NCBI RefSeq assembly: GCF_008806955.1 | Contig: NZ_CP031727.1 | Location: 434,001-498,000, forward strand | Length of the DNA: 64,000 bases | From: Cellvibrio sp. KY-YJ-3 | GTDB taxonomy: Bacteria; Pseudomonadota; Gammaproteobacteria; Pseudomonadales; Cellvibrionaceae | Direction of reading: 5' to 3' | Part shown: one piece after another, positions 1-64,000 of the stretch | Layout: each line of letters begins with the position of its first letter | How positions within the stretch are numbered: position 1 is the first letter of the stretch | The notes under the pieces: model-generated | What the model saw: only the letters and a program-made list of their open reading frames with translations | Databases searched by the model: none | What the model was told of the DNA's origin: nothing | Program-made: the position numbers and the translations under genes

Positions 1-143
1 ACGATAGCCGTGAAGATGTGATCGGCTACGACGTTGCCTACCGTTTGAAAGACAAGGAATCTTCCCTGCGTTTGGACTATGACCCAGGTTCGCGTATCCC
101 GGTAGAAAATGGCCAGTTAGTATTGAATCAAACAGATCGCTAG
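1..143 (+). CDS. C-terminal end of a glycine-zipper 2TM-type envelope protein (partial)
   Basis: Only the last 46 codons are present, read from base 3 to the TAG at 141-143. The residues resemble the C-terminal domain of small glycine-zipper (Rick_17kDa/SlyB-like) envelope proteins, with the pattern VIGYDVAYRLKDKE followed by LDYDPGSRIPVENGQLVL. That family lies in the envelope and has no known catalytic role. The glycine-zipper part would be upstream of the window, so the assignment rests on the tail alone and is tentative. Confidence 0.5.
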   Translation, partial: DSREDVIGYDVAYRLKDKESSLRLDYDPGSRIPVENGQLVLNQTDR

Positions 144-413
144 GTATTTTTTGCACAGGGATGTGCAGCCAAATCACGCTATAAACCTCGCTCTTCTTCG
201 TTGCCCACCCCCTCACCCGCCTTCATAACCAAACACGCACTGATTGATCACAATCAGCCCAGATTAATCCGTAAAGTTATAAGCACCTAACTAATGATTA
301 TTAGCCGCCTCCGCCATGGGCTGTTAGCCTGCGCGCCCTGTTTATTTTTAAACACCCTCAATTTCTGACACCTTTAACCGGATACCGGGTGTAGCCGGCG
401 CACGTGGAGTGGT

Positions 414-1196
414 ATGGATTTTCATTTTGGCTATGTTATCGCCGGTTTGGTGGTGGGATTTATTGTAGGCATGACCGGTGTTGGCGGCGGCTCGCTGATG
501 ACGCCGATTCTGCTCTATTTCGGCGTTAGCCCCGCCAATGCAGTGGGCACCGATTTACTTTACGCCGCCATCACCAAAGCGGGCGGTATTCATGTCCACC
601 ACAAGAAAAAAAATATCGACTGGAAGATTACCGGCGAGCTGGCACTGGGCAGCCTGCCTGCAGCAGCACTGACCCTCTGGCTACTGCATTATTTACACAC
701 CGATACCGACACCCTCAACAGCATTATTCGCACCACCCTTGGCTACGCGTTGATCCTCACCGCCATCGCTATTTTGTTTAAACGCCGAATCTTTGATTAC
801 AGCCGTAAAAATGACGCCTGGATTACCCGCATGAGCCGCCGCGAACAGATGATTGCGACGGTGCTTACCGGCATGGTGCTGGGCGCGGTAGTGACCATCA
901 CCTCTATCGGTGCAGGTGCACTGGGCACAGTAGCTTTATTTATGCTCTACCCACTGCTACCCACCGTGCGTTTGGTGGGAACTGAAATCGCCCACGCCGT
1001 GCCACTGACGCTGGTAGCGGGCATGGGGCATGCCGGTTTAGGCAATGTGGATTGGGGATTATTGGCAAACCTGTTGATTGGTTCGCTACCCGGTATTTAC
1101 CTGGGCAGCCACTTGGCACACCGCGTGGCCGACCATTATTTACGCCCGGCGCTGGCGATTATGCTGGTGTTTGTAGGGATCAAATTGTTGTTCTGA
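414..1196 (+). CDS. TauE/SafE family sulfite exporter-like membrane permease
   Basis: A 260-residue hydrophobic protein with about seven to eight membrane segments and the two-repeat layout of the TauE/SafE family. The first repeat begins with GLVVGFIVGMTGVGGGSLMT (about residues 11-30), the glycine-rich signature, and the second has TSIGAGALGTVALFMLYPLL near the middle. Family members export or import sulfite, sulfoacetate or other organosulfur anions; the substrate cannot be told from sequence. GGAG lies just upstream of the ATG. The gene stands alone and ends at a bidirectional hairpin shared with the convergent ATPase gene. Confidence 0.88.
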   Translation: MDFHFGYVIAGLVVGFIVGMTGVGGGSLMTPILLYFGVSPANAVGTDLLYAAITKAGGIHVHHKKKNIDWKITGELALGSLPAAALTLWLLHYLHTDTDTLNSIIRTTLGYALILTAIAILFKRRIFDYSRKNDAWITRMSRREQMIATVLTGMVLGAVVTITSIGAGALGTVALFMLYPLLPTVRLVGTEIAHAVPLTLVAGMGHAGLGNVDWGLLANLLIGSLPGIYLGSHLAHRVADHYLRPALAIMLVFVGIKLLF

Positions 1197-1220
1197 TAGC
1201 CGTAAACCTTGCAGCTAACC

Positions 1221-1254
1221 AAAAAAAATGGCGACTCACGGGTCGCCATTTTTT
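1221..1254. terminator. Bidirectional rho-independent terminator
   Basis: An 11-bp perfect stem (1225-1235 with 1242-1252) with the 6-nt loop TCACGG is flanked by an A-run on the left and a T-run on the right. It can end transcripts from both convergent genes, the TauE/SafE permease and the GspE-like ATPase. Confidence 0.88.
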
Positions 1255-1272
1255 ATTGGGCATATTCACCAC

Positions 1273-3036
1273 CTAACCCGCCTTCTCCGGTGGCGGTGCT
1301 ACTCGCAATACCTCTTCCATCGTCGTGAGTCCCGCCGCGACTTTTTGAGCGCCCGACAACCGCAAGGTGCGCATGCCCTCCTTCATCGCCAATTTGCGCA
1401 GCTCCTGCAGGTTGCAGTCGCTGGTAACTTTTTCCTTGAGCGATTCAGACAACATCAGAATTTCGTACAGGCCTTGTCGCCCCAAATAACCGGTATTGCG
1501 ACATTCGAGGCAACCCACCGGGCGATAGACTTTGGCCGGCACATTCACTTTCCAGGGCGCAACCAATTCCTGCCAATCCGATGCGCTGATACTGCCCTCC
1601 TCTTTGCAATGTGGGCAGAGCGTGCGCACCAAGCGCTGTGCCATCACACCCAGTAAGGTCGCGTTGATCAAATAAGAGGGAATGCCCAAATCCAGTAATC
1701 GGGCAACGGTCGAGGGGGCATCGTTGGTGTGCACGGTCGATAGCACCAAGTGGCCGGTAAGCGCGGCTTGCACTGCCATTTGGGCGGTTTCCAGGTCGCG
1801 AATCTCACCCACCATGATAATGTCCGGGTCTTGCCGCATCAGGCTGCGGATACCGGCGGCAAAGTCCAGCCCGATTTTGTGGTGCACTTGCGTCTGGTTA
1901 AAACGCTCCTCCACCATTTCAATAGGGTCTTCAATAGTGCTGACATTCACCTCATCGGTGGCAACTTGTCGCAGCGATGAATAAAGGGTGGTGGTTTTAC
2001 CGGAACCTGTGGGGCCGGTCACCAACAAGATGCCATTGGGGCGGCTAAGCATGGAGTACCAGCGCGCATAGTCATCGCCCACCAAACCCAAGTCGGTAAA
2101 ACTGCGCAGCAACACTTCCGGGTCAAAAATCCGCATCACCAGTTTTTCGCCAAAGGCGGTGGGCAAGGTGGACATACGCAATTCAATTTCACTGCCATCG
2201 CTGCGCCGGGTTTTGATGCGACCGTCTTGCGGCTTGCGCTTTTCGGCAATATCCATGCGCGCCAACACCTTGAAGCGGCTGGTGACAGCGGTGGACACAT
2301 TGGCGGGCAATTCGTAGACGTAATGCAAAACGCCATCGATACGGAAGCGGATGCGCCCTACTTCCCGGCGCGGCTCTATATGAATGTCACTGGCGCGCTG
2401 GTCATACGCGTATTGCAGCAACCAGTCCACTATCTTGACGATATGCTGGTCATTGGCATCCGGGTCGCTGGCTTTGCCCAGCTCCACCAGCTGCTCAAAG
2501 TTGGTAATCGCCGAGGCCGCCGTCGCCCCGCTGGCGCCGGAGACAGAGCGCGCCAAGGTGTAAAACTCCACCATAAAACGCTCGATGTCGGCGGGATTAG
2601 CCACCACGCGTTTCACCGTGCGGCGCGCCACATGCTCCACCTGCGGCTCCCAACCAGCCATAAAGGGTTGGGTACAGGCGATGATGACGTGATCCGACTC
2701 CACTTTGACGCACAAAATACCGTGGCGCTTGGCAAAGGCGTAACTGATCACCTCGGTACACTTGGCGACATCAATCTTCATCGGATCTATATGAAACAAC
2801 GGCAGGCGCGCCTTGTTAGCTAACCACTCGGTGAGCGTATCGCCATCCAGAATCTTGCCCGGGCGCTGTAAATCTTCCAGATTTTGGGTGGCGACATAGG
2901 CCAGCGGGTGCATGATCGCCTGTTCGCGGCTGCGTGAGGCGCCGAGCAACATATTGGCATCCAGCTGCGACATGCGCCCATCAACGACCAGATCATTGAT
3001 CAAGCCGCGCAAATCCAATACCCGATCCAGCACCAT
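1273..3036 (-). CDS. GspE/PilB-family secretion ATPase (lone gene)
   Basis: A 587-residue type II secretion/type IV pilus assembly ATPase. An N-terminal MshE/GspE-N-like region is followed by the ATPase core: Walker A GPTGSGKT (about residues 341-348), a Walker B region with IIMVGEIRDLETA, and the conserved histidine stretch VLSTVHTND. A CPHCK...CLECR four-cysteine zinc module typical of GspE and PilB lies near the C-terminus. The start was set at the ATG at 3036, which has AGGA upstream and begins MVLDRVLDLRG; a longer reading frame to 3120 adds 28 residues without family similarity. No other secretion or pilus gene is nearby, so its machine is unknown. Confidence 0.9.
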   Translation of the reverse strand: MVLDRVLDLRGLINDLVVDGRMSQLDANMLLGASRSREQAIMHPLAYVATQNLEDLQRPGKILDGDTLTEWLANKARLPLFHIDPMKIDVAKCTEVISYAFAKRHGILCVKVESDHVIIACTQPFMAGWEPQVEHVARRTVKRVVANPADIERFMVEFYTLARSVSGASGATAASAITNFEQLVELGKASDPDANDQHIVKIVDWLLQYAYDQRASDIHIEPRREVGRIRFRIDGVLHYVYELPANVSTAVTSRFKVLARMDIAEKRKPQDGRIKTRRSDGSEIELRMSTLPTAFGEKLVMRIFDPEVLLRSFTDLGLVGDDYARWYSMLSRPNGILLVTGPTGSGKTTTLYSSLRQVATDEVNVSTIEDPIEMVEERFNQTQVHHKIGLDFAAGIRSLMRQDPDIIMVGEIRDLETAQMAVQAALTGHLVLSTVHTNDAPSTVARLLDLGIPSYLINATLLGVMAQRLVRTLCPHCKEEGSISASDWQELVAPWKVNVPAKVYRPVGCLECRNTGYLGRQGLYEILMLSESLKEKVTSDCNLQELRKLAMKEGMRTLRLSGAQKVAAGLTTMEEVLRVAPPPEKAG

Positions 3037-3240
3037 CGACGTTATTCCTGTAAATAAGAGAGCTGCGACTAAAAACCTGCACTGATTGTAGCGGCTCTGC
3101 TGACGCGAGTCTGCCCACAAGGCGACAGGCTGGCGTTTTGGTCAGCAACCACTAAGCTCAACACACCCGAAACCTAGACACCTATGCCTAACAACCAATA
3201 CCAGCCACTAACAAAAGTTCAGCTAAAAAGCATCACAACT

Positions 3241-3258
3241 TTGTCATAAATAAGTAAT
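3241..3258 (+). promoter_or_regulatory. Possible Pho box upstream of the phosphate uptake pair
   Basis: TTGTCAT-AAAT-AAGTAAT resembles the PhoB binding site (two CTGTCAT heptamers 11 bp apart): the first heptamer matches 6 of 7, the second 4 of 7. It lies about 67 bp before the DUF47 start. A TATACT -10 candidate at 3290-3295 is further downstream than the usual Pho-box spacing, so the call is weak. Confidence 0.35.
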
Positions 3259-3324
3259 AAAGCTGCGTGACCTTGGCGAGTGATGTTTTTATACTGCGCA
3301 CACTTTTAACCCGAGGGGATAACC

Positions 3325-4002
3325 ATGCCTTTTGCAAACTTGTCGAACCTGTTTGGCCGCTCGCCCATCAAGCCCATGCAAGAGCACATGGCGCTGGCTG
3401 TTAAAGCCGCCGCCGAACTCGTACCTTTTTTTGAAGCTGTCACCGGCAATGACTGGCCTCTGGCCAGCAGCATTCAGCAGCAAGTGGTGAAATTCGAAAA
3501 CGATGCGGACGAAATCAAAAAGCACCTGCGCTTGCATCTGCCCAAAAGCCTGTTCCTGCCGGTACCACGCACCGACCTGCTCGAACTGCTAACTATGCAG
3601 GATCGCATTCCCAACCGCGCCAAAGACATCGCCGGTATCATCATGGGTCGTCGCATGACCATCCCCGAAAGCATGAAACCGCAGATGAATGAATTTGTGC
3701 GCGCCAGTGTTGCGGCAGCCGAGCAAGCGCTCACCGCCATCAACGAACTGGACGAGCTGCTCGAGACCGGTTTTAGCGGCCGCGAGCTGACCGTTGTCGA
3801 AAATATGATCAAGGAATTGGACATTCTTGAGGAGAAAGCCGACCAATTGGAAATTGGCGTGCGCACCTCACTCTTTGCCCTCGAAGCCCAGCTCCCCCCG
3901 GTAGATGTGATGTTCCTGTACAACATCATCGACTGGGTGGGTGATATCGCCAACCGCGCACACGATGTGGGCGGCCGTTTGCAACTGCTGCTGGCGCATT
4001 AA
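3325..4002 (+). CDS. DUF47/PhoU-like phosphate transport accessory protein (TIGR00153 family)
   Basis: A 225-residue all-helical cytosolic protein of the DUF47 family, distant relatives of PhoU that are almost always encoded next to PiT transporters and are thought to modulate them. The start ATG has a strong Shine-Dalgarno sequence (GAGGGG). The stop is 23 bp before the start of the PiT gene, so the two form an operon. The length and the pairing with PiT are typical; the biochemical role of the family is not settled. Confidence 0.9.
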   Translation: MPFANLSNLFGRSPIKPMQEHMALAVKAAAELVPFFEAVTGNDWPLASSIQQQVVKFENDADEIKKHLRLHLPKSLFLPVPRTDLLELLTMQDRIPNRAKDIAGIIMGRRMTIPESMKPQMNEFVRASVAAAEQALTAINELDELLETGFSGRELTVVENMIKELDILEEKADQLEIGVRTSLFALEAQLPPVDVMFLYNIIDWVGDIANRAHDVGGRLQLLLAH

Positions 4003-4025
4003 TCCTTTACCTTGAGGAATTCAAG

Positions 4026-5300
4026 ATGACTTTATTTGCTGAATACGGCCATGTGCTGTTTATTCTTGCCTGTGCTTTTGGCCTCTTTATGGCATGGGGC
4101 ATAGGTGCCAATGATGTATCCAACGCAATGGGAACCTCGGTTGGCTCGCGTGCGCTTACCATGAAACAGGCCATTTTAATTGCCATGGTATTTGAGTTTG
4201 CCGGGGCCTACCTAGCTGGTGGTGAAGTGACAGAAACCATCCGTAGCGGGATTGTTGAACTGGACGTGATGACCGACCACCCGGATTTATTTGTCTTCGG
4301 CATGCTCGCCTCGCTGCTAGCAGCGGGTAGCTGGTTATTAATCGCCAGTATTTTGGGCTGGCCGGTATCCACCACCCACTCGATTGTCGGCGCCATCATT
4401 GGTTTTGCCGCCGTGGGCATTTCCGCCGATGCGGTGCAGTGGAGCAAGGTGTGGGGCATCGTCGGCAGCTGGGTAATTACCCCCGTTATTGCAGGCTTCC
4501 TCGCTTTCTGGATTTTCCGCTCAGTGCAATTCCTGATTCTGGACACAGAAGATCCGTTTTCCAATGCCAAACGCTACATACCCATTTATATGTTTGCGGT
4601 AGGTTTCTTTTTGTCGATGGTCACCATCCTCAAAGGCCTGAAATATGTACTTAGCTCACACAACCTTTCGTTTAGCTTTCTGGAAAGTACCTTTATAGCG
4701 GCTATTATCGGCCTCGTGGTAGCAGGCTTTGGGATGTACCTTCTCAGCCGCATTACCCAGGACAAGACAGCGGATAAAGACAACCGTTTCTCCAGTGTAG
4801 AGCGCGTGTTTGGGGTATTGATGATCTTCACTGCTTGTTCCATGGCATTTGCACACGGCTCCAACGATGTAGCCAACGCAGTGGGCCCTATGGCAGCGGT
4901 AATCAGTGTTGTTCAATCGGGTGAGGTGGGCGCCAAAGCCGCCGTCGCCCCATGGGTTCTGTTATTGGGTGGCGTTGGTATTGTTGTTGGCCTGGCAACC
5001 TATGGCTACAAGGTAATGCAAACCATTGGTAAAAAGATTACCGAACTCACCCCCAGCCGTGGTTTCGCCGCCGAAATGTCGGCAGCCGCCACCGTAGTCA
5101 TTGCATCCGGCCTCGGCCTGCCCATTTCTACCACTCACACTCTGGTGGGTGCGGTGCTGGGGGTAGGTTTGGCGCGCGGGATAGGAGCATTAAATTTACG
5201 GGTCATAGGCGGTATCTTCGCCTCTTGGGTTATTACCTTACCCGCCGGAGCAGGCCTGTCGATTCTGTTTTTCTACTTCCTAAAAGGCGTGTTCAGTTAA
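4026..5300 (+). CDS. PiT-family inorganic phosphate:cation symporter
   Basis: A 424-residue inner-membrane protein with about ten to twelve segments and the inverted duplication typical of PiT permeases: GANDVSNAMGTSVGSRALT near residue 27 and GSNDVANAVGPMAAV near residue 279, each followed later by a STTHS or STTHT motif. PiT proteins take up metal-phosphate complexes with protons or sodium at low affinity. The gene is second in an operon with the DUF47 protein, has GAGGAATT as ribosome site and ends at a strong hairpin. Confidence 0.93.
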   Translation: MTLFAEYGHVLFILACAFGLFMAWGIGANDVSNAMGTSVGSRALTMKQAILIAMVFEFAGAYLAGGEVTETIRSGIVELDVMTDHPDLFVFGMLASLLAAGSWLLIASILGWPVSTTHSIVGAIIGFAAVGISADAVQWSKVWGIVGSWVITPVIAGFLAFWIFRSVQFLILDTEDPFSNAKRYIPIYMFAVGFFLSMVTILKGLKYVLSSHNLSFSFLESTFIAAIIGLVVAGFGMYLLSRITQDKTADKDNRFSSVERVFGVLMIFTACSMAFAHGSNDVANAVGPMAAVISVVQSGEVGAKAAVAPWVLLLGGVGIVVGLATYGYKVMQTIGKKITELTPSRGFAAEMSAAATVVIASGLGLPISTTHTLVGAVLGVGLARGIGALNLRVIGGIFASWVITLPAGAGLSILFFYFLKGVFS

Positions 5301-5315
5301 GTCTCATTCCACCCC

Positions 5316-5351
5316 AAAAAACCCGAGCAGGGAAACCAGCTCGGGTTTTTT
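5316..5351 (+). terminator. Rho-independent terminator after the PiT gene
   Basis: The A-run and ACCCGAGC pair with GCTCGGGT and six T residues around the loop AGGGAAACCA. It ends the DUF47-PiT operon and separates it from argE. Confidence 0.88.
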
Positions 5352-5432
5352 ATTGCCTGGTGTTTTCCACAAGCTTGCATTTTCAGGCGCAATCATCGAT
5401 AACACCCCGAATGTTTTTCTGCGAGCAGGATC

Positions 5433-6587
5433 ATGACCGTCGACCTTAAACGCTATCAACATCGTCTGCACAGGCTTGTCGCCCTGCCTTCGGTGAGCTG
5501 CGCCATTGAACAGTGGGATATGTCCAATCAGGGCGTGATTGACCAACTTGCCAATGACTTTTCCGCACTGGGTTTTAATACCCGTATTATGCCGCTCACC
5601 CAAGCGGGTAAAGCTAATCTAATCGCAACGCTAGGCCAGGGCGATGGTGGCCTCGTCTTGGCAGGTCACAGCGATACAGTGCCCTACGATGCCAATCGCT
5701 GGCAGACTGATCCATTTCAGCTCACCGAGAAAGACGGCAAGCTTTATGGCCTTGGCGCCACCGATATGAAAGGATTTTTCCCGGTCATAATGGCTGCAGT
5801 AGAACCCTATCTTGCGCACCACTTCAAACACCCGCTTATTGTGCTAGCAACGGCGGATGAAGAGAGCAGCATGAGTGGCGCCCGCGCATTGGCACAACAG
5901 GGGCTCGGTGGTCTCTCGCCCCGCTATGCCGTTATTGGCGAACCCACTAATCTCATCCCCATCCGCGCCCACAAGGGAATCATGATGGAAGCCGTGCGAG
6001 TGCGCGGCCAGAGCGGCCATTCATCAAACCCGGCGCTTGGCAACAACGCGCTGGAGGCGATGAATCAGGTAATGAACGAGCTGCTAAGCCTGCGGCAGGA
6101 GCTGCAAACCAAATATCGCAACCCCGCGTTTGCTGTGCAAACACCCACCTTGAATCTAGGTTGTATTCACGGTGGCGATGGCGCCAATCGCATTTGCGGT
6201 GAGTGCGAATTGCATTTTGATTTACGCCTGTTACCGGGCATGGATAACAACGAGCTGCGCGCCGCTATACAACAGCGTCTCACCCCTATCGCCGAATCGA
6301 GCGGAACCGATATAGTGTTCTCCTCATTATTTGAGGGCGTCGATCCATTTGGCGAAGATGAACAGAGCCTGTTGATAAAGACCTGTGCCGAGCTCACCGG
6401 CAATGCCAGCGATAGTGTTGCCTTTGCCACTGAGGCGCCGTTTATGCAGCAACTGGGAATGCAAACCGTCGTATTGGGCCCCGGCTCTATCAACCAGGCC
6501 CATCAACCCGACGAGTTCATACCACTTAATCAAATCGAACCGGCCGTAAAACTGGTTCGTGGCTTAATAGAGCGCTTTTGCTTGTAA
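5433..6587 (+). CDS. argE: Acetylornithine deacetylase ArgE
   Basis: A 384-residue M20-family dinuclear-zinc amidohydrolase that removes acetate from N2-acetylornithine in arginine synthesis. Visible metal and catalytic residues are H79 and D81 (AGHSDTVPYD), D111 (GATDMKG), E143-E144 (ADEESS) and a late histidine in SINQAHQPDE. The length matches E. coli ArgE (383). AGGA precedes the ATG. The stop lies 41 bp before argA, so the first and a later step of arginine synthesis are co-transcribed. Confidence 0.95.
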   Translation: MTVDLKRYQHRLHRLVALPSVSCAIEQWDMSNQGVIDQLANDFSALGFNTRIMPLTQAGKANLIATLGQGDGGLVLAGHSDTVPYDANRWQTDPFQLTEKDGKLYGLGATDMKGFFPVIMAAVEPYLAHHFKHPLIVLATADEESSMSGARALAQQGLGGLSPRYAVIGEPTNLIPIRAHKGIMMEAVRVRGQSGHSSNPALGNNALEAMNQVMNELLSLRQELQTKYRNPAFAVQTPTLNLGCIHGGDGANRICGECELHFDLRLLPGMDNNELRAAIQQRLTPIAESSGTDIVFSSLFEGVDPFGEDEQSLLIKTCAELTGNASDSVAFATEAPFMQQLGMQTVVLGPGSINQAHQPDEFIPLNQIEPAVKLVRGLIERFCL

Positions 6588-6628
6588 CAACTGACAATTA
6601 ACTGATCACTTTAAGAAAGAGAATCACA

Positions 6629-7942
6629 GTGCCCGCAAACACCCAGGATTACGTCAAGTGGTTTCGCCACTCCACGCCCTACATCAATAGACACAGCGAC
6701 AAAACCTTCGTGTTGATGCTGCCAGGCGAGGCCATTACGCACACTAATTTTCACAATATAGTGCATGACATCGCCCTGCTTTGTAGCCTGGATGTGCGCC
6801 TGGTATTAGTTCATGGCGCCCGCCCGCAGATTGATGCGCGCCTGCAACTTGCCGGCAGCCAGAGCCAATTCCACAAAGGTTTGCGCATCACCGACAGCGA
6901 CAACTTGAGTCTGGTTATCCAAGCGATTGGCGAGGCACGGACAATTGTCGAAGCGGCACTTTCAACCAGCCTGCCTAACTCGCCAATGCAGGATGCCGAT
7001 ATGCAAGTTATCAGCGGCAATTTTGTGGTTGCCATGCCCCACGGCGTTATCGAGGGTGTCGACCTGCAACACACGGGTAAAGTGCGCAAAGTACACACCA
7101 AATCACTTAACGCAGCACTGGATTCCGGAGCTGTAGTTCTGTTGTCGCCACTGGCCTATTCACCCACAGGTGAGATTTTCAACCTGTCATTCAGTGATGT
7201 CGCTACCCATGTCGCCAGCGCCATCAAAGCCGACAAGTTATTGGCATTTACTGCAGGCAATGGGCTAAGCGATAGCGAGGGCAATCTCATTCGTCAACTG
7301 TCGCTGCCAGAGTGCAAGGACTACTTGACTAGCCAAGGGGAAACCATCGGCACCGACCTGTATCAGGCGGTGAGCGCCTGTTACCACAGCTGCCTGCAAG
7401 GTGTGCAGCGCGCGCAATTAATCAGCTATGAAACCGATGGCGCACTACTGACTGAACTCTTCACCCGCGATGGATTGGGAACCATGATCTATTCCGGTCA
7501 GTACGAACAGCTGCGCATCGCCAGTATTGATGATGTTGCAGGCATATTGGAGCTGATTCGCCCCCTTGAAGAACAAGGTATTTTAGTGCGGCGCTCCCGT
7601 GAATTACTGGAGACGGAAATCGGCCAATTTCATGTTATGGATAAAGACGGCACTATCATCGCGTGTGCCGCGCTCTACCCCTATGGCGATATGGCCGAAC
7701 TATCCTGCGTAGCCACCCACCCTGAATATCGCAACGGAGGGCGGGCCTCGACACTACTGCAACAGATGGAAATACAAGCGCGCAAATTGCACATCAAACA
7801 GCTATTTTTGCTCACAACCCAAACCGCCCATTGGTTTATCGAGCAAGGTTTTGTGCAGGGCAAACTCGAGGATCTGCCAATGCGGCGGCAGCAGCTTTAT
7901 AACTACCAACGCAATTCCAAGATTTTCATCAAAACACTCTAG
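6629..7942 (+). CDS. argA: N-acetylglutamate synthase ArgA
   Basis: A 437-residue enzyme that acetylates glutamate with acetyl-CoA, the committed step of arginine synthesis. It has the ArgA layout: an N-terminal amino-acid-kinase-like domain (residues 1-290, with LVLVHGARPQID) that usually binds arginine as feedback inhibitor, and a C-terminal GNAT domain with the acetyl-CoA loop HPEYRNGGRASTLL. The start is a GTG with weak AAGAAAGAG upstream. It is the second gene of the argE-argA operon. Confidence 0.95.
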   Translation: MPANTQDYVKWFRHSTPYINRHSDKTFVLMLPGEAITHTNFHNIVHDIALLCSLDVRLVLVHGARPQIDARLQLAGSQSQFHKGLRITDSDNLSLVIQAIGEARTIVEAALSTSLPNSPMQDADMQVISGNFVVAMPHGVIEGVDLQHTGKVRKVHTKSLNAALDSGAVVLLSPLAYSPTGEIFNLSFSDVATHVASAIKADKLLAFTAGNGLSDSEGNLIRQLSLPECKDYLTSQGETIGTDLYQAVSACYHSCLQGVQRAQLISYETDGALLTELFTRDGLGTMIYSGQYEQLRIASIDDVAGILELIRPLEEQGILVRRSRELLETEIGQFHVMDKDGTIIACAALYPYGDMAELSCVATHPEYRNGGRASTLLQQMEIQARKLHIKQLFLLTTQTAHWFIEQGFVQGKLEDLPMRRQQLYNYQRNSKIFIKTL

Positions 7943-7943
7943 C

Positions 7944-7965
7944 CCGGCCGGCTCTTCGGGGCCGG
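7944..7965 (+). other. GC-rich hairpin after argA
   Basis: CCGGCC and GGCCGG pair around a 10-nt loop two bases after the argA stop. There is no T-run, so it is at best a weak terminator or a 3'-end stabiliser. Confidence 0.35.
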
Positions 7966-8111
7966 ACACACACCAATCCACAAATCCGAGCACTCAGCGC
8001 GCAAGATCTACCTGCCGATAGCGGGTGATTTCTGCTATGCTTTTGCTCTTTTCTGTAACTCGAATGTCACCGCTGTTAACTGCCCGCAACAGCTCCACGA
8101 GGTCATCTGCT

Positions 8112-9956
8112 ATGCCTATTTATCGCTCCAAAACCACCACCTCTGGCCGCAACATGGCCGGTGCTCGCGCACTCTGGCGCGCCACCGGCATGAAGGATGG
8201 AGACTTTGACAAACCCATTATTGCCATAGCCAACTCCTTTACTCAATTCGTGCCCGGCCATGTGCATTTAAAAGATCTCGGTCAGCTAGTTGCTCGCGAA
8301 ATAGAAAAAGCAGGTGGTGTAGCGAAAGAATTCAACACCATCGCAGTGGACGATGGTATCGCAATGGGCCACGACGGCATGCTCTACAGCCTGCCCAGCC
8401 GCGACATCATCGCCGACTCGGTTGAGTATATGGTCAATGCCCATTGCGCCGACGCGATTGTCTGCATCTCCAACTGCGACAAAATTACCCCCGGCATGCT
8501 GATGGCGGCCATGCGCTTGAATATCCCGGTAATTTTTGTATCGGGTGGGCCAATGGAAGCAGGTAAAACCAAACTCTCTGAGCACAAACTTGATCTGGTC
8601 GATGCCATGGTTATCGCTGCTGATGATCAAGCTAGCGACGAAAAAGTGAATGACTACGAACGCTCTGCCTGCCCGACTTGTGGCTCCTGCTCAGGCATGT
8701 TTACCGCCAACTCAATGAACTGCCTGACTGAAGCGCTCGGCTTAAGCTTACCCGGCAACGGCTCGCTGCTGGCCACTCACGCCGATCGCGAACAACTTTT
8801 CCTCGAGGCCGGTCGTCGCATTGTAGAAATAACCAAACGCTACTATGAACAAGATGATTACAGCGTATTACCACGCTCGATTGCCAGCTTTGAAGCTTTT
8901 GAGAATGCTATGGCATTGGATATCGCAATGGGCGGCTCCACCAACACCATTTTGCATTTGCTCGCCGCCGCACAAGAAGGAAACGTGCCCTTCACCATGT
9001 TTGATGTGGATCGCATGAGCCGGAAAGTACCACAACTGTGCAAAGTCGCCCCCAATACCCCAAAGTATCACATGGAAGATGTCCATCGGGCAGGTGGCGT
9101 GATGGGCATTCTGGCGGAGCTAAATCGCGGTGGCCTATTCCACAACAAACTGCCAACCGTACATAGCCAAACCTTTCAAGAAGCATTGGATAAATGGGAC
9201 ATCATAAGTACCTCCTCTGAAACGGTAGCAACTTTTTATAAGGCGGGCCCGGCAGGCATCCCAACTCAAGTTGCCTTTAGCCAAGCCACGCGCTGGCCAA
9301 CACTCGATGGTGATCGCGCTGAAGGCTGCATCCGCTCCGTCGAGCACGCCTACAGCAAAGAAGGTGGCTTGGCCGTTCTTAAAGGCAATATCGCTATTGA
9401 CGGCTGCGTAGTAAAAACCTCAGGTGTAGATGAAAGCTGCTGGGTATTTGAAGGTAAAGCCTATGTCGTAGAAAGCCAGGACAAAGCAGTAGCCGACATT
9501 TTAGATGGCAAGGTAAAAGCTGGAGATGTAGTGGTGATTCGCTATGAAGGCCCCAAAGGTGGCCCAGGCATGCAAGAAATGCTTTACCCCACTAGCTATC
9601 TAAAATCGAAAGGTCTGGGGAAAGCTTGCGCACTGCTGACTGATGGCCGCTTCTCCGGCGGGACTTCAGGCTTATCCATTGGCCATGTATCCCCTGAAGC
9701 CGCTGCAGGCGGTGCGATCGGCCTGGTTCAGACTGGAGATATCATTCGCATCGATATTCCCAACCGTAGCATTAATGTTGTCTTGACTGACGCAGAGCTG
9801 GAAACACGTCGCGCAGCAGAAAATGCTAAAGGCTCCCTTGCGTGGAAACCAACTGAAATTCGTCCACGCAAAGTCTCCGCCTCGCTAAAAGCCTACGCCA
9901 TGCTGGCAACCAGTGCCGACAAAGGCGCGGTGCGTGATTTGAGTAAACTGGATTAA
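8112..9956 (+). CDS. ilvD: Dihydroxy-acid dehydratase IlvD
   Basis: A 614-residue iron-sulfur enzyme that dehydrates 2,3-dihydroxy acids in valine and isoleucine synthesis. Cluster cysteines are visible in SNCDK (C122) and in CPTCGSCSG, followed by the [16 protein letters not shown] signature; GRFSGGTSG lies near the C-terminus. The start at 8112 ([17 protein letters not shown]) has GAGG upstream and gives the E. coli length (616); an in-frame extension back to 8025 is not family-like. Two hairpins follow the gene. Confidence 0.95.
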
Positions 9957-9965
9957 AGGGAGCAT

Positions 9966-10008
9966 TAATAACTGCTTGTGCAGCTACAAAATGCACGAGC
10001 AGTTATTA
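9966..10008 (+). other. Long hairpin just after ilvD
   Basis: Two 17-nt arms (9966-9982 and 9992-10008) pair with one G-T wobble around a 9-nt spacer, starting 10 bp after the ilvD stop. No T-run follows, so it may protect the 3' end of the message rather than terminate it; the true terminator is 23 bp further on. Confidence 0.6.
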
Positions 10009-10030
10009 GCAACACTTTGACAATTTAGCG

Positions 10031-10068
10031 ACAATAAAAAAGCCAGCATTAGCTGGCTTTTTTATTGT
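10031..10068. terminator. Bidirectional terminator between ilvD and the TonB operon
   Basis: A perfect 17-bp inverted repeat (10031-10047 with 10052-10068) with the 4-nt loop ATTA has AAAAAA on one arm and TTTTTT on the other. It lies between convergent transcription units and should serve both. Confidence 0.92.
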
Positions 10069-10090
10069 CTGCTTATTAACGCAACAAGGA

Positions 10091-11467
10091 TTATTGCTGT
10101 GCCAACGCTTTCAATCTAGCTTGTTCACGCTCAGAGAAAGTAACCCATTGATTGGCGAGCTTGGAACTGCGCGCATCTTTTGCCGCCTCTTTAAAAAACT
10201 TGATAGCTTCATCAAAGTTTTTCAGCTCAAACTCCGCTTGGGCAACAGTGATATTCGCATGGTCGACACGCTTAATACCACCTTTTTTCAGAGCATCGCG
10301 GCCCCACTTAGAAGCCTCTTTGAACTTATCATTGGCAAGATAAGCTTGCGCCAAGCCAATGATCATTTCTCCATCGGTTGACTTCTGTGCTGCTTTTTCA
10401 TACTCGACCAAAGATTCTTTGGCGTTTTGCGACAAGCGATATGCATCTGCAAGCAACTTCAGATTCTTAGCAGTAGGCTCAACATTTTTATCAGTGTAAA
10501 TACCTTTTTTCAAAACCTTAACGGCCTTATAAGGGACTTCCGCTTCTAAAAATGAATATGCCAAATTGATAAGATCTTTTTCAGTAGTCAATCCATCCAT
10601 TAAATAACAAGTTTCAAGTGCGTAGAGTGCATCGTTAGTGCGATCCATCATGCGATAAACTTGCGATAGCTGCTTCCAGTACTGCGCCTTTGGATAGTGT
10701 TTGATAAGTTTTTCAAGAACAACCAAGCCGCTCTTGTAATCTTCTTTATCAAAATACAATCCACGCTGAAGAATATACCAAGATTCAGCAGGAACCTTAC
10801 CAGCTGCCTCCTGCGCCCTAACAGCCTCGTTAATATTTAATAGCGCATTATTATTATCTTCAAGCTGATAATAAAGCGTAGAAAACATGTACGAGTCTTC
10901 TGGCTTCAAGGATTCAGCATAGTCAGTCCACTTAAGCAATGTTTCTAATGCTTTCTTTGGATTATCCAGCTGGGAATAAAGTTGCCCAACAATACGAATG
11001 GTGGACGCCTCGGTTGCTAATGGCATGTTAGGCGATTGAGCAAGCATTTTATTGAAGCTTTCGATAGCCTTAGTATAGTTCTCGGCCCCAAGATGAGCAT
11101 AACCAGTATACTGATTAAGCAACACCAGCTCATACGCATTCGCCTTAGCTGAGTTAGCAGCCATTTCATTCAACAATTGCATAGCCTTGCGTGGATCGGG
11201 CTTTACAGATTCGTCTTGCGGTTGAAGGAAGTTTGCAGCCTCGGTAATTTTTTTGCCGAAAGATTCGCTAACATTGGGGAATTTGCGTTGCTCCGCCGAA
11301 GCGTATTTATTCTTCGCTTTAACCTGTGCGTGTACAACTCCGATTTCAATAACGCCGGGAGCAAAAACATTCACAGCGCTATTCACAAAAATTGGCGAAA
11401 TAGCAACGGCGGTAACTAGCAAAGTTTTGCCAAGAGCAATTGAAACGGCAGGAAATACTTGTCTCAT
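10091..11467 (-). CDS. Tetratricopeptide-repeat protein of the TonB2-type operon
   Basis: A 458-residue protein with an N-terminal signal or membrane anchor (ALGKTLLVTAVAISPIFVNS) and about eight TPR-like helix pairs such as AYAHLGAENYTKAIESFNKM. A TPR protein is the usual last gene of TonB2-ExbB2-ExbD2-TtpC operons in Vibrio and other marine gammaproteobacteria; its exact job is unknown, probably periplasmic scaffolding of the energy complex. It starts 11 bp after the tonB stop and ends at the shared terminator. Confidence 0.85.
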   Translation of the reverse strand: MRQVFPAVSIALGKTLLVTAVAISPIFVNSAVNVFAPGVIEIGVVHAQVKAKNKYASAEQRKFPNVSESFGKKITEAANFLQPQDESVKPDPRKAMQLLNEMAANSAKANAYELVLLNQYTGYAHLGAENYTKAIESFNKMLAQSPNMPLATEASTIRIVGQLYSQLDNPKKALETLLKWTDYAESLKPEDSYMFSTLYYQLEDNNNALLNINEAVRAQEAAGKVPAESWYILQRGLYFDKEDYKSGLVVLEKLIKHYPKAQYWKQLSQVYRMMDRTNDALYALETCYLMDGLTTEKDLINLAYSFLEAEVPYKAVKVLKKGIYTDKNVEPTAKNLKLLADAYRLSQNAKESLVEYEKAAQKSTDGEMIIGLAQAYLANDKFKEASKWGRDALKKGGIKRVDHANITVAQAEFELKNFDEAIKFFKEAAKDARSSKLANQWVTFSEREQARLKALAQQ

Positions 11468-11478
11468 TTCATTACCCC

Positions 11479-12105
11479 TTATTTCTGCATAGTGTAAGTG
11501 AAGCGGTTCTTCACACCAGGCACTTCGACTGGCTTGCCGTCCACAACTTTTGGCTTGTATTTAAACTTGAGCGCTGCACGAACAGACGCGCGGTTAAATA
11601 CTGTTGTCGGCTTGCCCTCTTTGGTGACGCATTGATCAGCAATAGGCTCTGGATCGCGAGTAGCACCAGTTTCTGTAACGGTATACACAACCGTACAAAA
11701 GCCTTCAATACCACGCGACAACGCAGTACTTGGATACTCTGGCGGCACTTTAACGATAGGTAAATATTCACCCTCACTAAAAGCCAATGAACCAGCACCA
11801 ACATCAATGCCTGCTTTAGCAATAGGAGCACTCATATTCAATGCTTCACCAGACACATTAGGCGCTTCAAACTCTGGCTCCGGAAGATCTGGAGGAGTTT
11901 CAGGGGCTTCTGGTTTCTCTGGTTTAGCATCCTCAAAACGAGTCTCAATTTTTGTATCAGGCATGTTGATATCAGGAATTTTCACAGACTTTTTCTGCGC
12001 AACTTCGCCTAAATCATTATTCACTAACTGATACATCAAAAATAAGAGCAAGAAGGTGGTAACCACCCCCAACAGCCCTGCTATACCTACTTTTGCGAAG
12101 TTCAT
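11479..12105 (-). CDS. tonB: Energy transducer TonB (TonB2 type)
   Basis: A 208-residue protein close to the size of Vibrio TonB2 (about 206). One N-terminal membrane helix (about residues 7-26), a short proline/glutamate-rich linker (residues 50-85) and a TonB C-terminal domain beginning PEYPSTALSRGIEGFCTVVYT. It carries proton-motive energy from ExbB-ExbD to outer-membrane receptors, for which two candidates lie in this window. It sits 6 bp after exbD. The short linker sets it apart from the longer classical TonB. Confidence 0.92.
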   Translation of the reverse strand: MNFAKVGIAGLLGVVTTFLLLFLMYQLVNNDLGEVAQKKSVKIPDINMPDTKIETRFEDAKPEKPEAPETPPDLPEPEFEAPNVSGEALNMSAPIAKAGIDVGAGSLAFSEGEYLPIVKVPPEYPSTALSRGIEGFCTVVYTVTETGATRDPEPIADQCVTKEGKPTTVFNRASVRAALKFKYKPKVVDGKPVEVPGVKNRFTYTMQK

Positions 12106-12111
12106 AGCAAT

Positions 12112-12516
12112 CTATTTCTCTTCAGTAGAGACAGACACATCGGTAATGCCAGCTTCACGCGCAGCATTAGCGACCTCCAATACGAATTCAATACGAGCTT
12201 TAGTATCTGCTTGAATTGAAACTGAACCATTGGGATTGTCTGCGCGCATACGCTCAATCACTTTAACAACGCTACGTGGATCAACTTGCTTCTTATCAAT
12301 CCAAATTTCATTGTCATCACCAATAGCAATCAGAATACTAGCATTAGGCTTCGAATCACCAGTAACCGCATCAGGTCTCACAACCTCTTTGCCAGCTTCT
12401 TTAATGAACGTTGCCGTAACTATGAAGAAAATCAGCATAATAAATACAACATCAAGCATAGGCGTGAGGTCGATTGCCTGCGGTTCTTCTTCAGGTTTTG
12501 CGTTGTTCCTGCTCAT
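12112..12516 (-). CDS. exbD: Biopolymer transport protein ExbD
   Basis: A 134-residue protein, the size of Vibrio ExbD2, with one membrane helix carrying the essential aspartate in AIDLTPMLDVVFIMLIFF (D25 or close) and a periplasmic domain. It forms the proton channel with ExbB and drives TonB. The gene lies between exbB (39 bp gap) and tonB (6 bp gap). Confidence 0.94.
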   Translation of the reverse strand: MSRNNAKPEEEPQAIDLTPMLDVVFIMLIFFIVTATFIKEAGKEVVRPDAVTGDSKPNASILIAIGDDNEIWIDKKQVDPRSVVKVIERMRADNPNGSVSIQADTKARIEFVLEVANAAREAGITDVSVSTEEK

Positions 12517-12555
12517 GAGACATCTCTTAATTACAGGTTAATACTGCGGCATCAC

Positions 12556-13083
12556 TTAGTGATCCATTGTCAAATGGTCAGCAAACAAGCGATCTTCACG
12601 CTCAGCAATTCGAGAAAGATATGTATTTACAAACAATCCAGATAGAGCTGCAACCATGCCAGCCATTGTAGGAATTGTTGCTTTCGATACCCCACCCGCC
12701 ATTGACTTGGCATCACCACCACCAGTCAGAGACAGAACACTAAACACTTCAATCATACCGGTAACAGTTCCCAGCAACCCCATAAGGGGGCAGAGAGCAA
12801 TTAATGTAGTGATCATGTCCAAGTTTTTGTTAATTTTTGCTGACATACGCGAAACCATAGCTGCACGAATTTGATGTGCATTCCATGACTTTCGCTCTTT
12901 ACGCTGCTCCCAACTATTCAGAGCCTGTTGGACTTCACCTTTTAGACCACCTTTAAAGTAGACCACACGCTCAAAAACGAGAGTCCACATTGCAAAGGTA
13001 AGGGCGGCGATGTAATACATCAAAGGGCCGCCCTGATCCATAAAGGCTCCAATGGCTGCAAAAGCGTCCGTTAAAGCCTGCAT
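12556..13083 (-). CDS. exbB: MotA/TolQ/ExbB proton channel protein (ExbB2 type)
   Basis: A 175-residue protein with three membrane segments and the conserved LIALCPLMGLLGTVTGMIEVF stretch lining the proton path. Its size fits ExbB2 (about 175), shorter than classical ExbB. It lies 10 bp after the larger ExbB-like (TtpC) gene and pairs with ExbD. Confidence 0.93.
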   Translation of the reverse strand: MQALTDAFAAIGAFMDQGGPLMYYIAALTFAMWTLVFERVVYFKGGLKGEVQQALNSWEQRKERKSWNAHQIRAAMVSRMSAKINKNLDMITTLIALCPLMGLLGTVTGMIEVFSVLSLTGGGDAKSMAGGVSKATIPTMAGMVAALSGLFVNTYLSRIAEREDRLFADHLTMDH

Positions 13084-13093
13084 GTGTTATCTC

Positions 13094-14461
13094 CTACTTA
13101 CGCTCAGAGTTTTCAGCAATAATGCCGGTAGTTTGTTCATCTAACACTTGAATAACTGCTTTAGCGCGACCGTTAACCAAGGTGTGCATCAACACAACCG
13201 GGATTGCAACCACAAGACCTTGAACAGTAGTAACCAACGCTGCCGAGATACCACCGGCCATGTTTTTAGGATCACCAGCACCGAAGATAGTGATAGCCTG
13301 GAAGGTTTCGATCATACCGGTAACAGTACCCAAGAGCCCTAAGAGAGGTGCTACAGCTGCGATGATCTTCAATACGGCCAGACCACTTTCAATTGATGGA
13401 CGCTCTTTAAGAACAGCCTCTTCAAGCTTCAGTTCCAAGGTTTCGGTATCAACATTCTTATTTTCTTCTGCAACCTTCAACACACGACCCAGAGGATTGT
13501 TAGAGTTGGGCTTATCTGACTTCAATTGCGCCTTCACCTTTGAGGTCATTGCGAACAAAACTAGCATCCGCCACAAACCAAGGAAAACACCAATGAAACC
13601 TACCGCAACAATTACATATCCAACCTCACCACCCTGATCAACACGCTCAAGGAAAGTAGGAGTATCAATCAAAGCCGTCAGAAGTTGACCACCAGCAGGA
13701 CCTGTTGGATCCACACCAAAGTCAACAATTCCTGAAGTCGAGTCTTGCAGTGCTTTTGCACCTGCCAAATGATCAACTGGTTGACGAGGCAGCTCTTGTA
13801 TCTTAGAACCGTCAAATGTCAGGTACATGCCGTTAGAAACCAGGTTATAAACACCAACACGAACAACTTCTTGTTGTGCTTGCTCACCACTTGGTTTAAT
13901 AACTGTTGAGTTGAATTTCACAACACGACCAGTCTCAACCATTTCTCTTTGCACTTCGTACCACAAGCGCTCAATTTCCTCGATATCTGGTAATTGAGTA
14001 TTGCTGTTCATTTTCTCGATTAATGTATCGAGGAACTCGCCACGGTTAGGGTACTGCGCACTTACTATTGAAGTTTCCAGTGTTGCCCGGAGGTCACCGG
14101 CTGTAGACGTCAAATGGCCAAAGAGTTCTTTCATAGAACCCAAACGCTCATTCAATTGAGTCTTTTTTGCGGCTACCAAAATATCTTGTTCTTGATATTT
14201 TTTCTCGAGCGCAGCAGAACGAGCTTCTTCCGCTTGACGAGTTGCTTTTGCTTGGGCAAGCAAGTTGGCCTGATTAGCTTTGTCACGAGCGAATTCTGCT
14301 TCACGTTGCTTATGCTCTGCAGACTCACTGATTTGAGACTTCTTAACCATATCCAATAACTGGTCTAAAGTCTGAGCCTTTTCTTGTGCAACAGCGAATG
14401 AACTGCCAAGAAGACCAGCAACAGCAAGCATCAAGCAGCTTTTTACAAACTTCATTTTCAT
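13094..14461 (-). CDS. ttpC: TtpC-like large MotA/TolQ/ExbB family protein
   Basis: A 455-residue protein with a signal peptide (cleavage after SSFAVA), a long coiled coil (residues 30-120, rich in AKATRQAEEARSAALEKKY), a periplasmic domain and a C-terminal ExbB-like channel domain with AAVAPLLGLLGTVTGMIETF. This is the architecture of TtpC, needed in Vibrio for TonB2-dependent uptake. The start codon overlaps the stop of the DUF3450 gene in an ATGA, implying translational coupling. Confidence 0.85.
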   Translation of the reverse strand: MKMKFVKSCLMLAVAGLLGSSFAVAQEKAQTLDQLLDMVKKSQISESAEHKQREAEFARDKANQANLLAQAKATRQAEEARSAALEKKYQEQDILVAAKKTQLNERLGSMKELFGHLTSTAGDLRATLETSIVSAQYPNRGEFLDTLIEKMNSNTQLPDIEEIERLWYEVQREMVETGRVVKFNSTVIKPSGEQAQQEVVRVGVYNLVSNGMYLTFDGSKIQELPRQPVDHLAGAKALQDSTSGIVDFGVDPTGPAGGQLLTALIDTPTFLERVDQGGEVGYVIVAVGFIGVFLGLWRMLVLFAMTSKVKAQLKSDKPNSNNPLGRVLKVAEENKNVDTETLELKLEEAVLKERPSIESGLAVLKIIAAVAPLLGLLGTVTGMIETFQAITIFGAGDPKNMAGGISAALVTTVQGLVVAIPVVLMHTLVNGRAKAVIQVLDEQTTGIIAENSERK

Positions 14462-15240
14462 TGTGCTGCCTCCGGCGCTTGAACGGTCATGGTCATGATA
14501 TCTTTGGATGCTTGATTGCGCGCGATGCGGAGCCCCTTGAGAATGGAAGAATTGTATGAACCATCAAGAGAAACCCACTGACCTTGAGAAGCATCCCAAG
14601 TACCGCACTGCTTGGCATCAGTTGTTTGGTACATCAATGAAATGCGACCAACACGAAGAATGTTTACTTCACGATCTTGTCCATCAATAGGCAGAGTACC
14701 TTTGTAAGCTTCGATTGTGCTGCCATATGCAGATTCAATCTTATAGGCTTCCAACACCTGACGGAATTTTTCGGAAACAGAGATGTCAGCACGATCCTGA
14801 TTCGCCCGCAGCATAGTAATACGCTCTTTACGCTCTTCTACTTGGAAGGGCTTATCGAGACTTACAAATTGCTCCAAACTATCCAGCATGCGGAAGACCA
14901 GAGGCTGAATCTGACGCTCAATAACAGTCACTTTCTCAATTGACTGCTCAAGCTCTTGAACAACAACCAGCTGCTTGGCAACTTGTTTTTCCATTTGGGT
15001 GTTAAACACACGAAGATCGTCAATCAACTTATTCTGTTGTTTGAATTCTTGTGTCAGATCGTCAGTTTCCTGAGCCAATCTGTCGATGCGCTTCTGGGAG
15101 TCTTGCGCCAAAGTAGTTTTGGCTTGACCCGCCTTAAGTACGGCATCCAGAGTTTGATCTGCCATGGCTACGCTACCCATTAGCGCGCCGGCAGAAAGCA
15201 TCGTGGTCATTGCCACCGCTTTCAATCGCTGCTTTTTCAT
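14458..15240 (-). CDS. DUF3450 family periplasmic protein, first gene of the TonB2-type operon
   Basis: A 260-residue exported coiled-coil protein; the signal peptide (MKKQRLKAVAMTTMLSAGAL) ends near VAMA. The start at 15240 follows a strong GGGGGG ribosome site; a longer frame to 15282 adds 14 residues in front of the signal peptide. DUF3450 proteins are the regular first gene of TonB2-TtpC operons, with unknown molecular role. It reads from the promoter region with the paired operators at 15409-15454. Confidence 0.87.
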   Translation of the reverse strand: MKKQRLKAVAMTTMLSAGALMGSVAMADQTLDAVLKAGQAKTTLAQDSQKRIDRLAQETDDLTQEFKQQNKLIDDLRVFNTQMEKQVAKQLVVVQELEQSIEKVTVIERQIQPLVFRMLDSLEQFVSLDKPFQVEERKERITMLRANQDRADISVSEKFRQVLEAYKIESAYGSTIEAYKGTLPIDGQDREVNILRVGRISLMYQTTDAKQCGTWDASQGQWVSLDGSYNSSILKGLRIARNQASKDIMTMTVQAPEAAQ

Positions 15241-15408
15241 AATCCCCCCAACTGGGTGTTCAATCAAGTGAGTTTGCGGCAACAGGCTGCCACAGACGCG
15301 TTATCCACGTAGCCTCTTCGAGGCGGCTAAGAACGGCGGCATTGTAATAAGCGACATAGCCTACTTCCAATGATTTATCCTTATACCTTCTACATGTGTA
15401 TTTAGGTA

Positions 15409-15454
15409 TCAAACCGGTAACACATTACCTTTCAAAATAAGCGAACCGGTAACA
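15409..15454 (-). promoter_or_regulatory. Two operator-like sites in front of the TonB2-type operon
   Basis: On the minus strand the 13-mer TGTGTTACCGGTT occurs twice with centres 32 bp (about three helix turns) apart (14-mers at 15409-15422 and 15441-15454). Each has the CG-centred imperfect palindrome of LacI/GntR-type operators. A TATAAG -10 candidate lies about 20 bp downstream, so a bound repressor would cover the promoter. Similar sites precede the TonB receptor gene at 28129-31311. Confidence 0.6.
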
Positions 15455-15515
15455 CAAAAAATTAAAACAACAAAAACCACAACGAAAAAAATCAAAAAAA
15501 GACAAATGCATTTAA

Positions 15516-16013
15516 TTAGGCGTTTCGCCGATAAACCAAAAAGCGGTGGGGTAGCTGCGCAGATTCCTCGCCGGCTATTGACGACTCAAGAGACCAAATC
15601 CGCATATCCGGTAATGAAAAAAAAGCATCTCCCTCTGGCTCAATACCCACCTCGGTTAAATACACCTTATCTACCAAGGGAAGAGCTTCTCGATAAATTT
15701 GCGCACCACCAATAACCATTGCCTCTTCAGCGCCCGACTCATTGCATGCAGCAACCTTAAGCGCATCATCAAGACTATGTACGACCACCAAATCAGATGA
15801 TGCGTTCCATGACTTATCGCGCGTCACTACAACATTCATGCGCCCCGGCAAAGACCGACCGATAGACTCATAGGTTTTTCTCCCCATGATTACAGGCTTA
15901 CCCATGGTCACTGACTTAAAGTATTTCAGATCTTGGGGGAGGTGCCATGGCAAACGATTTTCTATACCGATGACACCATTTTTTGCTGCCGCCACAATAA
16001 TGGCTAGTTTCAT
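15516..16013 (-). CDS. folA: Dihydrofolate reductase
   Basis: A 165-residue enzyme that reduces dihydrofolate with NADPH. It has the N-terminal AIIVAAAKNGVIG, the substrate motif LPWHLPQDLKYFK with the catalytic acid D28, the NADPH-binding VIMGRKTYESIG and GRMNVVVTRD, and the C-terminal VIGGAQIYREALP. The gene lies 57 bp after thyA, which makes its substrate, so the pair is functionally linked. It ends the rppH-ptsP-lgt-thyA-folA run. Confidence 0.95.
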   Translation of the reverse strand: MKLAIIVAAAKNGVIGIENRLPWHLPQDLKYFKSVTMGKPVIMGRKTYESIGRSLPGRMNVVVTRDKSWNASSDLVVVHSLDDALKVAACNESGAEEAMVIGGAQIYREALPLVDKVYLTEVGIEPEGDAFFSLPDMRIWSLESSIAGEESAQLPHRFLVYRRNA

Positions 16014-16070
16014 GCGGAGCCTTCGCCTTTTTATTAAAACTTAAATTTGCCAACAACCTACAACTACCAA

Positions 16071-16910
16071 CTAGACGGCAATAGGCGCAACTATGCGAGG
16101 ATGAGGATCATAGCCTTCAAACTCAAAATCTTGTAATTCGTACCCAAATATCGAATCAGGTCGACGCGAGATTCTTAGTGTAGGCAAGTTTTTGGGAGTG
16201 CGTGTTAATTGTTCGTAAACTATGTCGTCAGAGATATGATTGTTGTACAAATGGCAGTCGCCAAAAGTATGCACAAAATCACCCACGCCCAAATCACACT
16301 GCTGCGCAATCATATGCGTCAGCAATGCGTAACTGGCAATATTAAAAGGCACACCGAGAAATAAATCCGCACTGCGCTGATACAACTGACAAGACAGTTT
16401 TCCATCAGCAACATAAAATTGAAACAAGGTGTGACATGCTGCAAGCGCCATACGTCCCTGCTCCACATTTTGCTGTGGACTCATGGATTCGTCGGGTAAA
16501 TCAGCAGGATTCCAAGCACTGACAATCAAGCGCCGCGAGTAGGGATTCTTTTTTATCTGGGCAATAACCTGGGAAATTTGATCTATTGTAGAGCCATCCG
16601 GGCAAACCCAGCTACGCCACTGCTTGCCGTAGACAGGTCCCAAATCACCACTTTCTGTTGCCCACTCATTCCAGATATTGCAGCCGCGTTCTTTGAGCCA
16701 GTTCACATCAGTGCGCCCTTGCAAAAACCACAACAACTCAACGATGACACTCTTTAAATGCACCGTTTTAGTTGTTACCAAAGGAAACCCTTTGCCAAGA
16801 TCAAAACGTAGCTGCCGACCAAAAACTGAACGAGTTCCAGTGCCGGTTCTATCCCCGCGAGTGACGCCGTTTTCTACGACATCACGCATTAAATCAAGAT
16901 ACTGCTTCAT
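16071..16910 (-). CDS. thyA: Thymidylate synthase
   Basis: A 279-residue enzyme that methylates dUMP with methylenetetrahydrofolate. The nucleophile is C159 in [13 protein letters not shown], and [19 protein letters not shown] and [10 protein letters not shown] are intact. Two oddities: about 13 extra residues ([12 protein letters not shown] region) just before the active site compared with the 264-residue E. coli enzyme, and alanine in place of the usual proline directly before the catalytic cysteine. It starts 25 bp after lgt. Confidence 0.95.
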
Positions 16911-16935
16911 TCAATAACCCGTCAAAAATTGTCAT

Positions 16936-17739
16936 TTATTTAGCGCTATCGCTTTTACCAGTCACCACATAGGCATATATCAACAGCCCAAGCCCCACGG
17001 CAAACATTGGGAGGCAAAGCAACTGACCGCGAGTCATCCAGCCCACCAGCGCCACCCCTTTATCGGGCTCACGCACAAACTCCGTCGCGAAACGAAAACT
17101 GCCATAGGCGATAAGAAATATGCCAGAAATAGCTCCGCGTGGGCGCGGCTTGGCGGAGAACCAAAACACAATAATGAACAGCAGCAAACCCTCCAGACAT
17201 GCCTGATAGAGCTGGCTGGGGTGGCGACCTACGCCTTCCGGATCCATGGCCTTGGGAAAAACAATAGCCCATGGAACATCGGTAACTCGCCCCCATAATT
17301 CCTGACCGATAAAGTTGCCCAAGCGACCGAAACCCAAGCCGAGCGGCACCATTGGGGCCACAAAATCCATGAGCCCGATAAATGAGCGATCAATACGTTT
17401 GGCATAAATCATCATGGCAACAATTACACCAAGAAGACCACCATGAAATGACATCCCCCCCTCCCATACGCGGAAGAGCCAAAGCGGATCGGTCAACCAA
17501 TAGTCAAAGTTATAAAACACGACATAGCCAAAACGGCCACCGAGGATGACGCCGAAAGCGCCATAGGTAATCAGATTTTCAACCTGAGCTTTGTTGATCA
17601 AAGCGCCGGGCTGTTTTGCGCGATGCATAGCTACAAGCCAGGCGCTGACAAAGGCAAAGAGGTACATGATTCCGTACCAATGCACTTTAAATGAACCAAG
17701 AGAAAACGCGACGGGATCTATATCGGGGTATTGCAGCAT
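16936..17739 (-). CDS. lgt: Prolipoprotein diacylglyceryl transferase
   Basis: A 267-residue, seven-helix inner-membrane enzyme that adds diacylglycerol to the lipobox cysteine of prolipoproteins, of which several are encoded here. The Lgt signature reads GRLGNFIGQELWGRVT: the essential arginine, asparagine and glutamate are kept, while the usual NG after FI is GQ. WEGGMSFHGGLLG carries the conserved histidine. Upstream neighbour is ptsP (77 bp), downstream thyA (25 bp). Confidence 0.95.
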   Translation of the reverse strand: MLQYPDIDPVAFSLGSFKVHWYGIMYLFAFVSAWLVAMHRAKQPGALINKAQVENLITYGAFGVILGGRFGYVVFYNFDYWLTDPLWLFRVWEGGMSFHGGLLGVIVAMMIYAKRIDRSFIGLMDFVAPMVPLGLGFGRLGNFIGQELWGRVTDVPWAIVFPKAMDPEGVGRHPSQLYQACLEGLLLFIIVFWFSAKPRPRGAISGIFLIAYGSFRFATEFVREPDKGVALVGWMTRGQLLCLPMFAVGLGLLIYAYVVTGKSDSAK

Positions 17740-17816
17740 AAACAGTTAGACCTGACTCATCCGGCGTGGGGCCGGGATTATGACGCTGATTTATGACAAA
17801 ACTATATTTTTTACGC

Positions 17817-20084
17817 TCAATTACTATCGGAAGTGACTGGCCGAATCAAACGGGTCAACCCGGTATCGCGCAACTCACGAGCGATGTGATCGCGAATCTG
17901 ATCGCCATTGGACATACTCATCACCTCTGCCAACAGCTGTTTGGCGCGCGCAAAGGTGATCCCTCTAATCACGGATTTGACCTTGGGTAGGTTCGTTGCA
18001 TTCATAGATAACACGTCGAAGCCCATGGCCATCAACAGAATGGCAGCCCCCGGATCACCCGCCAACTCACCGCAAATACTGACACTAATACCCGCATCGT
18101 GGGCGGCATAGACAATGTATTGCAGGGCGCGTAATACCGCGGGATGAAAGGCCTGGTATAAATCTGCTACTTGCGCGTTATTGCGATCCACCGCAAGCAG
18201 GTATTGTGTCAGGTCATTACTGCCGACAGATAAAAAGTCCACCTTGCGCGACAACTCCGGCGCCAGATAAACAGCGGCTGGCACCTCAATCATTACGCCG
18301 ACCTGCGGTTTTCGAACCCTATACCCCTCTTCGAGCAATTCCTTGTGCACACGCTGAATAAGCCCCTTGGCTGCATCAACTTCCTGCATATTGGTAATCA
18401 TGGGCAACAAAATACGCAAATTGTCCAAGCCCTCACTGGCCTTGATCATCGCGCGGATTTGCGCCAAAAATATCTCGGGATGATCAAGCGTCACCCGAAT
18501 GCCACGCCAACCAAGAAAAGGGTTGTCTTCCTCAATAGGAAAGTAAGGCAGGGCCTTATCACCACCAATATCAAGAGTGCGCATAGTGACAGAATGGGGG
18601 GCAAATGCCTCTAACTGCTCGCGATAAATTGCCCGCTGTTCTTCCTCACTGGGAAATCGATCACGCAACAAAAACGGCACTTCTGTGCGGTACAACCCAA
18701 CACCTTCTGCACCGCGCTCCAATGAACGCACCACGTCAGCCATCAAACCGGTATTGACATGCAGCGGTAAACGGAAGCGATCCTGGGTTTCGCAGGGCAA
18801 ATTTTTAAGCGCCTCCAAGCCCTTCACCAAGGCCTGCTCTTCCAGATAGATAGCCTTATAGTGCTTGCGCAGCTGGGCACTAGGGTCGCAGTACACCGCT
18901 CCCTTATAGCCATCCACAATGACCGGGCGGCCATTCATTTGCGCATAAGGCAAATCCACCGCCCCCATTACCGTGGGGATATCCATCGCCCTCGCCAGGA
19001 TTGCAACATGGGAGTTTGATGAGCCCAATACCGACACCAAACCCGCCAGCTTTTCCTTGGGAATTTCGCCCAGCATGGAAGCCGTTAGCTCCTCGCCGAT
19101 CAAAATAGTTTTGTCGGGGTAGACGCGAGCTTTCTGATTGGACTCTTGCAAATAAGCCAACACACGACGCCCCAAATCACGCACATCGGTAGCGCGCTCG
19201 CGCAAATAGGGATCATTCATGCTGTTAAAGATGGTTTCGTGTTCGATGATCACCTCGCTCCAGGCATAGGGTGCATTGGCACCTTTGCGGATACGGTCAG
19301 TGACTTCGCGGGCAAGCGATGCGTCATCCAACATTGCGAGATAAGCATCAAACAGCGCCTGCTCTTCGCGATTAATTCGCGCACGCAACTGCTCACCGAG
19401 GGATTTAATATCCTCGCGCACCGCAGTGAGGCTGCGCTGGAAAAAGACAATTTCCGCCTCAACATCCTTACAAACCTGATAAGGCACCGCGCGCAGATCA
19501 GCCGTGGGCGTGAACACCACCGCCTCACCTATAGCGATGCCGGATGCACCAGAGACACCGAGGAATTTAGCTTGCGTCGCCTTGGCGCCGGGCGGAACTA
19601 TGCCCCCGGTAGCTTCAGCGTGGGCAATAACACCAGCCAACTGCGCTGACATAGTTACTAAAAACGCTTCTTCTCCCTCGTCAAAACGGCGCTGATCAGC
19701 CTGCTGGACAACCAACACCCCCAACACCTTGCGATGATGGATAATTGGCACCCCCAAGAAACTGCTGTAACGCTCTTCGCCCGTCTCCGGGAAATATTGA
19801 TAACTGGGGTGCGCTTCGGCATGCTCCAGATTGATCGGCTCCTCACGCACCACCACGCGCCCAACCAACCCCTCGCCTGCCGCCAGACGAACCTTGCCCA
19901 CCGCATCAGCATTTAGGCCATCAGTGGCCATCAGCACATAATCACCTTTGAGGTCGCGCAGATAAACAGAGCAAACCTGGGTTTTCATCACCTCTTTGAC
20001 TCGCGACACAATAATCGCCAACGCCGATTTCATATCGCGCGCGGCGTTTACTTCCTGAACGATGGACCTAAGTGAGTTCAACAT
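17817..20084 (-). CDS. ptsP: Phosphoenolpyruvate-protein phosphotransferase PtsP (EI-Ntr)
   Basis: A 755-residue enzyme of the nitrogen phosphotransferase system that transfers phosphate from PEP to NPr. An N-terminal GAF domain (about 1-160) senses nitrogen state (glutamine in E. coli); the EI phosphohistidine is H359 in GSSNSHVAILARA, and the PEP-binding domain holds GGDKALPYF, SVGSNDLTQY and the active cysteine in SICGELAGD. It follows rppH by 36 bp, the order seen in Pseudomonas. Confidence 0.96.
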   Translation of the reverse strand: MLNSLRSIVQEVNAARDMKSALAIIVSRVKEVMKTQVCSVYLRDLKGDYVLMATDGLNADAVGKVRLAAGEGLVGRVVVREEPINLEHAEAHPSYQYFPETGEERYSSFLGVPIIHHRKVLGVLVVQQADQRRFDEGEEAFLVTMSAQLAGVIAHAEATGGIVPPGAKATQAKFLGVSGASGIAIGEAVVFTPTADLRAVPYQVCKDVEAEIVFFQRSLTAVREDIKSLGEQLRARINREEQALFDAYLAMLDDASLAREVTDRIRKGANAPYAWSEVIIEHETIFNSMNDPYLRERATDVRDLGRRVLAYLQESNQKARVYPDKTILIGEELTASMLGEIPKEKLAGLVSVLGSSNSHVAILARAMDIPTVMGAVDLPYAQMNGRPVIVDGYKGAVYCDPSAQLRKHYKAIYLEEQALVKGLEALKNLPCETQDRFRLPLHVNTGLMADVVRSLERGAEGVGLYRTEVPFLLRDRFPSEEEQRAIYREQLEAFAPHSVTMRTLDIGGDKALPYFPIEEDNPFLGWRGIRVTLDHPEIFLAQIRAMIKASEGLDNLRILLPMITNMQEVDAAKGLIQRVHKELLEEGYRVRKPQVGVMIEVPAAVYLAPELSRKVDFLSVGSNDLTQYLLAVDRNNAQVADLYQAFHPAVLRALQYIVYAAHDAGISVSICGELAGDPGAAILLMAMGFDVLSMNATNLPKVKSVIRGITFARAKQLLAEVMSMSNGDQIRDHIARELRDTGLTRLIRPVTSDSN

Positions 20085-20120
20085 AGAGTCTGGATTGAGC
20101 CTGTTAAAAGATGATTCGGG

Positions 20121-20624
20121 TTAGCGAGCGCGAGTGCGGCGATCCTCGTGCAGCGAATGGAATAATGACAGCTCTTTGAGCGCACGACGGTAAACATCGC
20201 GTTTAAAAGACACAACCTTGCCCAGCGGATACCAATAGCTAACCCAGCGCCAGTCATCAAACTCGGCGCGACCGCCATTGTTGAGGCTCACTTTATTGTC
20301 GTCACTGCGCAAGCGCAGCAGAAACCACTTTTGCTTTTGTCCTACGCAAAGCGGCATAGAGTTATGGCGCACCAGACGATGTGGCAGGCGATAGCGCAGC
20401 CAACCACGAGTGCACGCCAGTATTTCTACATCCTCGCGACGCAACCCCACTTCCTCATAAAGTTCGCGATATAGTGCTTGCTCGGGGGTTTCGTTAGGAT
20501 TAATCCCGCCTTGCGGAAACTGCCATGCATCATGCCCGCCCACACGGCGCGCCCACAACAACTGGCCCTGATCATTAGTCAGAATGATGCCCACATTGGG
20601 GCGAAATCCGTCGGAATCTATCAC
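20121..20624 (-). CDS. rppH: RNA pyrophosphohydrolase RppH
   Basis: A 167-residue Nudix hydrolase that removes pyrophosphate from 5' mRNA ends and starts decay. The Nudix box GX5EX7REUXEEXGU is present as [14 protein letters not shown] then RELYEEVGL. The start is taken as the GTG at 20624 (then [14 protein letters not shown]), where homologues begin; an ATG at 20636 and a longer frame to 20696 are possible, and no clear ribosome site decides. It is divergent from the HAD phosphatase gene and heads the rppH-ptsP-lgt-thyA-folA run. Confidence 0.92.
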
Positions 20625-20870
20625 GGGGGGAATCATCCATATAAAGAGTTTTGCTGATGGAGCCGCTAACTGCGCGCACAAAAAAGCAGCAGCCATGTTC
20701 CACGAAATAGCGTTTTCCGCACTATATCAGGCTTGCTCAAAGCCGCAACCCTGAATCTTGGAAATGGTTTTGTGATTGAGTGCTCACAGCACTCTCGCTA
20801 TCCTAGCGCCCCCTTGATCGCGCCCAAGGCCGATGCAAGCCCCACTTCGAACGACATGAGGATTACCCCT

Positions 20871-21527
20871 GTGGCATTGGCTATTTTTGATCTCGACAAC
20901 ACCCTGATTGCAGGCGACAGCGACTACAGCTGGGGCGTTTTTTTGGTAGAGAAACAATTAGTTGACGCCGAAACCTACCGGATTGCCAACGAGCGCTTCT
21001 ATCAGGATTACAAAAATGGCACCCTGGACATTCGTGCCTATCTGGAATTCTCACTGGCACCACTGACCCGCTTTACTCAGAATGAACTGCGTGAGCTGCA
21101 CGCGGAGTTTATGCAACAACATGTTGAGCCGCTGATGCTCAACAAAGCCGAAGCGCTGCTGCGCCAGCACCGCGAACAGGGCGATCACCTGTTAATTATC
21201 ACCGCCACCAACGGCTTTATTACCCGCCCCATCGCCAAACGCTTGGGCGTAGCCGATATTCTAGCCACCGACCCGGAAGTAATTGATGGACGCCATACTG
21301 GCAAGTTTGTTGGCACGCCCTGCTTTCAATCCGGCAAAATCACCAACCTGCAGGAGTGGCTTAAACACACCAATCACTCATTAAAGGGTGCGTATTTCTA
21401 CAGTGACTCGATCAACGATTTACCTTTGCTGGAATTAGTGGACAAGCCGGTGGCAGTCGATCCGGATGAGCGTCTCACCGCTATCGCTAATGAGCGCAAC
21501 TGGAACATCATCAGCCTGCGCGACTAG
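20871..21527 (+). CDS. HAD-superfamily IB phosphatase
   Basis: A 218-residue SerB-like HAD hydrolase. Motif I is FDLDNTLIAGDSD (nucleophile D7, acid D9), motif II is the TAT in IITATNGF, and motif III-IV is YSDSINDLPLLE. The start is a GTG at 20871 preceded by GAGG at good spacing; a longer ATG start at 20856 lacks one. The same gene lies divergent to rppH in Pseudomonas. Substrate unknown, perhaps a phosphorylated small metabolite. Confidence 0.88.
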   Translation: MALAIFDLDNTLIAGDSDYSWGVFLVEKQLVDAETYRIANERFYQDYKNGTLDIRAYLEFSLAPLTRFTQNELRELHAEFMQQHVEPLMLNKAEALLRQHREQGDHLLIITATNGFITRPIAKRLGVADILATDPEVIDGRHTGKFVGTPCFQSGKITNLQEWLKHTNHSLKGAYFYSDSINDLPLLELVDKPVAVDPDERLTAIANERNWNIISLRD

Positions 21528-21552
21528 CGCACAGGCTTGATCAGAGGAAAAA

Positions 21553-22746
21553 CTAAGCGAGGTAAACCCGGGCAAACACGGCTTTAAGATAATCCGTTTC
21601 AGGAATAGCCGGGTGAATCGGGTGATCCGGTCCCTGCCCGCCTTGACCGATGATCTGCACATGGCGATCCAAATGGCGACCCGACGCACGCACGATTTCC
21701 AGTAGCGTGTCCTTGCCCAAATGCATAGAGCAGGATGCCGACACCAGCAAACCATCGCGCCCTAAAAGACGCATACCCAATTCATTGATATGGCGATACG
21801 CCGCCTCGCCGGCTTTTTGATCTTTGCGCTTTTTGATAAACGCGGGAGGATCAAGCACCACTACATCAAAGCGCTCCTCGGAGGCGATCAACTCCTTCAG
21901 CACATCAATTGCCTTACCCTGAATCGCCGCCACTTTGTCGGCGACACCATTGAGCTGGGCATTCTCAAGCACCGCATCGGTCGCAGCTTCTGAAGCATCG
22001 ACACAGAATACTTCGCTCGCACCAGCTACCGCCGCCTGCACCCCCCAACCGCCAATATAGGAAAACACGTCCAACACGCGCTTGCCCTGCACATATTGTT
22101 GTAACAAAGCGCGATTCATACGGTGATCATAAAACCAACCGGTTTTTTGGCCGCCGCGTACTGGCGCCATAAACCGCGCGCCGTTCTCAATCAATTCCAC
22201 CGACTCAGGCACCTCACCGTAGGCCACCTCGGTGTATTCAGACAACCCCTCCAAACCGCGCGCACTGTGCTCATTGCTCAGCAACACCCCCTGTGGCTTG
22301 AGCACCTGTACCAGCGCTTCAACAATCTCATCCTTCACCAGCTCCATGCCCGCACTGGCAATCTGCACCACCAGATAATCGCCAAAACGATCCACTACCA
22401 AACCCGGAAGTAGATCGGCATCACCGTAAATCAACCGGTAATAAGGCTCGGGAAATGCCATCTCGCGCAGCGCCAGCGACTGCTTGATGCGATGCACCAA
22501 CAGGGATTTATTAAGCGGGTATTTCTCATCGCGACTCACCAAGCGGCCGCAAATCAAACCATTGGGATTAATCAATGCAATCCCCAGTGCCTTGCCGCCC
22601 TGTGTTGTTACCAGTGCTTGCTGCCCCATAGCAAAAGTTTTGAGCGGCGATTTATCAACATCCACTTCGTTGCTATAAATCCACAAATGCCCCAGCTTCA
22701 GTCGACGATCGGCTTGGGGTTTTAAAATTAGAACTGGCAAATTCAT
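21553..22746 (-). CDS. rlmI: 23S rRNA (cytosine-5) methyltransferase RlmI family
   Basis: A 397-residue enzyme (E. coli RlmI 396) with an N-terminal PUA domain (ILKPQADRRLKLGHLWIYSNE) and a Rossmann SAM methyltransferase domain: VLDVFSYIGGWGVQAA is motif I and VVLDPPAFIKKRKD the catalytic loop; SCSMHL carries the cysteine. The start MNLPVLILKPQ at 22746 matches homologues; the frame is open to 22881 but without similarity. Convergent with the HAD gene. Confidence 0.9.
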   Translation of the reverse strand: MNLPVLILKPQADRRLKLGHLWIYSNEVDVDKSPLKTFAMGQQALVTTQGGKALGIALINPNGLICGRLVSRDEKYPLNKSLLVHRIKQSLALREMAFPEPYYRLIYGDADLLPGLVVDRFGDYLVVQIASAGMELVKDEIVEALVQVLKPQGVLLSNEHSARGLEGLSEYTEVAYGEVPESVELIENGARFMAPVRGGQKTGWFYDHRMNRALLQQYVQGKRVLDVFSYIGGWGVQAAVAGASEVFCVDASEAATDAVLENAQLNGVADKVAAIQGKAIDVLKELIASEERFDVVVLDPPAFIKKRKDQKAGEAAYRHINELGMRLLGRDGLLVSASCSMHLGKDTLLEIVRASGRHLDRHVQIIGQGGQGPDHPIHPAIPETDYLKAVFARVYLA

Positions 22747-23091
22747 GATAGCGCTCATCAGGCAAAATAAAGTGGCGCGATTATAAGCCTTGTGCGACCA
22801 ACACACAGAAATAAAAAGGCGGAGCGTACAAAATGATCGCGTGTCAACTCGATGCAGCCGGCAAAATGCTAAGAAACGCACAAATATCAGGATATATGCG
22901 CCAGCCAGCGCATTTTTTGAACACGCGGGACTTTATCATTATAGGGATATACGCTAACGTAAGCTGTGGCGATAAGTACCAATAAGCTCAAGAGCTTAGC
23001 GCTGATTGTTTATGCCATTTATATCATTGAATTCACTACCTGCTTCCGCCTGAACTGCAATCCAGCGCGGCCGGTAACCTAGGAAGACACC
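22747..23091. other. 345-bp divergent intergenic region
   Basis: Lies between rlmI and the Ig-like lipoprotein gene, which read away from each other, so it should hold both promoters. Apart from a lone TTACCGG half-site near 23070 I see no clear regulatory structure. Confidence 0.5.
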
Positions 23092-24867
23092 ATGCGAACC
23101 CTAAAAACAACGACGATTGTCAGTGCAGCGTTTCTAAGCCTGTTACTTTCCGCCTGCGGCGGCGGCGGCAGTTCACCATTAGACCCAAGGCCAACATCTT
23201 CAGGCGCAAGCACCAGCGCAGCGCAGCCTAGCTCAGGGGCGGCGAGTAGCGTGGACACAGTAACTGCTCAAAAACTGGGCGCCGGGACCGGCGCCAACTT
23301 CCGCGAAGGCGAAATTGATGCGACCAATGGACTGACCAATCTATCCGCAGGTGGGTTCACCACGTTAAGCGTATACGTTGTAACCAGCACCAACACTCCG
23401 GCAGCAACCACCACAGAAGTTTCATTTATCTCCGATTGTGTCGCTGCAGGAAAGGCTACGTTGACAAACAGTGCTAACGCTGCCGCCACTAGCGCTAGCA
23501 CGCTAAATGGTAGGGCAACCATAAATTACAGAGCTAATGGCTGCAGCGGCACAGATACAATTATCGCTTCTGCCAATATTGATGGCGCCGTCAAAACTGC
23601 ACAGATAAACTTGAGCATAGCGCAGGGCACAGCAGGAAGCATTCGCTTTGAGGATGCAACACCCAAACAAATCAGTCTGAAAGGCAGTGGCGGTGTTGAG
23701 ACATCATTAGTACGCTTTCGCGTTGTAGATGAAAACGGTGCACCACTTGACCAAACTTCAGTCAATTTCACAATCAGCTCCACACCGGGCGGATTGACCC
23801 TCGACCAAACTACGGGAACCTCAAATAACGAGGGTTATGTGAGTACTCGCATTACTGCGGGCAATGTTGCAACTACAGTAAGCGTGTCTGCAACAGTCGT
23901 CGGCACCAATCTATCAACCTCTTCCAGTGAATTAGTTATATCAACTGGCATTCCAGTGCAACGTTCGGTTTCTCTATCTGCCTCCAAACTTAACCCCCGA
24001 GCTTGGGACAGAGACGGCGAAGAGGTAACTCTCACAATGAGAATGGCTGACGACTTTGGCAACCCTGTTGTCGATGGAACCGCTGTTACTTTTTGGACAG
24101 AAGGAGGAGCTGTAGGCCCTAGCTGTTTAACTGAGAATGGTGCCTGTTTCGTTACTTGGCGTTCACAGGAGTTCAGACCGAACAATGGTCGAGTAACCGT
24201 GCTTGCATTTGCCTCAGGCAATGAAACGTTTACTGACACCAATTCGAATGGCCGTTATGACTCCGGCGAACCTGTTTCAAATCTTGGTGAGGCATTTCTG
24301 GACACCAACGAAGACGGAATTTATACATTGGCAATTAGCGAACGCTTCGTGGACGTAGATTTACCCAGCTACACACCATTGAAAAGAAATGACCCCGATG
24401 GCATTGATGATGGCCCAGTAGATATGAAGCAGGGAACAAGCGGCTATAACGGCACGCTTTGCTACTCAGATGATGCAAGCATTTGCACCAAAGACAAAGT
24501 TACCGTGAGGGATAGTGTCGTTTTGGCTATGTCCAGCCCCTCCGGCTACCTGACACTGTGGAGCGACCCCGCTTGCAGCTCAGCTTTTGGTGGATCCATT
24601 GCTGGGGCAAGAGGCACAGTTTACTTACTGGCTGAAGATGAAAATGGTAATAGCCTGCCCAATGGAACCAAGCTAACCATCAATGGCAGCCCTACCGGAA
24701 TGACCGCAACATTAGACACTGTAGTACCTAACAGCCCCAATCCTGCATGCATCCCTATCAGTGTTGCAGCTACACCTACTGCACCTAGCAATGCCACCTT
24801 TTCAGTGAAGTATGAGACCACAGATCAGGAAAACTTTGCAGAGAACTTTGGCATAAACTTTCTGTAA
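23092..24867 (+). CDS. Surface lipoprotein with Ig-like (invasin/Big_1-type) domains and calcium-loop motifs
   Basis: A 591-residue predicted lipoprotein: signal peptide with lipobox LLSAC (C22), then a Gly/Ser/Ala-rich tether (about 23-55). Three or more beta-rich Ig-like units follow, recognisable from repeated phrases such as VRFRVVDENGAPLDQTSVNFT, MRMADDFGNPVVDGTAVTF and LLAEDENGNSLPNGTKL, as in bacterial Ig-like domain 1. Between the second and third units DTNSNGRYDSGEP and LDTNEDGIY (about residues 380-410) look like calcium-binding loops. Role probably structural or adhesive; no enzyme motif is visible. It stands alone and ends at a strong terminator. Confidence 0.75.
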   Translation: MRTLKTTTIVSAAFLSLLLSACGGGGSSPLDPRPTSSGASTSAAQPSSGAASSVDTVTAQKLGAGTGANFREGEIDATNGLTNLSAGGFTTLSVYVVTSTNTPAATTTEVSFISDCVAAGKATLTNSANAAATSASTLNGRATINYRANGCSGTDTIIASANIDGAVKTAQINLSIAQGTAGSIRFEDATPKQISLKGSGGVETSLVRFRVVDENGAPLDQTSVNFTISSTPGGLTLDQTTGTSNNEGYVSTRITAGNVATTVSVSATVVGTNLSTSSSELVISTGIPVQRSVSLSASKLNPRAWDRDGEEVTLTMRMADDFGNPVVDGTAVTFWTEGGAVGPSCLTENGACFVTWRSQEFRPNNGRVTVLAFASGNETFTDTNSNGRYDSGEPVSNLGEAFLDTNEDGIYTLAISERFVDVDLPSYTPLKRNDPDGIDDGPVDMKQGTSGYNGTLCYSDDASICTKDKVTVRDSVVLAMSSPSGYLTLWSDPACSSAFGGSIAGARGTVYLLAEDENGNSLPNGTKLTINGSPTGMTATLDTVVPNSPNPACIPISVAATPTAPSNATFSVKYETTDQENFAENFGINFL

Positions 24868-24892
24868 TAGAGCCACAGCAGCAGCCACACAC

Positions 24893-24923
24893 AAAAGCCC
24901 CGACTAACCTCGGGGCTTTTTTT
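24893..24923 (+). terminator. Rho-independent terminator after the Ig-like lipoprotein
   Basis: AAAAGCCCCGA pairs with TCGGGGCTTTT (11 bp) around CTAACC, followed by more T residues. Confidence 0.9.
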
Positions 24924-25292
24924 GCCTCATCAAAGTTCAAGATCATCTACTTTCACACCAGATACGGATAGGCTCAGGGGTACGATGGTTTTACAAAAAA
25001 CCAATACAACCCTTTGGCAAACAAACAACTCCGATTGTTGATTGACAAACCGCATCAAAAATTGCCGAAGATAGCTAAGAATTACGATCGGATTTCACGC
25101 TGTTGATAACCGCAACTGCGCCAAGCCAACGCACAGCGGAATAATCCAAATAGTAAAATCTTGCTTGTGGGTACCGTTTTTTTGTAGCAATTCAATATCT
25201 TTTATATAGATGGAAACAATAAGAAAAACTGAAAAGAAACCATCTAATTTAGTCTTTAATCAATCCAACGTTCTTTATGACGACCGAAAAAA

Positions 25293-25318
25293 ATGCCCAT
25301 ACCTTTCGATATGGGCAT
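25293..25318 (-). terminator. Terminator for the receptor-GH5 lipoprotein operon
   Basis: ATGCCCATA pairs with TATGGGCAT (9 bp, 8-nt loop); on the minus strand it is followed by a run of seven T. Confidence 0.85.
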
Positions 25319-25334
25319 CGCTAAGTAGAAAAAG

Positions 25335-25361
25335 GCTTGTGCCATTAATTTTTGCACAAGC
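25335..25361 (-). other. Second hairpin just after the GH5-like gene
   Basis: GCTTGTGC pairs with GCACAAGC around an 11-nt loop, 20 bp after the stop. No T-run on the minus strand; it may stabilise the 3' end ahead of the terminator at 25293-25318. Confidence 0.6.
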
Positions 25362-25381
25362 TATTTCATATTAGGTAATTT

Positions 25382-28042
25382 CTAAAAATTAGCTGGTTGT
25401 GATGTATCCATTATCCCAAGAGGCCCATTTACAATTTCCTCGCCACGCTCCGTAAGGTTCACAAGATCTTCATCGTTAGAGATATCAAGCACTGCCGCAT
25501 CCCCAGAATGACCTTTCCATGAACTTGCAGTCCAGCCGAATGGCACTACGCGCCAATCTGCATACTTGGCAGTGGCAACTGCAGACTCAGAGAATCCACC
25601 ACCGGCAAAGTCAAACTGAAATGCGTCGAGCTGTTCCTGCGTTGAAAAATCTACGCTTAATATCGGCTGTGAATCATCAATTTGGATATCACCATAAATT
25701 TCAATGTCATCGATTTTGATGGTGCCCGCAGGTACGTTACCGTACTGCATACCAAACATTTGTGGCTTGAGTGTACGAGAGAAATTGGCAGGAAATTCAG
25801 TCACTTTAAACTCCAGCTCTTTCCACTCACCCGGGGAAAAACTATCTACTGTTAAAGCAGGGGTATATTCAAAGTGACTCCAGTTGCCATCCTGCATAAA
25901 GAATTTCAACCAGAAGTCGTCACCAGCCCAATCAGCAGGAACAAAGATTTTCATCTTGATGGTGACGCCACCTTTGAAATCAATTTCTGCAATAGAGTTG
26001 ATGTCTGCTTTATTGATAGCACCACCATCGCCATCAGGTACGGCAACTAAAAGCTCACCATTATCCATGGTGGTTACGGCTTTACCGCCATCCCAACCAG
26101 CGTTAACAAAACCTTCAGTACCCTTAGTAAAACTGGCCTTGTATTGCAGCGCAGTAATGGTTTTTGTTGGACGCGCATTTGGATCAGAGATACTGATGGA
26201 GTCCACCAAAATAGGTTCAACTTCTGTTCCCGAAAAGCCACCAATCTGCAAACCGAATGTCTGCGCAGTATTAATATGTGCAGCGCTTACCGTTTCGTTA
26301 AAGGGAACCAGTGTTTTAATTTCTGTCCATTGACCAGGGACTAACGCAGAAGCATTGAAAGATGTTTCTGCCCATACTTCCCAGCCAGCACCAAACTGAC
26401 CAAAAATTTTGGCCCAGAAATTTTTACCTGCATATTCTTGTGGCAAGTAAATTCGGTAAGTTACTTCGAGCGTTTTATTAAACGGAATAGTGCTCAAACT
26501 TGAACCACTTCCCGCTGGTAACTGAATTGCAAAATCCCCTCCAGTTGGCTGCAGAGTCAATGCACCATTTGCTTGCGCCACATCCACGGAGCCAAATGCT
26601 TTTCCCCACCCTTCAGCAGACGAGTCAAAACTTGCAACATAAAGAGGCGGCACACCAGGCAAAATACTGAGTTCATCAAATTTAATTGGTGCTTTTAATG
26701 AAACGGCTTTTCCATTTGCCATTACCTGAATTCCCACTTGCTTAACGGCAGTTAAATCAAAGCTGGTAGCGCCTTCCATCAACTGTGCAGGGTCTATATC
26801 ACCGGCAGATTTAGGCAGATCATAACTGAGCTTGCTCCATTGATTACTGCGCAAATCCAATGCTGAGGTTGAGCCTGTAACCAAACCATTGCCGTTGACA
26901 TCCTTCAGGTAGAGCGCAAAGCTAAGCTTGCCTTTCTGTACAAATTGACCTGAACTATTTAATTCAAATTCAGCGTAGAGTTTGTCCAGAAATACATTAG
27001 TCGACAATACTGCACCGCCACGAAGATCCAAGACTTCATCCAAGGTCATGACATAAGCAGCTGTATCGCTGGTAGACACCCAAGGAAAATCAAAAGCCAA
27101 GGCAACATCACCTGCAGATTTCACTATCAAATCTTGATGATCGATAGGAGCCTCATCTGCACCACCAAAGCCGGAACCGGAAAACTCGGTAACAATAAAA
27201 GGAACCTTCTCGTTATAAAGCTGAGTCGCCGCATTTATTATTTCATTGGAGGTATCCCATTTAGGTCCGTCCGCATGAACACCAAACACCAGATTTTTTG
27301 CACTGTCAGCTGCCATTAATTCACGCGAGCGGCCATTTAAAAAGGCATTAAAATCTTGACCGCAGCTTGGTGCATCGATAACTAACGGGAACTTAAAACC
27401 TGCAGTGCGGAATTTCCGAATGAGCGCTTTGTATGTATCGATGTATTCCTGATAGCCAAGGCTATCCTGATTAAATACATCCATTACGCCCCAGCCATTG
27501 GCGATATTCACCATCAAATGTGGCTGAAAGCGGTCTTGGACCAAGATGGGAAGAAATTTTTTCAACCAGAGGTCATCGACGGCCGTTAATAAATAACTGC
27601 CATCCTCGGTACAGGTTAATTTGTTACCTTCCGCCGTTAAGGTCACCAGCGCAACCATCCCGTTTTCAACAATCTTGCTCATTGCTCCTTCAAACTGGGT
27701 ATCCGTTGTCGTTTCATCTAACTGCAGGCGAATCACATTTGATCCAGCAGTTTTAATAGCAGCAATACCGTTGATGCGCGCAGTCGGGTTGGCAGCATAT
27801 AAGTGATTCATGCCACGCAAAAATACCGGCTGTTTGGCAGCATCGTAAATGAAATGCTGATCCGTGGTGATTACTACTGCGTTTTCTGGCGGGCGCGGAC
27901 GCGCCGATTCATCTTCAACACCCGCTTCAGGGCGAATGGTGTCTATATCTTTGCCGTCACCGCCTGCTAGGCCACCGCCACCGCAGGCCTGCAAAAGCAA
28001 CGTACTCGATAATATCGCCAAGTAACATAACTTCAGTTTCAT
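25382..28042 (-). CDS. GH5-like lipoprotein with split barrel, inserted beta-sandwich modules and no acid/base residue
   Basis: An 886-residue lipoprotein (lipobox LLQAC, C20; acidic linker to about 55). Residues 56-330 follow a GH5 mannanase/cellulase barrel (closest in wording to GH5_8 mannanases): RGMNH (76-80), NVIRLQL (102-108), NIANGW (179-184), FGVHADG (253-259), VTEFSG (284-289, nucleophile position E286). The acid/base glutamate of NIANEW is glycine (G183). Residues 340-460, 468-620 and 632-785 are beta-sandwich, carbohydrate-binding-like modules, the last two similar to each other. The C-terminal residues 830-886 (FGWTASSWKGHSGDAAVLDI) read like the last strand and helix of a GH5_8 barrel. 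It follows a TonB receptor by 86 bp; it may be a surface glycan-binding protein rather than a hydrolase. Confidence 0.7.
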   Translation of the reverse strand: MKLKLCYLAILSSTLLLQACGGGGLAGGDGKDIDTIRPEAGVEDESARPRPPENAVVITTDQHFIYDAAKQPVFLRGMNHLYAANPTARINGIAAIKTAGSNVIRLQLDETTTDTQFEGAMSKIVENGMVALVTLTAEGNKLTCTEDGSYLLTAVDDLWLKKFLPILVQDRFQPHLMVNIANGWGVMDVFNQDSLGYQEYIDTYKALIRKFRTAGFKFPLVIDAPSCGQDFNAFLNGRSRELMAADSAKNLVFGVHADGPKWDTSNEIINAATQLYNEKVPFIVTEFSGSGFGGADEAPIDHQDLIVKSAGDVALAFDFPWVSTSDTAAYVMTLDEVLDLRGGAVLSTNVFLDKLYAEFELNSSGQFVQKGKLSFALYLKDVNGNGLVTGSTSALDLRSNQWSKLSYDLPKSAGDIDPAQLMEGATSFDLTAVKQVGIQVMANGKAVSLKAPIKFDELSILPGVPPLYVASFDSSAEGWGKAFGSVDVAQANGALTLQPTGGDFAIQLPAGSGSSLSTIPFNKTLEVTYRIYLPQEYAGKNFWAKIFGQFGAGWEVWAETSFNASALVPGQWTEIKTLVPFNETVSAAHINTAQTFGLQIGGFSGTEVEPILVDSISISDPNARPTKTITALQYKASFTKGTEGFVNAGWDGGKAVTTMDNGELLVAVPDGDGGAINKADINSIAEIDFKGGVTIKMKIFVPADWAGDDFWLKFFMQDGNWSHFEYTPALTVDSFSPGEWKELEFKVTEFPANFSRTLKPQMFGMQYGNVPAGTIKIDDIEIYGDIQIDDSQPILSVDFSTQEQLDAFQFDFAGGGFSESAVATAKYADWRVVPFGWTASSWKGHSGDAAVLDISNDEDLVNLTERGEEIVNGPLGIMDTSQPANF

Positions 28043-28128
28043 AACAGAACTCCAAATTAAATTTTTATTGTTGCTTCACATGAAGCTGCCATCGCTTGAT
28101 TTATGGATGACAATCATCTGTTGTTTCA

Positions 28129-31100
28129 TTAATAGGTGAAGGTTATACCTGCCGTATAGCGACGCTCTTGCACCCAAATTGACTGCAATTGTTCTTCAAA
28201 TTGTGCGTAGCTTTTTTTGCTCTGCCCGGTCAGGTTAGTTCCACTGAGCGAGAAGCTGACATGTTGGTTAAGCCAGTAGTTAACTGACAAATCCAAATAA
28301 CCGGTTGGCTCTACCCAATTGCCCAAGTTGAGAGGTTGACCGCTGGTATTGAGCCCTGCACGCCCTTCGTACTCTTCGCTTTTCCAGTTATAAGCCAAGC
28401 GCACGTTGAGGCCGTCTTTGTCGTACCAGAGGATCATGTTGCTTTGATGCTGGGAGTTGGATTGCAGTGGCAGAGACTCACCATAAAGGTCTTCATCACC
28501 AGAATCGCTTTCGGAGTAGGTGTAGTTAAACTCAATACCCGTTGAACTCAAGAATGAAGGCAGGAAGGTAAAGGGTTGTTTGTACCCTAATTCAACACCG
28601 TACAAACTGGAGGCGCTGACATTTTTCGAAACCCACACATTGCCGGTATTACCACGATCAATGCCATCCGCATCCACAAAGCTACGGCGCTCCTGAAAAC
28701 TTTGCACAGCGGTGTTCACATCAATCATGAACAAACCCAAACCGAGAATAGAGTTCTCATCGAAATACCACTCGGTGGAGATGTTATAAACATTCGCTTC
28801 CCAAGGTTTGATATCGATATTGCCTTGGTCGCTACCACCACCGGTACAGGTGACGGTATCGCCCTCCAGCTGACCCGAGTCATTAACAAACATTACCCGA
28901 TTGCCATTTTCGTCGGTTTTTGCGCACTGGGATAACCACAGGCTCAGACCAGCACCAACATTTTCCAGATTGTTACGCGAGGTGGTTTTGGCAGCACCAA
29001 GACGCACAATCACATCATCCTGTGGGAAAAAGTTAAGGTTTACTGAGGGTAAAACCTGGTTAAACGAGCGCTCATTGGTTTCCACATCGTATACAAAAGC
29101 GAGCTTTTGATAGTCGGCCGCACCGATGGAGTTATAGATATCCAAGACTTCCGGAATATTATTTCTATCCACCGTACGGTCAGTGCGCATCACATGCAGA
29201 CCGAGGTTACCGCTGTAAGGAATACCAAAAACACCTTCTTGATTATCAAGGTTTAACTGTACATAACCCTCGGTAGAAGCCTCTTCCACTTTGTAGGCAT
29301 AGGCAGGGTCATCAACCGTTTTTGTGCCGGGATACAGGCGATTCATAAAATCGAGCGGATTATCCCAAGCTGCCGGATTAACCGCCGCCACACCATTTTC
29401 GAAGCCTTTAAAGGGACCAAAATCGGTAAAGGGAACAATCAGCGGATCATCGGCGCGGAAACCGTTATCGTACAGGCCCGCGTCGCGCAAACCTTGATCC
29501 TCAAGGTTGTAATCGAAGGTACGGAAGTCGGGATAACGCTGCCACACCTGATTACCGCTATAAAGCTGATTGCGCTTGTTTAACGGGATGCGCTGGCTTC
29601 TGCCATAACGACCAGTGGGAGTTACATAATAAAACTTGGTGTATTCCGCATCGCGCACACCATAACGTGCACCAACATCTACAGAGGTGAGAATGCCCTT
29701 GTTCAAGCCATAACTCAGGTCAGCACGCAATACATTTAAAGTAGCATCAGTGTTGTTACCATCAGCCATAGCCTGGTAATAGGTCAGGTTGCTGGCATCA
29801 GCAAGATCAGCCGTGTAAGAAAATGAGGGGTAGTCGCCGCGGTAATCAACGGTAACTTCATAAGGTTTGATTTCATCCTTTCCAGGAATATTATCAACAT
29901 CAACCCAATGCCAAGCGGGAGTGCCCTGCTGCAAATTGGCAAAACGGCTTTCTTTTTCCGCTTCGGCGTAGATATAACGAACACTCGCTTTAATATTGTC
30001 CTGATTGTCGTAATCCAACTGAATATTGCTGTTCAACGCACCGGTACGGTTAATTCTAGTACCGGAAACAGTGCCAAAACTGGACGAAAGCACATTCGCA
30101 ACACGCAGAGCCTGTAGATTTCGGGTTTGTGTTTGACCTGCATCGTCTACGTAAGAGAACTGACCAACCGGTTCAAAAATGGAGCCTGGCAAAACAACGT
30201 TATACAGACTGTTTTCTTTGTATTGAACATCGGGAGCAAGATCAGCATATTGCTCACCAAATACGTCATCCGGACCACGCAAGTCACCATTGACCGAATA
30301 AGCCCATGGCGTGCTTTCGCCATCAAAACTGGCTTTCACGTAGCGGTCGAACTGATCCATTTTGGTATAGAAGACATCCCCGCGCAGGGTGAAATTATCA
30401 TTCAAATCCACTTCAATGCTAACTGAACCACCGTCGCGCTCACGCTCCATAAAGCTACTTTCCGCGCCGAACGAAGTGGGAACTAAATACCAATCATTTA
30501 CCAAATCCCCATTGCCATTAATATCAGAAGGATCAATTGGCGTACCGTTGCGCTGATCCAGAAAACCAAAAGCCTGGGTCTGGGACATCTGATAGTTGGC
30601 GTTATAGGAGGTAGAGGTATAAGCACCGGCGGTAATTGCTACGCGGTCATTAAATTTGTAGCCCAGAAAAATATTGATGTTGTCATCTGGCGAGCGATCA
30701 CCAGTAGTCCCATCGCTTTTCATCTCTTTGTCAGAGCGGCTACCTTGCGACGCTTCCAGCTTCAAATTACCAGTGAATCCATCTTCCAATGAAAGTGGGC
30801 GTATGGTTTTGAGATCTACCACACCAGAGATCCCACCTGCGATGGCGTTTGCGGCCTGAGATTTATATACATCTACACCGCGAATCATGCTCGCCGGCAC
30901 GTCCGAATAGTTCGCCCCCACATCGGTAATGCTCCAGGGGCTGAGAAATTGCTCGCCATTCAGGGTAGTTAGCACTTGTGGCATACCGCGAATATTGAGC
31001 GAGGTACCTTCGTTGGCCTCACGCTTGATCTGGACACCAGTTACGCGCTGGAGCGAATCGGTAATGGTCATATCAGGCAACTTACCAATATCTTCTGCCA

Positions 31101-31311
31101 CGATAGAATCCACCACGACAGCCGAATTTCGCTTGATATCAATCGCCTTGGCTTGTGAGGCGCGCACACCTCTTACGATTACTTCTTCCAAATCAGCATC
31201 TGCCGCTGGCACCTCTTGCGCCAGCGCTGTCGTAGACAGGCCACCCAGTGCACAGCTTATCGCCAGCACCAGTGCTTTTTTTCTGGGGTTAAAACCATGG
31301 GGTTTACTCAT
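28129..31311 (-). CDS. TonB-dependent receptor, oligosaccharide-uptake type
   Basis: A 1060-residue outer-membrane receptor. Signal peptide to ALAQ (about 32), TonB-box region LEEVIVRGVRAS, plug domain with GKLPDMTITDSLQRVTGV, LNIRGMPQVLTTLNGEQ and GGISGVVDLKTIRP, and a barrel ending in TAGITFTY with a terminal aromatic. It belongs to the large (about 1000 residue) TIGR01782-type receptors used for oligosaccharides in Xanthomonas and Caulobacter. It lies upstream of the GH5-like lipoprotein, with operator-like sites at 31491-31527 in front. Substrate is unknown; the GH5_8-like partner hints at a mannan-type glycan. Confidence 0.92.
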   Translation of the reverse strand: MSKPHGFNPRKKALVLAISCALGGLSTTALAQEVPAADADLEEVIVRGVRASQAKAIDIKRNSAVVVDSIVAEDIGKLPDMTITDSLQRVTGVQIKREANEGTSLNIRGMPQVLTTLNGEQFLSPWSITDVGANYSDVPASMIRGVDVYKSQAANAIAGGISGVVDLKTIRPLSLEDGFTGNLKLEASQGSRSDKEMKSDGTTGDRSPDDNINIFLGYKFNDRVAITAGAYTSTSYNANYQMSQTQAFGFLDQRNGTPIDPSDINGNGDLVNDWYLVPTSFGAESSFMERERDGGSVSIEVDLNDNFTLRGDVFYTKMDQFDRYVKASFDGESTPWAYSVNGDLRGPDDVFGEQYADLAPDVQYKENSLYNVVLPGSIFEPVGQFSYVDDAGQTQTRNLQALRVANVLSSSFGTVSGTRINRTGALNSNIQLDYDNQDNIKASVRYIYAEAEKESRFANLQQGTPAWHWVDVDNIPGKDEIKPYEVTVDYRGDYPSFSYTADLADASNLTYYQAMADGNNTDATLNVLRADLSYGLNKGILTSVDVGARYGVRDAEYTKFYYVTPTGRYGRSQRIPLNKRNQLYSGNQVWQRYPDFRTFDYNLEDQGLRDAGLYDNGFRADDPLIVPFTDFGPFKGFENGVAAVNPAAWDNPLDFMNRLYPGTKTVDDPAYAYKVEEASTEGYVQLNLDNQEGVFGIPYSGNLGLHVMRTDRTVDRNNIPEVLDIYNSIGAADYQKLAFVYDVETNERSFNQVLPSVNLNFFPQDDVIVRLGAAKTTSRNNLENVGAGLSLWLSQCAKTDENGNRVMFVNDSGQLEGDTVTCTGGGSDQGNIDIKPWEANVYNISTEWYFDENSILGLGLFMIDVNTAVQSFQERRSFVDADGIDRGNTGNVWVSKNVSASSLYGVELGYKQPFTFLPSFLSSTGIEFNYTYSESDSGDEDLYGESLPLQSNSQHQSNMILWYDKDGLNVRLAYNWKSEEYEGRAGLNTSGQPLNLGNWVEPTGYLDLSVNYWLNQHVSFSLSGTNLTGQSKKSYAQFEEQLQSIWVQERRYTAGITFTY

Positions 31312-31490
31312 TGCTCACATCCTCATCTTGTTATTGGTATATCTAAAAATTGCGCCGGCCGGTCAAAAGCGGGAAGCATCAAATGGAGGGGGGCTCTCAC
31401 TCTGGGTTGTCGCTTTTTATTATTTGGTACCAATTCCGATTAACCCGGAGGGGTATCTAGACCTTTTGGTGACATGATAATGGAACAAAA

Positions 31491-31527
31491 TGTAATCGGT
31501 TTCAACATCAAAATGTTAACGGTTACA
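31491..31527 (-). promoter_or_regulatory. Tandem LacI/GntR-type operator sites upstream of the TonB receptor
   Basis: Minus-strand 14-mers TGTAACCGTTAACA (31514-31527) and TGAAACCGATTACA (31491-31504) are CG-centred palindromes fitting TGNAANCGNTTNCA-type operators, 23 bp apart. They lie about 180-215 bp before the receptor start. Confidence 0.6.
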
Positions 31528-31708
31528 CTTATGAATGAGAATGAAAATAAAGAATGACAGCTAAACCCTTAGAAAAAATAGCATCAAAAAATAGTTTTTT
31601 TGACCATATCTCTATAAAAACAATCATAAATAATCATTTTTATCCTAAAAATAGATAAAAAATCCTAAGTAAACCGAATATAGATATGAGATCTGCATAT
31701 AAAAATAA

Positions 31709-31722
31709 TTTTACCGGCAACA
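31709..31722 (-). promoter_or_regulatory. Possible third operator site
   Basis: Minus-strand TGTTGCCGGTAAAA matches the left half of the TGTTACCGGT core seen before the TonB operon. It is an imperfect palindrome and far (about 400 bp) from the receptor start. Confidence 0.35.
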
Positions 31723-31761
31723 AAAAACTCAAAATATGCTGTTCGGTTTCATAAAAAGTGT

Positions 31762-31775
31762 TGCCATCGGTAACA
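31762..31775 (-). promoter_or_regulatory. Possible fourth operator site
   Basis: Minus-strand TGTTACCGATGGCA has the full TGTTACCG half-site of the TonB-operon operators. About 450 bp upstream of the receptor start; it could support repression by looping. Confidence 0.4.
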
Positions 31776-31881
31776 TTTCTAATGGGAACAATGTGCACTC
31801 AGGGAAACAAGTCCCACATGGTTGATAGGCAAAAACGGCGGAGGGAAGGCAAGCAGCGGGAGTAAGCAGAAAAACAAAAAT

Positions 31882-31906
31882 CGACAGCACAGGGCAAGTG
31901 CTGTCG
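31882..31906 (-). terminator. Terminator of the glutathione peroxidase gene
   Basis: CGACAGCAC pairs with GTGCTGTCG (9 bp, 7-nt loop); on the minus strand ATTTTTGTTTTT follows. Confidence 0.85.
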
Positions 31907-31952
31907 GTTTCTGGTGGATTGGCCCCACCAGTCAAAGGGGAAAAAGCGAGGC

Positions 31953-32492
31953 CTAAAGCGCCTTTTCTATGGCCGTAGCTAGCTTCGTCGATTCGGGCTT
32001 GGTCATACTGCCAAAATGCTCAATGACCTTGCCATCTTTACCTAACAGATACTTATTGAAGTTCCACTTGGGTTGTTCGCTTTGTGCAGCCAGCGCCTTG
32101 AATAGGGTGTTGGCCTTATCACCCGTGACAGGTGTAGGTGAGAGCATGGTGAAGGTCACACCGTAATTCAGGTAGCAGATTTCCGCCGCTTTCTCTTCAC
32201 TGGCGTCTTCCTGTTTAAAGTCATCGCTGGCAAAACCAACCACCACCAAACCTTTGTCCTGATACTTTTTATGTAGGGCTTCCAGACCTTTGAACTGGGA
32301 GGTGAAACCACAGTGGCTGGCGGTATTCACTACCAGCACGGTTTTATTTTCCATTAACTCACAGATATTGATCATGTCTTTGGAGTGCAACTTGCGGTAC
32401 TCCCCCTGCATATACTCAGGGCACGCAGCGCTGGCTAGCTGTGTCAAACCTAAAGCAGCAAGGGCGATGATAGGCTTTATCAAACTGTTCAC
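31953..32492 (-). CDS. Exported glutathione peroxidase-family thiol peroxidase
   Basis: A 179-residue protein with a signal peptide (cleavage near LASA) and a GPx fold: peroxidatic cysteine in VNTASHCGFTSQFKGLEAL, and the tryptophan/asparagine pair in PKWNFNKYLLGKDG. Bacterial members use thioredoxin or glutathione to reduce peroxides; export suggests a periplasmic role. The start is a GTG at 32492 with GAGG nine bases before it; a frame to 32528 adds residues in front of the signal peptide. Its own terminator follows. Confidence 0.88.
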   Translation of the reverse strand: MNSLIKPIIALAALGLTQLASAACPEYMQGEYRKLHSKDMINICELMENKTVLVVNTASHCGFTSQFKGLEALHKKYQDKGLVVVGFASDDFKQEDASEEKAAEICYLNYGVTFTMLSPTPVTGDKANTLFKALAAQSEQPKWNFNKYLLGKDGKVIEHFGSMTKPESTKLATAIEKAL

Positions 32493-32667
32493 AGATGAAT
32501 CCTCGTGGTGGGTGCTACCAATTAACAATGTATGGTTTCGCTTGATTTACGCAGTGTAAGCCTTTTTGGATGCGCTGCCAGCTGGCGCAAATCGACTTAA
32601 CCAATCCTTACGCATTGCTGTTTTCAGCACCGCACAGCATTACACAGGAAAACGAATACCCAGTTAT

Positions 32668-32691
32668 AAAAAAGCCAGAACAGAGTCTGGC
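32668..32691 (-). terminator. Terminator after the small ORF and halogenase-cupin run
   Basis: On the minus strand GCCAGA-CTCTGT-TCTGGC is followed by six T. It lies 30 bp after the stop of the small ORF and is the first terminator after the cupin gene. Confidence 0.8.
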
Positions 32692-32721
32692 AAGTCACGG
32701 GAAACAACAACAATTGATTGG

Positions 32722-32814
32722 CTAGAGACGCCAGAGCACCACAAAAAAAATCATCAGCATCATGAGGTTGATAACACGCATTAAGGATATCAATTTGTTG
32801 TTATTGCTTTGCAT
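32722..32814 (-). CDS. Probable 30-residue small membrane protein
   Basis: ATG at 32814 with GAGAAG eight bases upstream, 30 codons and TAG. The protein starts MQSNNNKLISLMRVINL and ends MMLMIFFVVLWRL: a polar N-terminus and one hydrophobic helix. It lies 135 bp downstream of the cupin gene on the same strand and 30 bp before a rho-independent terminator, and an AraC-type motif lies 75-90 bp upstream. No known family recognised; short length alone makes it uncertain. Confidence 0.45.
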   Translation of the reverse strand: MQSNNNKLISLMRVINLMMLMIFFVVLWRL

Positions 32815-32887
32815 GAAACTTCTCACAGAAAAATAAACTCACATCAACAGTAGCAGCTGCTTTTTAGCGGGACAATGATGACTTTGC

Positions 32888-32906
32888 GCAAAACCAAAAG
32901 TCGAAC
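32888..32906 (-). promoter_or_regulatory. Sister copy of the AraC-type motif
   Basis: GCAAAACCAAAAGTCGAAC is nearly the same as the first repeat upstream of the second TonB receptor (42030-42047). A GACTTT at 32880-32885 forms an inverted half-site. It lies between the cupin gene and the small ORF. Confidence 0.4.
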
Positions 32907-32948
32907 GATGGGTGAAAAAAAATACCTCATACACAACAGAAATAGCAG

Positions 32949-33962
32949 CTACTTAATTCCCATTCGCGCATATAAATAGCTGCGGATAAGTTGTTGTAAT
33001 TCCGGTGTCATTGTAGATAAAACACCACGCGCCGATTCGGGTAAATGATCAAGCGGGTGGCCAGCATCCTGAAATACGTAATGATCAAAAAAAACTTTCC
33101 ATGCACGGCGCTCAGCCTCAGGTAGCGAACTAATCGTGAGCACGCCGTGAATAAGTGCGGCATAGGGATCGTCATTCGCTAACGCTGCTGATTTCCACCA
33201 GTAGTTAACCAAACCATTAAAAGAGTCCAACCCCTCAACACCATGCCACCACAACGAGGGAATAAAAATAGCGTCGCCAGGTTCGAGTTCGACCACTACT
33301 TTATTTTTCTGTGCATCGGCATAGCGCGGAAATTTTTGCAGATCAGGATTGTTGATGGGAACCAAACTCATGGGCTGGCCGGCGGGAGTAACATCAATCG
33401 GCCCAACGTATAAGTTGCCGATTTGATCGGGAGGAAATAGGGTGAATCGCCGGCGACCCGCAACCACCACCGCAATATTATCGGACACATCATAATGCGG
33501 CTGCACCAGGGTTTTTCCGCCCAACCACAGGCGCGGTTTAATACTATTCCCCAACAATGTCATTGGGTTTTCGTGCTTTAAACGCGGCAATAAATCCTCT
33601 GTGGGTGTGGAGCCCATATAAATTAACGGCGATGGATTTTCGCGCTGGGCCAACAGCAATCGCTCCAGACAATGAGAAAATGGAACTTTAAGTTTATTAA
33701 AGTTAAAACCATTCATGGCATCATTGTAGTGCATGCGTCCATCCGCTCCGGGCGGCGCATAAAAAATGTCAACCACATCAGCATGGTGGCCGGCACTGCT
33801 CTCCAACAAATACTGCGCAAAACCATGTGACGATTCCCTGCCCTTTTTTACCAAAGGCCACGCCGAACATAGCCCTCTGAACACACAGGGCCTGTAGCGA
33901 GGAATAATGTCATTAAAAAATAATTCGCGGTTTATATCGCGATATTCATCGATTACCATCAC
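32949..33962 (-). CDS. Cupin-8 (JmjC-like) domain protein of the halogenase cluster
   Basis: A 337-residue protein of the cupin_8 family of Fe(II)/2-oxoglutarate hydroxylase-like folds. Likely iron ligands are the HYD of QPHYDVSDN and the histidine in LWWHGVEG; FTLFPPDQ and LEPGDAIFIPSLWW are hallmark strands. Such genes repeatedly neighbour tryptophan-halogenase-like genes and large TonB receptors. It starts 29 bp after the first halogenase stop, so it is the last protein gene before the small ORF. Substrate unknown. Confidence 0.85.
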   Translation of the reverse strand: MMVIDEYRDINRELFFNDIIPRYRPCVFRGLCSAWPLVKKGRESSHGFAQYLLESSAGHHADVVDIFYAPPGADGRMHYNDAMNGFNFNKLKVPFSHCLERLLLAQRENPSPLIYMGSTPTEDLLPRLKHENPMTLLGNSIKPRLWLGGKTLVQPHYDVSDNIAVVVAGRRRFTLFPPDQIGNLYVGPIDVTPAGQPMSLVPINNPDLQKFPRYADAQKNKVVVELEPGDAIFIPSLWWHGVEGLDSFNGLVNYWWKSAALANDDPYAALIHGVLTISSLPEAERRAWKVFFDHYVFQDAGHPLDHLPESARGVLSTMTPELQQLIRSYLYARMGIK

Positions 33963-33991
33963 ACTGCCCTATCGTTTTGATTACCTGCAGA

Positions 33992-35503
33992 TTACGCCTT
34001 ACAGTAACGCGCAATATATTCAGCATGGGAAGGTATAACATCGGTAGATTCGCGAATCGCTCGTGCAATATCACCAAGCATTGCATCGAATTTAACCTGT
34101 TCAACTGAATCAACCAGTGGATGATAATCCTCCACCTTCACACCCTGCCCTTCCATCACTGCAAACCAGCTATCTTCGGTAAATAACTCATTGTTATCCC
34201 GGTAAAGGCGGCCACTCTTGATATAAAGCTCCATTTTTTTCCGCAGGCCATCGGGCACATCCATAGTTCTGCAGTGATTCCAAAAGGCGGAGTCAGTGCG
34301 GGACGTTGCCTTGTAATGCAGCAGAATAAAATCGCGAATAAACTCTATATCAGTTCGCATTACATCATTGTATTTATCGATATCCACTTGCGACAAAGCA
34401 CCGGTAGGAAAAAACGTTAGCAATTTATGAATTGCACTGTGAATCAGATGAATACTGGTGGATTCCAACGGCTCGATAAAACCGCTGGACAAACCAATGG
34501 CGACACAGTTTTTATTCCACAGTTTTCGCCGGATACCCGTTTTGAATTTTACTGTTCTTGGCCCTGCAAGCGCAGGTGTGGGTAAATGTTGCAACAGTAA
34601 ACTGGTCGCTTCATCTTCCGACATAAAACGGCTGGAAAAAACATGCCCATTGCCCGTGCGGTGCTGCAGCGGAATACACCATTGCCAACCGGCAGAATGT
34701 GCAGTCGAACGAGTAAAAGAGGGTAACGGATGAATAACTTCCGAAGGGACTGTGACCGCCGTATCCGACAACAGTAAATGGCTCCAATCCTCATAACCTG
34801 TTTTTAATGCCTGCTCAATTAACAAACCGCGAAAGCCACTGCAATCAATAAAAAAATCGGCGCTGTGCGTCTGTCCGTCTTTTAAGGTAACTGACGTTAT
34901 GCAACCGGAATCATCATCAAGGCTTACGTTTGTTATCTCGCCTTGAACACGAATAGCACCTTGCTGCTCAGCGTAATTACGCAGATAAAGCGCATAAAGC
35001 CCTGCATCAAAGTGATAGGCGTAACGAATGTCAGCAAGCGGGGAGTTTGGTAAGTTGGGTGCACGCATAAATTTGTTATGGCGCGCCGCCTGGATATTAA
35101 TTGAATAATCCCCCACATCAGTATCCGGCTTAATTTTTTGCTGTTTAAGCAAAAAATTATAAAAAGCCAGTGAGCCAATGCCTTTGCCATAAACACCAAA
35201 TGGGTGAATATAGCGGTCGCCAATGTTTCCCCAGTTAACAAACTCAATGCCCAGCTTAAATGTCGCCTGGGTTTTTTTCATAAACTGACTTTCATCCAAA
35301 CCCAGAATTTGGTTAAAGGATGTTATCAATGGAATCGTTGCCTCACCCACACCAACAGTTCCAATATCATCGGATTCAATTAACACTATGTCGTAGCAAC
35401 TTGTGCCTAACACTTTTGAAAAGGCTGCAGCCGTCATCCAACCCGCCGTTCCACCGCCCACTATGATTATCTTTTTAATTCTACGCTTGGCATTATCGTT
35501 CAT
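33992..35503 (-). CDS. Flavin-dependent tryptophan halogenase-family protein (paralogue 1, motifs intact)
   Basis: 503 residues. FAD motif GGGTAG at 16-21; catalytic lysine at K83 (ATFKLGIEFVNWG); halogenase signature WxWxIP as WQWCIP at 273-278; chloride-site PLEST with E347. All are needed for halogenation in PrnA and RebH. Family members in TonB-receptor loci, including relatives from Xanthomonas and marine bacteria, brominate indoles in vitro, but physiological substrates are unknown. A flavin reductase is required and none is nearby. It lies 27 bp after paralogue 2. Confidence 0.9.
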   Translation of the reverse strand: MNDNAKRRIKKIIIVGGGTAGWMTAAAFSKVLGTSCYDIVLIESDDIGTVGVGEATIPLITSFNQILGLDESQFMKKTQATFKLGIEFVNWGNIGDRYIHPFGVYGKGIGSLAFYNFLLKQQKIKPDTDVGDYSINIQAARHNKFMRAPNLPNSPLADIRYAYHFDAGLYALYLRNYAEQQGAIRVQGEITNVSLDDDSGCITSVTLKDGQTHSADFFIDCSGFRGLLIEQALKTGYEDWSHLLLSDTAVTVPSEVIHPLPSFTRSTAHSAGWQWCIPLQHRTGNGHVFSSRFMSEDEATSLLLQHLPTPALAGPRTVKFKTGIRRKLWNKNCVAIGLSSGFIEPLESTSIHLIHSAIHKLLTFFPTGALSQVDIDKYNDVMRTDIEFIRDFILLHYKATSRTDSAFWNHCRTMDVPDGLRKKMELYIKSGRLYRDNNELFTEDSWFAVMEGQGVKVEDYHPLVDSVEQVKFDAMLGDIARAIRESTDVIPSHAEYIARYCKA

Positions 35504-35530
35504 AAAAAAATCCTGTAAAACTTAGCGGGA

Positions 35531-37081
35531 TTATGGCGCGTTGCTGGCGAGATATTGCGCCAGATAAGTATTGTGATCTGGCATTGCCTGCGCTGCTTGG
35601 TACATCATGTTCTGCATTTTCTGCAACTGCTCTTTAATCCACACAGAATCATTTTGCTCGATTAAACAGCTGTAATCTTTCGGCCAGCCGAACAAGCCCA
35701 CCATAAACGACAACCATGCGGATTCAGCCAGTGTTTCACCTTCAAAAAAAGGCACTCGTCCTGCTGATGTAAATAAACTGATACGGTGCTGGAGTCGATC
35801 AGAAATAACAGCCTTTTTCTGCACTGACCAAAAATCAGTAAGCGGCATGCCCGGCACCTGAAAATGAAGTGAATGGAAATCCTCCACATGATCATATTCA
35901 AGATGCGTAAGGCGATTGTACTCAGCCGACAAATGCGCAAATGAAGGCGACGCAGGAAACAGCGTCGCCAAACGCAAAGCGGCGCTTTGGGTGAGATGCA
36001 ATTGATCGATGCAGGTTGAGGTCAAATCACCTGCAGAGGCTCCGATAGCCACACAATTTTTATACCAGAAACTTGCTCTTCTTCCCGGTTTTAACTGGAT
36101 TGCTGCACTATTGTTTTCGAGTGAGTGGCGCGCAATTTCATACTGCGCTGACAACTCAGATAATGCCTGGTCCTCGGTTATAAAAGCAGAGTTATAAATA
36201 TAAGAAATAGCATTATTATTTTTTAGGGATACGCTGCGACTCACCCCTGAAGATAAAAACTGCAGCTGATTCACAGGCGCGCCGCGAGTACCAGCTTGCA
36301 TAACATCTATGCGGCGATCAACCGGAAGTGACCGGGTTGACTCAAGCCAAGTGACGGCTAACGCATCACCCATCACCGCGGCGCGCTTACCGGAACAATC
36401 CACTATTAAATCGCACTCAAGTGTTACTTGCTGACCGGGTGTGTAGTTCTCCCCTGCCGCATTGACTTGCAGCATTAATTTATCAATATTGCCTGTGTTT
36501 GCAGAAAACACATATTGCTCAATGGTTGCATCAATAAATTCAACGGATTTTTTTTGTGCATATTGTGTTAAGTAACGGGAAAATAATGACGTAGAGAAAT
36601 TTAATCCATAAGCCAAGGTTGAATATAAGGATTTCGCTTCTGCTGCCGGATGCCGAAAGCGCCCGAGTGAAGCCGCAACTGCACTTAGCGAATATTGATC
36701 ATATGGGGTATTGTCACCCAGAGATTGCAGGTGCGCTGCATAGGAAAAAAAGTTCATGCCCTTTAGCGTAAAACCATGTTCACCATAAGGAAAAAAATAT
36801 GCAGATTTATGATGACCGGTATAACGCTGGGCCAGCGTAAATGTAGCGGCTGTTGCCGCCACAAGATCGGCCTCGTGAATACCCAGAATTTTATTGAATA
36901 CCTGTATGGACGGCGATAACGCCGCGCAGCGATCCACTTCGTCTTCTTGCGCCGTTTGAATCACTGTAATTTTAACCGCTGTGTTTTCAAGCGCATTGGC
37001 CAACACTGCCGCGGTGACCGCAGCGTCTACCCCACGACCCACAATCACAAGGCTAAATATTCGAGGCTGCTGCATACTCAT
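35531..37081 (-). CDS. Degenerate halogenase-like protein (paralogue 2, all catalytic motifs lost)
   Basis: 516 residues, aligned in length and order to its two neighbours (for example FFPYGEHGFTLKGMNFFSYA and WYKNCVAIGASAGDLTSTCID), so it is a third paralogue. However the FAD motif is GRGVDA (15-20), the lysine is T82 in AATFTLAQRY, WxWxIP is absent (NAISYIYNSAF in that place) and PLEST is LTSTC. It cannot work as a halogenase. The open frame is full length and overlaps the stop of paralogue 3 as ATGA, so it is expressed as a coupled, probably structural or regulatory partner, not debris. Confidence 0.8.
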   Translation of the reverse strand: MSMQQPRIFSLVIVGRGVDAAVTAAVLANALENTAVKITVIQTAQEDEVDRCAALSPSIQVFNKILGIHEADLVAATAATFTLAQRYTGHHKSAYFFPYGEHGFTLKGMNFFSYAAHLQSLGDNTPYDQYSLSAVAASLGRFRHPAAEAKSLYSTLAYGLNFSTSLFSRYLTQYAQKKSVEFIDATIEQYVFSANTGNIDKLMLQVNAAGENYTPGQQVTLECDLIVDCSGKRAAVMGDALAVTWLESTRSLPVDRRIDVMQAGTRGAPVNQLQFLSSGVSRSVSLKNNNAISYIYNSAFITEDQALSELSAQYEIARHSLENNSAAIQLKPGRRASFWYKNCVAIGASAGDLTSTCIDQLHLTQSAALRLATLFPASPSFAHLSAEYNRLTHLEYDHVEDFHSLHFQVPGMPLTDFWSVQKKAVISDRLQHRISLFTSAGRVPFFEGETLAESAWLSFMVGLFGWPKDYSCLIEQNDSVWIKEQLQKMQNMMYQAAQAMPDHNTYLAQYLASNAP

Positions 37082-38688
37082 GAAAACACCTCGTACAGGC
37101 TCAAGGCAGCGGGCGGCCACACATTTGACATTGCATTGGTATGTTTTTCTATCGCCAGGGAATGCGGCGGCATATCAGTGCAGTAATTATTAATTTCTGC
37201 GCGCAGGTTCGCCATGTGCGAATCCAGTTCGGTTTTACTTAAACTCTCCACGGCCGGGTGATAACCTGTGGGAACTATGCCCTGCCCCAGATAAACCGCC
37301 ACCCAACTAGGCTCAAGAAACATGCCTTTTTTGTATTGCATTACATGCCCCTGCTCTACAAAAAGGGCGATTTTTTCATCCAGACTGGCGGGCTTTTTCA
37401 TATTGCGCATATAGCGCCAGAACTCAGTATCGTCACGAGTGGTTGCGGTGTAATGCAAAACCAGAAAATCGCGCACACGCTCATACTCCAAACGCATGTC
37501 GCGATTAAATTCTTCCGTTAACGTAATGTCATTTTGGGTGCGCGGGAAATACTCAACCAGTTTGGTGATGGCCATTTGAATTAAATAAATACTGGTCGAC
37601 TCCAGTGGCTCCAGAAATCCACTGGATAGCCCTACTGCAACGCAGTTTTTATACCAGGTCTTTTTTCTACACCCGGTAGTGAAACGAATATGATTAAGAT
37701 TAGCGAGAGGTTTGCCATCCAAACTCGCCAATAAATTTTCAGCAACCTGCTCTTCCGTCACATAATGGCTGCAATAAACCTGGCCATTGCCATTTCTATT
37801 TTGTAACGGAATTCGCCATTGCCAACCGGCAGCTTTGGCCGTTGCTTTGGTGTAGGGCAGCGGTGGAGACATTTTTTCGGAGGGGACAGCAATAGCGCGA
37901 TCACAGGGCAGCCACTGGCTCCAATCGTCGTAACCCACCTGTAAAGTTTTCTCTATTAGCAAGCCGCGAAAGCCGGAACAGTCGACAAACAAATCCCCAC
38001 CAATGGTGGAACCATCATCCAATATGACTGAGGTGATGCAACCCGAGTCAGTGCATTGATTTACCTGTTGAATTTTTCCTTCGCGCCGGGTGATACCTTT
38101 TTGCTCCGCATAGGTACGTAAAAATTGTGCGTAACGCGATGCATCAATATGAAATGCATAACTGTATTTGGAGGCCAGTGATTCCGGGTTAGCAGAGGGG
38201 TAAGAAAATTTGGACTGCAAGGCCGCTTGCACAGCCAGAGAATAATCGCCGATTGGCCGACTATCACCAGCGAGTTTTGCCTTTAACCAATAGTGATGGA
38301 AACTGACATCGTTAATTGTTCGGCCGTAAATACCAAACGGGTGAATATAGGCATCACCCAGCTTTCCCCAATCAATAAATTCGATGCCTAATTTGTAGGT
38401 CGCATTGGTTTGACGAATAAACTCATTTTCATCAATTCCCAAGGTCTGATTAAAATAGCGGATGTGCGGAACCGTAGCCTCGCCCACACCCACAGTGCCG
38501 ATTTGATCGGACTCGATAAGCGTTATGTGATAATGCTGTGCACTTAAAAAGTGACTCAACGCAGCGGCGGTCATCCAACCTGCAGTACCACCACCCACAA
38601 TAACAATGGACTGTACCGTTTTTTGCAACCCTTTTTTTTGCAACCCTTGTTGTTGCATCGCATCTTGCTGAGTTTTGTTTTGCTGCAT
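37078..38688 (-). CDS. Flavin-dependent tryptophan halogenase-family protein (paralogue 3, motifs intact)
   Basis: 536 residues. GGGTAG at 32-37, catalytic lysine K99 (ATYKLGIEFIDWG), WQWRIP at 289-294, PLEST with E363. It is close to paralogue 1 over the full length. The N-terminus carries an unusual glutamine/lysine-rich leader (residues 1-25, with GLQKKGLQK) not seen in paralogue 1. First gene of the halogenase run, 98 bp after the second TonB receptor, with a terminator in between that may set its level. Confidence 0.9.
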   Translation of the reverse strand: MQQNKTQQDAMQQQGLQKKGLQKTVQSIVIVGGGTAGWMTAAALSHFLSAQHYHITLIESDQIGTVGVGEATVPHIRYFNQTLGIDENEFIRQTNATYKLGIEFIDWGKLGDAYIHPFGIYGRTINDVSFHHYWLKAKLAGDSRPIGDYSLAVQAALQSKFSYPSANPESLASKYSYAFHIDASRYAQFLRTYAEQKGITRREGKIQQVNQCTDSGCITSVILDDGSTIGGDLFVDCSGFRGLLIEKTLQVGYDDWSQWLPCDRAIAVPSEKMSPPLPYTKATAKAAGWQWRIPLQNRNGNGQVYCSHYVTEEQVAENLLASLDGKPLANLNHIRFTTGCRKKTWYKNCVAVGLSSGFLEPLESTSIYLIQMAITKLVEYFPRTQNDITLTEEFNRDMRLEYERVRDFLVLHYTATTRDDTEFWRYMRNMKKPASLDEKIALFVEQGHVMQYKKGMFLEPSWVAVYLGQGIVPTGYHPAVESLSKTELDSHMANLRAEINNYCTDMPPHSLAIEKHTNAMSNVWPPAALSLYEVFS

Positions 38689-38735
38689 TTTTTTCTCGAT
38701 ATAACGTAGCTGCGATAACTAACTATATCACCGAA

Positions 38736-38769
38736 AAAAATACGCGCCGCTGTAGCGACGCGTATTTTT
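38736..38769 (-). terminator. Terminator between the second TonB receptor and the halogenases
   Basis: AAAAATACGCG pairs with CGCGTATTTTT with a nested CGC/GCG stem inside; the minus strand ends in seven T. It should cut or reduce read-through from the receptor into the halogenase genes. Confidence 0.85.
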
Positions 38770-38786
38770 CACCAAACCTACGCCGA

Positions 38787-41700
38787 TTAGAATTGCGCGC
38801 GCAGACTTAACGCATAACGTCTGTCAGTGACAAAGTTCAAACCATCGGTTTTATCACCTTCCTGATTCAACTGATTCATGGTTCTGGTTTCGGTATTTAA
38901 CAGGTTAGAAACTTCCAGACCCACTTTGATATTTTCATTGAGGGTGTAGAAAACCGAACCGTCCAAATAACCGGTGTCTTTAGCATATACCGGAGCAAAC
39001 CAGTCACTGTCACGACGAGTAATCAAATATTCCGAACGCCAGTTGTAGGCCAGACGCGCCGAAATACTTTCATACTCGTACATACCGGTGATATTGAAGG
39101 TATTTTCTGAATAGGAAGGCAGTGGCAAATCCGTAAACGAACGGAAAGTATTGCGACCATCCTGAGGCAATGGCAGGCCATCAACACCTAAACGAATATC
39201 TTCAATAACATCGATACCTTCCGAGTCATTAATATCTTGCTGATCGATATAGGTGTAGTTAAGTTGCAAGCCCAAACCGGACCACAAACCTGGCAGGGAG
39301 TCGTAGAATTGTGTGTAGGACAATTCGATACCCTGGATATCACCCGAGCCTTCATTTACCGGGCCACTGAAGCTGCCAGGCAAGGTCACACCATTATTAG
39401 TAACCGGTGCAGCAAAGGCGCGCTCACGAATAATATTGTCGAGTTTCTTGTGGAATAAACTGGCAGTTAAGGAATCCGTTTTATTGAAGTACCACTCTAA
39501 AGTGACATCAATATTGGTTGACTCCTCCGGCTCAAGGAAGGGGTTCTTCGCCTGACCCGTTAACTGAACATCAGTAACACCAATCACTTGTGTAGGATCA
39601 TTTGGATCAGTGATATCCGTTTTACTAATCTGCATCACTTTAATATTGCGCGTATCGGTAAGCGATGGGTAATAAAGCCCTTTGGACACGGCAAAACGCG
39701 CAATCAAATCATCTTGCAAACTGGCGGTCAGGTTAAATGTTGGCAGAACCGTGGAGAAATCCGTGCCCTCTACGGTGACACCTTCGCTCGAACCACCGGT
39801 TGCAAAATCCTGCACATTTTGTGGATAGAGCGTCGCATTATTTGACAGTGTTGGATAATTTTCAAAACCGGTAGAGGTCAATTGGTAATTCACTTGACGC
39901 AAACCCAAATTACCTTTTAACGGAATTGCCAAATCATCAAACGCATAATCAACGCGCACATAAGCTTCCTGACGCTCTTCATTGACAGCACCAACATGAT
40001 TAGGCGCAAACGGTGTACCGGGAATACGGTCTGCTCTTAACCATTGTGAGCCAGTGCCGTAGGGCATCCAACCATTTTCGTAACCACGCAGTGTTGTTTC
40101 AACCAGATCTTCCACACTGGACATTTTGGCAAACCAGAATTCATTGGTATCGCCATTAATGCCTGCGCCGCGATAGAAATTATCAAATGTCACTTTTTCA
40201 AATTCGGTTGGGCTCTGGGATAAATCGGCACTGGTTCCGGAGAAGCCTGGGCCACCGGCACACCAACCACAACCACCCACTACACCCCAGTTGGAATATT
40301 CGGTGTCACGCACCACAAGATCTTTATCCGCATAATAAACACCCGCTTTAACACCGGTGATCCAGTTGTCATCTATCTCATAGGTAACGTCTGCCGAATA
40401 GGCATCCATTTTTGCATCGTTATCAACGTTTTGCTCTAACAGCGAACGGATAAAATTGGTATTGGTCGCAGCGGCACCGTTGGTGTTTGGATTTCTTACC
40501 GACGGACTGAGGTATTCAATACTTGGATTTGAACCGCGCAGATCCACATAGAATCTTGAACCGGTTGATTGCGACATAAAACTATTGTTTACAACCGTAT
40601 TGGAAGAATCAACACGCTGAACATCAAGATCGATGGTCAGATTATCCATCGGACGCAGTTTCAGATTAAAACTCGCATCTTCCACCGAGTTATCGGTGTC
40701 ATTGAAGCGAGTGTTGTACCACAACAAACCTGAATCCAACGCGCCAGCCTTGAAGAAACCATCTTCAATCACTGTCGGAAAATCTGCATCATCAGGATTG
40801 GTTGAAAGATTAATCGCCGTGTTACCACCGATCACAAAACCCTGCTCATAGGGTGAATAAACCACATATTCGCGTGTAATTAATTCGGCTTCGGCTTTAA
40901 TGTATTCCACTGTGGCAACAATGGTTTCATCGGCATTTTGCCACTGCAACGAGCTGCCGAAACCTTCGCGGGTACGATCATTATTGGCAGTGCGAATGGA
41001 AATAACCCCAGGCATATACACCTGTTGATCTTCATAACCGTTGAGTGGTGCACCATCGGCATCTGCACCGGGGCCGCGCGAATAATAGTTACCTACACCT
41101 ATACCATCGCCGCGTGTTTCAAGTTCAGATTGAATAGCGCTGACCAAGAAACCAAATTCACCAGCACCGGTTTCCCAGCGATCACTAAATAATGCGGAAG
41201 CAACCGGTGTTACTGTCTCGCGCATATCACCATAAGAGGCTTTTGCACTTGCGGCTAATACGCGCCCTTCGGAATCAAATGGCTTACGCGTAACCAAATT
41301 TACTGTACCGGCAATACCACCCGAAATACGGTCAGCGGTTTGGTTTTTTACAACCTCTACCGCGCCCAACAATTCCGGTGGAATATCCTCAAAATTTAAA
41401 GTACCCCAGGGATTTGCACTGAATGCATCGCGGCCATTTATTTCACTGCGCACGCGATCCAAACCACGCACCAATACCCCGGTACCTTCATCGGCAAAGT
41501 GATTTGGATCTTCCGACGAGGCAAAGCGCTCGATAGTAACGCCCGGAACACGCTGCAAGGCTTCCGTTACTGATTTATCAGGCAATGCGCCAATATCTGT
41601 AGCGGTAATAGCATCAATTACCGTATCGGAATTTCTTTTTAAATCCTGCGCATTCTGAATACTATTTCTCATGCCCGTAACCACAACCTCTTCCACGTCA

Positions 41701-41825
41701 GCCGTGGCAGCGTTATTGGTTTGCGCAAACGACGGCACACTAAGTGCCATAATCGATGCTGCAAGCAGTGAGTGTTTGAAGTGAGTGCCTGACATTGCTG
41801 CCACACCTTTTTTGCTGTTAAACAT
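38787..41825 (-). CDS. Second TonB-dependent receptor of oligosaccharide-uptake type
   Basis: A 1012-residue outer-membrane receptor. Start at 41825 (MFNSKKGVAAMSGTHFKHS) with GGGG upstream; a frame to 41960 adds 45 residues ahead of the signal peptide. TonB-box region VEEVVVTGMRNS, plug with GALPDKSVTEALQRVPGV, VLVRGLDRVRSEINGRDAFS and GGIAGTVNLVTRKPF; the C-terminus is ALSLRAQF with the terminal phenylalanine. It heads the receptor-halogenase cluster, downstream of the AraC gene. Its substrate is not known; halogenase-linked receptors of this kind may import large or glycosylated molecules. Confidence 0.92.
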   Translation of the reverse strand: MFNSKKGVAAMSGTHFKHSLLAASIMALSVPSFAQTNNAATADVEEVVVTGMRNSIQNAQDLKRNSDTVIDAITATDIGALPDKSVTEALQRVPGVTIERFASSEDPNHFADEGTGVLVRGLDRVRSEINGRDAFSANPWGTLNFEDIPPELLGAVEVVKNQTADRISGGIAGTVNLVTRKPFDSEGRVLAASAKASYGDMRETVTPVASALFSDRWETGAGEFGFLVSAIQSELETRGDGIGVGNYYSRGPGADADGAPLNGYEDQQVYMPGVISIRTANNDRTREGFGSSLQWQNADETIVATVEYIKAEAELITREYVVYSPYEQGFVIGGNTAINLSTNPDDADFPTVIEDGFFKAGALDSGLLWYNTRFNDTDNSVEDASFNLKLRPMDNLTIDLDVQRVDSSNTVVNNSFMSQSTGSRFYVDLRGSNPSIEYLSPSVRNPNTNGAAATNTNFIRSLLEQNVDNDAKMDAYSADVTYEIDDNWITGVKAGVYYADKDLVVRDTEYSNWGVVGGCGWCAGGPGFSGTSADLSQSPTEFEKVTFDNFYRGAGINGDTNEFWFAKMSSVEDLVETTLRGYENGWMPYGTGSQWLRADRIPGTPFAPNHVGAVNEERQEAYVRVDYAFDDLAIPLKGNLGLRQVNYQLTSTGFENYPTLSNNATLYPQNVQDFATGGSSEGVTVEGTDFSTVLPTFNLTASLQDDLIARFAVSKGLYYPSLTDTRNIKVMQISKTDITDPNDPTQVIGVTDVQLTGQAKNPFLEPEESTNIDVTLEWYFNKTDSLTASLFHKKLDNIIRERAFAAPVTNNGVTLPGSFSGPVNEGSGDIQGIELSYTQFYDSLPGLWSGLGLQLNYTYIDQQDINDSEGIDVIEDIRLGVDGLPLPQDGRNTFRSFTDLPLPSYSENTFNITGMYEYESISARLAYNWRSEYLITRRDSDWFAPVYAKDTGYLDGSVFYTLNENIKVGLEVSNLLNTETRTMNQLNQEGDKTDGLNFVTDRRYALSLRAQF

Positions 41826-42125
41826 AAGTAACCCCTTTAGTTTTTTTCTCTCGCAAAAATACCGACACTTATAAAGGACTAACACTTTATAAACCCGATG
41901 ACTTTCCCCATTTGCACTCGCGGCCCTGTCAATGTTTGTGCGAGATTTATCGACAAACAAAAAAGCGGCCTTATTTTTTCGTTAAAGCGCAAATTCCGAC
42001 GCTAACATTCTGTTTTTTTAAGTGCCACAGCAAAACCAAAGTCGTACTGTCACTACTAAAAGTCGAACGTCAGCAAATTCTAAAAGAGTTACTTAAGCGC
42101 AGCGTTATTGAGTGCCTGCAAGCTG
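41826..42125. other. 300-bp upstream region of the second TonB receptor
   Basis: Holds the AraC-type direct repeat at 42030-42071 and, near 41867-41893, a second pair of repeated TTTATAA(A)GTGT sequences. No gene is seen. Confidence 0.5.
42030..42071 (-). promoter_or_regulatory. AraC-type direct repeat upstream of the second TonB receptor
   Basis: AAAGTCG(T/A)AC occurs twice in the same direction (42038-42047 and 42059-42068), with the heptamers 21 bp apart, two helix turns, the spacing of AraC-family binding sites. The first copy is preceded by GCAAAACC, as in the sister copy at 32888-32906. The adjacent AraC gene is the natural candidate regulator. Confidence 0.5.
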
Positions 42126-42929
42126 TTAGCGGCAGTGCTGTTGCCGATAAATGCTAGGCGTTACGCCCACCGCTTTTTTAAATGCCTGGTTAAAAACAGA
42201 TTTACTGTTAAAACCACAACTTTTCATAATTTCGCAAATCGGTTTATCCTGCAGTGTCGGGTCAGCTAGACGTTTTTTGGCTTCCAACACACGATAATTA
42301 CTGATCAGTTCAAAAAAATTCATCTGCAATTCATTATTAATGGTTCCGGACAACAGCTTGGGCGATACATTTAATTTAATCGCCAAACGCTCTACGGTGA
42401 TGTGCGGTTCCAAATACGGTTTTTGCAATAGCATAAATTCCGTTAACTTTTCTGCCAGCTGCGGCTGAACTTCCACAAGCACCTCACTGGCAAGACTCTG
42501 TGCATCCTGCACTTGCCCCAATTGTTCAGACTGCTGTTGCGCAGGGTTGTCATGGATAAAAAATGGTCGCGCATTAGCTCTGAATGGTGAAAAAAAATCG
42601 GCGCGAACTCGATCATCATGATTGATTGCCATTTTTTTATGGCGCCCCAGCAGGCGCGGCCCAAACAGAAAAAAAACACAGCCGACCATAAATAAAATAT
42701 TGTTCACCACCAGCAGCAAAGCGGCATCTATTGCTATATCCCAATGCAATAGCGACGCAAGCATGCGCACAAGGCCAACCAAAAAAAACAATACCAGGCA
42801 GAACAGATACACGTGGCGCAATGCGCTTTGCTGTGGGCGCGCTATTAACAAACACACCAATATCAATACCAGTGCACTGCTCATTAGCAGCGACAGATCT
42901 TTTATTGCCAGGAGTGCTACTTCAACCAT
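42126..42929 (-). CDS. Membrane-anchored AraC-family transcriptional regulator
   Basis: 267 residues. The N-terminal part (1-95) has three hydrophobic segments (ALVLILVCLLIA, VYLFCLVLFFLVGLV, NILFMVGCVFFLFG); the C-terminal 100 residues are an AraC DNA-binding domain with VERLAIKLNVSPKLLSGTIN and CGFNSKSVFNQAFKKAVGVTPSIYR. It reads in the same direction as the receptor gene downstream. A membrane-bound activator suggests it senses a signal in or across the inner membrane. It likely binds the direct repeat at 42030-42071. Confidence 0.85.
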   Translation of the reverse strand: MVEVALLAIKDLSLLMSSALVLILVCLLIARPQQSALRHVYLFCLVLFFLVGLVRMLASLLHWDIAIDAALLLVVNNILFMVGCVFFLFGPRLLGRHKKMAINHDDRVRADFFSPFRANARPFFIHDNPAQQQSEQLGQVQDAQSLASEVLVEVQPQLAEKLTEFMLLQKPYLEPHITVERLAIKLNVSPKLLSGTINNELQMNFFELISNYRVLEAKKRLADPTLQDKPICEIMKSCGFNSKSVFNQAFKKAVGVTPSIYRQQHCR

Positions 42930-43135
42930 ATCAGTCTACCCATAGGCACATTGAGTCGTGACGCATTGGAGTTATGACGATGGGTATTGTCATATCTATC
43001 GCCCACTCGGGCGCACTCCGTTAATTATTCTTTGTCTCCTGCGCGATATTCACTGCCTCCGGCATGGTGAACTTAACCGCGAAAGGACAACGTTGTCAAA
43101 CAAATTTACAATTATTCCCTCTGAATTATCTTGCG

Positions 43136-45544
43136 CTAGGGAATTAACAGGGAATTAAGAATTTTTTCAGCGGAAAAAACCAATGCGATTATCATTTCCT
43201 GTTCTATCTGCGATGCGGCTAACAACTTTTTTTGCAATTTTTGTTGCTCGCCCGCTGCCAATGTTTTACTGGTTAAACGCTGCTCCAACAGTGCAGCAGT
43301 AAGATCCACCAACCCATAGGTTTTTTCCGCAAACAGCATCAGTTCCGGATGCTGTTTTAATAGCGGCATAAGTCGCGCGCGATTCACTGACCAACGCTGT
43401 AATTGCGCTTGTAGCAACGCATAATCCTCACCCGCTACCGGGTTCATCAACCAGCGTGTCAGGCGCATATTAAATTGCCGCAGAGATTCGTTTTCAACCG
43501 GTAATGCATCCACAAGACGATTCAGTGGATCTGCCTTGGAATAGCTTTCATTGGCCGATTTTTCATGTTGCCGGTGGTAGTAATAAGCCGGCTGCAACAG
43601 TTCAATAAATGTCAGCGCGGGTGTAATTGCCTCGGTTCCAAATAATCGCTGCAGCGCTTGCTCGGTTTGCTTTCGATGCAACAAGCCTGTGGATTTTTCT
43701 GCCCAGTGGGCGACACTATTCATACGCACATACATTGCATTTTCATCTTGCAATTCCTGCGCCGACCAGAGGCGTTCGGCCACAACAAATGCGCGCGGCC
43801 AGAGCCGCAGGTCGATTGACTGCTCATCCACAATTTCTGCCCACAATGCCGCTTCGCCACCCAGAATTAATTTATGCTCCTGTGCACCGAGCGGAGTCAT
43901 TTTTTGCAATGCGGTTATCAATTGTAGTGCAATTTTTTTACCGCTCACCGGGTAAGGTGCGTTGCCTACTATTGCCCTGCCCTGCAATTCATCGCCCTTA
44001 AATTGCACGCGAAACTCTACCGGTCCCATCCAGGTATCCAGCGAAAACACGGCGGCACTTTTTGTCAATTTCTGAATCTTCACTGCACGACGCGACTTAC
44101 CGGAAAAATCGATAAAACCCTCGCGCTCATTAAGCAGTGTGAAACTACCAGTAACCGGATTGCCGCGTTTGCGTGGCAAGGAAAATGACCAGCTGGCAAT
44201 TTCTTCGCGCGCACTGTTGTTTTCGATCAGCGCAAGATTTTTATTGGTGTAAGGCGGCGGAGGCAAAGGATCATTGCGATAGTGATAAGCCGCGGATTGC
44301 GGCTGATCCAGATAATAACCCGTGGATAAAATCGCCTGAAAACCTGCCTCCACGGATTCGCTTACCGCATCCGGCCCACGCCAGGATTGAATCACTATGT
44401 CCTTGGGTAAAGTTTTGTGTTGTATTTCATCCCAGCCAATCATTTTGCGCTGGTGTTTGTGCAAAATGGTTTGCACCCGCTGATTAAAATAGGCCTGCAG
44501 CGCATAGCTATTTTTTAAATTGTTGGCCTGCATAAAGGCTTGAATGTCGGCGTTGTTATTCCAATGTTCCGGGTCTACCTCATCGCCGCCAATATGCAGG
44601 TATTCAAATGGAAATATGGCTTTGGCTTCTGCCACCAGTGCATCAACAAATTCATACGCCTTTTCATTGGCCGGATTGAGCGTGGGTTTATGCACGCCCC
44701 AACGATATTCCATCGCATAGGGGCCGGGTGCGGACATTAATTCCGGGTAGGCAACGGCAATAGCGCTGGCGTGCCCCGGCACATCAATTTCCGGCAATAC
44801 CTGAATGCCGCGCGCTTGTGCATAGGCCACGACCTCACGCATTTGTTTACGCGTATAAAACTGACCGTCCGACGCGAGCTGTTGTAATTTTGGATAGCGT
44901 TTGGATTCAAAGCGCCAGCCTTGGTCATCGGTTAAATGCCAGTGAAAAATATTGTATTTGGCCGCAGCCATCGCATCGATTTGTCGTTTGATCGTCTCTA
45001 CCGAGAAAAAATGGCGCGAAGTATCGAGTAACAAGCCGCGCCATTTAAAACGTGGGAAATCGTTAATGCTGACCTGTGGAATTTGAATCGTTTTTTCGCT
45101 TACACCCATTAACTGCAACAGGGTTTCCAAACCGCGCAGCACACCCAGATTTTGATTGGCACTGAGGTAGATTTTTTTATTATCGACCACCAACTGGTAG
45201 GACTCGTCCCATTCACTCATGCGTGGGGACATAGTGCGCGAATCTTTAATCGTGATAACCAATGTTGCTTTGGCGGCGGTGCTTTTTTTCCAGCGCAGTT
45301 TAATGCCGGTTTGTTGATAGCTGCGCTGTGCAAAACGCTTCAGTGCGTTGTTTAATTCAGCCGTAGATTTTCCGTCGATGGCAATCAACCAGTCACTGCC
45401 AAGCTGCAACTGCGGTTCACCTGCCGCCGGTATCAATTGTTGTGGATAAGGCATAAGCGGCAGCGACGGCGCATTGGCTACCGCCGCTAACGATGCCATC
45501 GTCGACAATATAAAACCAAAAACAAATAACAGCACACGGAACAT
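43136..45544 (-). CDS. GH20 beta-N-acetylhexosaminidase
   Basis: 802 residues with a signal peptide (cleavage near AVANA). GH20b N-terminal domain, then the barrel with LLLDTSRHFF, HWHLTDDQGWR, PEIDVPGHASA and the catalytic pair D321-E322 in LHIGGDEVDPEHW, used for substrate-assisted hydrolysis of GlcNAc or GalNAc ends. A 150-residue beta insert after the glutamate region and a C-terminal helical part follow. Last gene of the D-amino-acid operon (16 bp after RidA), so it may free amino sugars from chitin or peptidoglycan fragments. Confidence 0.92.
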   Translation of the reverse strand: MFRVLLFVFGFILSTMASLAAVANAPSLPLMPYPQQLIPAAGEPQLQLGSDWLIAIDGKSTAELNNALKRFAQRSYQQTGIKLRWKKSTAAKATLVITIKDSRTMSPRMSEWDESYQLVVDNKKIYLSANQNLGVLRGLETLLQLMGVSEKTIQIPQVSINDFPRFKWRGLLLDTSRHFFSVETIKRQIDAMAAAKYNIFHWHLTDDQGWRFESKRYPKLQQLASDGQFYTRKQMREVVAYAQARGIQVLPEIDVPGHASAIAVAYPELMSAPGPYAMEYRWGVHKPTLNPANEKAYEFVDALVAEAKAIFPFEYLHIGGDEVDPEHWNNNADIQAFMQANNLKNSYALQAYFNQRVQTILHKHQRKMIGWDEIQHKTLPKDIVIQSWRGPDAVSESVEAGFQAILSTGYYLDQPQSAAYHYRNDPLPPPPYTNKNLALIENNSAREEIASWSFSLPRKRGNPVTGSFTLLNEREGFIDFSGKSRRAVKIQKLTKSAAVFSLDTWMGPVEFRVQFKGDELQGRAIVGNAPYPVSGKKIALQLITALQKMTPLGAQEHKLILGGEAALWAEIVDEQSIDLRLWPRAFVVAERLWSAQELQDENAMYVRMNSVAHWAEKSTGLLHRKQTEQALQRLFGTEAITPALTFIELLQPAYYYHRQHEKSANESYSKADPLNRLVDALPVENESLRQFNMRLTRWLMNPVAGEDYALLQAQLQRWSVNRARLMPLLKQHPELMLFAEKTYGLVDLTAALLEQRLTSKTLAAGEQQKLQKKLLAASQIEQEMIIALVFSAEKILNSLLIP

Positions 45545-45560
45545 AAATTATTAACTCTTA

Positions 45561-45956
45561 TTATGTAGAGGACTTTTTATAGGCAACGCAATCTACTTCT
45601 ACTTTGCAATCCACCACCATGCTGGACACCACGCAGGCGCGCGCCGGTGGGTTTGCGCCAAAATATTCCATAAACACGCGATTGAAGGACATAAAGTCGC
45701 GCGGATCATCAAGCCAGACACCGCAGCGCACAACATCTTCAGGGCCATAACCGGCTTCGGCTAAAATCGCGAGCACATTGTTAATGGCTTGATGGGATTG
45801 CGCCACAATGCCGCCCTCGATTATTTCACCATTTACCATGGGCACTTGTCCGGAAACGTAGAGCCAACCATCGGCTTGCACTGCCCGTGCAAACGGCAAA
45901 TGCTGCCCACCGGTTCCTTTACCACCTTCAACACCGTAACGTTTTATTGCTGACAT
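45561..45956 (-). CDS. RidA/YjgF-family deaminase
   Basis: 131 residues. RidA proteins hydrolyse reactive enamine/imine products of PLP-dependent deaminases, which fits the D-amino acid deaminase encoded upstream. Visible are GQHLPFARAV, YVSGQVPM, the conserved arginine in NPPARACVVSS and the VEVDCVAY end. The start ATG at 45956 has GGAAAA upstream; a GTG at 45968 would add four residues. It lies between the N-acyl-D-amino acid deacylase and the GH20 gene, behind a palindromic repeat element. Confidence 0.88.
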   Translation of the reverse strand: MSAIKRYGVEGGKGTGGQHLPFARAVQADGWLYVSGQVPMVNGEIIEGGIVAQSHQAINNVLAILAEAGYGPEDVVRCGVWLDDPRDFMSFNRVFMEYFGANPPARACVVSSMVVDCKVEVDCVAYKKSST

Positions 45957-45986
45957 TTTATTTTCCACTGTTTAAATCATCGTTTG

Positions 45987-46092
45987 GATAAAGCCTGATA
46001 TTCACTCGGAGACACGCCGTGAATACATCCCTGTAGGCTCGTCGTCGACATCCATGTCTCCGACGGTCTCCGAGCAAATATCAGACTTTATC
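45987..46092. repeat. Palindromic intergenic element, copy 1
   Basis: 106 bp in the gap between the N-acyl-D-amino acid deacylase and RidA genes. Outer arms 45987-46013 and 46066-46092 (27 nt each) are complementary apart from a few mismatches. Between them lie the core TGAATACATCCCTGTAG (46020-46036), itself able to form TACA-TCCC-TGTA, and an inner hairpin CGTCG...CGACG (46040-46065). The same layout and 17-nt core, in opposite orientation and with unrelated arms, recurs at 63201-63306. Confidence 0.85.
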
Positions 46093-46126
46093 TTGCAAGG
46101 TCATCGCATAATTTCTATTTGCAAAA

Positions 46127-47593
46127 TCAATAAAACCCGATCCGTAAATCCCGCTGCTTTTCCAAGAACTTTCCTGCGCGTTTTCCAGTAATTTTTTTAT
46201 TGCTGTAGGTCAACACTCCATTGACCCACACTGCCTCTATGCCTTCGGCTAATTGTTGTGGCTGCTCGAAAGTGGCGGCGTCTTTTACGGTATTGGGATT
46301 AAAAACAACCAGATCGGCGGCGGCGCCAATTTCAATGCGACCACGATCATCCAGACCAAAACGATCTGCCGACATACGTGTCATTTTGCGCACCGCTTCA
46401 GCCAACTCGAATAATTGTAAATCGCGACTGTAATGCCCGAGCACGCGGGGAAATGCGCCCCATAAACGGGGGTGCGGCAATGGGTCTACCGGCAAACCAT
46501 CGGAGCCGATCATGGTGAGTGGATGGGCGAGAATTTTTTGTACATCCTGCTCACTCATGCCGTAATAAACTGCACCAGCGGGCTGTAATTTTTTAGCCGC
46601 GTCGAGCAAATCCAGTTGCCATTGCTGTGCGATATCCGCTAATTTTTTTCCGCCCTGCTCGGGGTGCGGTTTGCTCCAGGTGATGACTATGTCAAAGTCG
46701 CTGGTGACTTGTTGTAAATCTAAAGTGGATGAACTGGCACTGTAGGGATAACAGTCACAACCAATGGGGTGTGTGGTAGCCGCCTGTGTAATTTTTTGTA
46801 GCACCTCACCGCTGCGCCCCCAATTACCGGCACCCGCACATTTCAAATGGGACACAATAACCGGTGCCTGCGCGTGCTCGCCAATGTCAAAGGCTTCCTC
46901 GAGAGCGGCGATTATTTCGTCAAACTCGGTGCGCAAATGTGTGGTGTAAATAGCGCCCGCCGCGTTTAATTCCTGCGCCAGTTGTTTTACTTCCTCCGTG
47001 CTGCTGGAAAACGCTGATGCGTAAGCCAAACCGGAAGACAAACCCAACGCCCCCTCCGCCAGAGCCGTGCGCAGCTGCAATCGCATCGCTGCAATTTCAT
47101 AATCCGTGGCGCTGCGATCCAACCGATCCATATGATTATTGCGCAGTGCTGTGTGACCGATTAACGCTGCCACATTGACGGCAGGCACAGTTTTATTAAC
47201 CGCTTGTTTATAGGTGGCGAGATCAGGAAAACAAAAATCTTCTTTGCTGCCGAGCAAATTCATCGGGTCAGGCAAATTATTTTTTAAGGTGACCGGGCTG
47301 GCACTAATGCCACAGTTGCCCACTATCACGGTAGTAATGCCCTGGGAAATTTTGGGCAACATATTGGGCGTGCGAATCACTTGAATATCGTCGTGGGTGT
47401 GCACATCGATAAAACCCGGTGCCAAGACCCAACCCTGGGCATCAAAACGCTGGTGAGATTCGGCATTGGCAAGGTCACCGAGCGCGGCGATTTTTCCATT
47501 GTGAATTGCCAAATCACCGCGCACCGCGCTAGCGCCTGAACCATCCAGAATAAGCGCGTTGTAAATGACACAATCGAATTTCACCGCCTGCAT
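46127..47593 (-). CDS. N-acyl-D-amino acid deacylase (amidohydrolase 3 family)
   Basis: 488 residues. Metal motif HTHDD (65-69), bridging cysteine C94 in VGNCGIS, and late HLRTE, VSHLKCAG and SDGLPVD motifs. These zinc enzymes cut the acyl group off N-acyl-D-amino acids. 17 bp separate it from the upstream RpiR gene. With the D-amino acid deaminase and RidA it gives a path from N-acyl-D-amino acids to 2-oxo acids. Exact substrate side chain unknown. Confidence 0.9.
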   Translation of the reverse strand: MQAVKFDCVIYNALILDGSGASAVRGDLAIHNGKIAALGDLANAESHQRFDAQGWVLAPGFIDVHTHDDIQVIRTPNMLPKISQGITTVIVGNCGISASPVTLKNNLPDPMNLLGSKEDFCFPDLATYKQAVNKTVPAVNVAALIGHTALRNNHMDRLDRSATDYEIAAMRLQLRTALAEGALGLSSGLAYASAFSSSTEEVKQLAQELNAAGAIYTTHLRTEFDEIIAALEEAFDIGEHAQAPVIVSHLKCAGAGNWGRSGEVLQKITQAATTHPIGCDCYPYSASSSTLDLQQVTSDFDIVITWSKPHPEQGGKKLADIAQQWQLDLLDAAKKLQPAGAVYYGMSEQDVQKILAHPLTMIGSDGLPVDPLPHPRLWGAFPRVLGHYSRDLQLFELAEAVRKMTRMSADRFGLDDRGRIEIGAAADLVVFNPNTVKDAATFEQPQQLAEGIEAVWVNGVLTYSNKKITGKRAGKFLEKQRDLRIGFY

Positions 47594-47610
47594 TATTCGC
47601 TTCCCTTGGT

Positions 47611-48483
47611 TTAGTCGCCCAGCGGCAAACGGTTGTCGCCGCCGCGATATTCATCCAGTGCAAACTTCACCCGGCGCAATAATTCCTTGCTCTCGGTTTT
47701 GCGCACCAAGGCCAACTCAGTCGCCAGCAAATCTATCGCGAGTAACATGCCGTAGCGCGAAGCTGAAGGTTTGTAAATAAAATCCGTCTCTTCGGTGACG
47801 ATTGGAATAAATAAACTGGCTTTTTGCGCGAGTGGAGAATCGGGCGCGGAGAGCACAATAATTTGCGCACCGTACTCGCGCGCGATATCGGCCACTTCCA
47901 ATAATTCGGGCGTGACCCCAGTAATCGAAAGCAACACCAACACATCTTTTTCGGTGAGTGTCGCGGCAAACATGCGCAGCAATACCGGATCGTGATAAGC
48001 CGTTACCGCAATACCCAAGCGTGCGATACGAAATTGCACCTCGTCCGCCAGCATGGTGGAAGCGCCGCCCATGCCGCCGATATAAATCAGCCGCGCGTTA
48101 TTTAATACAGTGGCGGCGCTGCGAAAATTGGCCTCGACAAAACGCGCGAGATTAGCGCGCAAGGTGGATTCCACTTCGCTGCAAATTTGCGAATAAAAAG
48201 CGCTCTCTTCCAGGGCTGGCACTTCGGATAAAAAGCGTGTACCCACCGCACTTGCCTGCGCCAGTTTTAATTTCAAATCGCGAATATCGTCGCAGCCAAC
48301 AGATTTAGCAAAACGCGAAATAGTGGCGATGCTGACATTCGTTTTTAGCGCTAACTGATCAATACTCGCCGAGGCGGCAAAGGCGATATCTTCCAAAATA
48401 ATATCCGCGACTTTTTGTTCCGTCGCCGAGAGCCGATCGCGATTGGAGCGAATGTGATAAACAATATCGAACAGTGCAGTCAT
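47611..48483 (-). CDS. MurR/RpiR-family transcriptional regulator
   Basis: 290 residues: N-terminal RpiR helix-turn-helix (LALKTNVSIATISRFAKSVGC, about residues 45-65) and C-terminal SIS sugar-isomerase-like domain (IYIGGMGGASTMLADEVQFRIARLG) that usually binds a phosphosugar. The start ATG at 48483 (MTALFDIVYH) lies 11 bp after the gntP stop; a longer frame to 48618 would overlap that gene. Probably controls the operon it lies in; an SIS effector hints at an amino-sugar phosphate. Confidence 0.88.
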   Translation of the reverse strand: MTALFDIVYHIRSNRDRLSATEQKVADIILEDIAFAASASIDQLALKTNVSIATISRFAKSVGCDDIRDLKLKLAQASAVGTRFLSEVPALEESAFYSQICSEVESTLRANLARFVEANFRSAATVLNNARLIYIGGMGGASTMLADEVQFRIARLGIAVTAYHDPVLLRMFAATLTEKDVLVLLSITGVTPELLEVADIAREYGAQIIVLSAPDSPLAQKASLFIPIVTEETDFIYKPSASRYGMLLAIDLLATELALVRKTESKELLRRVKFALDEYRGGDNRLPLGD

Positions 48484-48494
48484 AGGTGTTTCTC

Positions 48495-49859
48495 TTAAAT
48501 AAAAGCGGCGATCAACAACACAAAACCCAGCGCCACAAAGGAAATTATCGTTTCCAATACCGTCCAGGTTTTTAAGGTTTGGGTAACGGTCATATTGAAA
48601 TATTCTTTGATTAACCAAAAACCGCCATCATTTACATGGGACAAAATTAATGAGCCAGCGCCGGTGGCGATCACCAATAATTCGGGATGCGGATAACCCG
48701 CCGCAATCGCAATAGGTGCAACAATTCCAGCAGCGGTACTCATGGCAACCGTGGCGGAACCAGTGGCGATGCGCATTAACGCCGCCACAAACCAGCCCAT
48801 CAATAATGGGGTTAAGGCCATGTCGGAAGAAAAATTAACAATTTCTTTGGCAATGCCAGCTTCCACTAAAATGCGGTTTAAACCACCACCGGCGCCGACC
48901 AATAAGGTGATGCCAGCGGTGGGCGCCAAACAATCGTGACTGAATTTTAAAATCGAATCGCGATTAAAACCGCGCGCCAAACCGAGGGTGTAAAAACTCA
49001 CGAGCGTTGCGATTAAGAGCGCAACAACGGAATTGCCGATAAATAATAAAAAGTCATTCAGACCCGTGCCACGTTCGGCGATTAAATCCGCCCAGCCGCC
49101 AAGTAGCATTAACACCACGGGTAATAAAATTGTCGCAAGTGTGATACCAAAACCGGGCAACTGGCGCTCGCTATCGGCGTGAATAAATTGCTCTTCCAGT
49201 GGGTTGTGCGCAGGCAAATGAATTTTGGGTGCAATCCATTTGGCAAAAATTGGCCCAGCAATAATCGCCGTGGGAATGCCCACCAACAGCGCATAAAAAA
49301 TGGTGCGGCCAACGTTGGCTTGGTATTCGCCCACCGCAATCATCGCGGCCGGATGCGGCGGCACTAAACCATGCACTACCGACAAACCCGCCACCATAGG
49401 TAAACCCACCAACAACATGGAAGTGCCGGTGCGACGCGCCACGTTAAAGGCGATGGGAATTAACAATACAAAACCGACTTCAAAAAAAATCGGGAAGCCC
49501 ACCAGGAAAGCGATAAACACCATCGCCCAGTGCACATTTTTTTCACCGAACCAGCGAATCATGGTGCGCGCGATTTGTTCCGCGCCGCCCGATTCCGCCA
49601 TCATTTTTCCGAGCATGGTGCCCAGCGCCACAACGAGTGCGATGTGCCCCAGGGTTTTACCCACACCGGCTTCATACACAAACACCACATCTTTTGCAGG
49701 AATACCGGCCATTAAACCCAGACCGAGGGAAACGAGGGTAAGCGTAATAAACGGATTCAAACGGTAGCGGGCGATCAATAAAATCAGCGCGATAATGCTG
49801 AGCGCCGCGTATACCAACAGCCACTGGCCTGAGGTTAATGCACTTGAAAAAAATTCCAT
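48495..49859 (-). CDS. GntP-family permease
   Basis: 454 residues, about twelve to fourteen membrane segments, with GntP-family stretches such as GLMAGIPAKDVVFVYEAG and VLLIPIAFNVARRTGTSMLL. The family includes gluconate:H+ symporters and the D-serine transporter DsdX. Here the neighbours (D-amino acid deaminase, D-aminoacylase) favour a D-amino acid or its N-acyl form as substrate. It sits 11 bp after the deaminase gene. Confidence 0.88.
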   Translation of the reverse strand: MEFFSSALTSGQWLLVYAALSIIALILLIARYRLNPFITLTLVSLGLGLMAGIPAKDVVFVYEAGVGKTLGHIALVVALGTMLGKMMAESGGAEQIARTMIRWFGEKNVHWAMVFIAFLVGFPIFFEVGFVLLIPIAFNVARRTGTSMLLVGLPMVAGLSVVHGLVPPHPAAMIAVGEYQANVGRTIFYALLVGIPTAIIAGPIFAKWIAPKIHLPAHNPLEEQFIHADSERQLPGFGITLATILLPVVLMLLGGWADLIAERGTGLNDFLLFIGNSVVALLIATLVSFYTLGLARGFNRDSILKFSHDCLAPTAGITLLVGAGGGLNRILVEAGIAKEIVNFSSDMALTPLLMGWFVAALMRIATGSATVAMSTAAGIVAPIAIAAGYPHPELLVIATGAGSLILSHVNDGGFWLIKEYFNMTVTQTLKTWTVLETIISFVALGFVLLIAAFI

Positions 49860-49870
49860 CGCCGCGCGCC

Positions 49871-51190
49871 TTAAAAAAACGTTTCCACGGCATCGATCAC
49901 CGTGTAGTTATCGTCAACCACCAATAGCTGGCGCCACTTATCAAAGGTCAGGCAGGGGTGGGAAATATCCAGCGCGAGCATATCGCCCACCTGCAAATCA
50001 GCACCGGCAGGCACCTGCATAAAGGCGTGTTGATCCATCATTTTGGTCAGCTGCCAGTCCGCTGGCGCGGGCGCGGGTTTTTCAGCACCGGGGCGACCTT
50101 TGTTGTGAGGACGAAAGTGCAAAGCGGGAACCGGCAGGCCGGCATCAAAGGCAGCATCGCGTTTACCCAGGCCGAGAATCACCAGACCGGGTTCGGGAAT
50201 GGATTGCACATAAGCCCAGAGTTGCAGCGCGGGCAGCAAGCTGCTGTGCATGGCGCGGGCGATAGGGTTGCAAGCTTGGATACGGGCTTCGGAGGCTTTG
50301 TAAATGCCAACATCGTGAGTGAGGTAACAACCGGGGCGCAGGATGATATCCAGCACGCGGGCATCGCCCAACGAGGCACCGGCCCATTCCTCCGCCACCA
50401 AATCAAACCAGGCGGAACCGGCGCCAGTGAGTATAACCGGCCCTTGAGCCAACTGGCCGTGGGCTTCCAGAGTCATCAAATCGCGCAGGGCCAAACGCAG
50501 AAACTCGCGAATGGCGGCTTCGTCATTCAGTACACCCTCATAAACTTCTACGCCGCGTAATGCGAGTGCTTGCGGGTAGCGGGCGATGGTTTCTAACACG
50601 GCGGCGCGGGTTGCGGCGTCGCGCACTCCGGTGCGGCCGCCCGCAACACCCAACTCCAAAAGCAGATTCAAACGCTGGCCCGTTTGGGCAAAAAACTGCC
50701 CGAGCTGTTCGACATTCGCTGCCGAATCCACAATCACGTAACACTCAAAATCCGGGTCTTGCAGCAGGCGGCTGATAATCGCCATATTGGCGCGGCCGAC
50801 TAGCTGGTTAGCCAAAATCACCCGACGCACACCAAACTCATAAGCCGCCTGAACTTGTGGCGCGGTAGCCAGAGTGATACCCCAAGCGCCAGCATCCAAT
50901 TGGCGCTGGAACAGCGCGGGGCTCATGGTGGTTTTGCCGTGGGGCGCGAGTTTCAACCCGTAGCTGGCGATAAAGTCTTTCATCCACTGCAGGTTGTGTT
51001 GCAAGCGGCTTTCACTCAGCACCGCGACTGGCAGGCTTACATCCTCGTGCAGCAGGTTCCAACCCTGCGCGGCAATCTCGCCCACCAAAGGCTGTTTCAG
51101 CGAATCCCCAGCCGCAATACCTAACCCCTTGCCCACAGGGCTAAGCGGTCTGATTTTCAGGTTTGACTGTAAATTATTTTCTTTAGTCAT
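49871..51190 (-). CDS. Fold-type III PLP-dependent D-amino acid deaminase (D-serine/D-threonine dehydratase-like)
   Basis: 439 residues. N-terminal alanine-racemase-like barrel with the PLP lysine in KLAPHGKTTMSPALFQ and GWGIT-like GAWGITLATAPQ, C-terminal domain with a metal-site pattern (HFRPHNKGRPG... DISHPCLTFDKW) as in D-threonine aldolase/D-serine dehydratase proteins. The start at 51190 (MTKENNLQS) was chosen over an open frame to 51256. It heads the operon. Reaction likely D-serine or D-threonine to 2-oxo acid and ammonia, matching the RidA gene. Confidence 0.85.
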   Translation of the reverse strand: MTKENNLQSNLKIRPLSPVGKGLGIAAGDSLKQPLVGEIAAQGWNLLHEDVSLPVAVLSESRLQHNLQWMKDFIASYGLKLAPHGKTTMSPALFQRQLDAGAWGITLATAPQVQAAYEFGVRRVILANQLVGRANMAIISRLLQDPDFECYVIVDSAANVEQLGQFFAQTGQRLNLLLELGVAGGRTGVRDAATRAAVLETIARYPQALALRGVEVYEGVLNDEAAIREFLRLALRDLMTLEAHGQLAQGPVILTGAGSAWFDLVAEEWAGASLGDARVLDIILRPGCYLTHDVGIYKASEARIQACNPIARAMHSSLLPALQLWAYVQSIPEPGLVILGLGKRDAAFDAGLPVPALHFRPHNKGRPGAEKPAPAPADWQLTKMMDQHAFMQVPAGADLQVGDMLALDISHPCLTFDKWRQLLVVDDNYTVIDAVETFF

Positions 51191-51491
51191 ATTATTTTTT
51201 TGCCAATAGCAGAAAAATCGAGCGTTTTTACAAGGATAACAGCAAAAATGCGCCATGTTAAGAAAATTATTTACAAAAAGACATTTTTGCTTGAAAACTT
51301 CTTTCAGGGTTTTGCCTACCGGGATTCCCTTGTTTAGCCCCCCACCCCCTCCTCATTTGCTTCCCGCATCAAATATTTTTTTCAGGTTCGGGAATAAAAA
51401 TAACTCCCCCCGCGTTAACAGGTTGCAAGTCGACGAAAACGGGCTGCAGCGCAACCCGCTTTCAAACCCTGAAACGAATGAGGACATCACC
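51191..51491. other. 301-bp divergent intergenic region
   Basis: Lies between the deaminase operon (minus) and the tetrapeptide-repeat gene (plus), so it holds both promoters. AT-rich near 51250-51310. No clear operator was recognised. Confidence 0.5.
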
Positions 51492-52307
51492 ATGAACAAA
51501 CACACTTTATTGATTGCTGCTTGCACCCTGGCCTCCAGCGTTTGCTGGGCACAAGACGCGTCATTAGCCGTAGAGACAAGCGCCAACACCCAGACCGCAG
51601 CGGATGCTCGCCTCTCTGCCCAAGGAGGCACATTGAGCGCCGGTTTTGGGTTGCAACAAAATGCCAGCCCAGCGACCAGCACTAATGCCAACAGCGACGC
51701 AACTGACAGCGACGCAGAAGCGGAGCAAAACAACACCGACCAAGCCAATGCCGGAACAGAAACCGCCGGCGCAATTTCTGCAGCAGCGACCGGCAATGCA
51801 GCAGTGGACGCACAGGCAGTGCTCACCCCCATCGGCCAACAGGCAAACCAATTGTTGGAGCGCGGGGCGGCGGCACAGGAAAACCTCTCGGCCAATCTCT
51901 CCGCCACTGTGAATGCCACCAGCACCGCCACCAACGGCGCGATTAACCAGCAGCTGAACTCAGCCCAGCAGTTGGTTGCCGATAGCAACCTACAAGGTTC
52001 GGCAGAACAGCTGGTTAGCGGTTCGGTAGATAGCTCGTTAGATAGCGTGGTAAATGGCTCGGTCACTGGCTCAGTGAACGGCTTGGTAGATGGGGCGATA
52101 AGTGGTTCTGTAGAACAATTGGTAACTGGCTCGGTTCAACAGTCCGTCAGCGGCTCAGTCGAGCAAGCGATTGGCAGTTCGGTAAACACAGCGGTAGAAG
52201 GCGCCATCAACAACAGCATCGCTGCGAGCATTCAGGACACTGTGGATAGCACCGTGAATAACAATATCAGTGCGGCCTTAACCGACAGCTTGAACCTCGG
52301 TTTGTAA
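51492..52307 (+). CDS. Secreted protein ending in 25 tetrapeptide repeats
   Basis: 271 residues. Signal peptide MNKHTLLIAACTLASSVCWA (cleavage before QD). Residues 22-170 are low-complexity, rich in Ala, Asn, Ser, Thr and Gln. From residue 172 to the last residue (271) the chain is exactly 25 four-residue units, each ending in an aliphatic residue (V, I or L), for example EQLV SGSV DSSL DSVV NGSV TGSV NGLV; Gly, Ser, Asn and Asp fill the others. No cysteine follows the signal peptide. No family recognised. The start has no strong ribosome site; the open frame back to 51255 is a random extension. It is followed by its own terminator, then an outer-membrane barrel gene. Confidence 0.75.
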   Translation: MNKHTLLIAACTLASSVCWAQDASLAVETSANTQTAADARLSAQGGTLSAGFGLQQNASPATSTNANSDATDSDAEAEQNNTDQANAGTETAGAISAAATGNAAVDAQAVLTPIGQQANQLLERGAAAQENLSANLSATVNATSTATNGAINQQLNSAQQLVADSNLQGSAEQLVSGSVDSSLDSVVNGSVTGSVNGLVDGAISGSVEQLVTGSVQQSVSGSVEQAIGSSVNTAVEGAINNSIAASIQDTVDSTVNNNISAALTDSLNLGL

Positions 52308-52313
52308 TAAGAG

Positions 52314-52339
52314 ATCGGCGCTCCGGCGCCGATTTTTTT
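52314..52339 (+). terminator. Terminator after the tetrapeptide-repeat gene
   Basis: ATCGGCGC pairs with GCGCCGAT around TCCG, followed by seven T. Read-through to the barrel gene 22 bp later is likely partial. Confidence 0.85.
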
Positions 52340-52360
52340 GCCTTTTGCGGAGCAACCATC

Positions 52361-53293
52361 ATGAACCCACGCAGTGATAAACAACTGATTTTTAGCCTTG
52401 GCCGTTTGCTTATCAGCCCTTTAGTCATCGCCCTCTATAGCATTGCCGCCCATGGGGCCAACAAGCTGGACGTGGAGCTGGAAAGCGGCGCCGAATACGA
52501 TTCCAATTTGGCGGTCGTTGAGCTTGACCAATACTCCAGCGCCGGCGACTGGGCATTGCTGGCTAATGCGCGCGTAAATGCCCAGTGGCAGGCGACACCC
52601 AAGGCGATGTTTAAAGCCGGTGCCAGCTACAACAGCAAAACCTATCAAGACCTGAGCGCGTTTGACCTTGGCATCCAACAACTATTTGCCGATGCCAGTT
52701 ATGAACTGCCGCTGTTCAAGCTGGGCTTGAGCTATCACCAGGCCGACGCCGCGCTGGACGGCACCGATTTTTTAACCCTGCGCCAGCACAGTGTTTACCT
52801 GTCGCGCCTGTTCAACCAGCGCACTTTTGTGCGCGGGGCGGTGAATTATCAGGACAAGGATTTTCCCACCAGTGCCGAGCGCAATGCGCACAACCTGGGT
52901 ATGGCGGGCGATGTGTTTGTGTTTTTTAACCAGGGCACCACCTTTGTGGCATTTGGCTTGAATCACGAACGCGAGAACGCCGCCAGCGATCCGTTTGATT
53001 TGACCGCCACCAGCGTAAAAACCAGCATTAATCACCAGTTCCCCGCCTGGGGCAAAAAGACCAAGCTGCAACTGGGCTGGCGTTATGAACAGCGCGATTA
53101 TTCGGCCATCACCCCGGCGTTGGAAGCCAAGCGCGACGATACCCGGCAGGTGGTAAATCTGGAATGGCAGATCAATACCCATGATTGGTTGGCGTTGGTG
53201 GGCAAGTTGGAACGGGGCGATTATCAATCCAACCTGCGCAGTGCGGACTATTCCGAAACCCGCGCCTCACTCACGTTAAAAGCCAGCTTTTAA
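52361..53293 (+). CDS. Outer-membrane beta-barrel protein (DUF560/surface lipoprotein assembly modifier-like)
   Basis: 310 residues. A signal-like N-terminus (residues 10-33 hydrophobic, AAHGA) is followed by about fourteen amphipathic strands with alternating hydrophobics such as LDVELESGAEYDSNLAVV and TKLQLGWRYEQRDYSAI, and a C-terminal SLTLKASF with the terminal phenylalanine needed for BAM insertion. This is the barrel half of DUF560/Slam-like proteins without the N-terminal TPR region. Its stop overlaps that of the convergent S8 protease gene. Proposed partner of the repeat protein upstream, not proven. Confidence 0.75.
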   Translation: MNPRSDKQLIFSLGRLLISPLVIALYSIAAHGANKLDVELESGAEYDSNLAVVELDQYSSAGDWALLANARVNAQWQATPKAMFKAGASYNSKTYQDLSAFDLGIQQLFADASYELPLFKLGLSYHQADAALDGTDFLTLRQHSVYLSRLFNQRTFVRGAVNYQDKDFPTSAERNAHNLGMAGDVFVFFNQGTTFVAFGLNHERENAASDPFDLTATSVKTSINHQFPAWGKKTKLQLGWRYEQRDYSAITPALEAKRDDTRQVVNLEWQINTHDWLALVGKLERGDYQSNLRSADYSETRASLTLKASF

Positions 53294-54702
53294 GGGCGCT
53301 GCAATTGGCCGTGACCAAATATCGGGTCGCGGCCCGGTGCACCCAAATCCTGCGCACGCTTGATTAATTGCGCCATCACCCCCGAGGCAGGAGTAGTTGC
53401 CAGCTCGCAAGCAAGCAATGCCGAGACCAGCGGCGCCGCCATAGAAGTTCCACTTTCACGGCCATAACCACCCGCACTGCGCGCGGTGATCACCGACACC
53501 CCCAGCGCGGCAAAAGCGATATGTTCCCCCCGATTGGCCCAGCGATAAGGGCGCTGTTGTTGATCCACCGCGGTCACTGCAATCACTCCCTTATAGGCGG
53601 CCGGATACAAGGGTGGCGCGGCTGGCCCCTCGTTACCCACTGCCGCCACCACCAGACTGCCAGATTCAATAACTCGCTCAATTACCTGCGCCAGAATGCT
53701 GTTGTCCGGGCCGGTCAGGCTCATATTAATCACCGGCACTTTTTGTTCTATCAGCCAATTCAAGGCACGCACCAGATTCATCATGGTGGCGCCCTGGGTG
53801 TAATCATTGCGCGGGTAAAATACCGAGGCCGCATAGAGTGTTGCACCCGGCAGAAGCGGTTGCAGCTCATCGCCTTTGCCTCCTGTCCCTGTTCCAACCA
53901 ACAGCCCCGCCACCGCTGTGCCGTGGGCTTTGGGCGATTCGATATCGGCCCCGATAAAATCCTGCTGCCGGATTTTTACCCCGGCAAACGCGGGATGCGT
54001 GCTATCAATCGCGGTATCGATCATGCCGATAGACAAGTCATCAACACAGGCCGGAGCCTGAGGTGGCAATGTGGATGATATGGGTGATGAAGCGGGTTGC
54101 GAGGACTGAGGGGCAGCAGTTTGGGGCGAATAGATATGATTGCGATCCAACTGCGGATGCAAACTGGCGGGCAAGCGCTGGCGCAGCGCGGCGCGGGAAT
54201 CCAGAGCGGCGGGCACACGAAAGCGCACCAGTTGCAGCCCCAACCCGGCAAATTGGGTCTGCTCAATGATTTCAACATCAAGCTTGGACAACTCCGCCAA
54301 CGCAGTTGGGTCGAGCAATAACAGCCATTCGCGCTCCACGGCGCGCCAGCCATCTTCCACTTTGACATCCACCAACACCGTGGCACCACGGCGATCAACA
54401 ATCGGCAGCACCGCCGTTAGTAAGTCGGGCACCAGTGCGGTTGTTTTGGCGAGGGCGGCATCGACCGGTTGTATCAAGGCGTCGCGCAATACCGACTCCT
54501 CCAGTAAATCCTTCTGTACCGATTCCTGCACCTGGCGGACTGTGTCATCCAGCTCCCGCGTTACACCGTCCAGTGTGGTATCCACCGGCAGGCGCTCCAA
54601 CAATTGGGCAGCAACCGGCTGGCACAGGCAGGCGAGCACAAGACTGCTGCAGGCAATACGCAAACAACCAAGACGTAAATGACGGCGGTAAAAAGGTTTC
54701 AT
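53290..54702 (-). CDS. Secreted S8 (subtilisin-family) serine protease
   Basis: 470 residues. Signal peptide ending near PVAAQ (about 33), an N-terminal domain (60-200, possible inhibitor/prodomain), a Ser/Pro linker, then the subtilase domain with the triad D229 (SIGMIDTAIDS), H260 (KAHGTAVAGLL) and S420 (GTSMAAPLVSALL) and the oxyanion Asn region (VAAVGNEGP). It is divergent from an ECF sigma gene, which suggests regulation by, or a role in, the sigma/anti-sigma pathway. The start at 54702 has GGTGA upstream; an upstream start at 54741 adds 13 residues. Confidence 0.9.
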   Translation of the reverse strand: MKPFYRRHLRLGCLRIACSSLVLACLCQPVAAQLLERLPVDTTLDGVTRELDDTVRQVQESVQKDLLEESVLRDALIQPVDAALAKTTALVPDLLTAVLPIVDRRGATVLVDVKVEDGWRAVEREWLLLLDPTALAELSKLDVEIIEQTQFAGLGLQLVRFRVPAALDSRAALRQRLPASLHPQLDRNHIYSPQTAAPQSSQPASSPISSTLPPQAPACVDDLSIGMIDTAIDSTHPAFAGVKIRQQDFIGADIESPKAHGTAVAGLLVGTGTGGKGDELQPLLPGATLYAASVFYPRNDYTQGATMMNLVRALNWLIEQKVPVINMSLTGPDNSILAQVIERVIESGSLVVAAVGNEGPAAPPLYPAAYKGVIAVTAVDQQQRPYRWANRGEHIAFAALGVSVITARSAGGYGRESGTSMAAPLVSALLACELATTPASGVMAQLIKRAQDLGAPGRDPIFGHGQLQRP

Positions 54703-54904
54703 TGGGTCACCATGGCGTGTAATAGGGTAAATTAACCACAAAAAATGGCTGGGTTCATTACCTGGTTAACGTTTGCGGGGAATAAAAATTCCAAAAATAA
54801 TCACTGGGATGGGAATAAAACCAACAGCGGGCCGTTTACTGGATAAGAGCACCAAAAACTACTCCTCAAACGAGCCCCCAACACCAGACCTGAAATCAGC
54901 GCCT

Positions 54905-55426
54905 ATGAAGACCGACACCAGTATCGCCATGAAACAGGAATTAACCCAACTCGCGCCCGCCTTACGGCGTTTTGCCTACTCGCTCACCGGTTCCCCCGCC
55001 GATGCCGATGACTTATTGCAAAATACCCTGGAGCGATTGCTGAGCCGTGGTGTACCCGAGGATATTGAACTGGCCAAATGGGCCTTTCGTGTATGCCGCA
55101 ATATTTGGATTGATGAGTACCGCGCGCGCAAGGTTCGCCAGCACCTTAACTACGCCATTGAGGACAGCGAGGAGCCGGTGGCCGATGGCGCACAAGCCAT
55201 TGAAGACCAGATCGCCCTGACGGAGGTAGATGCCGCGATGCAGCAGTTGCCCGACGACCAGCGCACGATTATTTCGCTGGTGGCGCTGGAGGGTATGTCC
55301 TACAAGGAGGTGGCCGACACCCTGAGCATTCCCACCGGCACGGTGATGAGCCGCTTAGCGCGGGCGCGTATCGCGCTGAGCCGATTTTTAAATCCCGAAC
55401 AACCGCCCGCCGCTGAAGGCGCGTGA
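54905..55426 (+). CDS. ECF-family RNA polymerase sigma factor
   Basis: 173 residues: region 2 (LRRFAYSLTGSPADADDLLQNTLERLL, FRVCRNIWIDEYRARKVR) and region 4 (LPDDQRTIISLVALEGMSYKEVADTLSIPTGTVMSRLARARIALS). Start taken at the ATG at 54905; a TTG at 54773 would add 44 residues of no similarity and an ATG at 54929 is also possible. The stop is 10 bp before the anti-sigma gene. Signal not known; divergent with the S8 protease gene. Confidence 0.92.
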   Translation: MKTDTSIAMKQELTQLAPALRRFAYSLTGSPADADDLLQNTLERLLSRGVPEDIELAKWAFRVCRNIWIDEYRARKVRQHLNYAIEDSEEPVADGAQAIEDQIALTEVDAAMQQLPDDQRTIISLVALEGMSYKEVADTLSIPTGTVMSRLARARIALSRFLNPEQPPAAEGA

Positions 55427-55436
55427 GGAATCCGCC

Positions 55437-56189
55437 ATGAGTCTTTCGAACCAATCACCACCCCACGAAGTATCCGATGAACAGCTCTCCGCCTTTTTGG
55501 ATGCCGAGCTGCCTGCCGCGGAAATGGAGGCTGTGCGCGAGCAGATCAGCCGCGACGAAAACCTCGCCAACCGCCTGGCAGAACTCGCCATGGTGGATAC
55601 ACAGGTGGCCAGCCACTATCGCCGCATTGATGAACAACCCATGCCGGAGGCTATCACCCGCCTTTTAAGCGACGAGCAACCAGCCAATAACATCATTGCC
55701 TTCCCGCTGTGGCGGAGAATCCAGCAGGGTTTGCAACAGCATGCGGCCATGGCTGCATCGGTAGCGCTGGTGATTGGTTTTGGTGCCGCGCAATTATTGC
55801 CGGGCAATGCCGGTAACAGCGATAACTGGAATGCCATCGCCGAGGCGCTGGATAGCACCCGCAGTGGCGAACAACAGGCGCTGGCCGATGGCAGCCGGGT
55901 TAAACCGCGTTTGAGTTTTATCAACAGCGAGGGCAACTACTGCCGCCAGTTCCAAGTAAACACCGGCAATAGCAGCGCGGAAAACATCGCCTGCCGCCGG
56001 GATAACCAATGGCAATTAACCCTGAGCGTGCACAGCCAGGCCAGGCCATCGGCGGATGATTACCAAACCGCCAGTGGCAGTGACAATGCGCTGATTGAAA
56101 ACGCACTGGATAACATGATGCAGGGCGATGCCTTTGATGCAGCGGCCGAAGCGGCAGCGATCAATAACCACTGGCGCCGCGATCCATAA
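55437..56189 (+). CDS. Anti-sigma factor (membrane-bound)
   Basis: 250 residues. N-terminal anti-sigma domain (EVSDEQLSAFLDAELPAAEMEAVREQI..., residues 10-60) without the zinc-binding HxxxCxxC, one membrane helix (about 100-120, MAASVALVIGFGAAQLLPG) and a periplasmic C-terminal domain with a cysteine pair (NYCRQFQ...NIACRRD). It is co-transcribed with the sigma factor (10 bp gap) and would hold it at the membrane until a signal arrives. Confidence 0.88.
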   Translation: MSLSNQSPPHEVSDEQLSAFLDAELPAAEMEAVREQISRDENLANRLAELAMVDTQVASHYRRIDEQPMPEAITRLLSDEQPANNIIAFPLWRRIQQGLQQHAAMAASVALVIGFGAAQLLPGNAGNSDNWNAIAEALDSTRSGEQQALADGSRVKPRLSFINSEGNYCRQFQVNTGNSSAENIACRRDNQWQLTLSVHSQARPSADDYQTASGSDNALIENALDNMMQGDAFDAAAEAAAINNHWRRDP

Positions 56190-56230
56190 CCACCGGCGCT
56201 CCGCTCGCCAAGCACAGGAGATTGGCAAGA

Positions 56231-56716
56231 ATGAAATCACTGATTGCGTTGTGTTTACTGGTATTTCTCACTGGCTGCGCCAGTCAACAACATCAACAGC
56301 ACCGCCACTATCACCCGGCCAAGGGCGATGGCACTGGCTATAAGGAACTGGCGCTGAGCGAAACCCACTACCGCGTGCAGTTCAAGTTGCGCGGCCAACA
56401 GCGCGCTACTGCCGAGCGCTATGCACTGCGGCGCGCCGCTGAACTGACATTGCAACAGGGTTACGACTGGTTTGTGGTAATTAAAAAGACCCAGCGCCGG
56501 TTGGAGGACGAACCCGCGTTTCCCGCCCGCCGCGAGGCCATCACCCAACGCCACTGTGGTCTGCTCGGCTGCCGCAGTACCCGCTATGCGCGGCCGGATG
56601 AAGACCCGTTCGATGAGGAGGCTTACACCCTGGTACTGCTGGAAATCCAAATGGGGCGCGGCGTGCGCCCGGAGAAAAACAGCTACGACGCCGAAACCAC
56701 CCGAACCATTATTTAG
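56231..56716 (+). CDS. CC0125/CC1285-family lipoprotein
   Basis: 161 residues, signal peptide with lipobox FLTGC (C16). The central segment GYKELALSETHYRVQFKL...RAAELTLQQGYDWFVV fits the CC0125/CC1285 family of small lipoproteins first noted in Caulobacter, of unknown role. AGGAG lies ten bases before the ATG. It follows the anti-sigma gene by 41 bp, so it is likely the third gene of the sigma operon, and its end overlaps the convergent SMP-30 gene by 8 bp. Confidence 0.82.
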   Translation: MKSLIALCLLVFLTGCASQQHQQHRHYHPAKGDGTGYKELALSETHYRVQFKLRGQQRATAERYALRRAAELTLQQGYDWFVVIKKTQRRLEDEPAFPARREAITQRHCGLLGCRSTRYARPDEDPFDEEAYTLVLLEIQMGRGVRPEKNSYDAETTRTII

Positions 56717-57659
56717 CCTGCAGTAACTGCCACTCGCGCCCGGCATGTGCGCTGCGGAAGGTTTCTATCGCGCCGCGCTCCTGCAGAGTCACATACACGG
56801 TTTTGCCATCGGCACCGCCAAAAGCGACATTCGTGGGCTTTTGGCCTTTGAGTTTTATACGCTGTAGCACTGTGCCATGCGGTGAGACTACTGTGACTTC
56901 ACCGGCACCGTAACGGGCGATATACAAATTGCCGCGCACATCGCTGCGCATGCCATCCAAACCGTGATCGGGAAATTCAATCAACAGACGTTTGTTTTTT
57001 ACGGCGCCGGTGGATTTATCGATGTCGTACTTCCACACACTGCGCTGCACACTTTCATTGACGTACAGATGCTGTTCATCCGCACTCACTTCCACGCCGT
57101 TGGTGGTGCCCATATTGTCTTCGAGCAATGTGACCACACCGTCGCGGGCGATCATCCACAGGTTTCCAGTATTGTCCGCCCACTTGGGGTCACTGGCGTA
57201 AATCACCCCGGATTTAGCGATAGCAATATCGTTAGGTTGATTCATCTTATCGCTGTGGGCATGCACCGAAATCGCTTTGGAACGCGGATCGATTTTTAAA
57301 ACATTGTGCCCGGTGTAATCCGCCACATACATAAAACCATCGCGATCAAAACGAATACCGTTGCCAGTGCTGCCGGAGGGTAGGGTGAGGAATAATTGCG
57401 CGCTCTGGGGTTTATCGGCTTGGGGTTTATAAACAATGCCTATGGTGCCGCCTTGGATTGCATCGGCGTCGCGCGCAAAACTTACCGCATAGAGATTGCC
57501 CTTGGCGTCCACCGCTGGGCCTTCAATGCCTTGGGTGAATATACCATCGCCGACATAATCTTCAGTTTGGGCGCAGGCCCAGGGCGCCAACAGGCTCACG
57601 AATAAAACGCTGACCGGGGCAATTCGAAGCGGAAAAATGCTGAAAGATAAACGATACAT
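56709..57659 (-). CDS. SMP-30/gluconolactonase-family protein, exported
   Basis: 316 residues with a signal peptide (cleavage near PWACA). The rest is a six-bladed beta-propeller typical of SMP-30/gluconolactonase/LRE proteins, with GNGIRFDRDGFMYVADYTGHNV, MNQPNDIAIAKSGVIYASDP and GLDGMRSDVRGNLYIARYG, where acidic and Asn residues would bind calcium. Such enzymes hydrolyse sugar lactones; substrate unclear. Isolated gene. Confidence 0.87.
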   Translation of the reverse strand: MYRLSFSIFPLRIAPVSVLFVSLLAPWACAQTEDYVGDGIFTQGIEGPAVDAKGNLYAVSFARDADAIQGGTIGIVYKPQADKPQSAQLFLTLPSGSTGNGIRFDRDGFMYVADYTGHNVLKIDPRSKAISVHAHSDKMNQPNDIAIAKSGVIYASDPKWADNTGNLWMIARDGVVTLLEDNMGTTNGVEVSADEQHLYVNESVQRSVWKYDIDKSTGAVKNKRLLIEFPDHGLDGMRSDVRGNLYIARYGAGEVTVVSPHGTVLQRIKLKGQKPTNVAFGGADGKTVYVTLQERGAIETFRSAHAGREWQLLQAK

Positions 57660-57888
57660 CTCGACCTCACTCTAGGGACAAATGCCATTGGGAATAAGTG
57701 CAATTAAAAACAGCTGCAATTAGGGTGCGTGTACTAAAGGCCAGAGCGGTAGGTAGGGTATAAAACTGCGCATATCATTGCGCTTTTCGGTTTTTTACTT
57801 TTTATGGTGTTAATTACCAGCGGGGATTTATAGCGAATAATCACCGCCAGCGCAAATGCGCCAACGGGGATTAAAACTCACCAGCGAG

Positions 57889-59616
57889 TTAAAAATAAAG
57901 GGAGACACAGAGCGCAACAAACAAAATGGCCGATAAACCCTGCCAAAAACGCAGCGGATTTTTTTCCAACAGCAGCGCGCGGTAGTGCTGTTTATATTTG
58001 GGGTTGGGGTGTTGCAGCTCGTGCAAAAATTCCGAGACATCGGCGTGGCGCCGCTCCAAATCGTAGCGCAGGCCTTTGCGAATCGCACCGTCCACCCAAA
58101 AAGGTACCAGCGGGTTGAGTTCATAGGTGGAGGTGTAGCGAGTATTTAAATAGGCGCGCTCGGTACGGCAGCTGGCGAGTTTGCCATCAAAGGGCGCGCT
58201 GCCGGTGAGCATTTCAAACACAATTACCGCCAGCGAAAACACATCGGACTTTTCATCGCTCTTGCCCGCTAAAATGGTTTCCGGCGCAGAATATTCGGCG
58301 GTGCCCAAAATATTTTCACGCGCAATAGGTGAGCTGATTTCCGCAATGCCTTTTACCAAACAGGAACCAAAATCAATAATTTTAATTTCGCCGTGGCGAT
58401 CCACCATGATATTGGCCGGGCGCAAATCCTGGTGCAGGGTTTCACGGCGATGAAAAGCGCGCAGCCCTTTGCAAATTTGCTCCACCATATAGATAACCGT
58501 TTGCACGGATGGCAGCGGATTTTTTTTAATCCAGTGATTTAAGGTCTCACCATCAATATATTCCATCAAATAATAGAGACAGCTTTTGGGTTTGTTAGGC
58601 GCAATCACTTTCACCACATGGGCATTGTGAATGCGGCTGCCAATCCAGGCCTCCAAAATAAATCGTTCTATATAGGCGGGGTCGTCGCAAAAATTAATCG
58701 ACGGGGTTTTCATACACAGCAGCTGGTTGGATTCCAGGTCGCGCACCAGATACACCTGGCTGCGGCTGCTTGCATGCAATTCTTTTTCAACGCGATAGCC
58801 GTCGATTTCCATGCCGGAGGTTAAATGCGGCGGGAATGGCAGGGCACCGAGTTTTTGACAGGCGTCGTTAATATTTTGTGCGGGCAGGGAATCGATACGC
58901 AGCAACTGGCAGCTGATGTTGTCGTCGCTCTGATTAGCCGCCGCCAACGCCAACAATTGTTGACTGAGAAGTTCGTAATCATCACCGCCCGCCTGTAAAA
59001 AATGACTGAGCTGTTCATCACTGACAAAATCGTGCAGGCCATCGGTGCTCAATAAAAAAATATCCTTCTCTTCCAGATCGATGGTTTTACAATCCACATC
59101 GAGCGATACATCCAACCCCATGGCGCGCACCAAATAAGACTGCTCGGCGTTAATGACGGTGCGATGGTCGCGTGTCAATTGCTCCAACACACCGGCGCGA
59201 AAACGATAGATGCGCGAGTCGCCCACATGAAAAATATGCGCGCTGTGGGATTTAAAAATAATGCAGCTGAGCGTGCTGACAAAACCTTTTTGCGCGTCGC
59301 GAAAATGTTGGCCACGGGAAAAGAGCCAGCGATTGAGCGCCACCAACACTTGAGTGGTAGATTTTTTCACGGTCCAGGTATCGGGCGTGGAGAAATAATC
59401 AGCGAGAAAATTGCGCACACAGGTTTCACTCGCCTCTTTACCAGCTTCGGCGGCACTCACCCCATCGGCAATAATCGCCACCGCGCCCTTGGTATCCAGC
59501 AGCATGCCCTCGGGAATACGCATTCCTATGGCATCTTCATTTTGGGCCTTAATGCCTGCGGTTGATGCTTGCCCAAGGGTAAATGCCAATTTGCTGCCAA
59601 GATGCCATTGGTCCAT
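57889..59616 (-). CDS. Bifunctional PP2C phosphatase/serine-threonine kinase (left copy)
   Basis: 575 residues. N-terminal PP2C domain (about 10-242) with metal aspartates D51-G52 (IIADGVS), D132 (HVGDSRIYR), D192 (STDGLHD) and D231 (SDDNIS); kinase domain (about 275-540) with lysine K303, catalytic H395-Q396-D397 (HQD, not HRD) and D415-F416-G417; a membrane helix at the C-terminus (about 553-573). The glycine loop is degenerate (HASSRSQV). Starts in a TAATG overlap with the transporter stop, so translation is coupled. In Pseudomonas such fusions neighbour assimilatory nitrate genes. Confidence 0.9.
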   Translation of the reverse strand: MDQWHLGSKLAFTLGQASTAGIKAQNEDAIGMRIPEGMLLDTKGAVAIIADGVSAAEAGKEASETCVRNFLADYFSTPDTWTVKKSTTQVLVALNRWLFSRGQHFRDAQKGFVSTLSCIIFKSHSAHIFHVGDSRIYRFRAGVLEQLTRDHRTVINAEQSYLVRAMGLDVSLDVDCKTIDLEEKDIFLLSTDGLHDFVSDEQLSHFLQAGGDDYELLSQQLLALAAANQSDDNISCQLLRIDSLPAQNINDACQKLGALPFPPHLTSGMEIDGYRVEKELHASSRSQVYLVRDLESNQLLCMKTPSINFCDDPAYIERFILEAWIGSRIHNAHVVKVIAPNKPKSCLYYLMEYIDGETLNHWIKKNPLPSVQTVIYMVEQICKGLRAFHRRETLHQDLRPANIMVDRHGEIKIIDFGSCLVKGIAEISSPIARENILGTAEYSAPETILAGKSDEKSDVFSLAVIVFEMLTGSAPFDGKLASCRTERAYLNTRYTSTYELNPLVPFWVDGAIRKGLRYDLERRHADVSEFLHELQHPNPKYKQHYRALLLEKNPLRFWQGLSAILFVALCVSLYF

Positions 59617-61082
59617 TAATGCATTTCCACCAATTGCACCCGGCCATCGGGCAGCACTTCAAACATGGTGCTCTGCGGTTCTTCCAGAAACATCGCGGCG
59701 AGTGCAGTGATTGCAATAGCGGCCGCGATAGTGAGGAAAAATACCGGGGTACTGACAAAGGAAAAAATGGTGAGGAACACCACAGCACCAATATTGCCGT
59801 AGGCACCCACTATGCCAGCAATCTGGCCGGTAAGGCTGCGGCGAATAAGGGGCACCACGGCAAACACACAACCAGCCGCCGAACCTAAAAAGAAGGAGCA
59901 GCACATCATCGCGGCGACCGCTAACGCAATCGGCCAGTCGCTGTTAATCATCGACATAACAAAAAATCCCAGTGCGGCGCCGATCAACAAAATCACCAGG
60001 GATTTTTTGCGCCCGAATTTATCGCTGATCCAACCGCCCGAGGGGCAAGAGCCAATATCCACCGCTGCAAAACAAGCACCAAATACTCCGGCCAGTGCTA
60101 CCGGCACCGCAAAGGTATGTTGGAAAAATAGCGGCAGCATAGACACCACCGCCAGCTCCGAACCAAAGGTCACGGCGTAGGCGAGGCTCAAAATGGCCAC
60201 CTGCTTAAACTTGTACTGCTGGAGCTTGTCGACCGGGGCGGAAAAAATGTGCAGATTTAAACTGTAGATCTTGCGGCATTGCAGTAAAAAAATCGCCAAC
60301 AGTAGCGCATAGATTGCATAGAGCGTGGTCGCCGCAATCAAGCCCAGGCTATTTACTTTCCAGGCCAATAACGCCATGGCGCCATACATAGGAATATTCA
60401 CCAGCAAATAGAGCACAAAATCTTTTTTGCTGGTGACTTCCAAACCACCGGATTTATTCGGCTTGAAATAAGTAGAACCCGCAGGCGTATCGCGCACGGA
60501 AAAATAATAAATAAACGCATAGAGAAAGGCGATCAATCCGGTGATGCCAGTGGCATAGCGCCAGCCGTCATCGCCTCCCACCAGCAATGCAATGGTGGGC
60601 AAACTAAGCGCTGCCACCGCCGAACCTATATTGCCCAGCCCCTTATAAATTCCTTCCGCCAAGCCCATCTGCCGCGCGGGGAACCACTCGCTGATCATGC
60701 GAATACCAATCACAAAACCGGCGCCGACAAACCCGAGTAAAAAACGCGCCAGCGCGAGCATTTCAAAACTGGTGGCCAGCGAAAAAAATAAACAGAGAAA
60801 ACCGGTGATGATTAATAACAGGGAATAAATAGCGCGTGGTCCAAAAGAATCCACCAACATGCCAATCACAATCCGCGCCGGAATGGTCAGCGCCACATTG
60901 AGAATCAACAGGGTTTTTACCTGCTGGTCGCTCAACCCAAAACTGGCTTGAATGGCCAGCAACAGCGGTGCGTGGTTAAACCACACCAAAAAAGTAATAA
61001 AAAAAGCCAACCAGGTCAGATGCAGGATTTTGGTTTTCCCCGCAAACGACAACAGATTCATTTTTGCACTATTTTCACTCAT
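59616..61082 (-). CDS. NNP-family nitrate/nitrite MFS transporter (left copy)
   Basis: 488 residues, about twelve membrane segments, NarK/NasA type. Nitrate-site arginine motif [20 protein letters not shown] and the second signature TGQIAGIVGAYGNIGAV are kept. The GGWGN motif of the right copy reads KGLGN here, so substrate preference may differ (nitrite rather than nitrate, or lower affinity). The start ATG is at 61082; an internal start (MNLLSF) is possible. Its ribosome site GAGG lies in the stem of a hairpin (61090-61112). Confidence 0.9.
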   Translation of the reverse strand: MSENSAKMNLLSFAGKTKILHLTWLAFFITFLVWFNHAPLLLAIQASFGLSDQQVKTLLILNVALTIPARIVIGMLVDSFGPRAIYSLLLIITGFLCLFFSLATSFEMLALARFLLGFVGAGFVIGIRMISEWFPARQMGLAEGIYKGLGNIGSAVAALSLPTIALLVGGDDGWRYATGITGLIAFLYAFIYYFSVRDTPAGSTYFKPNKSGGLEVTSKKDFVLYLLVNIPMYGAMALLAWKVNSLGLIAATTLYAIYALLLAIFLLQCRKIYSLNLHIFSAPVDKLQQYKFKQVAILSLAYAVTFGSELAVVSMLPLFFQHTFAVPVALAGVFGACFAAVDIGSCPSGGWISDKFGRKKSLVILLIGAALGFFVMSMINSDWPIALAVAAMMCCSFFLGSAAGCVFAVVPLIRRSLTGQIAGIVGAYGNIGAVVFLTIFSFVSTPVFFLTIAAAIAITALAAMFLEEPQSTMFEVLPDGRVQLVEMH

Positions 61083-61089
61083 GCCCCAA

Positions 61090-61112
61090 GCCTCAAGGTT
61101 TACTTATGAGGC
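61090..61112 (-). promoter_or_regulatory. Hairpin masking the left transporter ribosome site
   Basis: GCCTCA (61090-61095) pairs with TGAGGC (61107-61112) around an 11-nt loop; the minus-strand GAGG Shine-Dalgarno sequence is in the stem, 8-12 bases before the ATG. It may limit translation. Confidence 0.35.
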
Positions 61113-61132
61113 GCAAACAGCAATAACCAAGC

Positions 61133-61149
61133 CACAACACAGTGTTGTG
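61133..61149. promoter_or_regulatory. 17-bp perfect palindrome upstream of the left transporter
   Basis: CACAACAC-A-GTGTTGTG, about 51-67 bp before the left transporter start. Looks like an operator of a dimeric regulator; the following T-run on the plus strand also fits a terminator, but no gene reads in from there. Confidence 0.4.
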
Positions 61150-61409
61150 TTATTTTTTTGCAAATAGTTTATGCACCAGACTAAAACATCCAACTAAAAA
61201 GCACGAAAAGGCACAATTATTGATCACTGTGCACCCACTCTTTATCCGCTTTCGGTGCAAAACCACAAATCCAGTTCGCACAGTTTTAGCGCTATAGAGC
61301 AATAAAATCCGGCGGAAACACCTGGTTTTGCGAAAAATGCCCCACCACTCCCCGATCGCTCTGCTTCATCAACAGGCACAACCTATGACCGCAAGTGCCT
61401 TGATGGGTA

Positions 61410-61459
61410 GCACCTTGTTAAAAAAGGTGCAAAACAGATTACAAACCCGCAAATGCACC
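61410..61459 (+). promoter_or_regulatory. Mutually exclusive hairpins in the right transporter leader
   Basis: GCACCTT (61410-61416) can pair with AAGGTGC (61424-61430), while GGTGCA (61426-61431) can instead pair with TGCACC (61454-61459). The two share bases, so only one forms at a time, the pattern expected of an attenuator or a protein-controlled leader. Confidence 0.35.
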
Positions 61460-61647
61460 ATTCAGAATCAATTACACAATTTAGAGCGTTTATTTGGCGC
61501 ACTATTTATTCTCAAGCGTGCCCTCAAATACACCCATATCAATAAAAACCGCTTTTTATGTGCACTATTTATGATTTGGCATAGCCGTTGCAAAACCCTC
61601 ATAGAAGTTTCATCACTTCAGGATGCAGAGCGATCACCGGCTTCATT

Positions 61648-61673
61648 AAGGTGCACGGCCCTCTGCCGACCTT
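61648..61673 (+). other. Stable hairpin 28 bp before the right transporter
   Basis: AAGGT-GCA-CGGC-loop-GCCG-ACCTT forms a two-part stem just ahead of the ribosome site. There is no proper T-run; it may be a conditional terminator or translation control element. Confidence 0.4.
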
Positions 61674-61700
61674 GAATAATTGTCTGCCGGAAAAAACGCC

Positions 61701-63179
61701 ATGAGCACTTACCGTTTCCCCCTGTTGGATTTTTCCAATAAATCTGTTGCGACCCTGCACTTCACCTGGTTCGCCTTTTTCCTCACCTTTGTGATGTGGT
61801 TTAGCTTGCCACCACTTAAACCGCTGATCACCGCCTCCTTTGCGATGACACCGCAACAGTGGGCTGCGCTACTCACGCTCAACGTAGCACTCACCATTCC
61901 TGCGCGAATTGTGGTGGGTAGCTTGGTGGATAAATTTGGCCCGCGTGCGATTTACTCCGGCTTGCTGATTTTTTCCGGCGCCTTATTAATTGCTTTTGCT
62001 TGCGCACAATCCTTTGAACAGCTGGCACTCTTCCGCTTTTTACTCGGATTTGTCGGCGCCGGTTTTGTGATTGGTATTCGCTTGGTGAGTGAATGGTTCC
62101 CGGCGCGCCAGGTTGGTTTGGCGGAAGGGATTTACGGTGGCTGGGGTAACTTTGGTGCGGCAGCGGCGGGTTTTACCCTGCCCTTTTTGGCGATCCATGT
62201 ATTTGGCGGTGAAGACGGTTGGCGTTATGCAATGGGCACTGCTGCTGTTATCGCGATGATTTATGGTGTGGCTTTTTATGCCAGCGTGCGCAATACCCCC
62301 AAAGGCTCTACCTATTTCAAACCGAAAAAATCCGGCGGTTTGGAAGTGAGTAATCGCAAAGATTTTATCTTCTACGTGATTATGAACGTGCCTATGTATT
62401 TAATTCTCGCGGTACTCGCGTGGAAAATGTCCCCCACCAATTTGGGCTTGTTAAGCACAGCGACGACTTACATTTTGTATGTGGTGTTGTTTGCCCTGTT
62501 TGTATTTCAGTTTTCACAAATTTATCGCGTGAATAAAGACATGCTGCAAAAAGGCAGCGTGGCCGAGCACGACAAGTACGAATTTAAACAAGTGGCTATT
62601 TTAAGCTGGGCTTACCTTGCAACCTTTGGTTCAGAGATCGCAGTGGTATCCGTATTGCCCGCGTTTTTCATGACTACCTTTACCGGTTTGAGTGTGACCC
62701 AAGCGGCAATGCTCGGTGGCTCCTTTGCGTTTATGAATTTAGTGGCACGCCCTGGCGGCGGTTGGGTGAGTGACAAATTCGGTCGCCGTTTCAGCATGAG
62801 TATAATTCTGGCCGGCGTTGCCTGTGGTTATATGCTGCTTGCGCAAATTAACGCTAGCTGGCCGTTATATCTGGCATTCTCTGCGGTATTTATCTGCTCG
62901 CTGTTTGTGCAAGCCGGTTGTGGTGCCGTGTTTGCAGTTGTACCCTTAATCAAACGCCGCATGACCGGCCAAATCGCTGGCCTTGCCGGTGCTTATGGCA
63001 ACGTGGGCGCGTTGTTCTTTTTGACCATGAATACCTTTATCGATATTCAAACATTCTTCTGGATGCTTGCCGGTACTGCTGCTATAGGTCTGGTATTTGT
63101 GCAATTCCTGAAAGAGCCAAAAGGCCATGTAGTTGAAGTGAATGAAGATGGTTCACTGCACAAAATTGAAGTGAGTTAA
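61701..63179 (+). CDS. NNP-family nitrate/nitrite MFS transporter (right copy)
   Basis: 492 residues, paralogue of the left copy. It keeps the full NNP signatures [32 protein letters not shown] and [17 protein letters not shown], so nitrate or nitrite uptake is well supported. The start ATG at 61701 has GGAAAA upstream; an in-frame TTG at 61680 would add seven residues. A PP2C/kinase gene follows 201 bp later, the gap holding a palindromic repeat. Confidence 0.92.
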
Positions 63180-63200
63180 TTCAATCGCGATCAGATGCGA

Positions 63201-63306
63201 GTTTGGCGTTGGGGTGTTTGTTTCGAAACCGTCAAGTCAGGGACGACTTGACGGAGCTACAGGGATGTATTCATGCGTTTTCGAAACAAACACCCCAATG
63301 GCAAAC
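63201..63306. repeat. Palindromic intergenic element, copy 2
   Basis: 106 bp in the gap between the right transporter and the kinase gene. Outer arms 63201-63228 and 63279-63306 (28 nt) are complementary at all but three positions. Inside are a perfect 10-bp hairpin (63229-63238 with 63245-63254) and the core CTACAGGGATGTATTCA (63257-63273), the reverse complement of the copy 1 core. The arms are unrelated to those of copy 1. Confidence 0.85.
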
Positions 63307-63380
63307 GGATTCGTAGCACCTATTTTCCTACGCTAAAATTCTCTTGCGAGAATTTTTTCTTTTTATAGAACTGAAAATTT

Positions 63381-64000
63381 ATGGATCACCTGCAATCAGT
63401 GCTGCAAATTTCCTTCGCGCAAAAAAGTGAGGCGGGACGTAAACCGGAAAATCAGGATACGGTCGGCGCACGCATTCCCGAGGGCAATTTACTCACCACC
63501 AAAGGCATTGCGATTGCGATTGCCGATGGTGTGAGCAGCAGCATGGCCGCGCGCGAAGCGAGTCAAACAGCGATTGCCGGGTTTCTCAGCGACTACTACG
63601 CCACACCCGACACCTGGCGTACCCAGCAATCCGCCATGCGCGTGATTCAAAGTTTAAATTCCAGCCTGTGGGGCCGCAGCCAAAATTCGATTTACGGTGA
63701 AGGTTATCTCACCACTTTTTCCGCGCTGATTTTAAAAGGTGATAGCGGTTTTATTTTTCATGTGGGTGATACCCGCGTTTATCGCCTGCGCGAGAACAAT
63801 CTGGAATTACTCACCCGCGACCACACCCAGCGCATCGACAAACACACCACCCATTTAAGCCGCGCCATGGGCGCCGACCCTTATTTAGAAGTGGATATGC
63901 ACAGCCTGGAATTGCAGCGCGGCGATATTTTTATTTTATCCAGTGACGGTATTCACGAACATATTCCGCCCGCCGAATTAAAAGCGCTGATTTTGGCCGA
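63381..64000 (+). CDS. PP2C phosphatase domain of a second phosphatase/kinase protein (right copy, partial)
   Basis: 206 codons run to the window edge. PP2C motifs parallel the left copy: GRKPENQDTVGARIPEG, IAIADGVSSSMAAREAS, HVGDTRVYRLR, LSSDGIHEHIPP. Pairing with the transporter, as on the left, predicts a kinase domain beyond the window. Starts with MDHLQSVLQISF, weak ribosome site; follows palindromic element copy 2. Confidence 0.88.
   Translation, partial: MDHLQSVLQISFAQKSEAGRKPENQDTVGARIPEGNLLTTKGIAIAIADGVSSSMAAREASQTAIAGFLSDYYATPDTWRTQQSAMRVIQSLNSSLWGRSQNSIYGEGYLTTFSALILKGDSGFIFHVGDTRVYRLRENNLELLTRDHTQRIDKHTTHLSRAMGADPYLEVDMHSLELQRGDIFILSSDGIHEHIPPAELKALILA

Follow-up and report, generated by a model that had tools for sequence, protein, structure and literature searches.

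What is formed by a secreted protein in which an aliphatic residue returns at every fourth position along its tail, and with which neighbours does such a protein work? The question arises from a gene of Cellvibrio sp. KY-YJ-3 lying in a 64,000-nucleotide stretch of contig NZ_CP031727.1 (positions 434,001 to 498,000; hereafter the window), whose product, here called the rod protein, is encoded directly upstream of a predicted outer-membrane barrel (Table 1). The rod protein belongs to an outer-membrane gene set that has been little described and whose members seem to be co-regulated. Within this set, the exchange of a free rod for an arm on a protease, combined with a shared promoter-like sequence, provides a concrete hypothesis for this gammaproteobacterial locus.

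Table 1. Features of the rod-barrel locus (window coordinates)
Feature	Position	Strand	Basis
Candidate ECF-type promoter of the rod-barrel operon, GGAATA-N16-CGTT	51391..51416	+	Pattern match
Secreted rod protein, 271 aa (P0001)	51492..52307	+	ORF; likely Sec signal peptide, period-4 tail
Period-4 tract, residues 175-271	52014..52304	+	25 consecutive V/I/L at step 4
Outer-membrane barrel, 310 aa, 14 predicted strands	52361..53293	+	Partial EpsL similarity, structure model
Secreted S8 subtilisin-like protease (P0003)	53290..54702	-	Pfam PF00082, catalytic triad
Candidate ECF-type promoter facing S8	54769..54792	-	Pattern match
Candidate ECF-type promoter facing sigma	54812..54836	+	Pattern match
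ECF sigma factor	54905..55426	+	Sigma70 regions 2 and 4 above cut-off
Putative anti-sigma factor, 250 aa	55437..56189	+	Position and weak profile matches only
CC0125/CC1285-family lipoprotein	56222..56716	+	NF047637, 110.7 bits (cut-off 40)

The four-residue tract

Residues 1-20 of the rod protein probably constitute a Sec signal peptide, as judged by eye, and the middle region is of low complexity. The original prediction, made from the sequence alone, described the last 100 residues as 25 exact tetrapeptide units with no off-period residue. The 25 V/I/L residues do follow one another unbroken at step 4, but they make up 24 complete units with a final Leu after them, and four aliphatic residues (V186, L198, L210 and L269) lie out of register. 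The longest V/I/L run in the tail is 25 at step 4 versus 2-3 at steps 2, 3, 5, 6 and 7, and the longest step-4 run in 20,000 shuffles of the tail was 10; a chance origin was rejected by these shuffle tests. In a background set of 71 sequences (the window and 70 loci, with rod and S8 genes excluded), two of the 822 ORFs that reached 100 aa carried a step-4 run of at least nine, both in one stretch of locus L081, where they represent a similar acidic S8 gene and its antisense frame.

Phase 1 of the tract is occupied by V (15), I (6) and L (4), phase 3 by Gly in 9 of the 24 units, and phase 4 by Ser in 12 and Ala in five. At the protein level 22 of the 24 units are distinct. The predicted difference in codons between units was borne out, since the DNA of all 24 is unlike each other (mean pairwise identity 0.42), and recent tandem duplication in the window was therefore rejected. 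The rod protein had no Pfam match above cut-off and no NCBIfam match, and a Pfam search with 18 rod homologues returned four scattered families, the best being DUF826 (two members, E 1.8e-4). The literature on tetrapeptide and four-residue periodicity, covered for part by title, yielded a paper on Sac3 and nothing on the window's rod protein.

The barrel, protease and sigma factor genes

The AlphaFold model of the barrel, based on an alignment of 16 sequences, has 14 strands and mostly short loops (pLDDT 90.5, pTM 0.81). Foldseek returned many porins at low identity; the best structural matches were ordinary porins, and OmpG and CymA, which have 14 strands each, lay near TM 0.6. Neither a POTRA domain nor a plug was found in the 310-aa model, and the barrel as modelled carries no mark of an export channel. 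It partially matches the EpsL profile TIGR03014 (E 3e-11) and TIGR03016 (E 1.5e-4), which likewise describe outer-membrane barrels, and could on this ground be an EpsL-like polysaccharide exporter with the rod as an accessory. However, the EpsL score of 42.8 bits is far under the curated cut-off of 275, so that membership was rejected, and inspection by eye of the ORFs of at least 90 aa between positions 44000 and 60000 recognised no polysaccharide synthesis gene or exopolysaccharide setting; we consider such an exporter very unlikely.

The original prediction overlooked the S8 protease, the promoters of the ECF sigma factor and the location of the tract on the protease in relatives. P0003 belongs to Peptidase S8 (PF00082, 120 bits, cut-off 21.8), and its catalytic triad, assigned by motif as D242, H273 and S433, is invariant in 19 of 19 aligned sequences. 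An autotransporter protease was rejected, because protease and barrel are encoded by separate genes and not as one chain. The start Met of the sigma factor is at 54905 or 54929, within a longer TTG-initiated ORF that begins at 54773. The putative anti-sigma factor has one membrane span by eye and weak matches to zf-HC2 (E 0.007) and to an NCBIfam antisigma family (E 0.06).

Conservation and distribution

The period was assessed in relatives by defining the rod gene as the ORF directly upstream of the barrel, with no use of the period in the choice. The Fourier peak of the last 70 residues fell at 3.98-4.02 in 33 of the 36 separate rods (window included), the exceptions being L099, L100 and L102. 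Rods of Catenovulum and Gayadomonas peaked at 3.86-3.90 over this length, and the two Catenovulum rods had runs of 22 and 16 farther up the protein. In an enlarged set, 32 of 43 rods carried a step-4 V/I/L run of at least nine, and 39 did so with Ala allowed. It is the period that is conserved in the rods, not the composition. According to the original prediction, absence of the pattern in orthologues would count against the tract's novelty; its retention in nearly all separate rods supports the proposal that the tract is ancient and maintained by selection.

Most of the fetched loci contained, in this order, the rod-barrel pair, a convergent S8 gene, the sigma and anti-sigma genes and often a CC0125-type lipoprotein gene. 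The linkage of rod and barrel in this set is partly by construction, because most loci were gathered via the barrel, and near-copies (e.g. L064/L065 and L075/L076) were counted apart. Independently of the barrel, a single-sequence search with the rod covered 144 genomes of the family and matched 18 of them. The match was in a rod gene adjoining a barrel in 14 genomes, in the cluster's S8 arm in two (G037 and G039), and elsewhere in two (G005 and G130) where no barrel match was found. The window's own genome, a single contig of 4.49 Mb, gave one match to the rod protein. The suggested partnership with the neighbouring barrel finds support in the conserved placement of the two genes across loci. 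The barrel was present in 35 of the 144 family genomes. In wider samples, its profile matched 35 of 293 genomes from the order and 13 of 369 from the class; the counts take in the window's genome and some partial matches. Relatives include Marinobacter, Idiomarina, Catenovulum and Gayadomonas.

Other arrangements also occur. Five loci (L066, L068, L099, L100 and L147) had the rod-barrel pair with neither S8 nor sigma in the stretch examined and kept the promoter motif described below, and five more (L164-L166, L168 and L170) had a barrel match with neither an S8 nor a sigma match and with no period-4 rod upstream. In L159, L161, L162, L163 and L173, which belong to a separate S8 branch, a different protein of 454-472 aa with a lipoprotein-like start (by eye) is encoded upstream of the barrel. 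In L070 (2311-3513) and L077 (1744-2979), where a separate rod is absent, a second protein that resembles a porin by eye is encoded upstream of the barrel.

Exchange between a separate rod and a protease arm

In part of the loci the periodic tract lies on the S8 protease itself. Of the 20 loci with no separate rod in the examined stretch, 14 carried a strong S8 tract (step-4 power of at least 15), versus 2 of the 37 with one. L081 is a further fused S8 outside this comparison, from which L082 is also absent, and L080 was classed as having no separate rod, where the genome may carry one on another contig. Both a separate rod and a strong S8 tract were missing from six of the 57 S8 loci (L159-L163 and L173). 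The S8 tracts are mostly acidic, lie between the signal peptide and the catalytic domain and reach 45 consecutive V/I/L at step 4 (L151 45, L171 44, L070 43, L077 41 and L158 40). In 27 of the 37 separate-rod loci, the window included, the S8 N-terminus failed to beat all of its own shuffles; that of the window is not clearly periodic, with 7 of 60 shuffles as high.

Of the 21 loci that lack a linked rod, 15 had their whole genomes searched with the separate-rod profile A2, the six loci with neither element being excluded. The profile matched in 13 of the 15 genomes, and in 11 all listed matches were inside the S8 gene of the cluster. The match in G133 was a phage baseplate spike, that in G004 a separate acidic protein at a contig edge, and G038 and G412 gave no A2 match genome-wide. 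The G004 protein (L204, 3-740) shows a period-4-like stretch and is cut by the contig end; the assembly may break in the repeat.

In a tree of the S8 catalytic domain, which covers 54 of the 57 loci (no catalytic motif start was recognised in L148, L160 and L172), one branch (support 99/92) contained 32 split and 3 both-type rows and another (100/100) the five rows with neither element. Fusion was defined here as at least 11 V/I/L/A/T at step 4, so the weak fused cases vary with the threshold. Because the split or fused label largely tracks the S8 tree, the loci represent few independent events; the exchange is real, but few evolutionary events underlie it. It links rod, protease and barrel. 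The rod and S8 arm of L092, in one genome, gave no significant alignment (E 0.43), while the window's rod and the same arm align at E 2e-8, to which common periodic composition may contribute. Other repeats were seen at S8 N-termini, with 10 and 12 consecutive V/I/L at step 5 in the Cellvibrio loci L058 (4830-6332) and L067 (5218-6729) and, by eye, an apparent nine-residue repeat in L064 (1621-3108).

Structure of the tract

The fold of the tract has two candidate solutions, which we rate about equal, a multimeric beta-fibre and a single long helix. Our estimates for the structural readings concern a different question from those for function; the two sets are not mutually exclusive and need not sum to one together.

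A trimeric fibre of the gp5 type, or another multimeric beta-fibre built from octads, has in our estimate close to an even chance of describing the tract. Residue identity is higher at lag 8 than at lag 4 both in the S8 arms (z +9.1 vs -1.4) and in the rods (z +3.7 vs +2.1), although in the acidic arms this may stem from octad duplication at the DNA level. Val is far commoner than Leu at phase 1 (53 vs 13% in rods and 55 vs 18% in S8, in a phase confined to V/I/L/A/T by the tract definition). Octapeptide repeats (VXGXXXXX in the gp5-type helix) build the beta-helix of the gp5/gpV/VgrG spikes of phages and type VI systems, which share with the window's tract Val/Ile at step 4, frequent Gly at phase 3 and an octad signal. 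In contrast to these spikes, the window's rod has no further spike or lysozyme domain in profile searches and is linked to a barrel and a protease, and its acidic relatives are glycine-poor. Across loci, Gly stands at phase 3 in 17% of units in rods and 3% in S8 tracts. The Glu/Ala/Gln-rich and Leu-only tracts fit such a fibre poorly.

According to the original prediction, a match to a known family would remove the novelty of the tract; residues 166-264 of P0001 do match PHROG 430 (baseplate hub/tail lysozyme) at E 8e-6, yet at E 0.01 this family was recovered by just 2 of 25 rods and 2 of 19 S8 proteins. The rod profile also picked up L207 (1135-1749), a phage baseplate assembly protein (PHROG 9992) with ten step-4 units when Thr is allowed and five with V/I/L alone. 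Searches against the PDB gave weak and mixed matches, among them gp5/VgrG spikes (E 0.12-5.5) and the pentameric delta fibre 5w82 (E 0.013-0.06), but the best was a low-complexity pyridoxal kinase (E 0.0015); with the whole-protein profile, the rod middle region matched ATP synthase b (E 0.007). Octads are known in gp5 (excerpt of PMC3004832) and in the beta-bracelet of the nematode-virus delta fibre, where a five-residue strand and a three-residue loop form an 8-residue unit (excerpt of PMC7565637). The delta fibre shares this unit length with the rod, and differs from it as a pentameric viral fibre whose consensus hydrophobic spacing, as given in that excerpt, is not that of the rod tract. 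The statement that the four-residue pattern is not a known solenoid was too strong, because the octad periodicity and the weak match to gp5-type spikes, which have a similar signature, favour a beta-fibre.

In opposition to a beta-fibre, AlphaFold predicts for the single chain one long helix from residue 171 to 268, with a pLDDT of about 45-67 (low confidence). The tract may accordingly be a long alpha-helix with a right-handed hydrophobic stripe gripped by a partner, in the way that Sus1 wraps the CID helix of Sac3, whose four-residue hydrophobic repeat winds right-handed (excerpt of PMC2726291); we regard this as plausible, if short of probable. Pro is scarce in the tracts (0.1% of 5726 residues; in rods 0.11% in the tract vs 1.41% before it), and helix formers occupy 83% of S8 phase 2. 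The precedent resembles the rod tract in its hydrophobic four-residue repeat and differs, by the same excerpt, in being eukaryotic, approximate and about 25 residues long per site. A helix would leave the octad signal unexplained, phase 1 is dominated by Val and not Leu, and an exact period of 4.00 exceeds the range of about 3.33-3.9 proposed for coiled coils, with a known extreme of 3.8 (excerpt of PMC4786415). A canonical coiled coil was rejected, since the period of 33 of the 36 rods lies outside this range. The low pLDDT and biased composition would also suit a disordered low-complexity linker without a fold, but the strict period survives changes of composition, which makes a linker highly improbable.

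Shared promoter-like sequences

A dyad search identified GGAAT ... CGT as common to the upstream regions of the rod and of S8/sigma, a pattern that we take to resemble the alphaproteobacterial EcfG promoter. With a spacer of 14 to 19 bases (GGAAT-N14..19-CGT), it was present upstream of all 39 rod genes, in all 50 regions towards sigma and in 43 of the 50 towards S8, compared with 2.9% of 2000 shuffled intergenic segments (one strand); its derivation drew on 26 rod and 23 S8 upstream stretches that are themselves among those counted, and the count allowed up to 100 bases into the flanking genes. In the window alone, a stricter pattern had two matches, a number equalled in 11 of 100 shuffles and not significant, and the motif was not enriched genome-wide over a reversed control (39 vs 50). 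The evidence for the promoters is their conservation at these places across loci. In the proposed model, the sigma factor of the locus would use these promoter-like sequences.

Proposed function

An exported or surface fibre system, as originally suggested, is still the leading reading. It builds on computed features, namely the gene cluster, the shared promoter-like sequence, the conserved period, the exchange between rod and arm, and the 14-strand prediction. The ECF sigma/anti-sigma pair would turn on three envelope proteins through one promoter type, and these would cooperate: the outer-membrane barrel with its 14 strands, a fibrous secreted rod with a tail periodicity of four, or more exactly eight, residues, and a subtilisin that is likewise secreted. 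The tract would be a rigid rod, bound by a barrel that may export or anchor it, and would be displayed at or through this barrel. The protease would act on the rod or, where the two are fused, the rod would carry and position the subtilisin. In the simplest reading, the barrel would handle the rod, the protease would be its client, its processor or both, and the sigma factor would turn all of them on. We give this sigma-controlled envelope system of rod, barrel and subtilisin, taken as a whole, an even chance of being correct.

The main functional rival is a signalling device, in which barrel, rod and protease would sense the state of the envelope and a putative cleavage of the anti-sigma factor by the protease, itself either released or retained by the rod, would free the sigma factor in a positive loop. 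The predicted targets of the sigma factor are its own promoter, that of S8 and that of the rod-barrel operon, and because the motif shows no genome-wide enrichment, the regulon may be confined to this locus. However, a regulon made up solely of its own sensor parts would serve no other purpose, and the rod-barrel pairs noted above exist with neither S8 nor sigma in the stretch examined; we hold such signalling to be fairly unlikely.

The locus might encode an undescribed envelope system, with the rod element either free or as a subtilisin arm beside a 14-stranded barrel under its own ECF sigma factor, and would then be a new type of bacterial surface fibre-protease machine with possibly a new fibrous fold; the rod element would keep its period of 4.00 and octad superstructure while its composition drifts between neutral, acidic and Gln/Arg-rich. 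We propose this only tentatively. A related arrangement in the literature on ECF sigma factors with S8 proteases is that of the ECF54-type loci, which according to an excerpt of PMC8999054 have subtilase genes in their context and are proposed to act without an anti-sigma factor. Like these loci, the window encodes a subtilase near an ECF sigma gene, and unlike those described in the excerpt it appears to have an anti-sigma factor. In L101, from an alphaproteobacterial MAG, the protein adjoining a related barrel (4352-5860) contains an Asp-rich stretch with a repeat of ~11 residues by eye.
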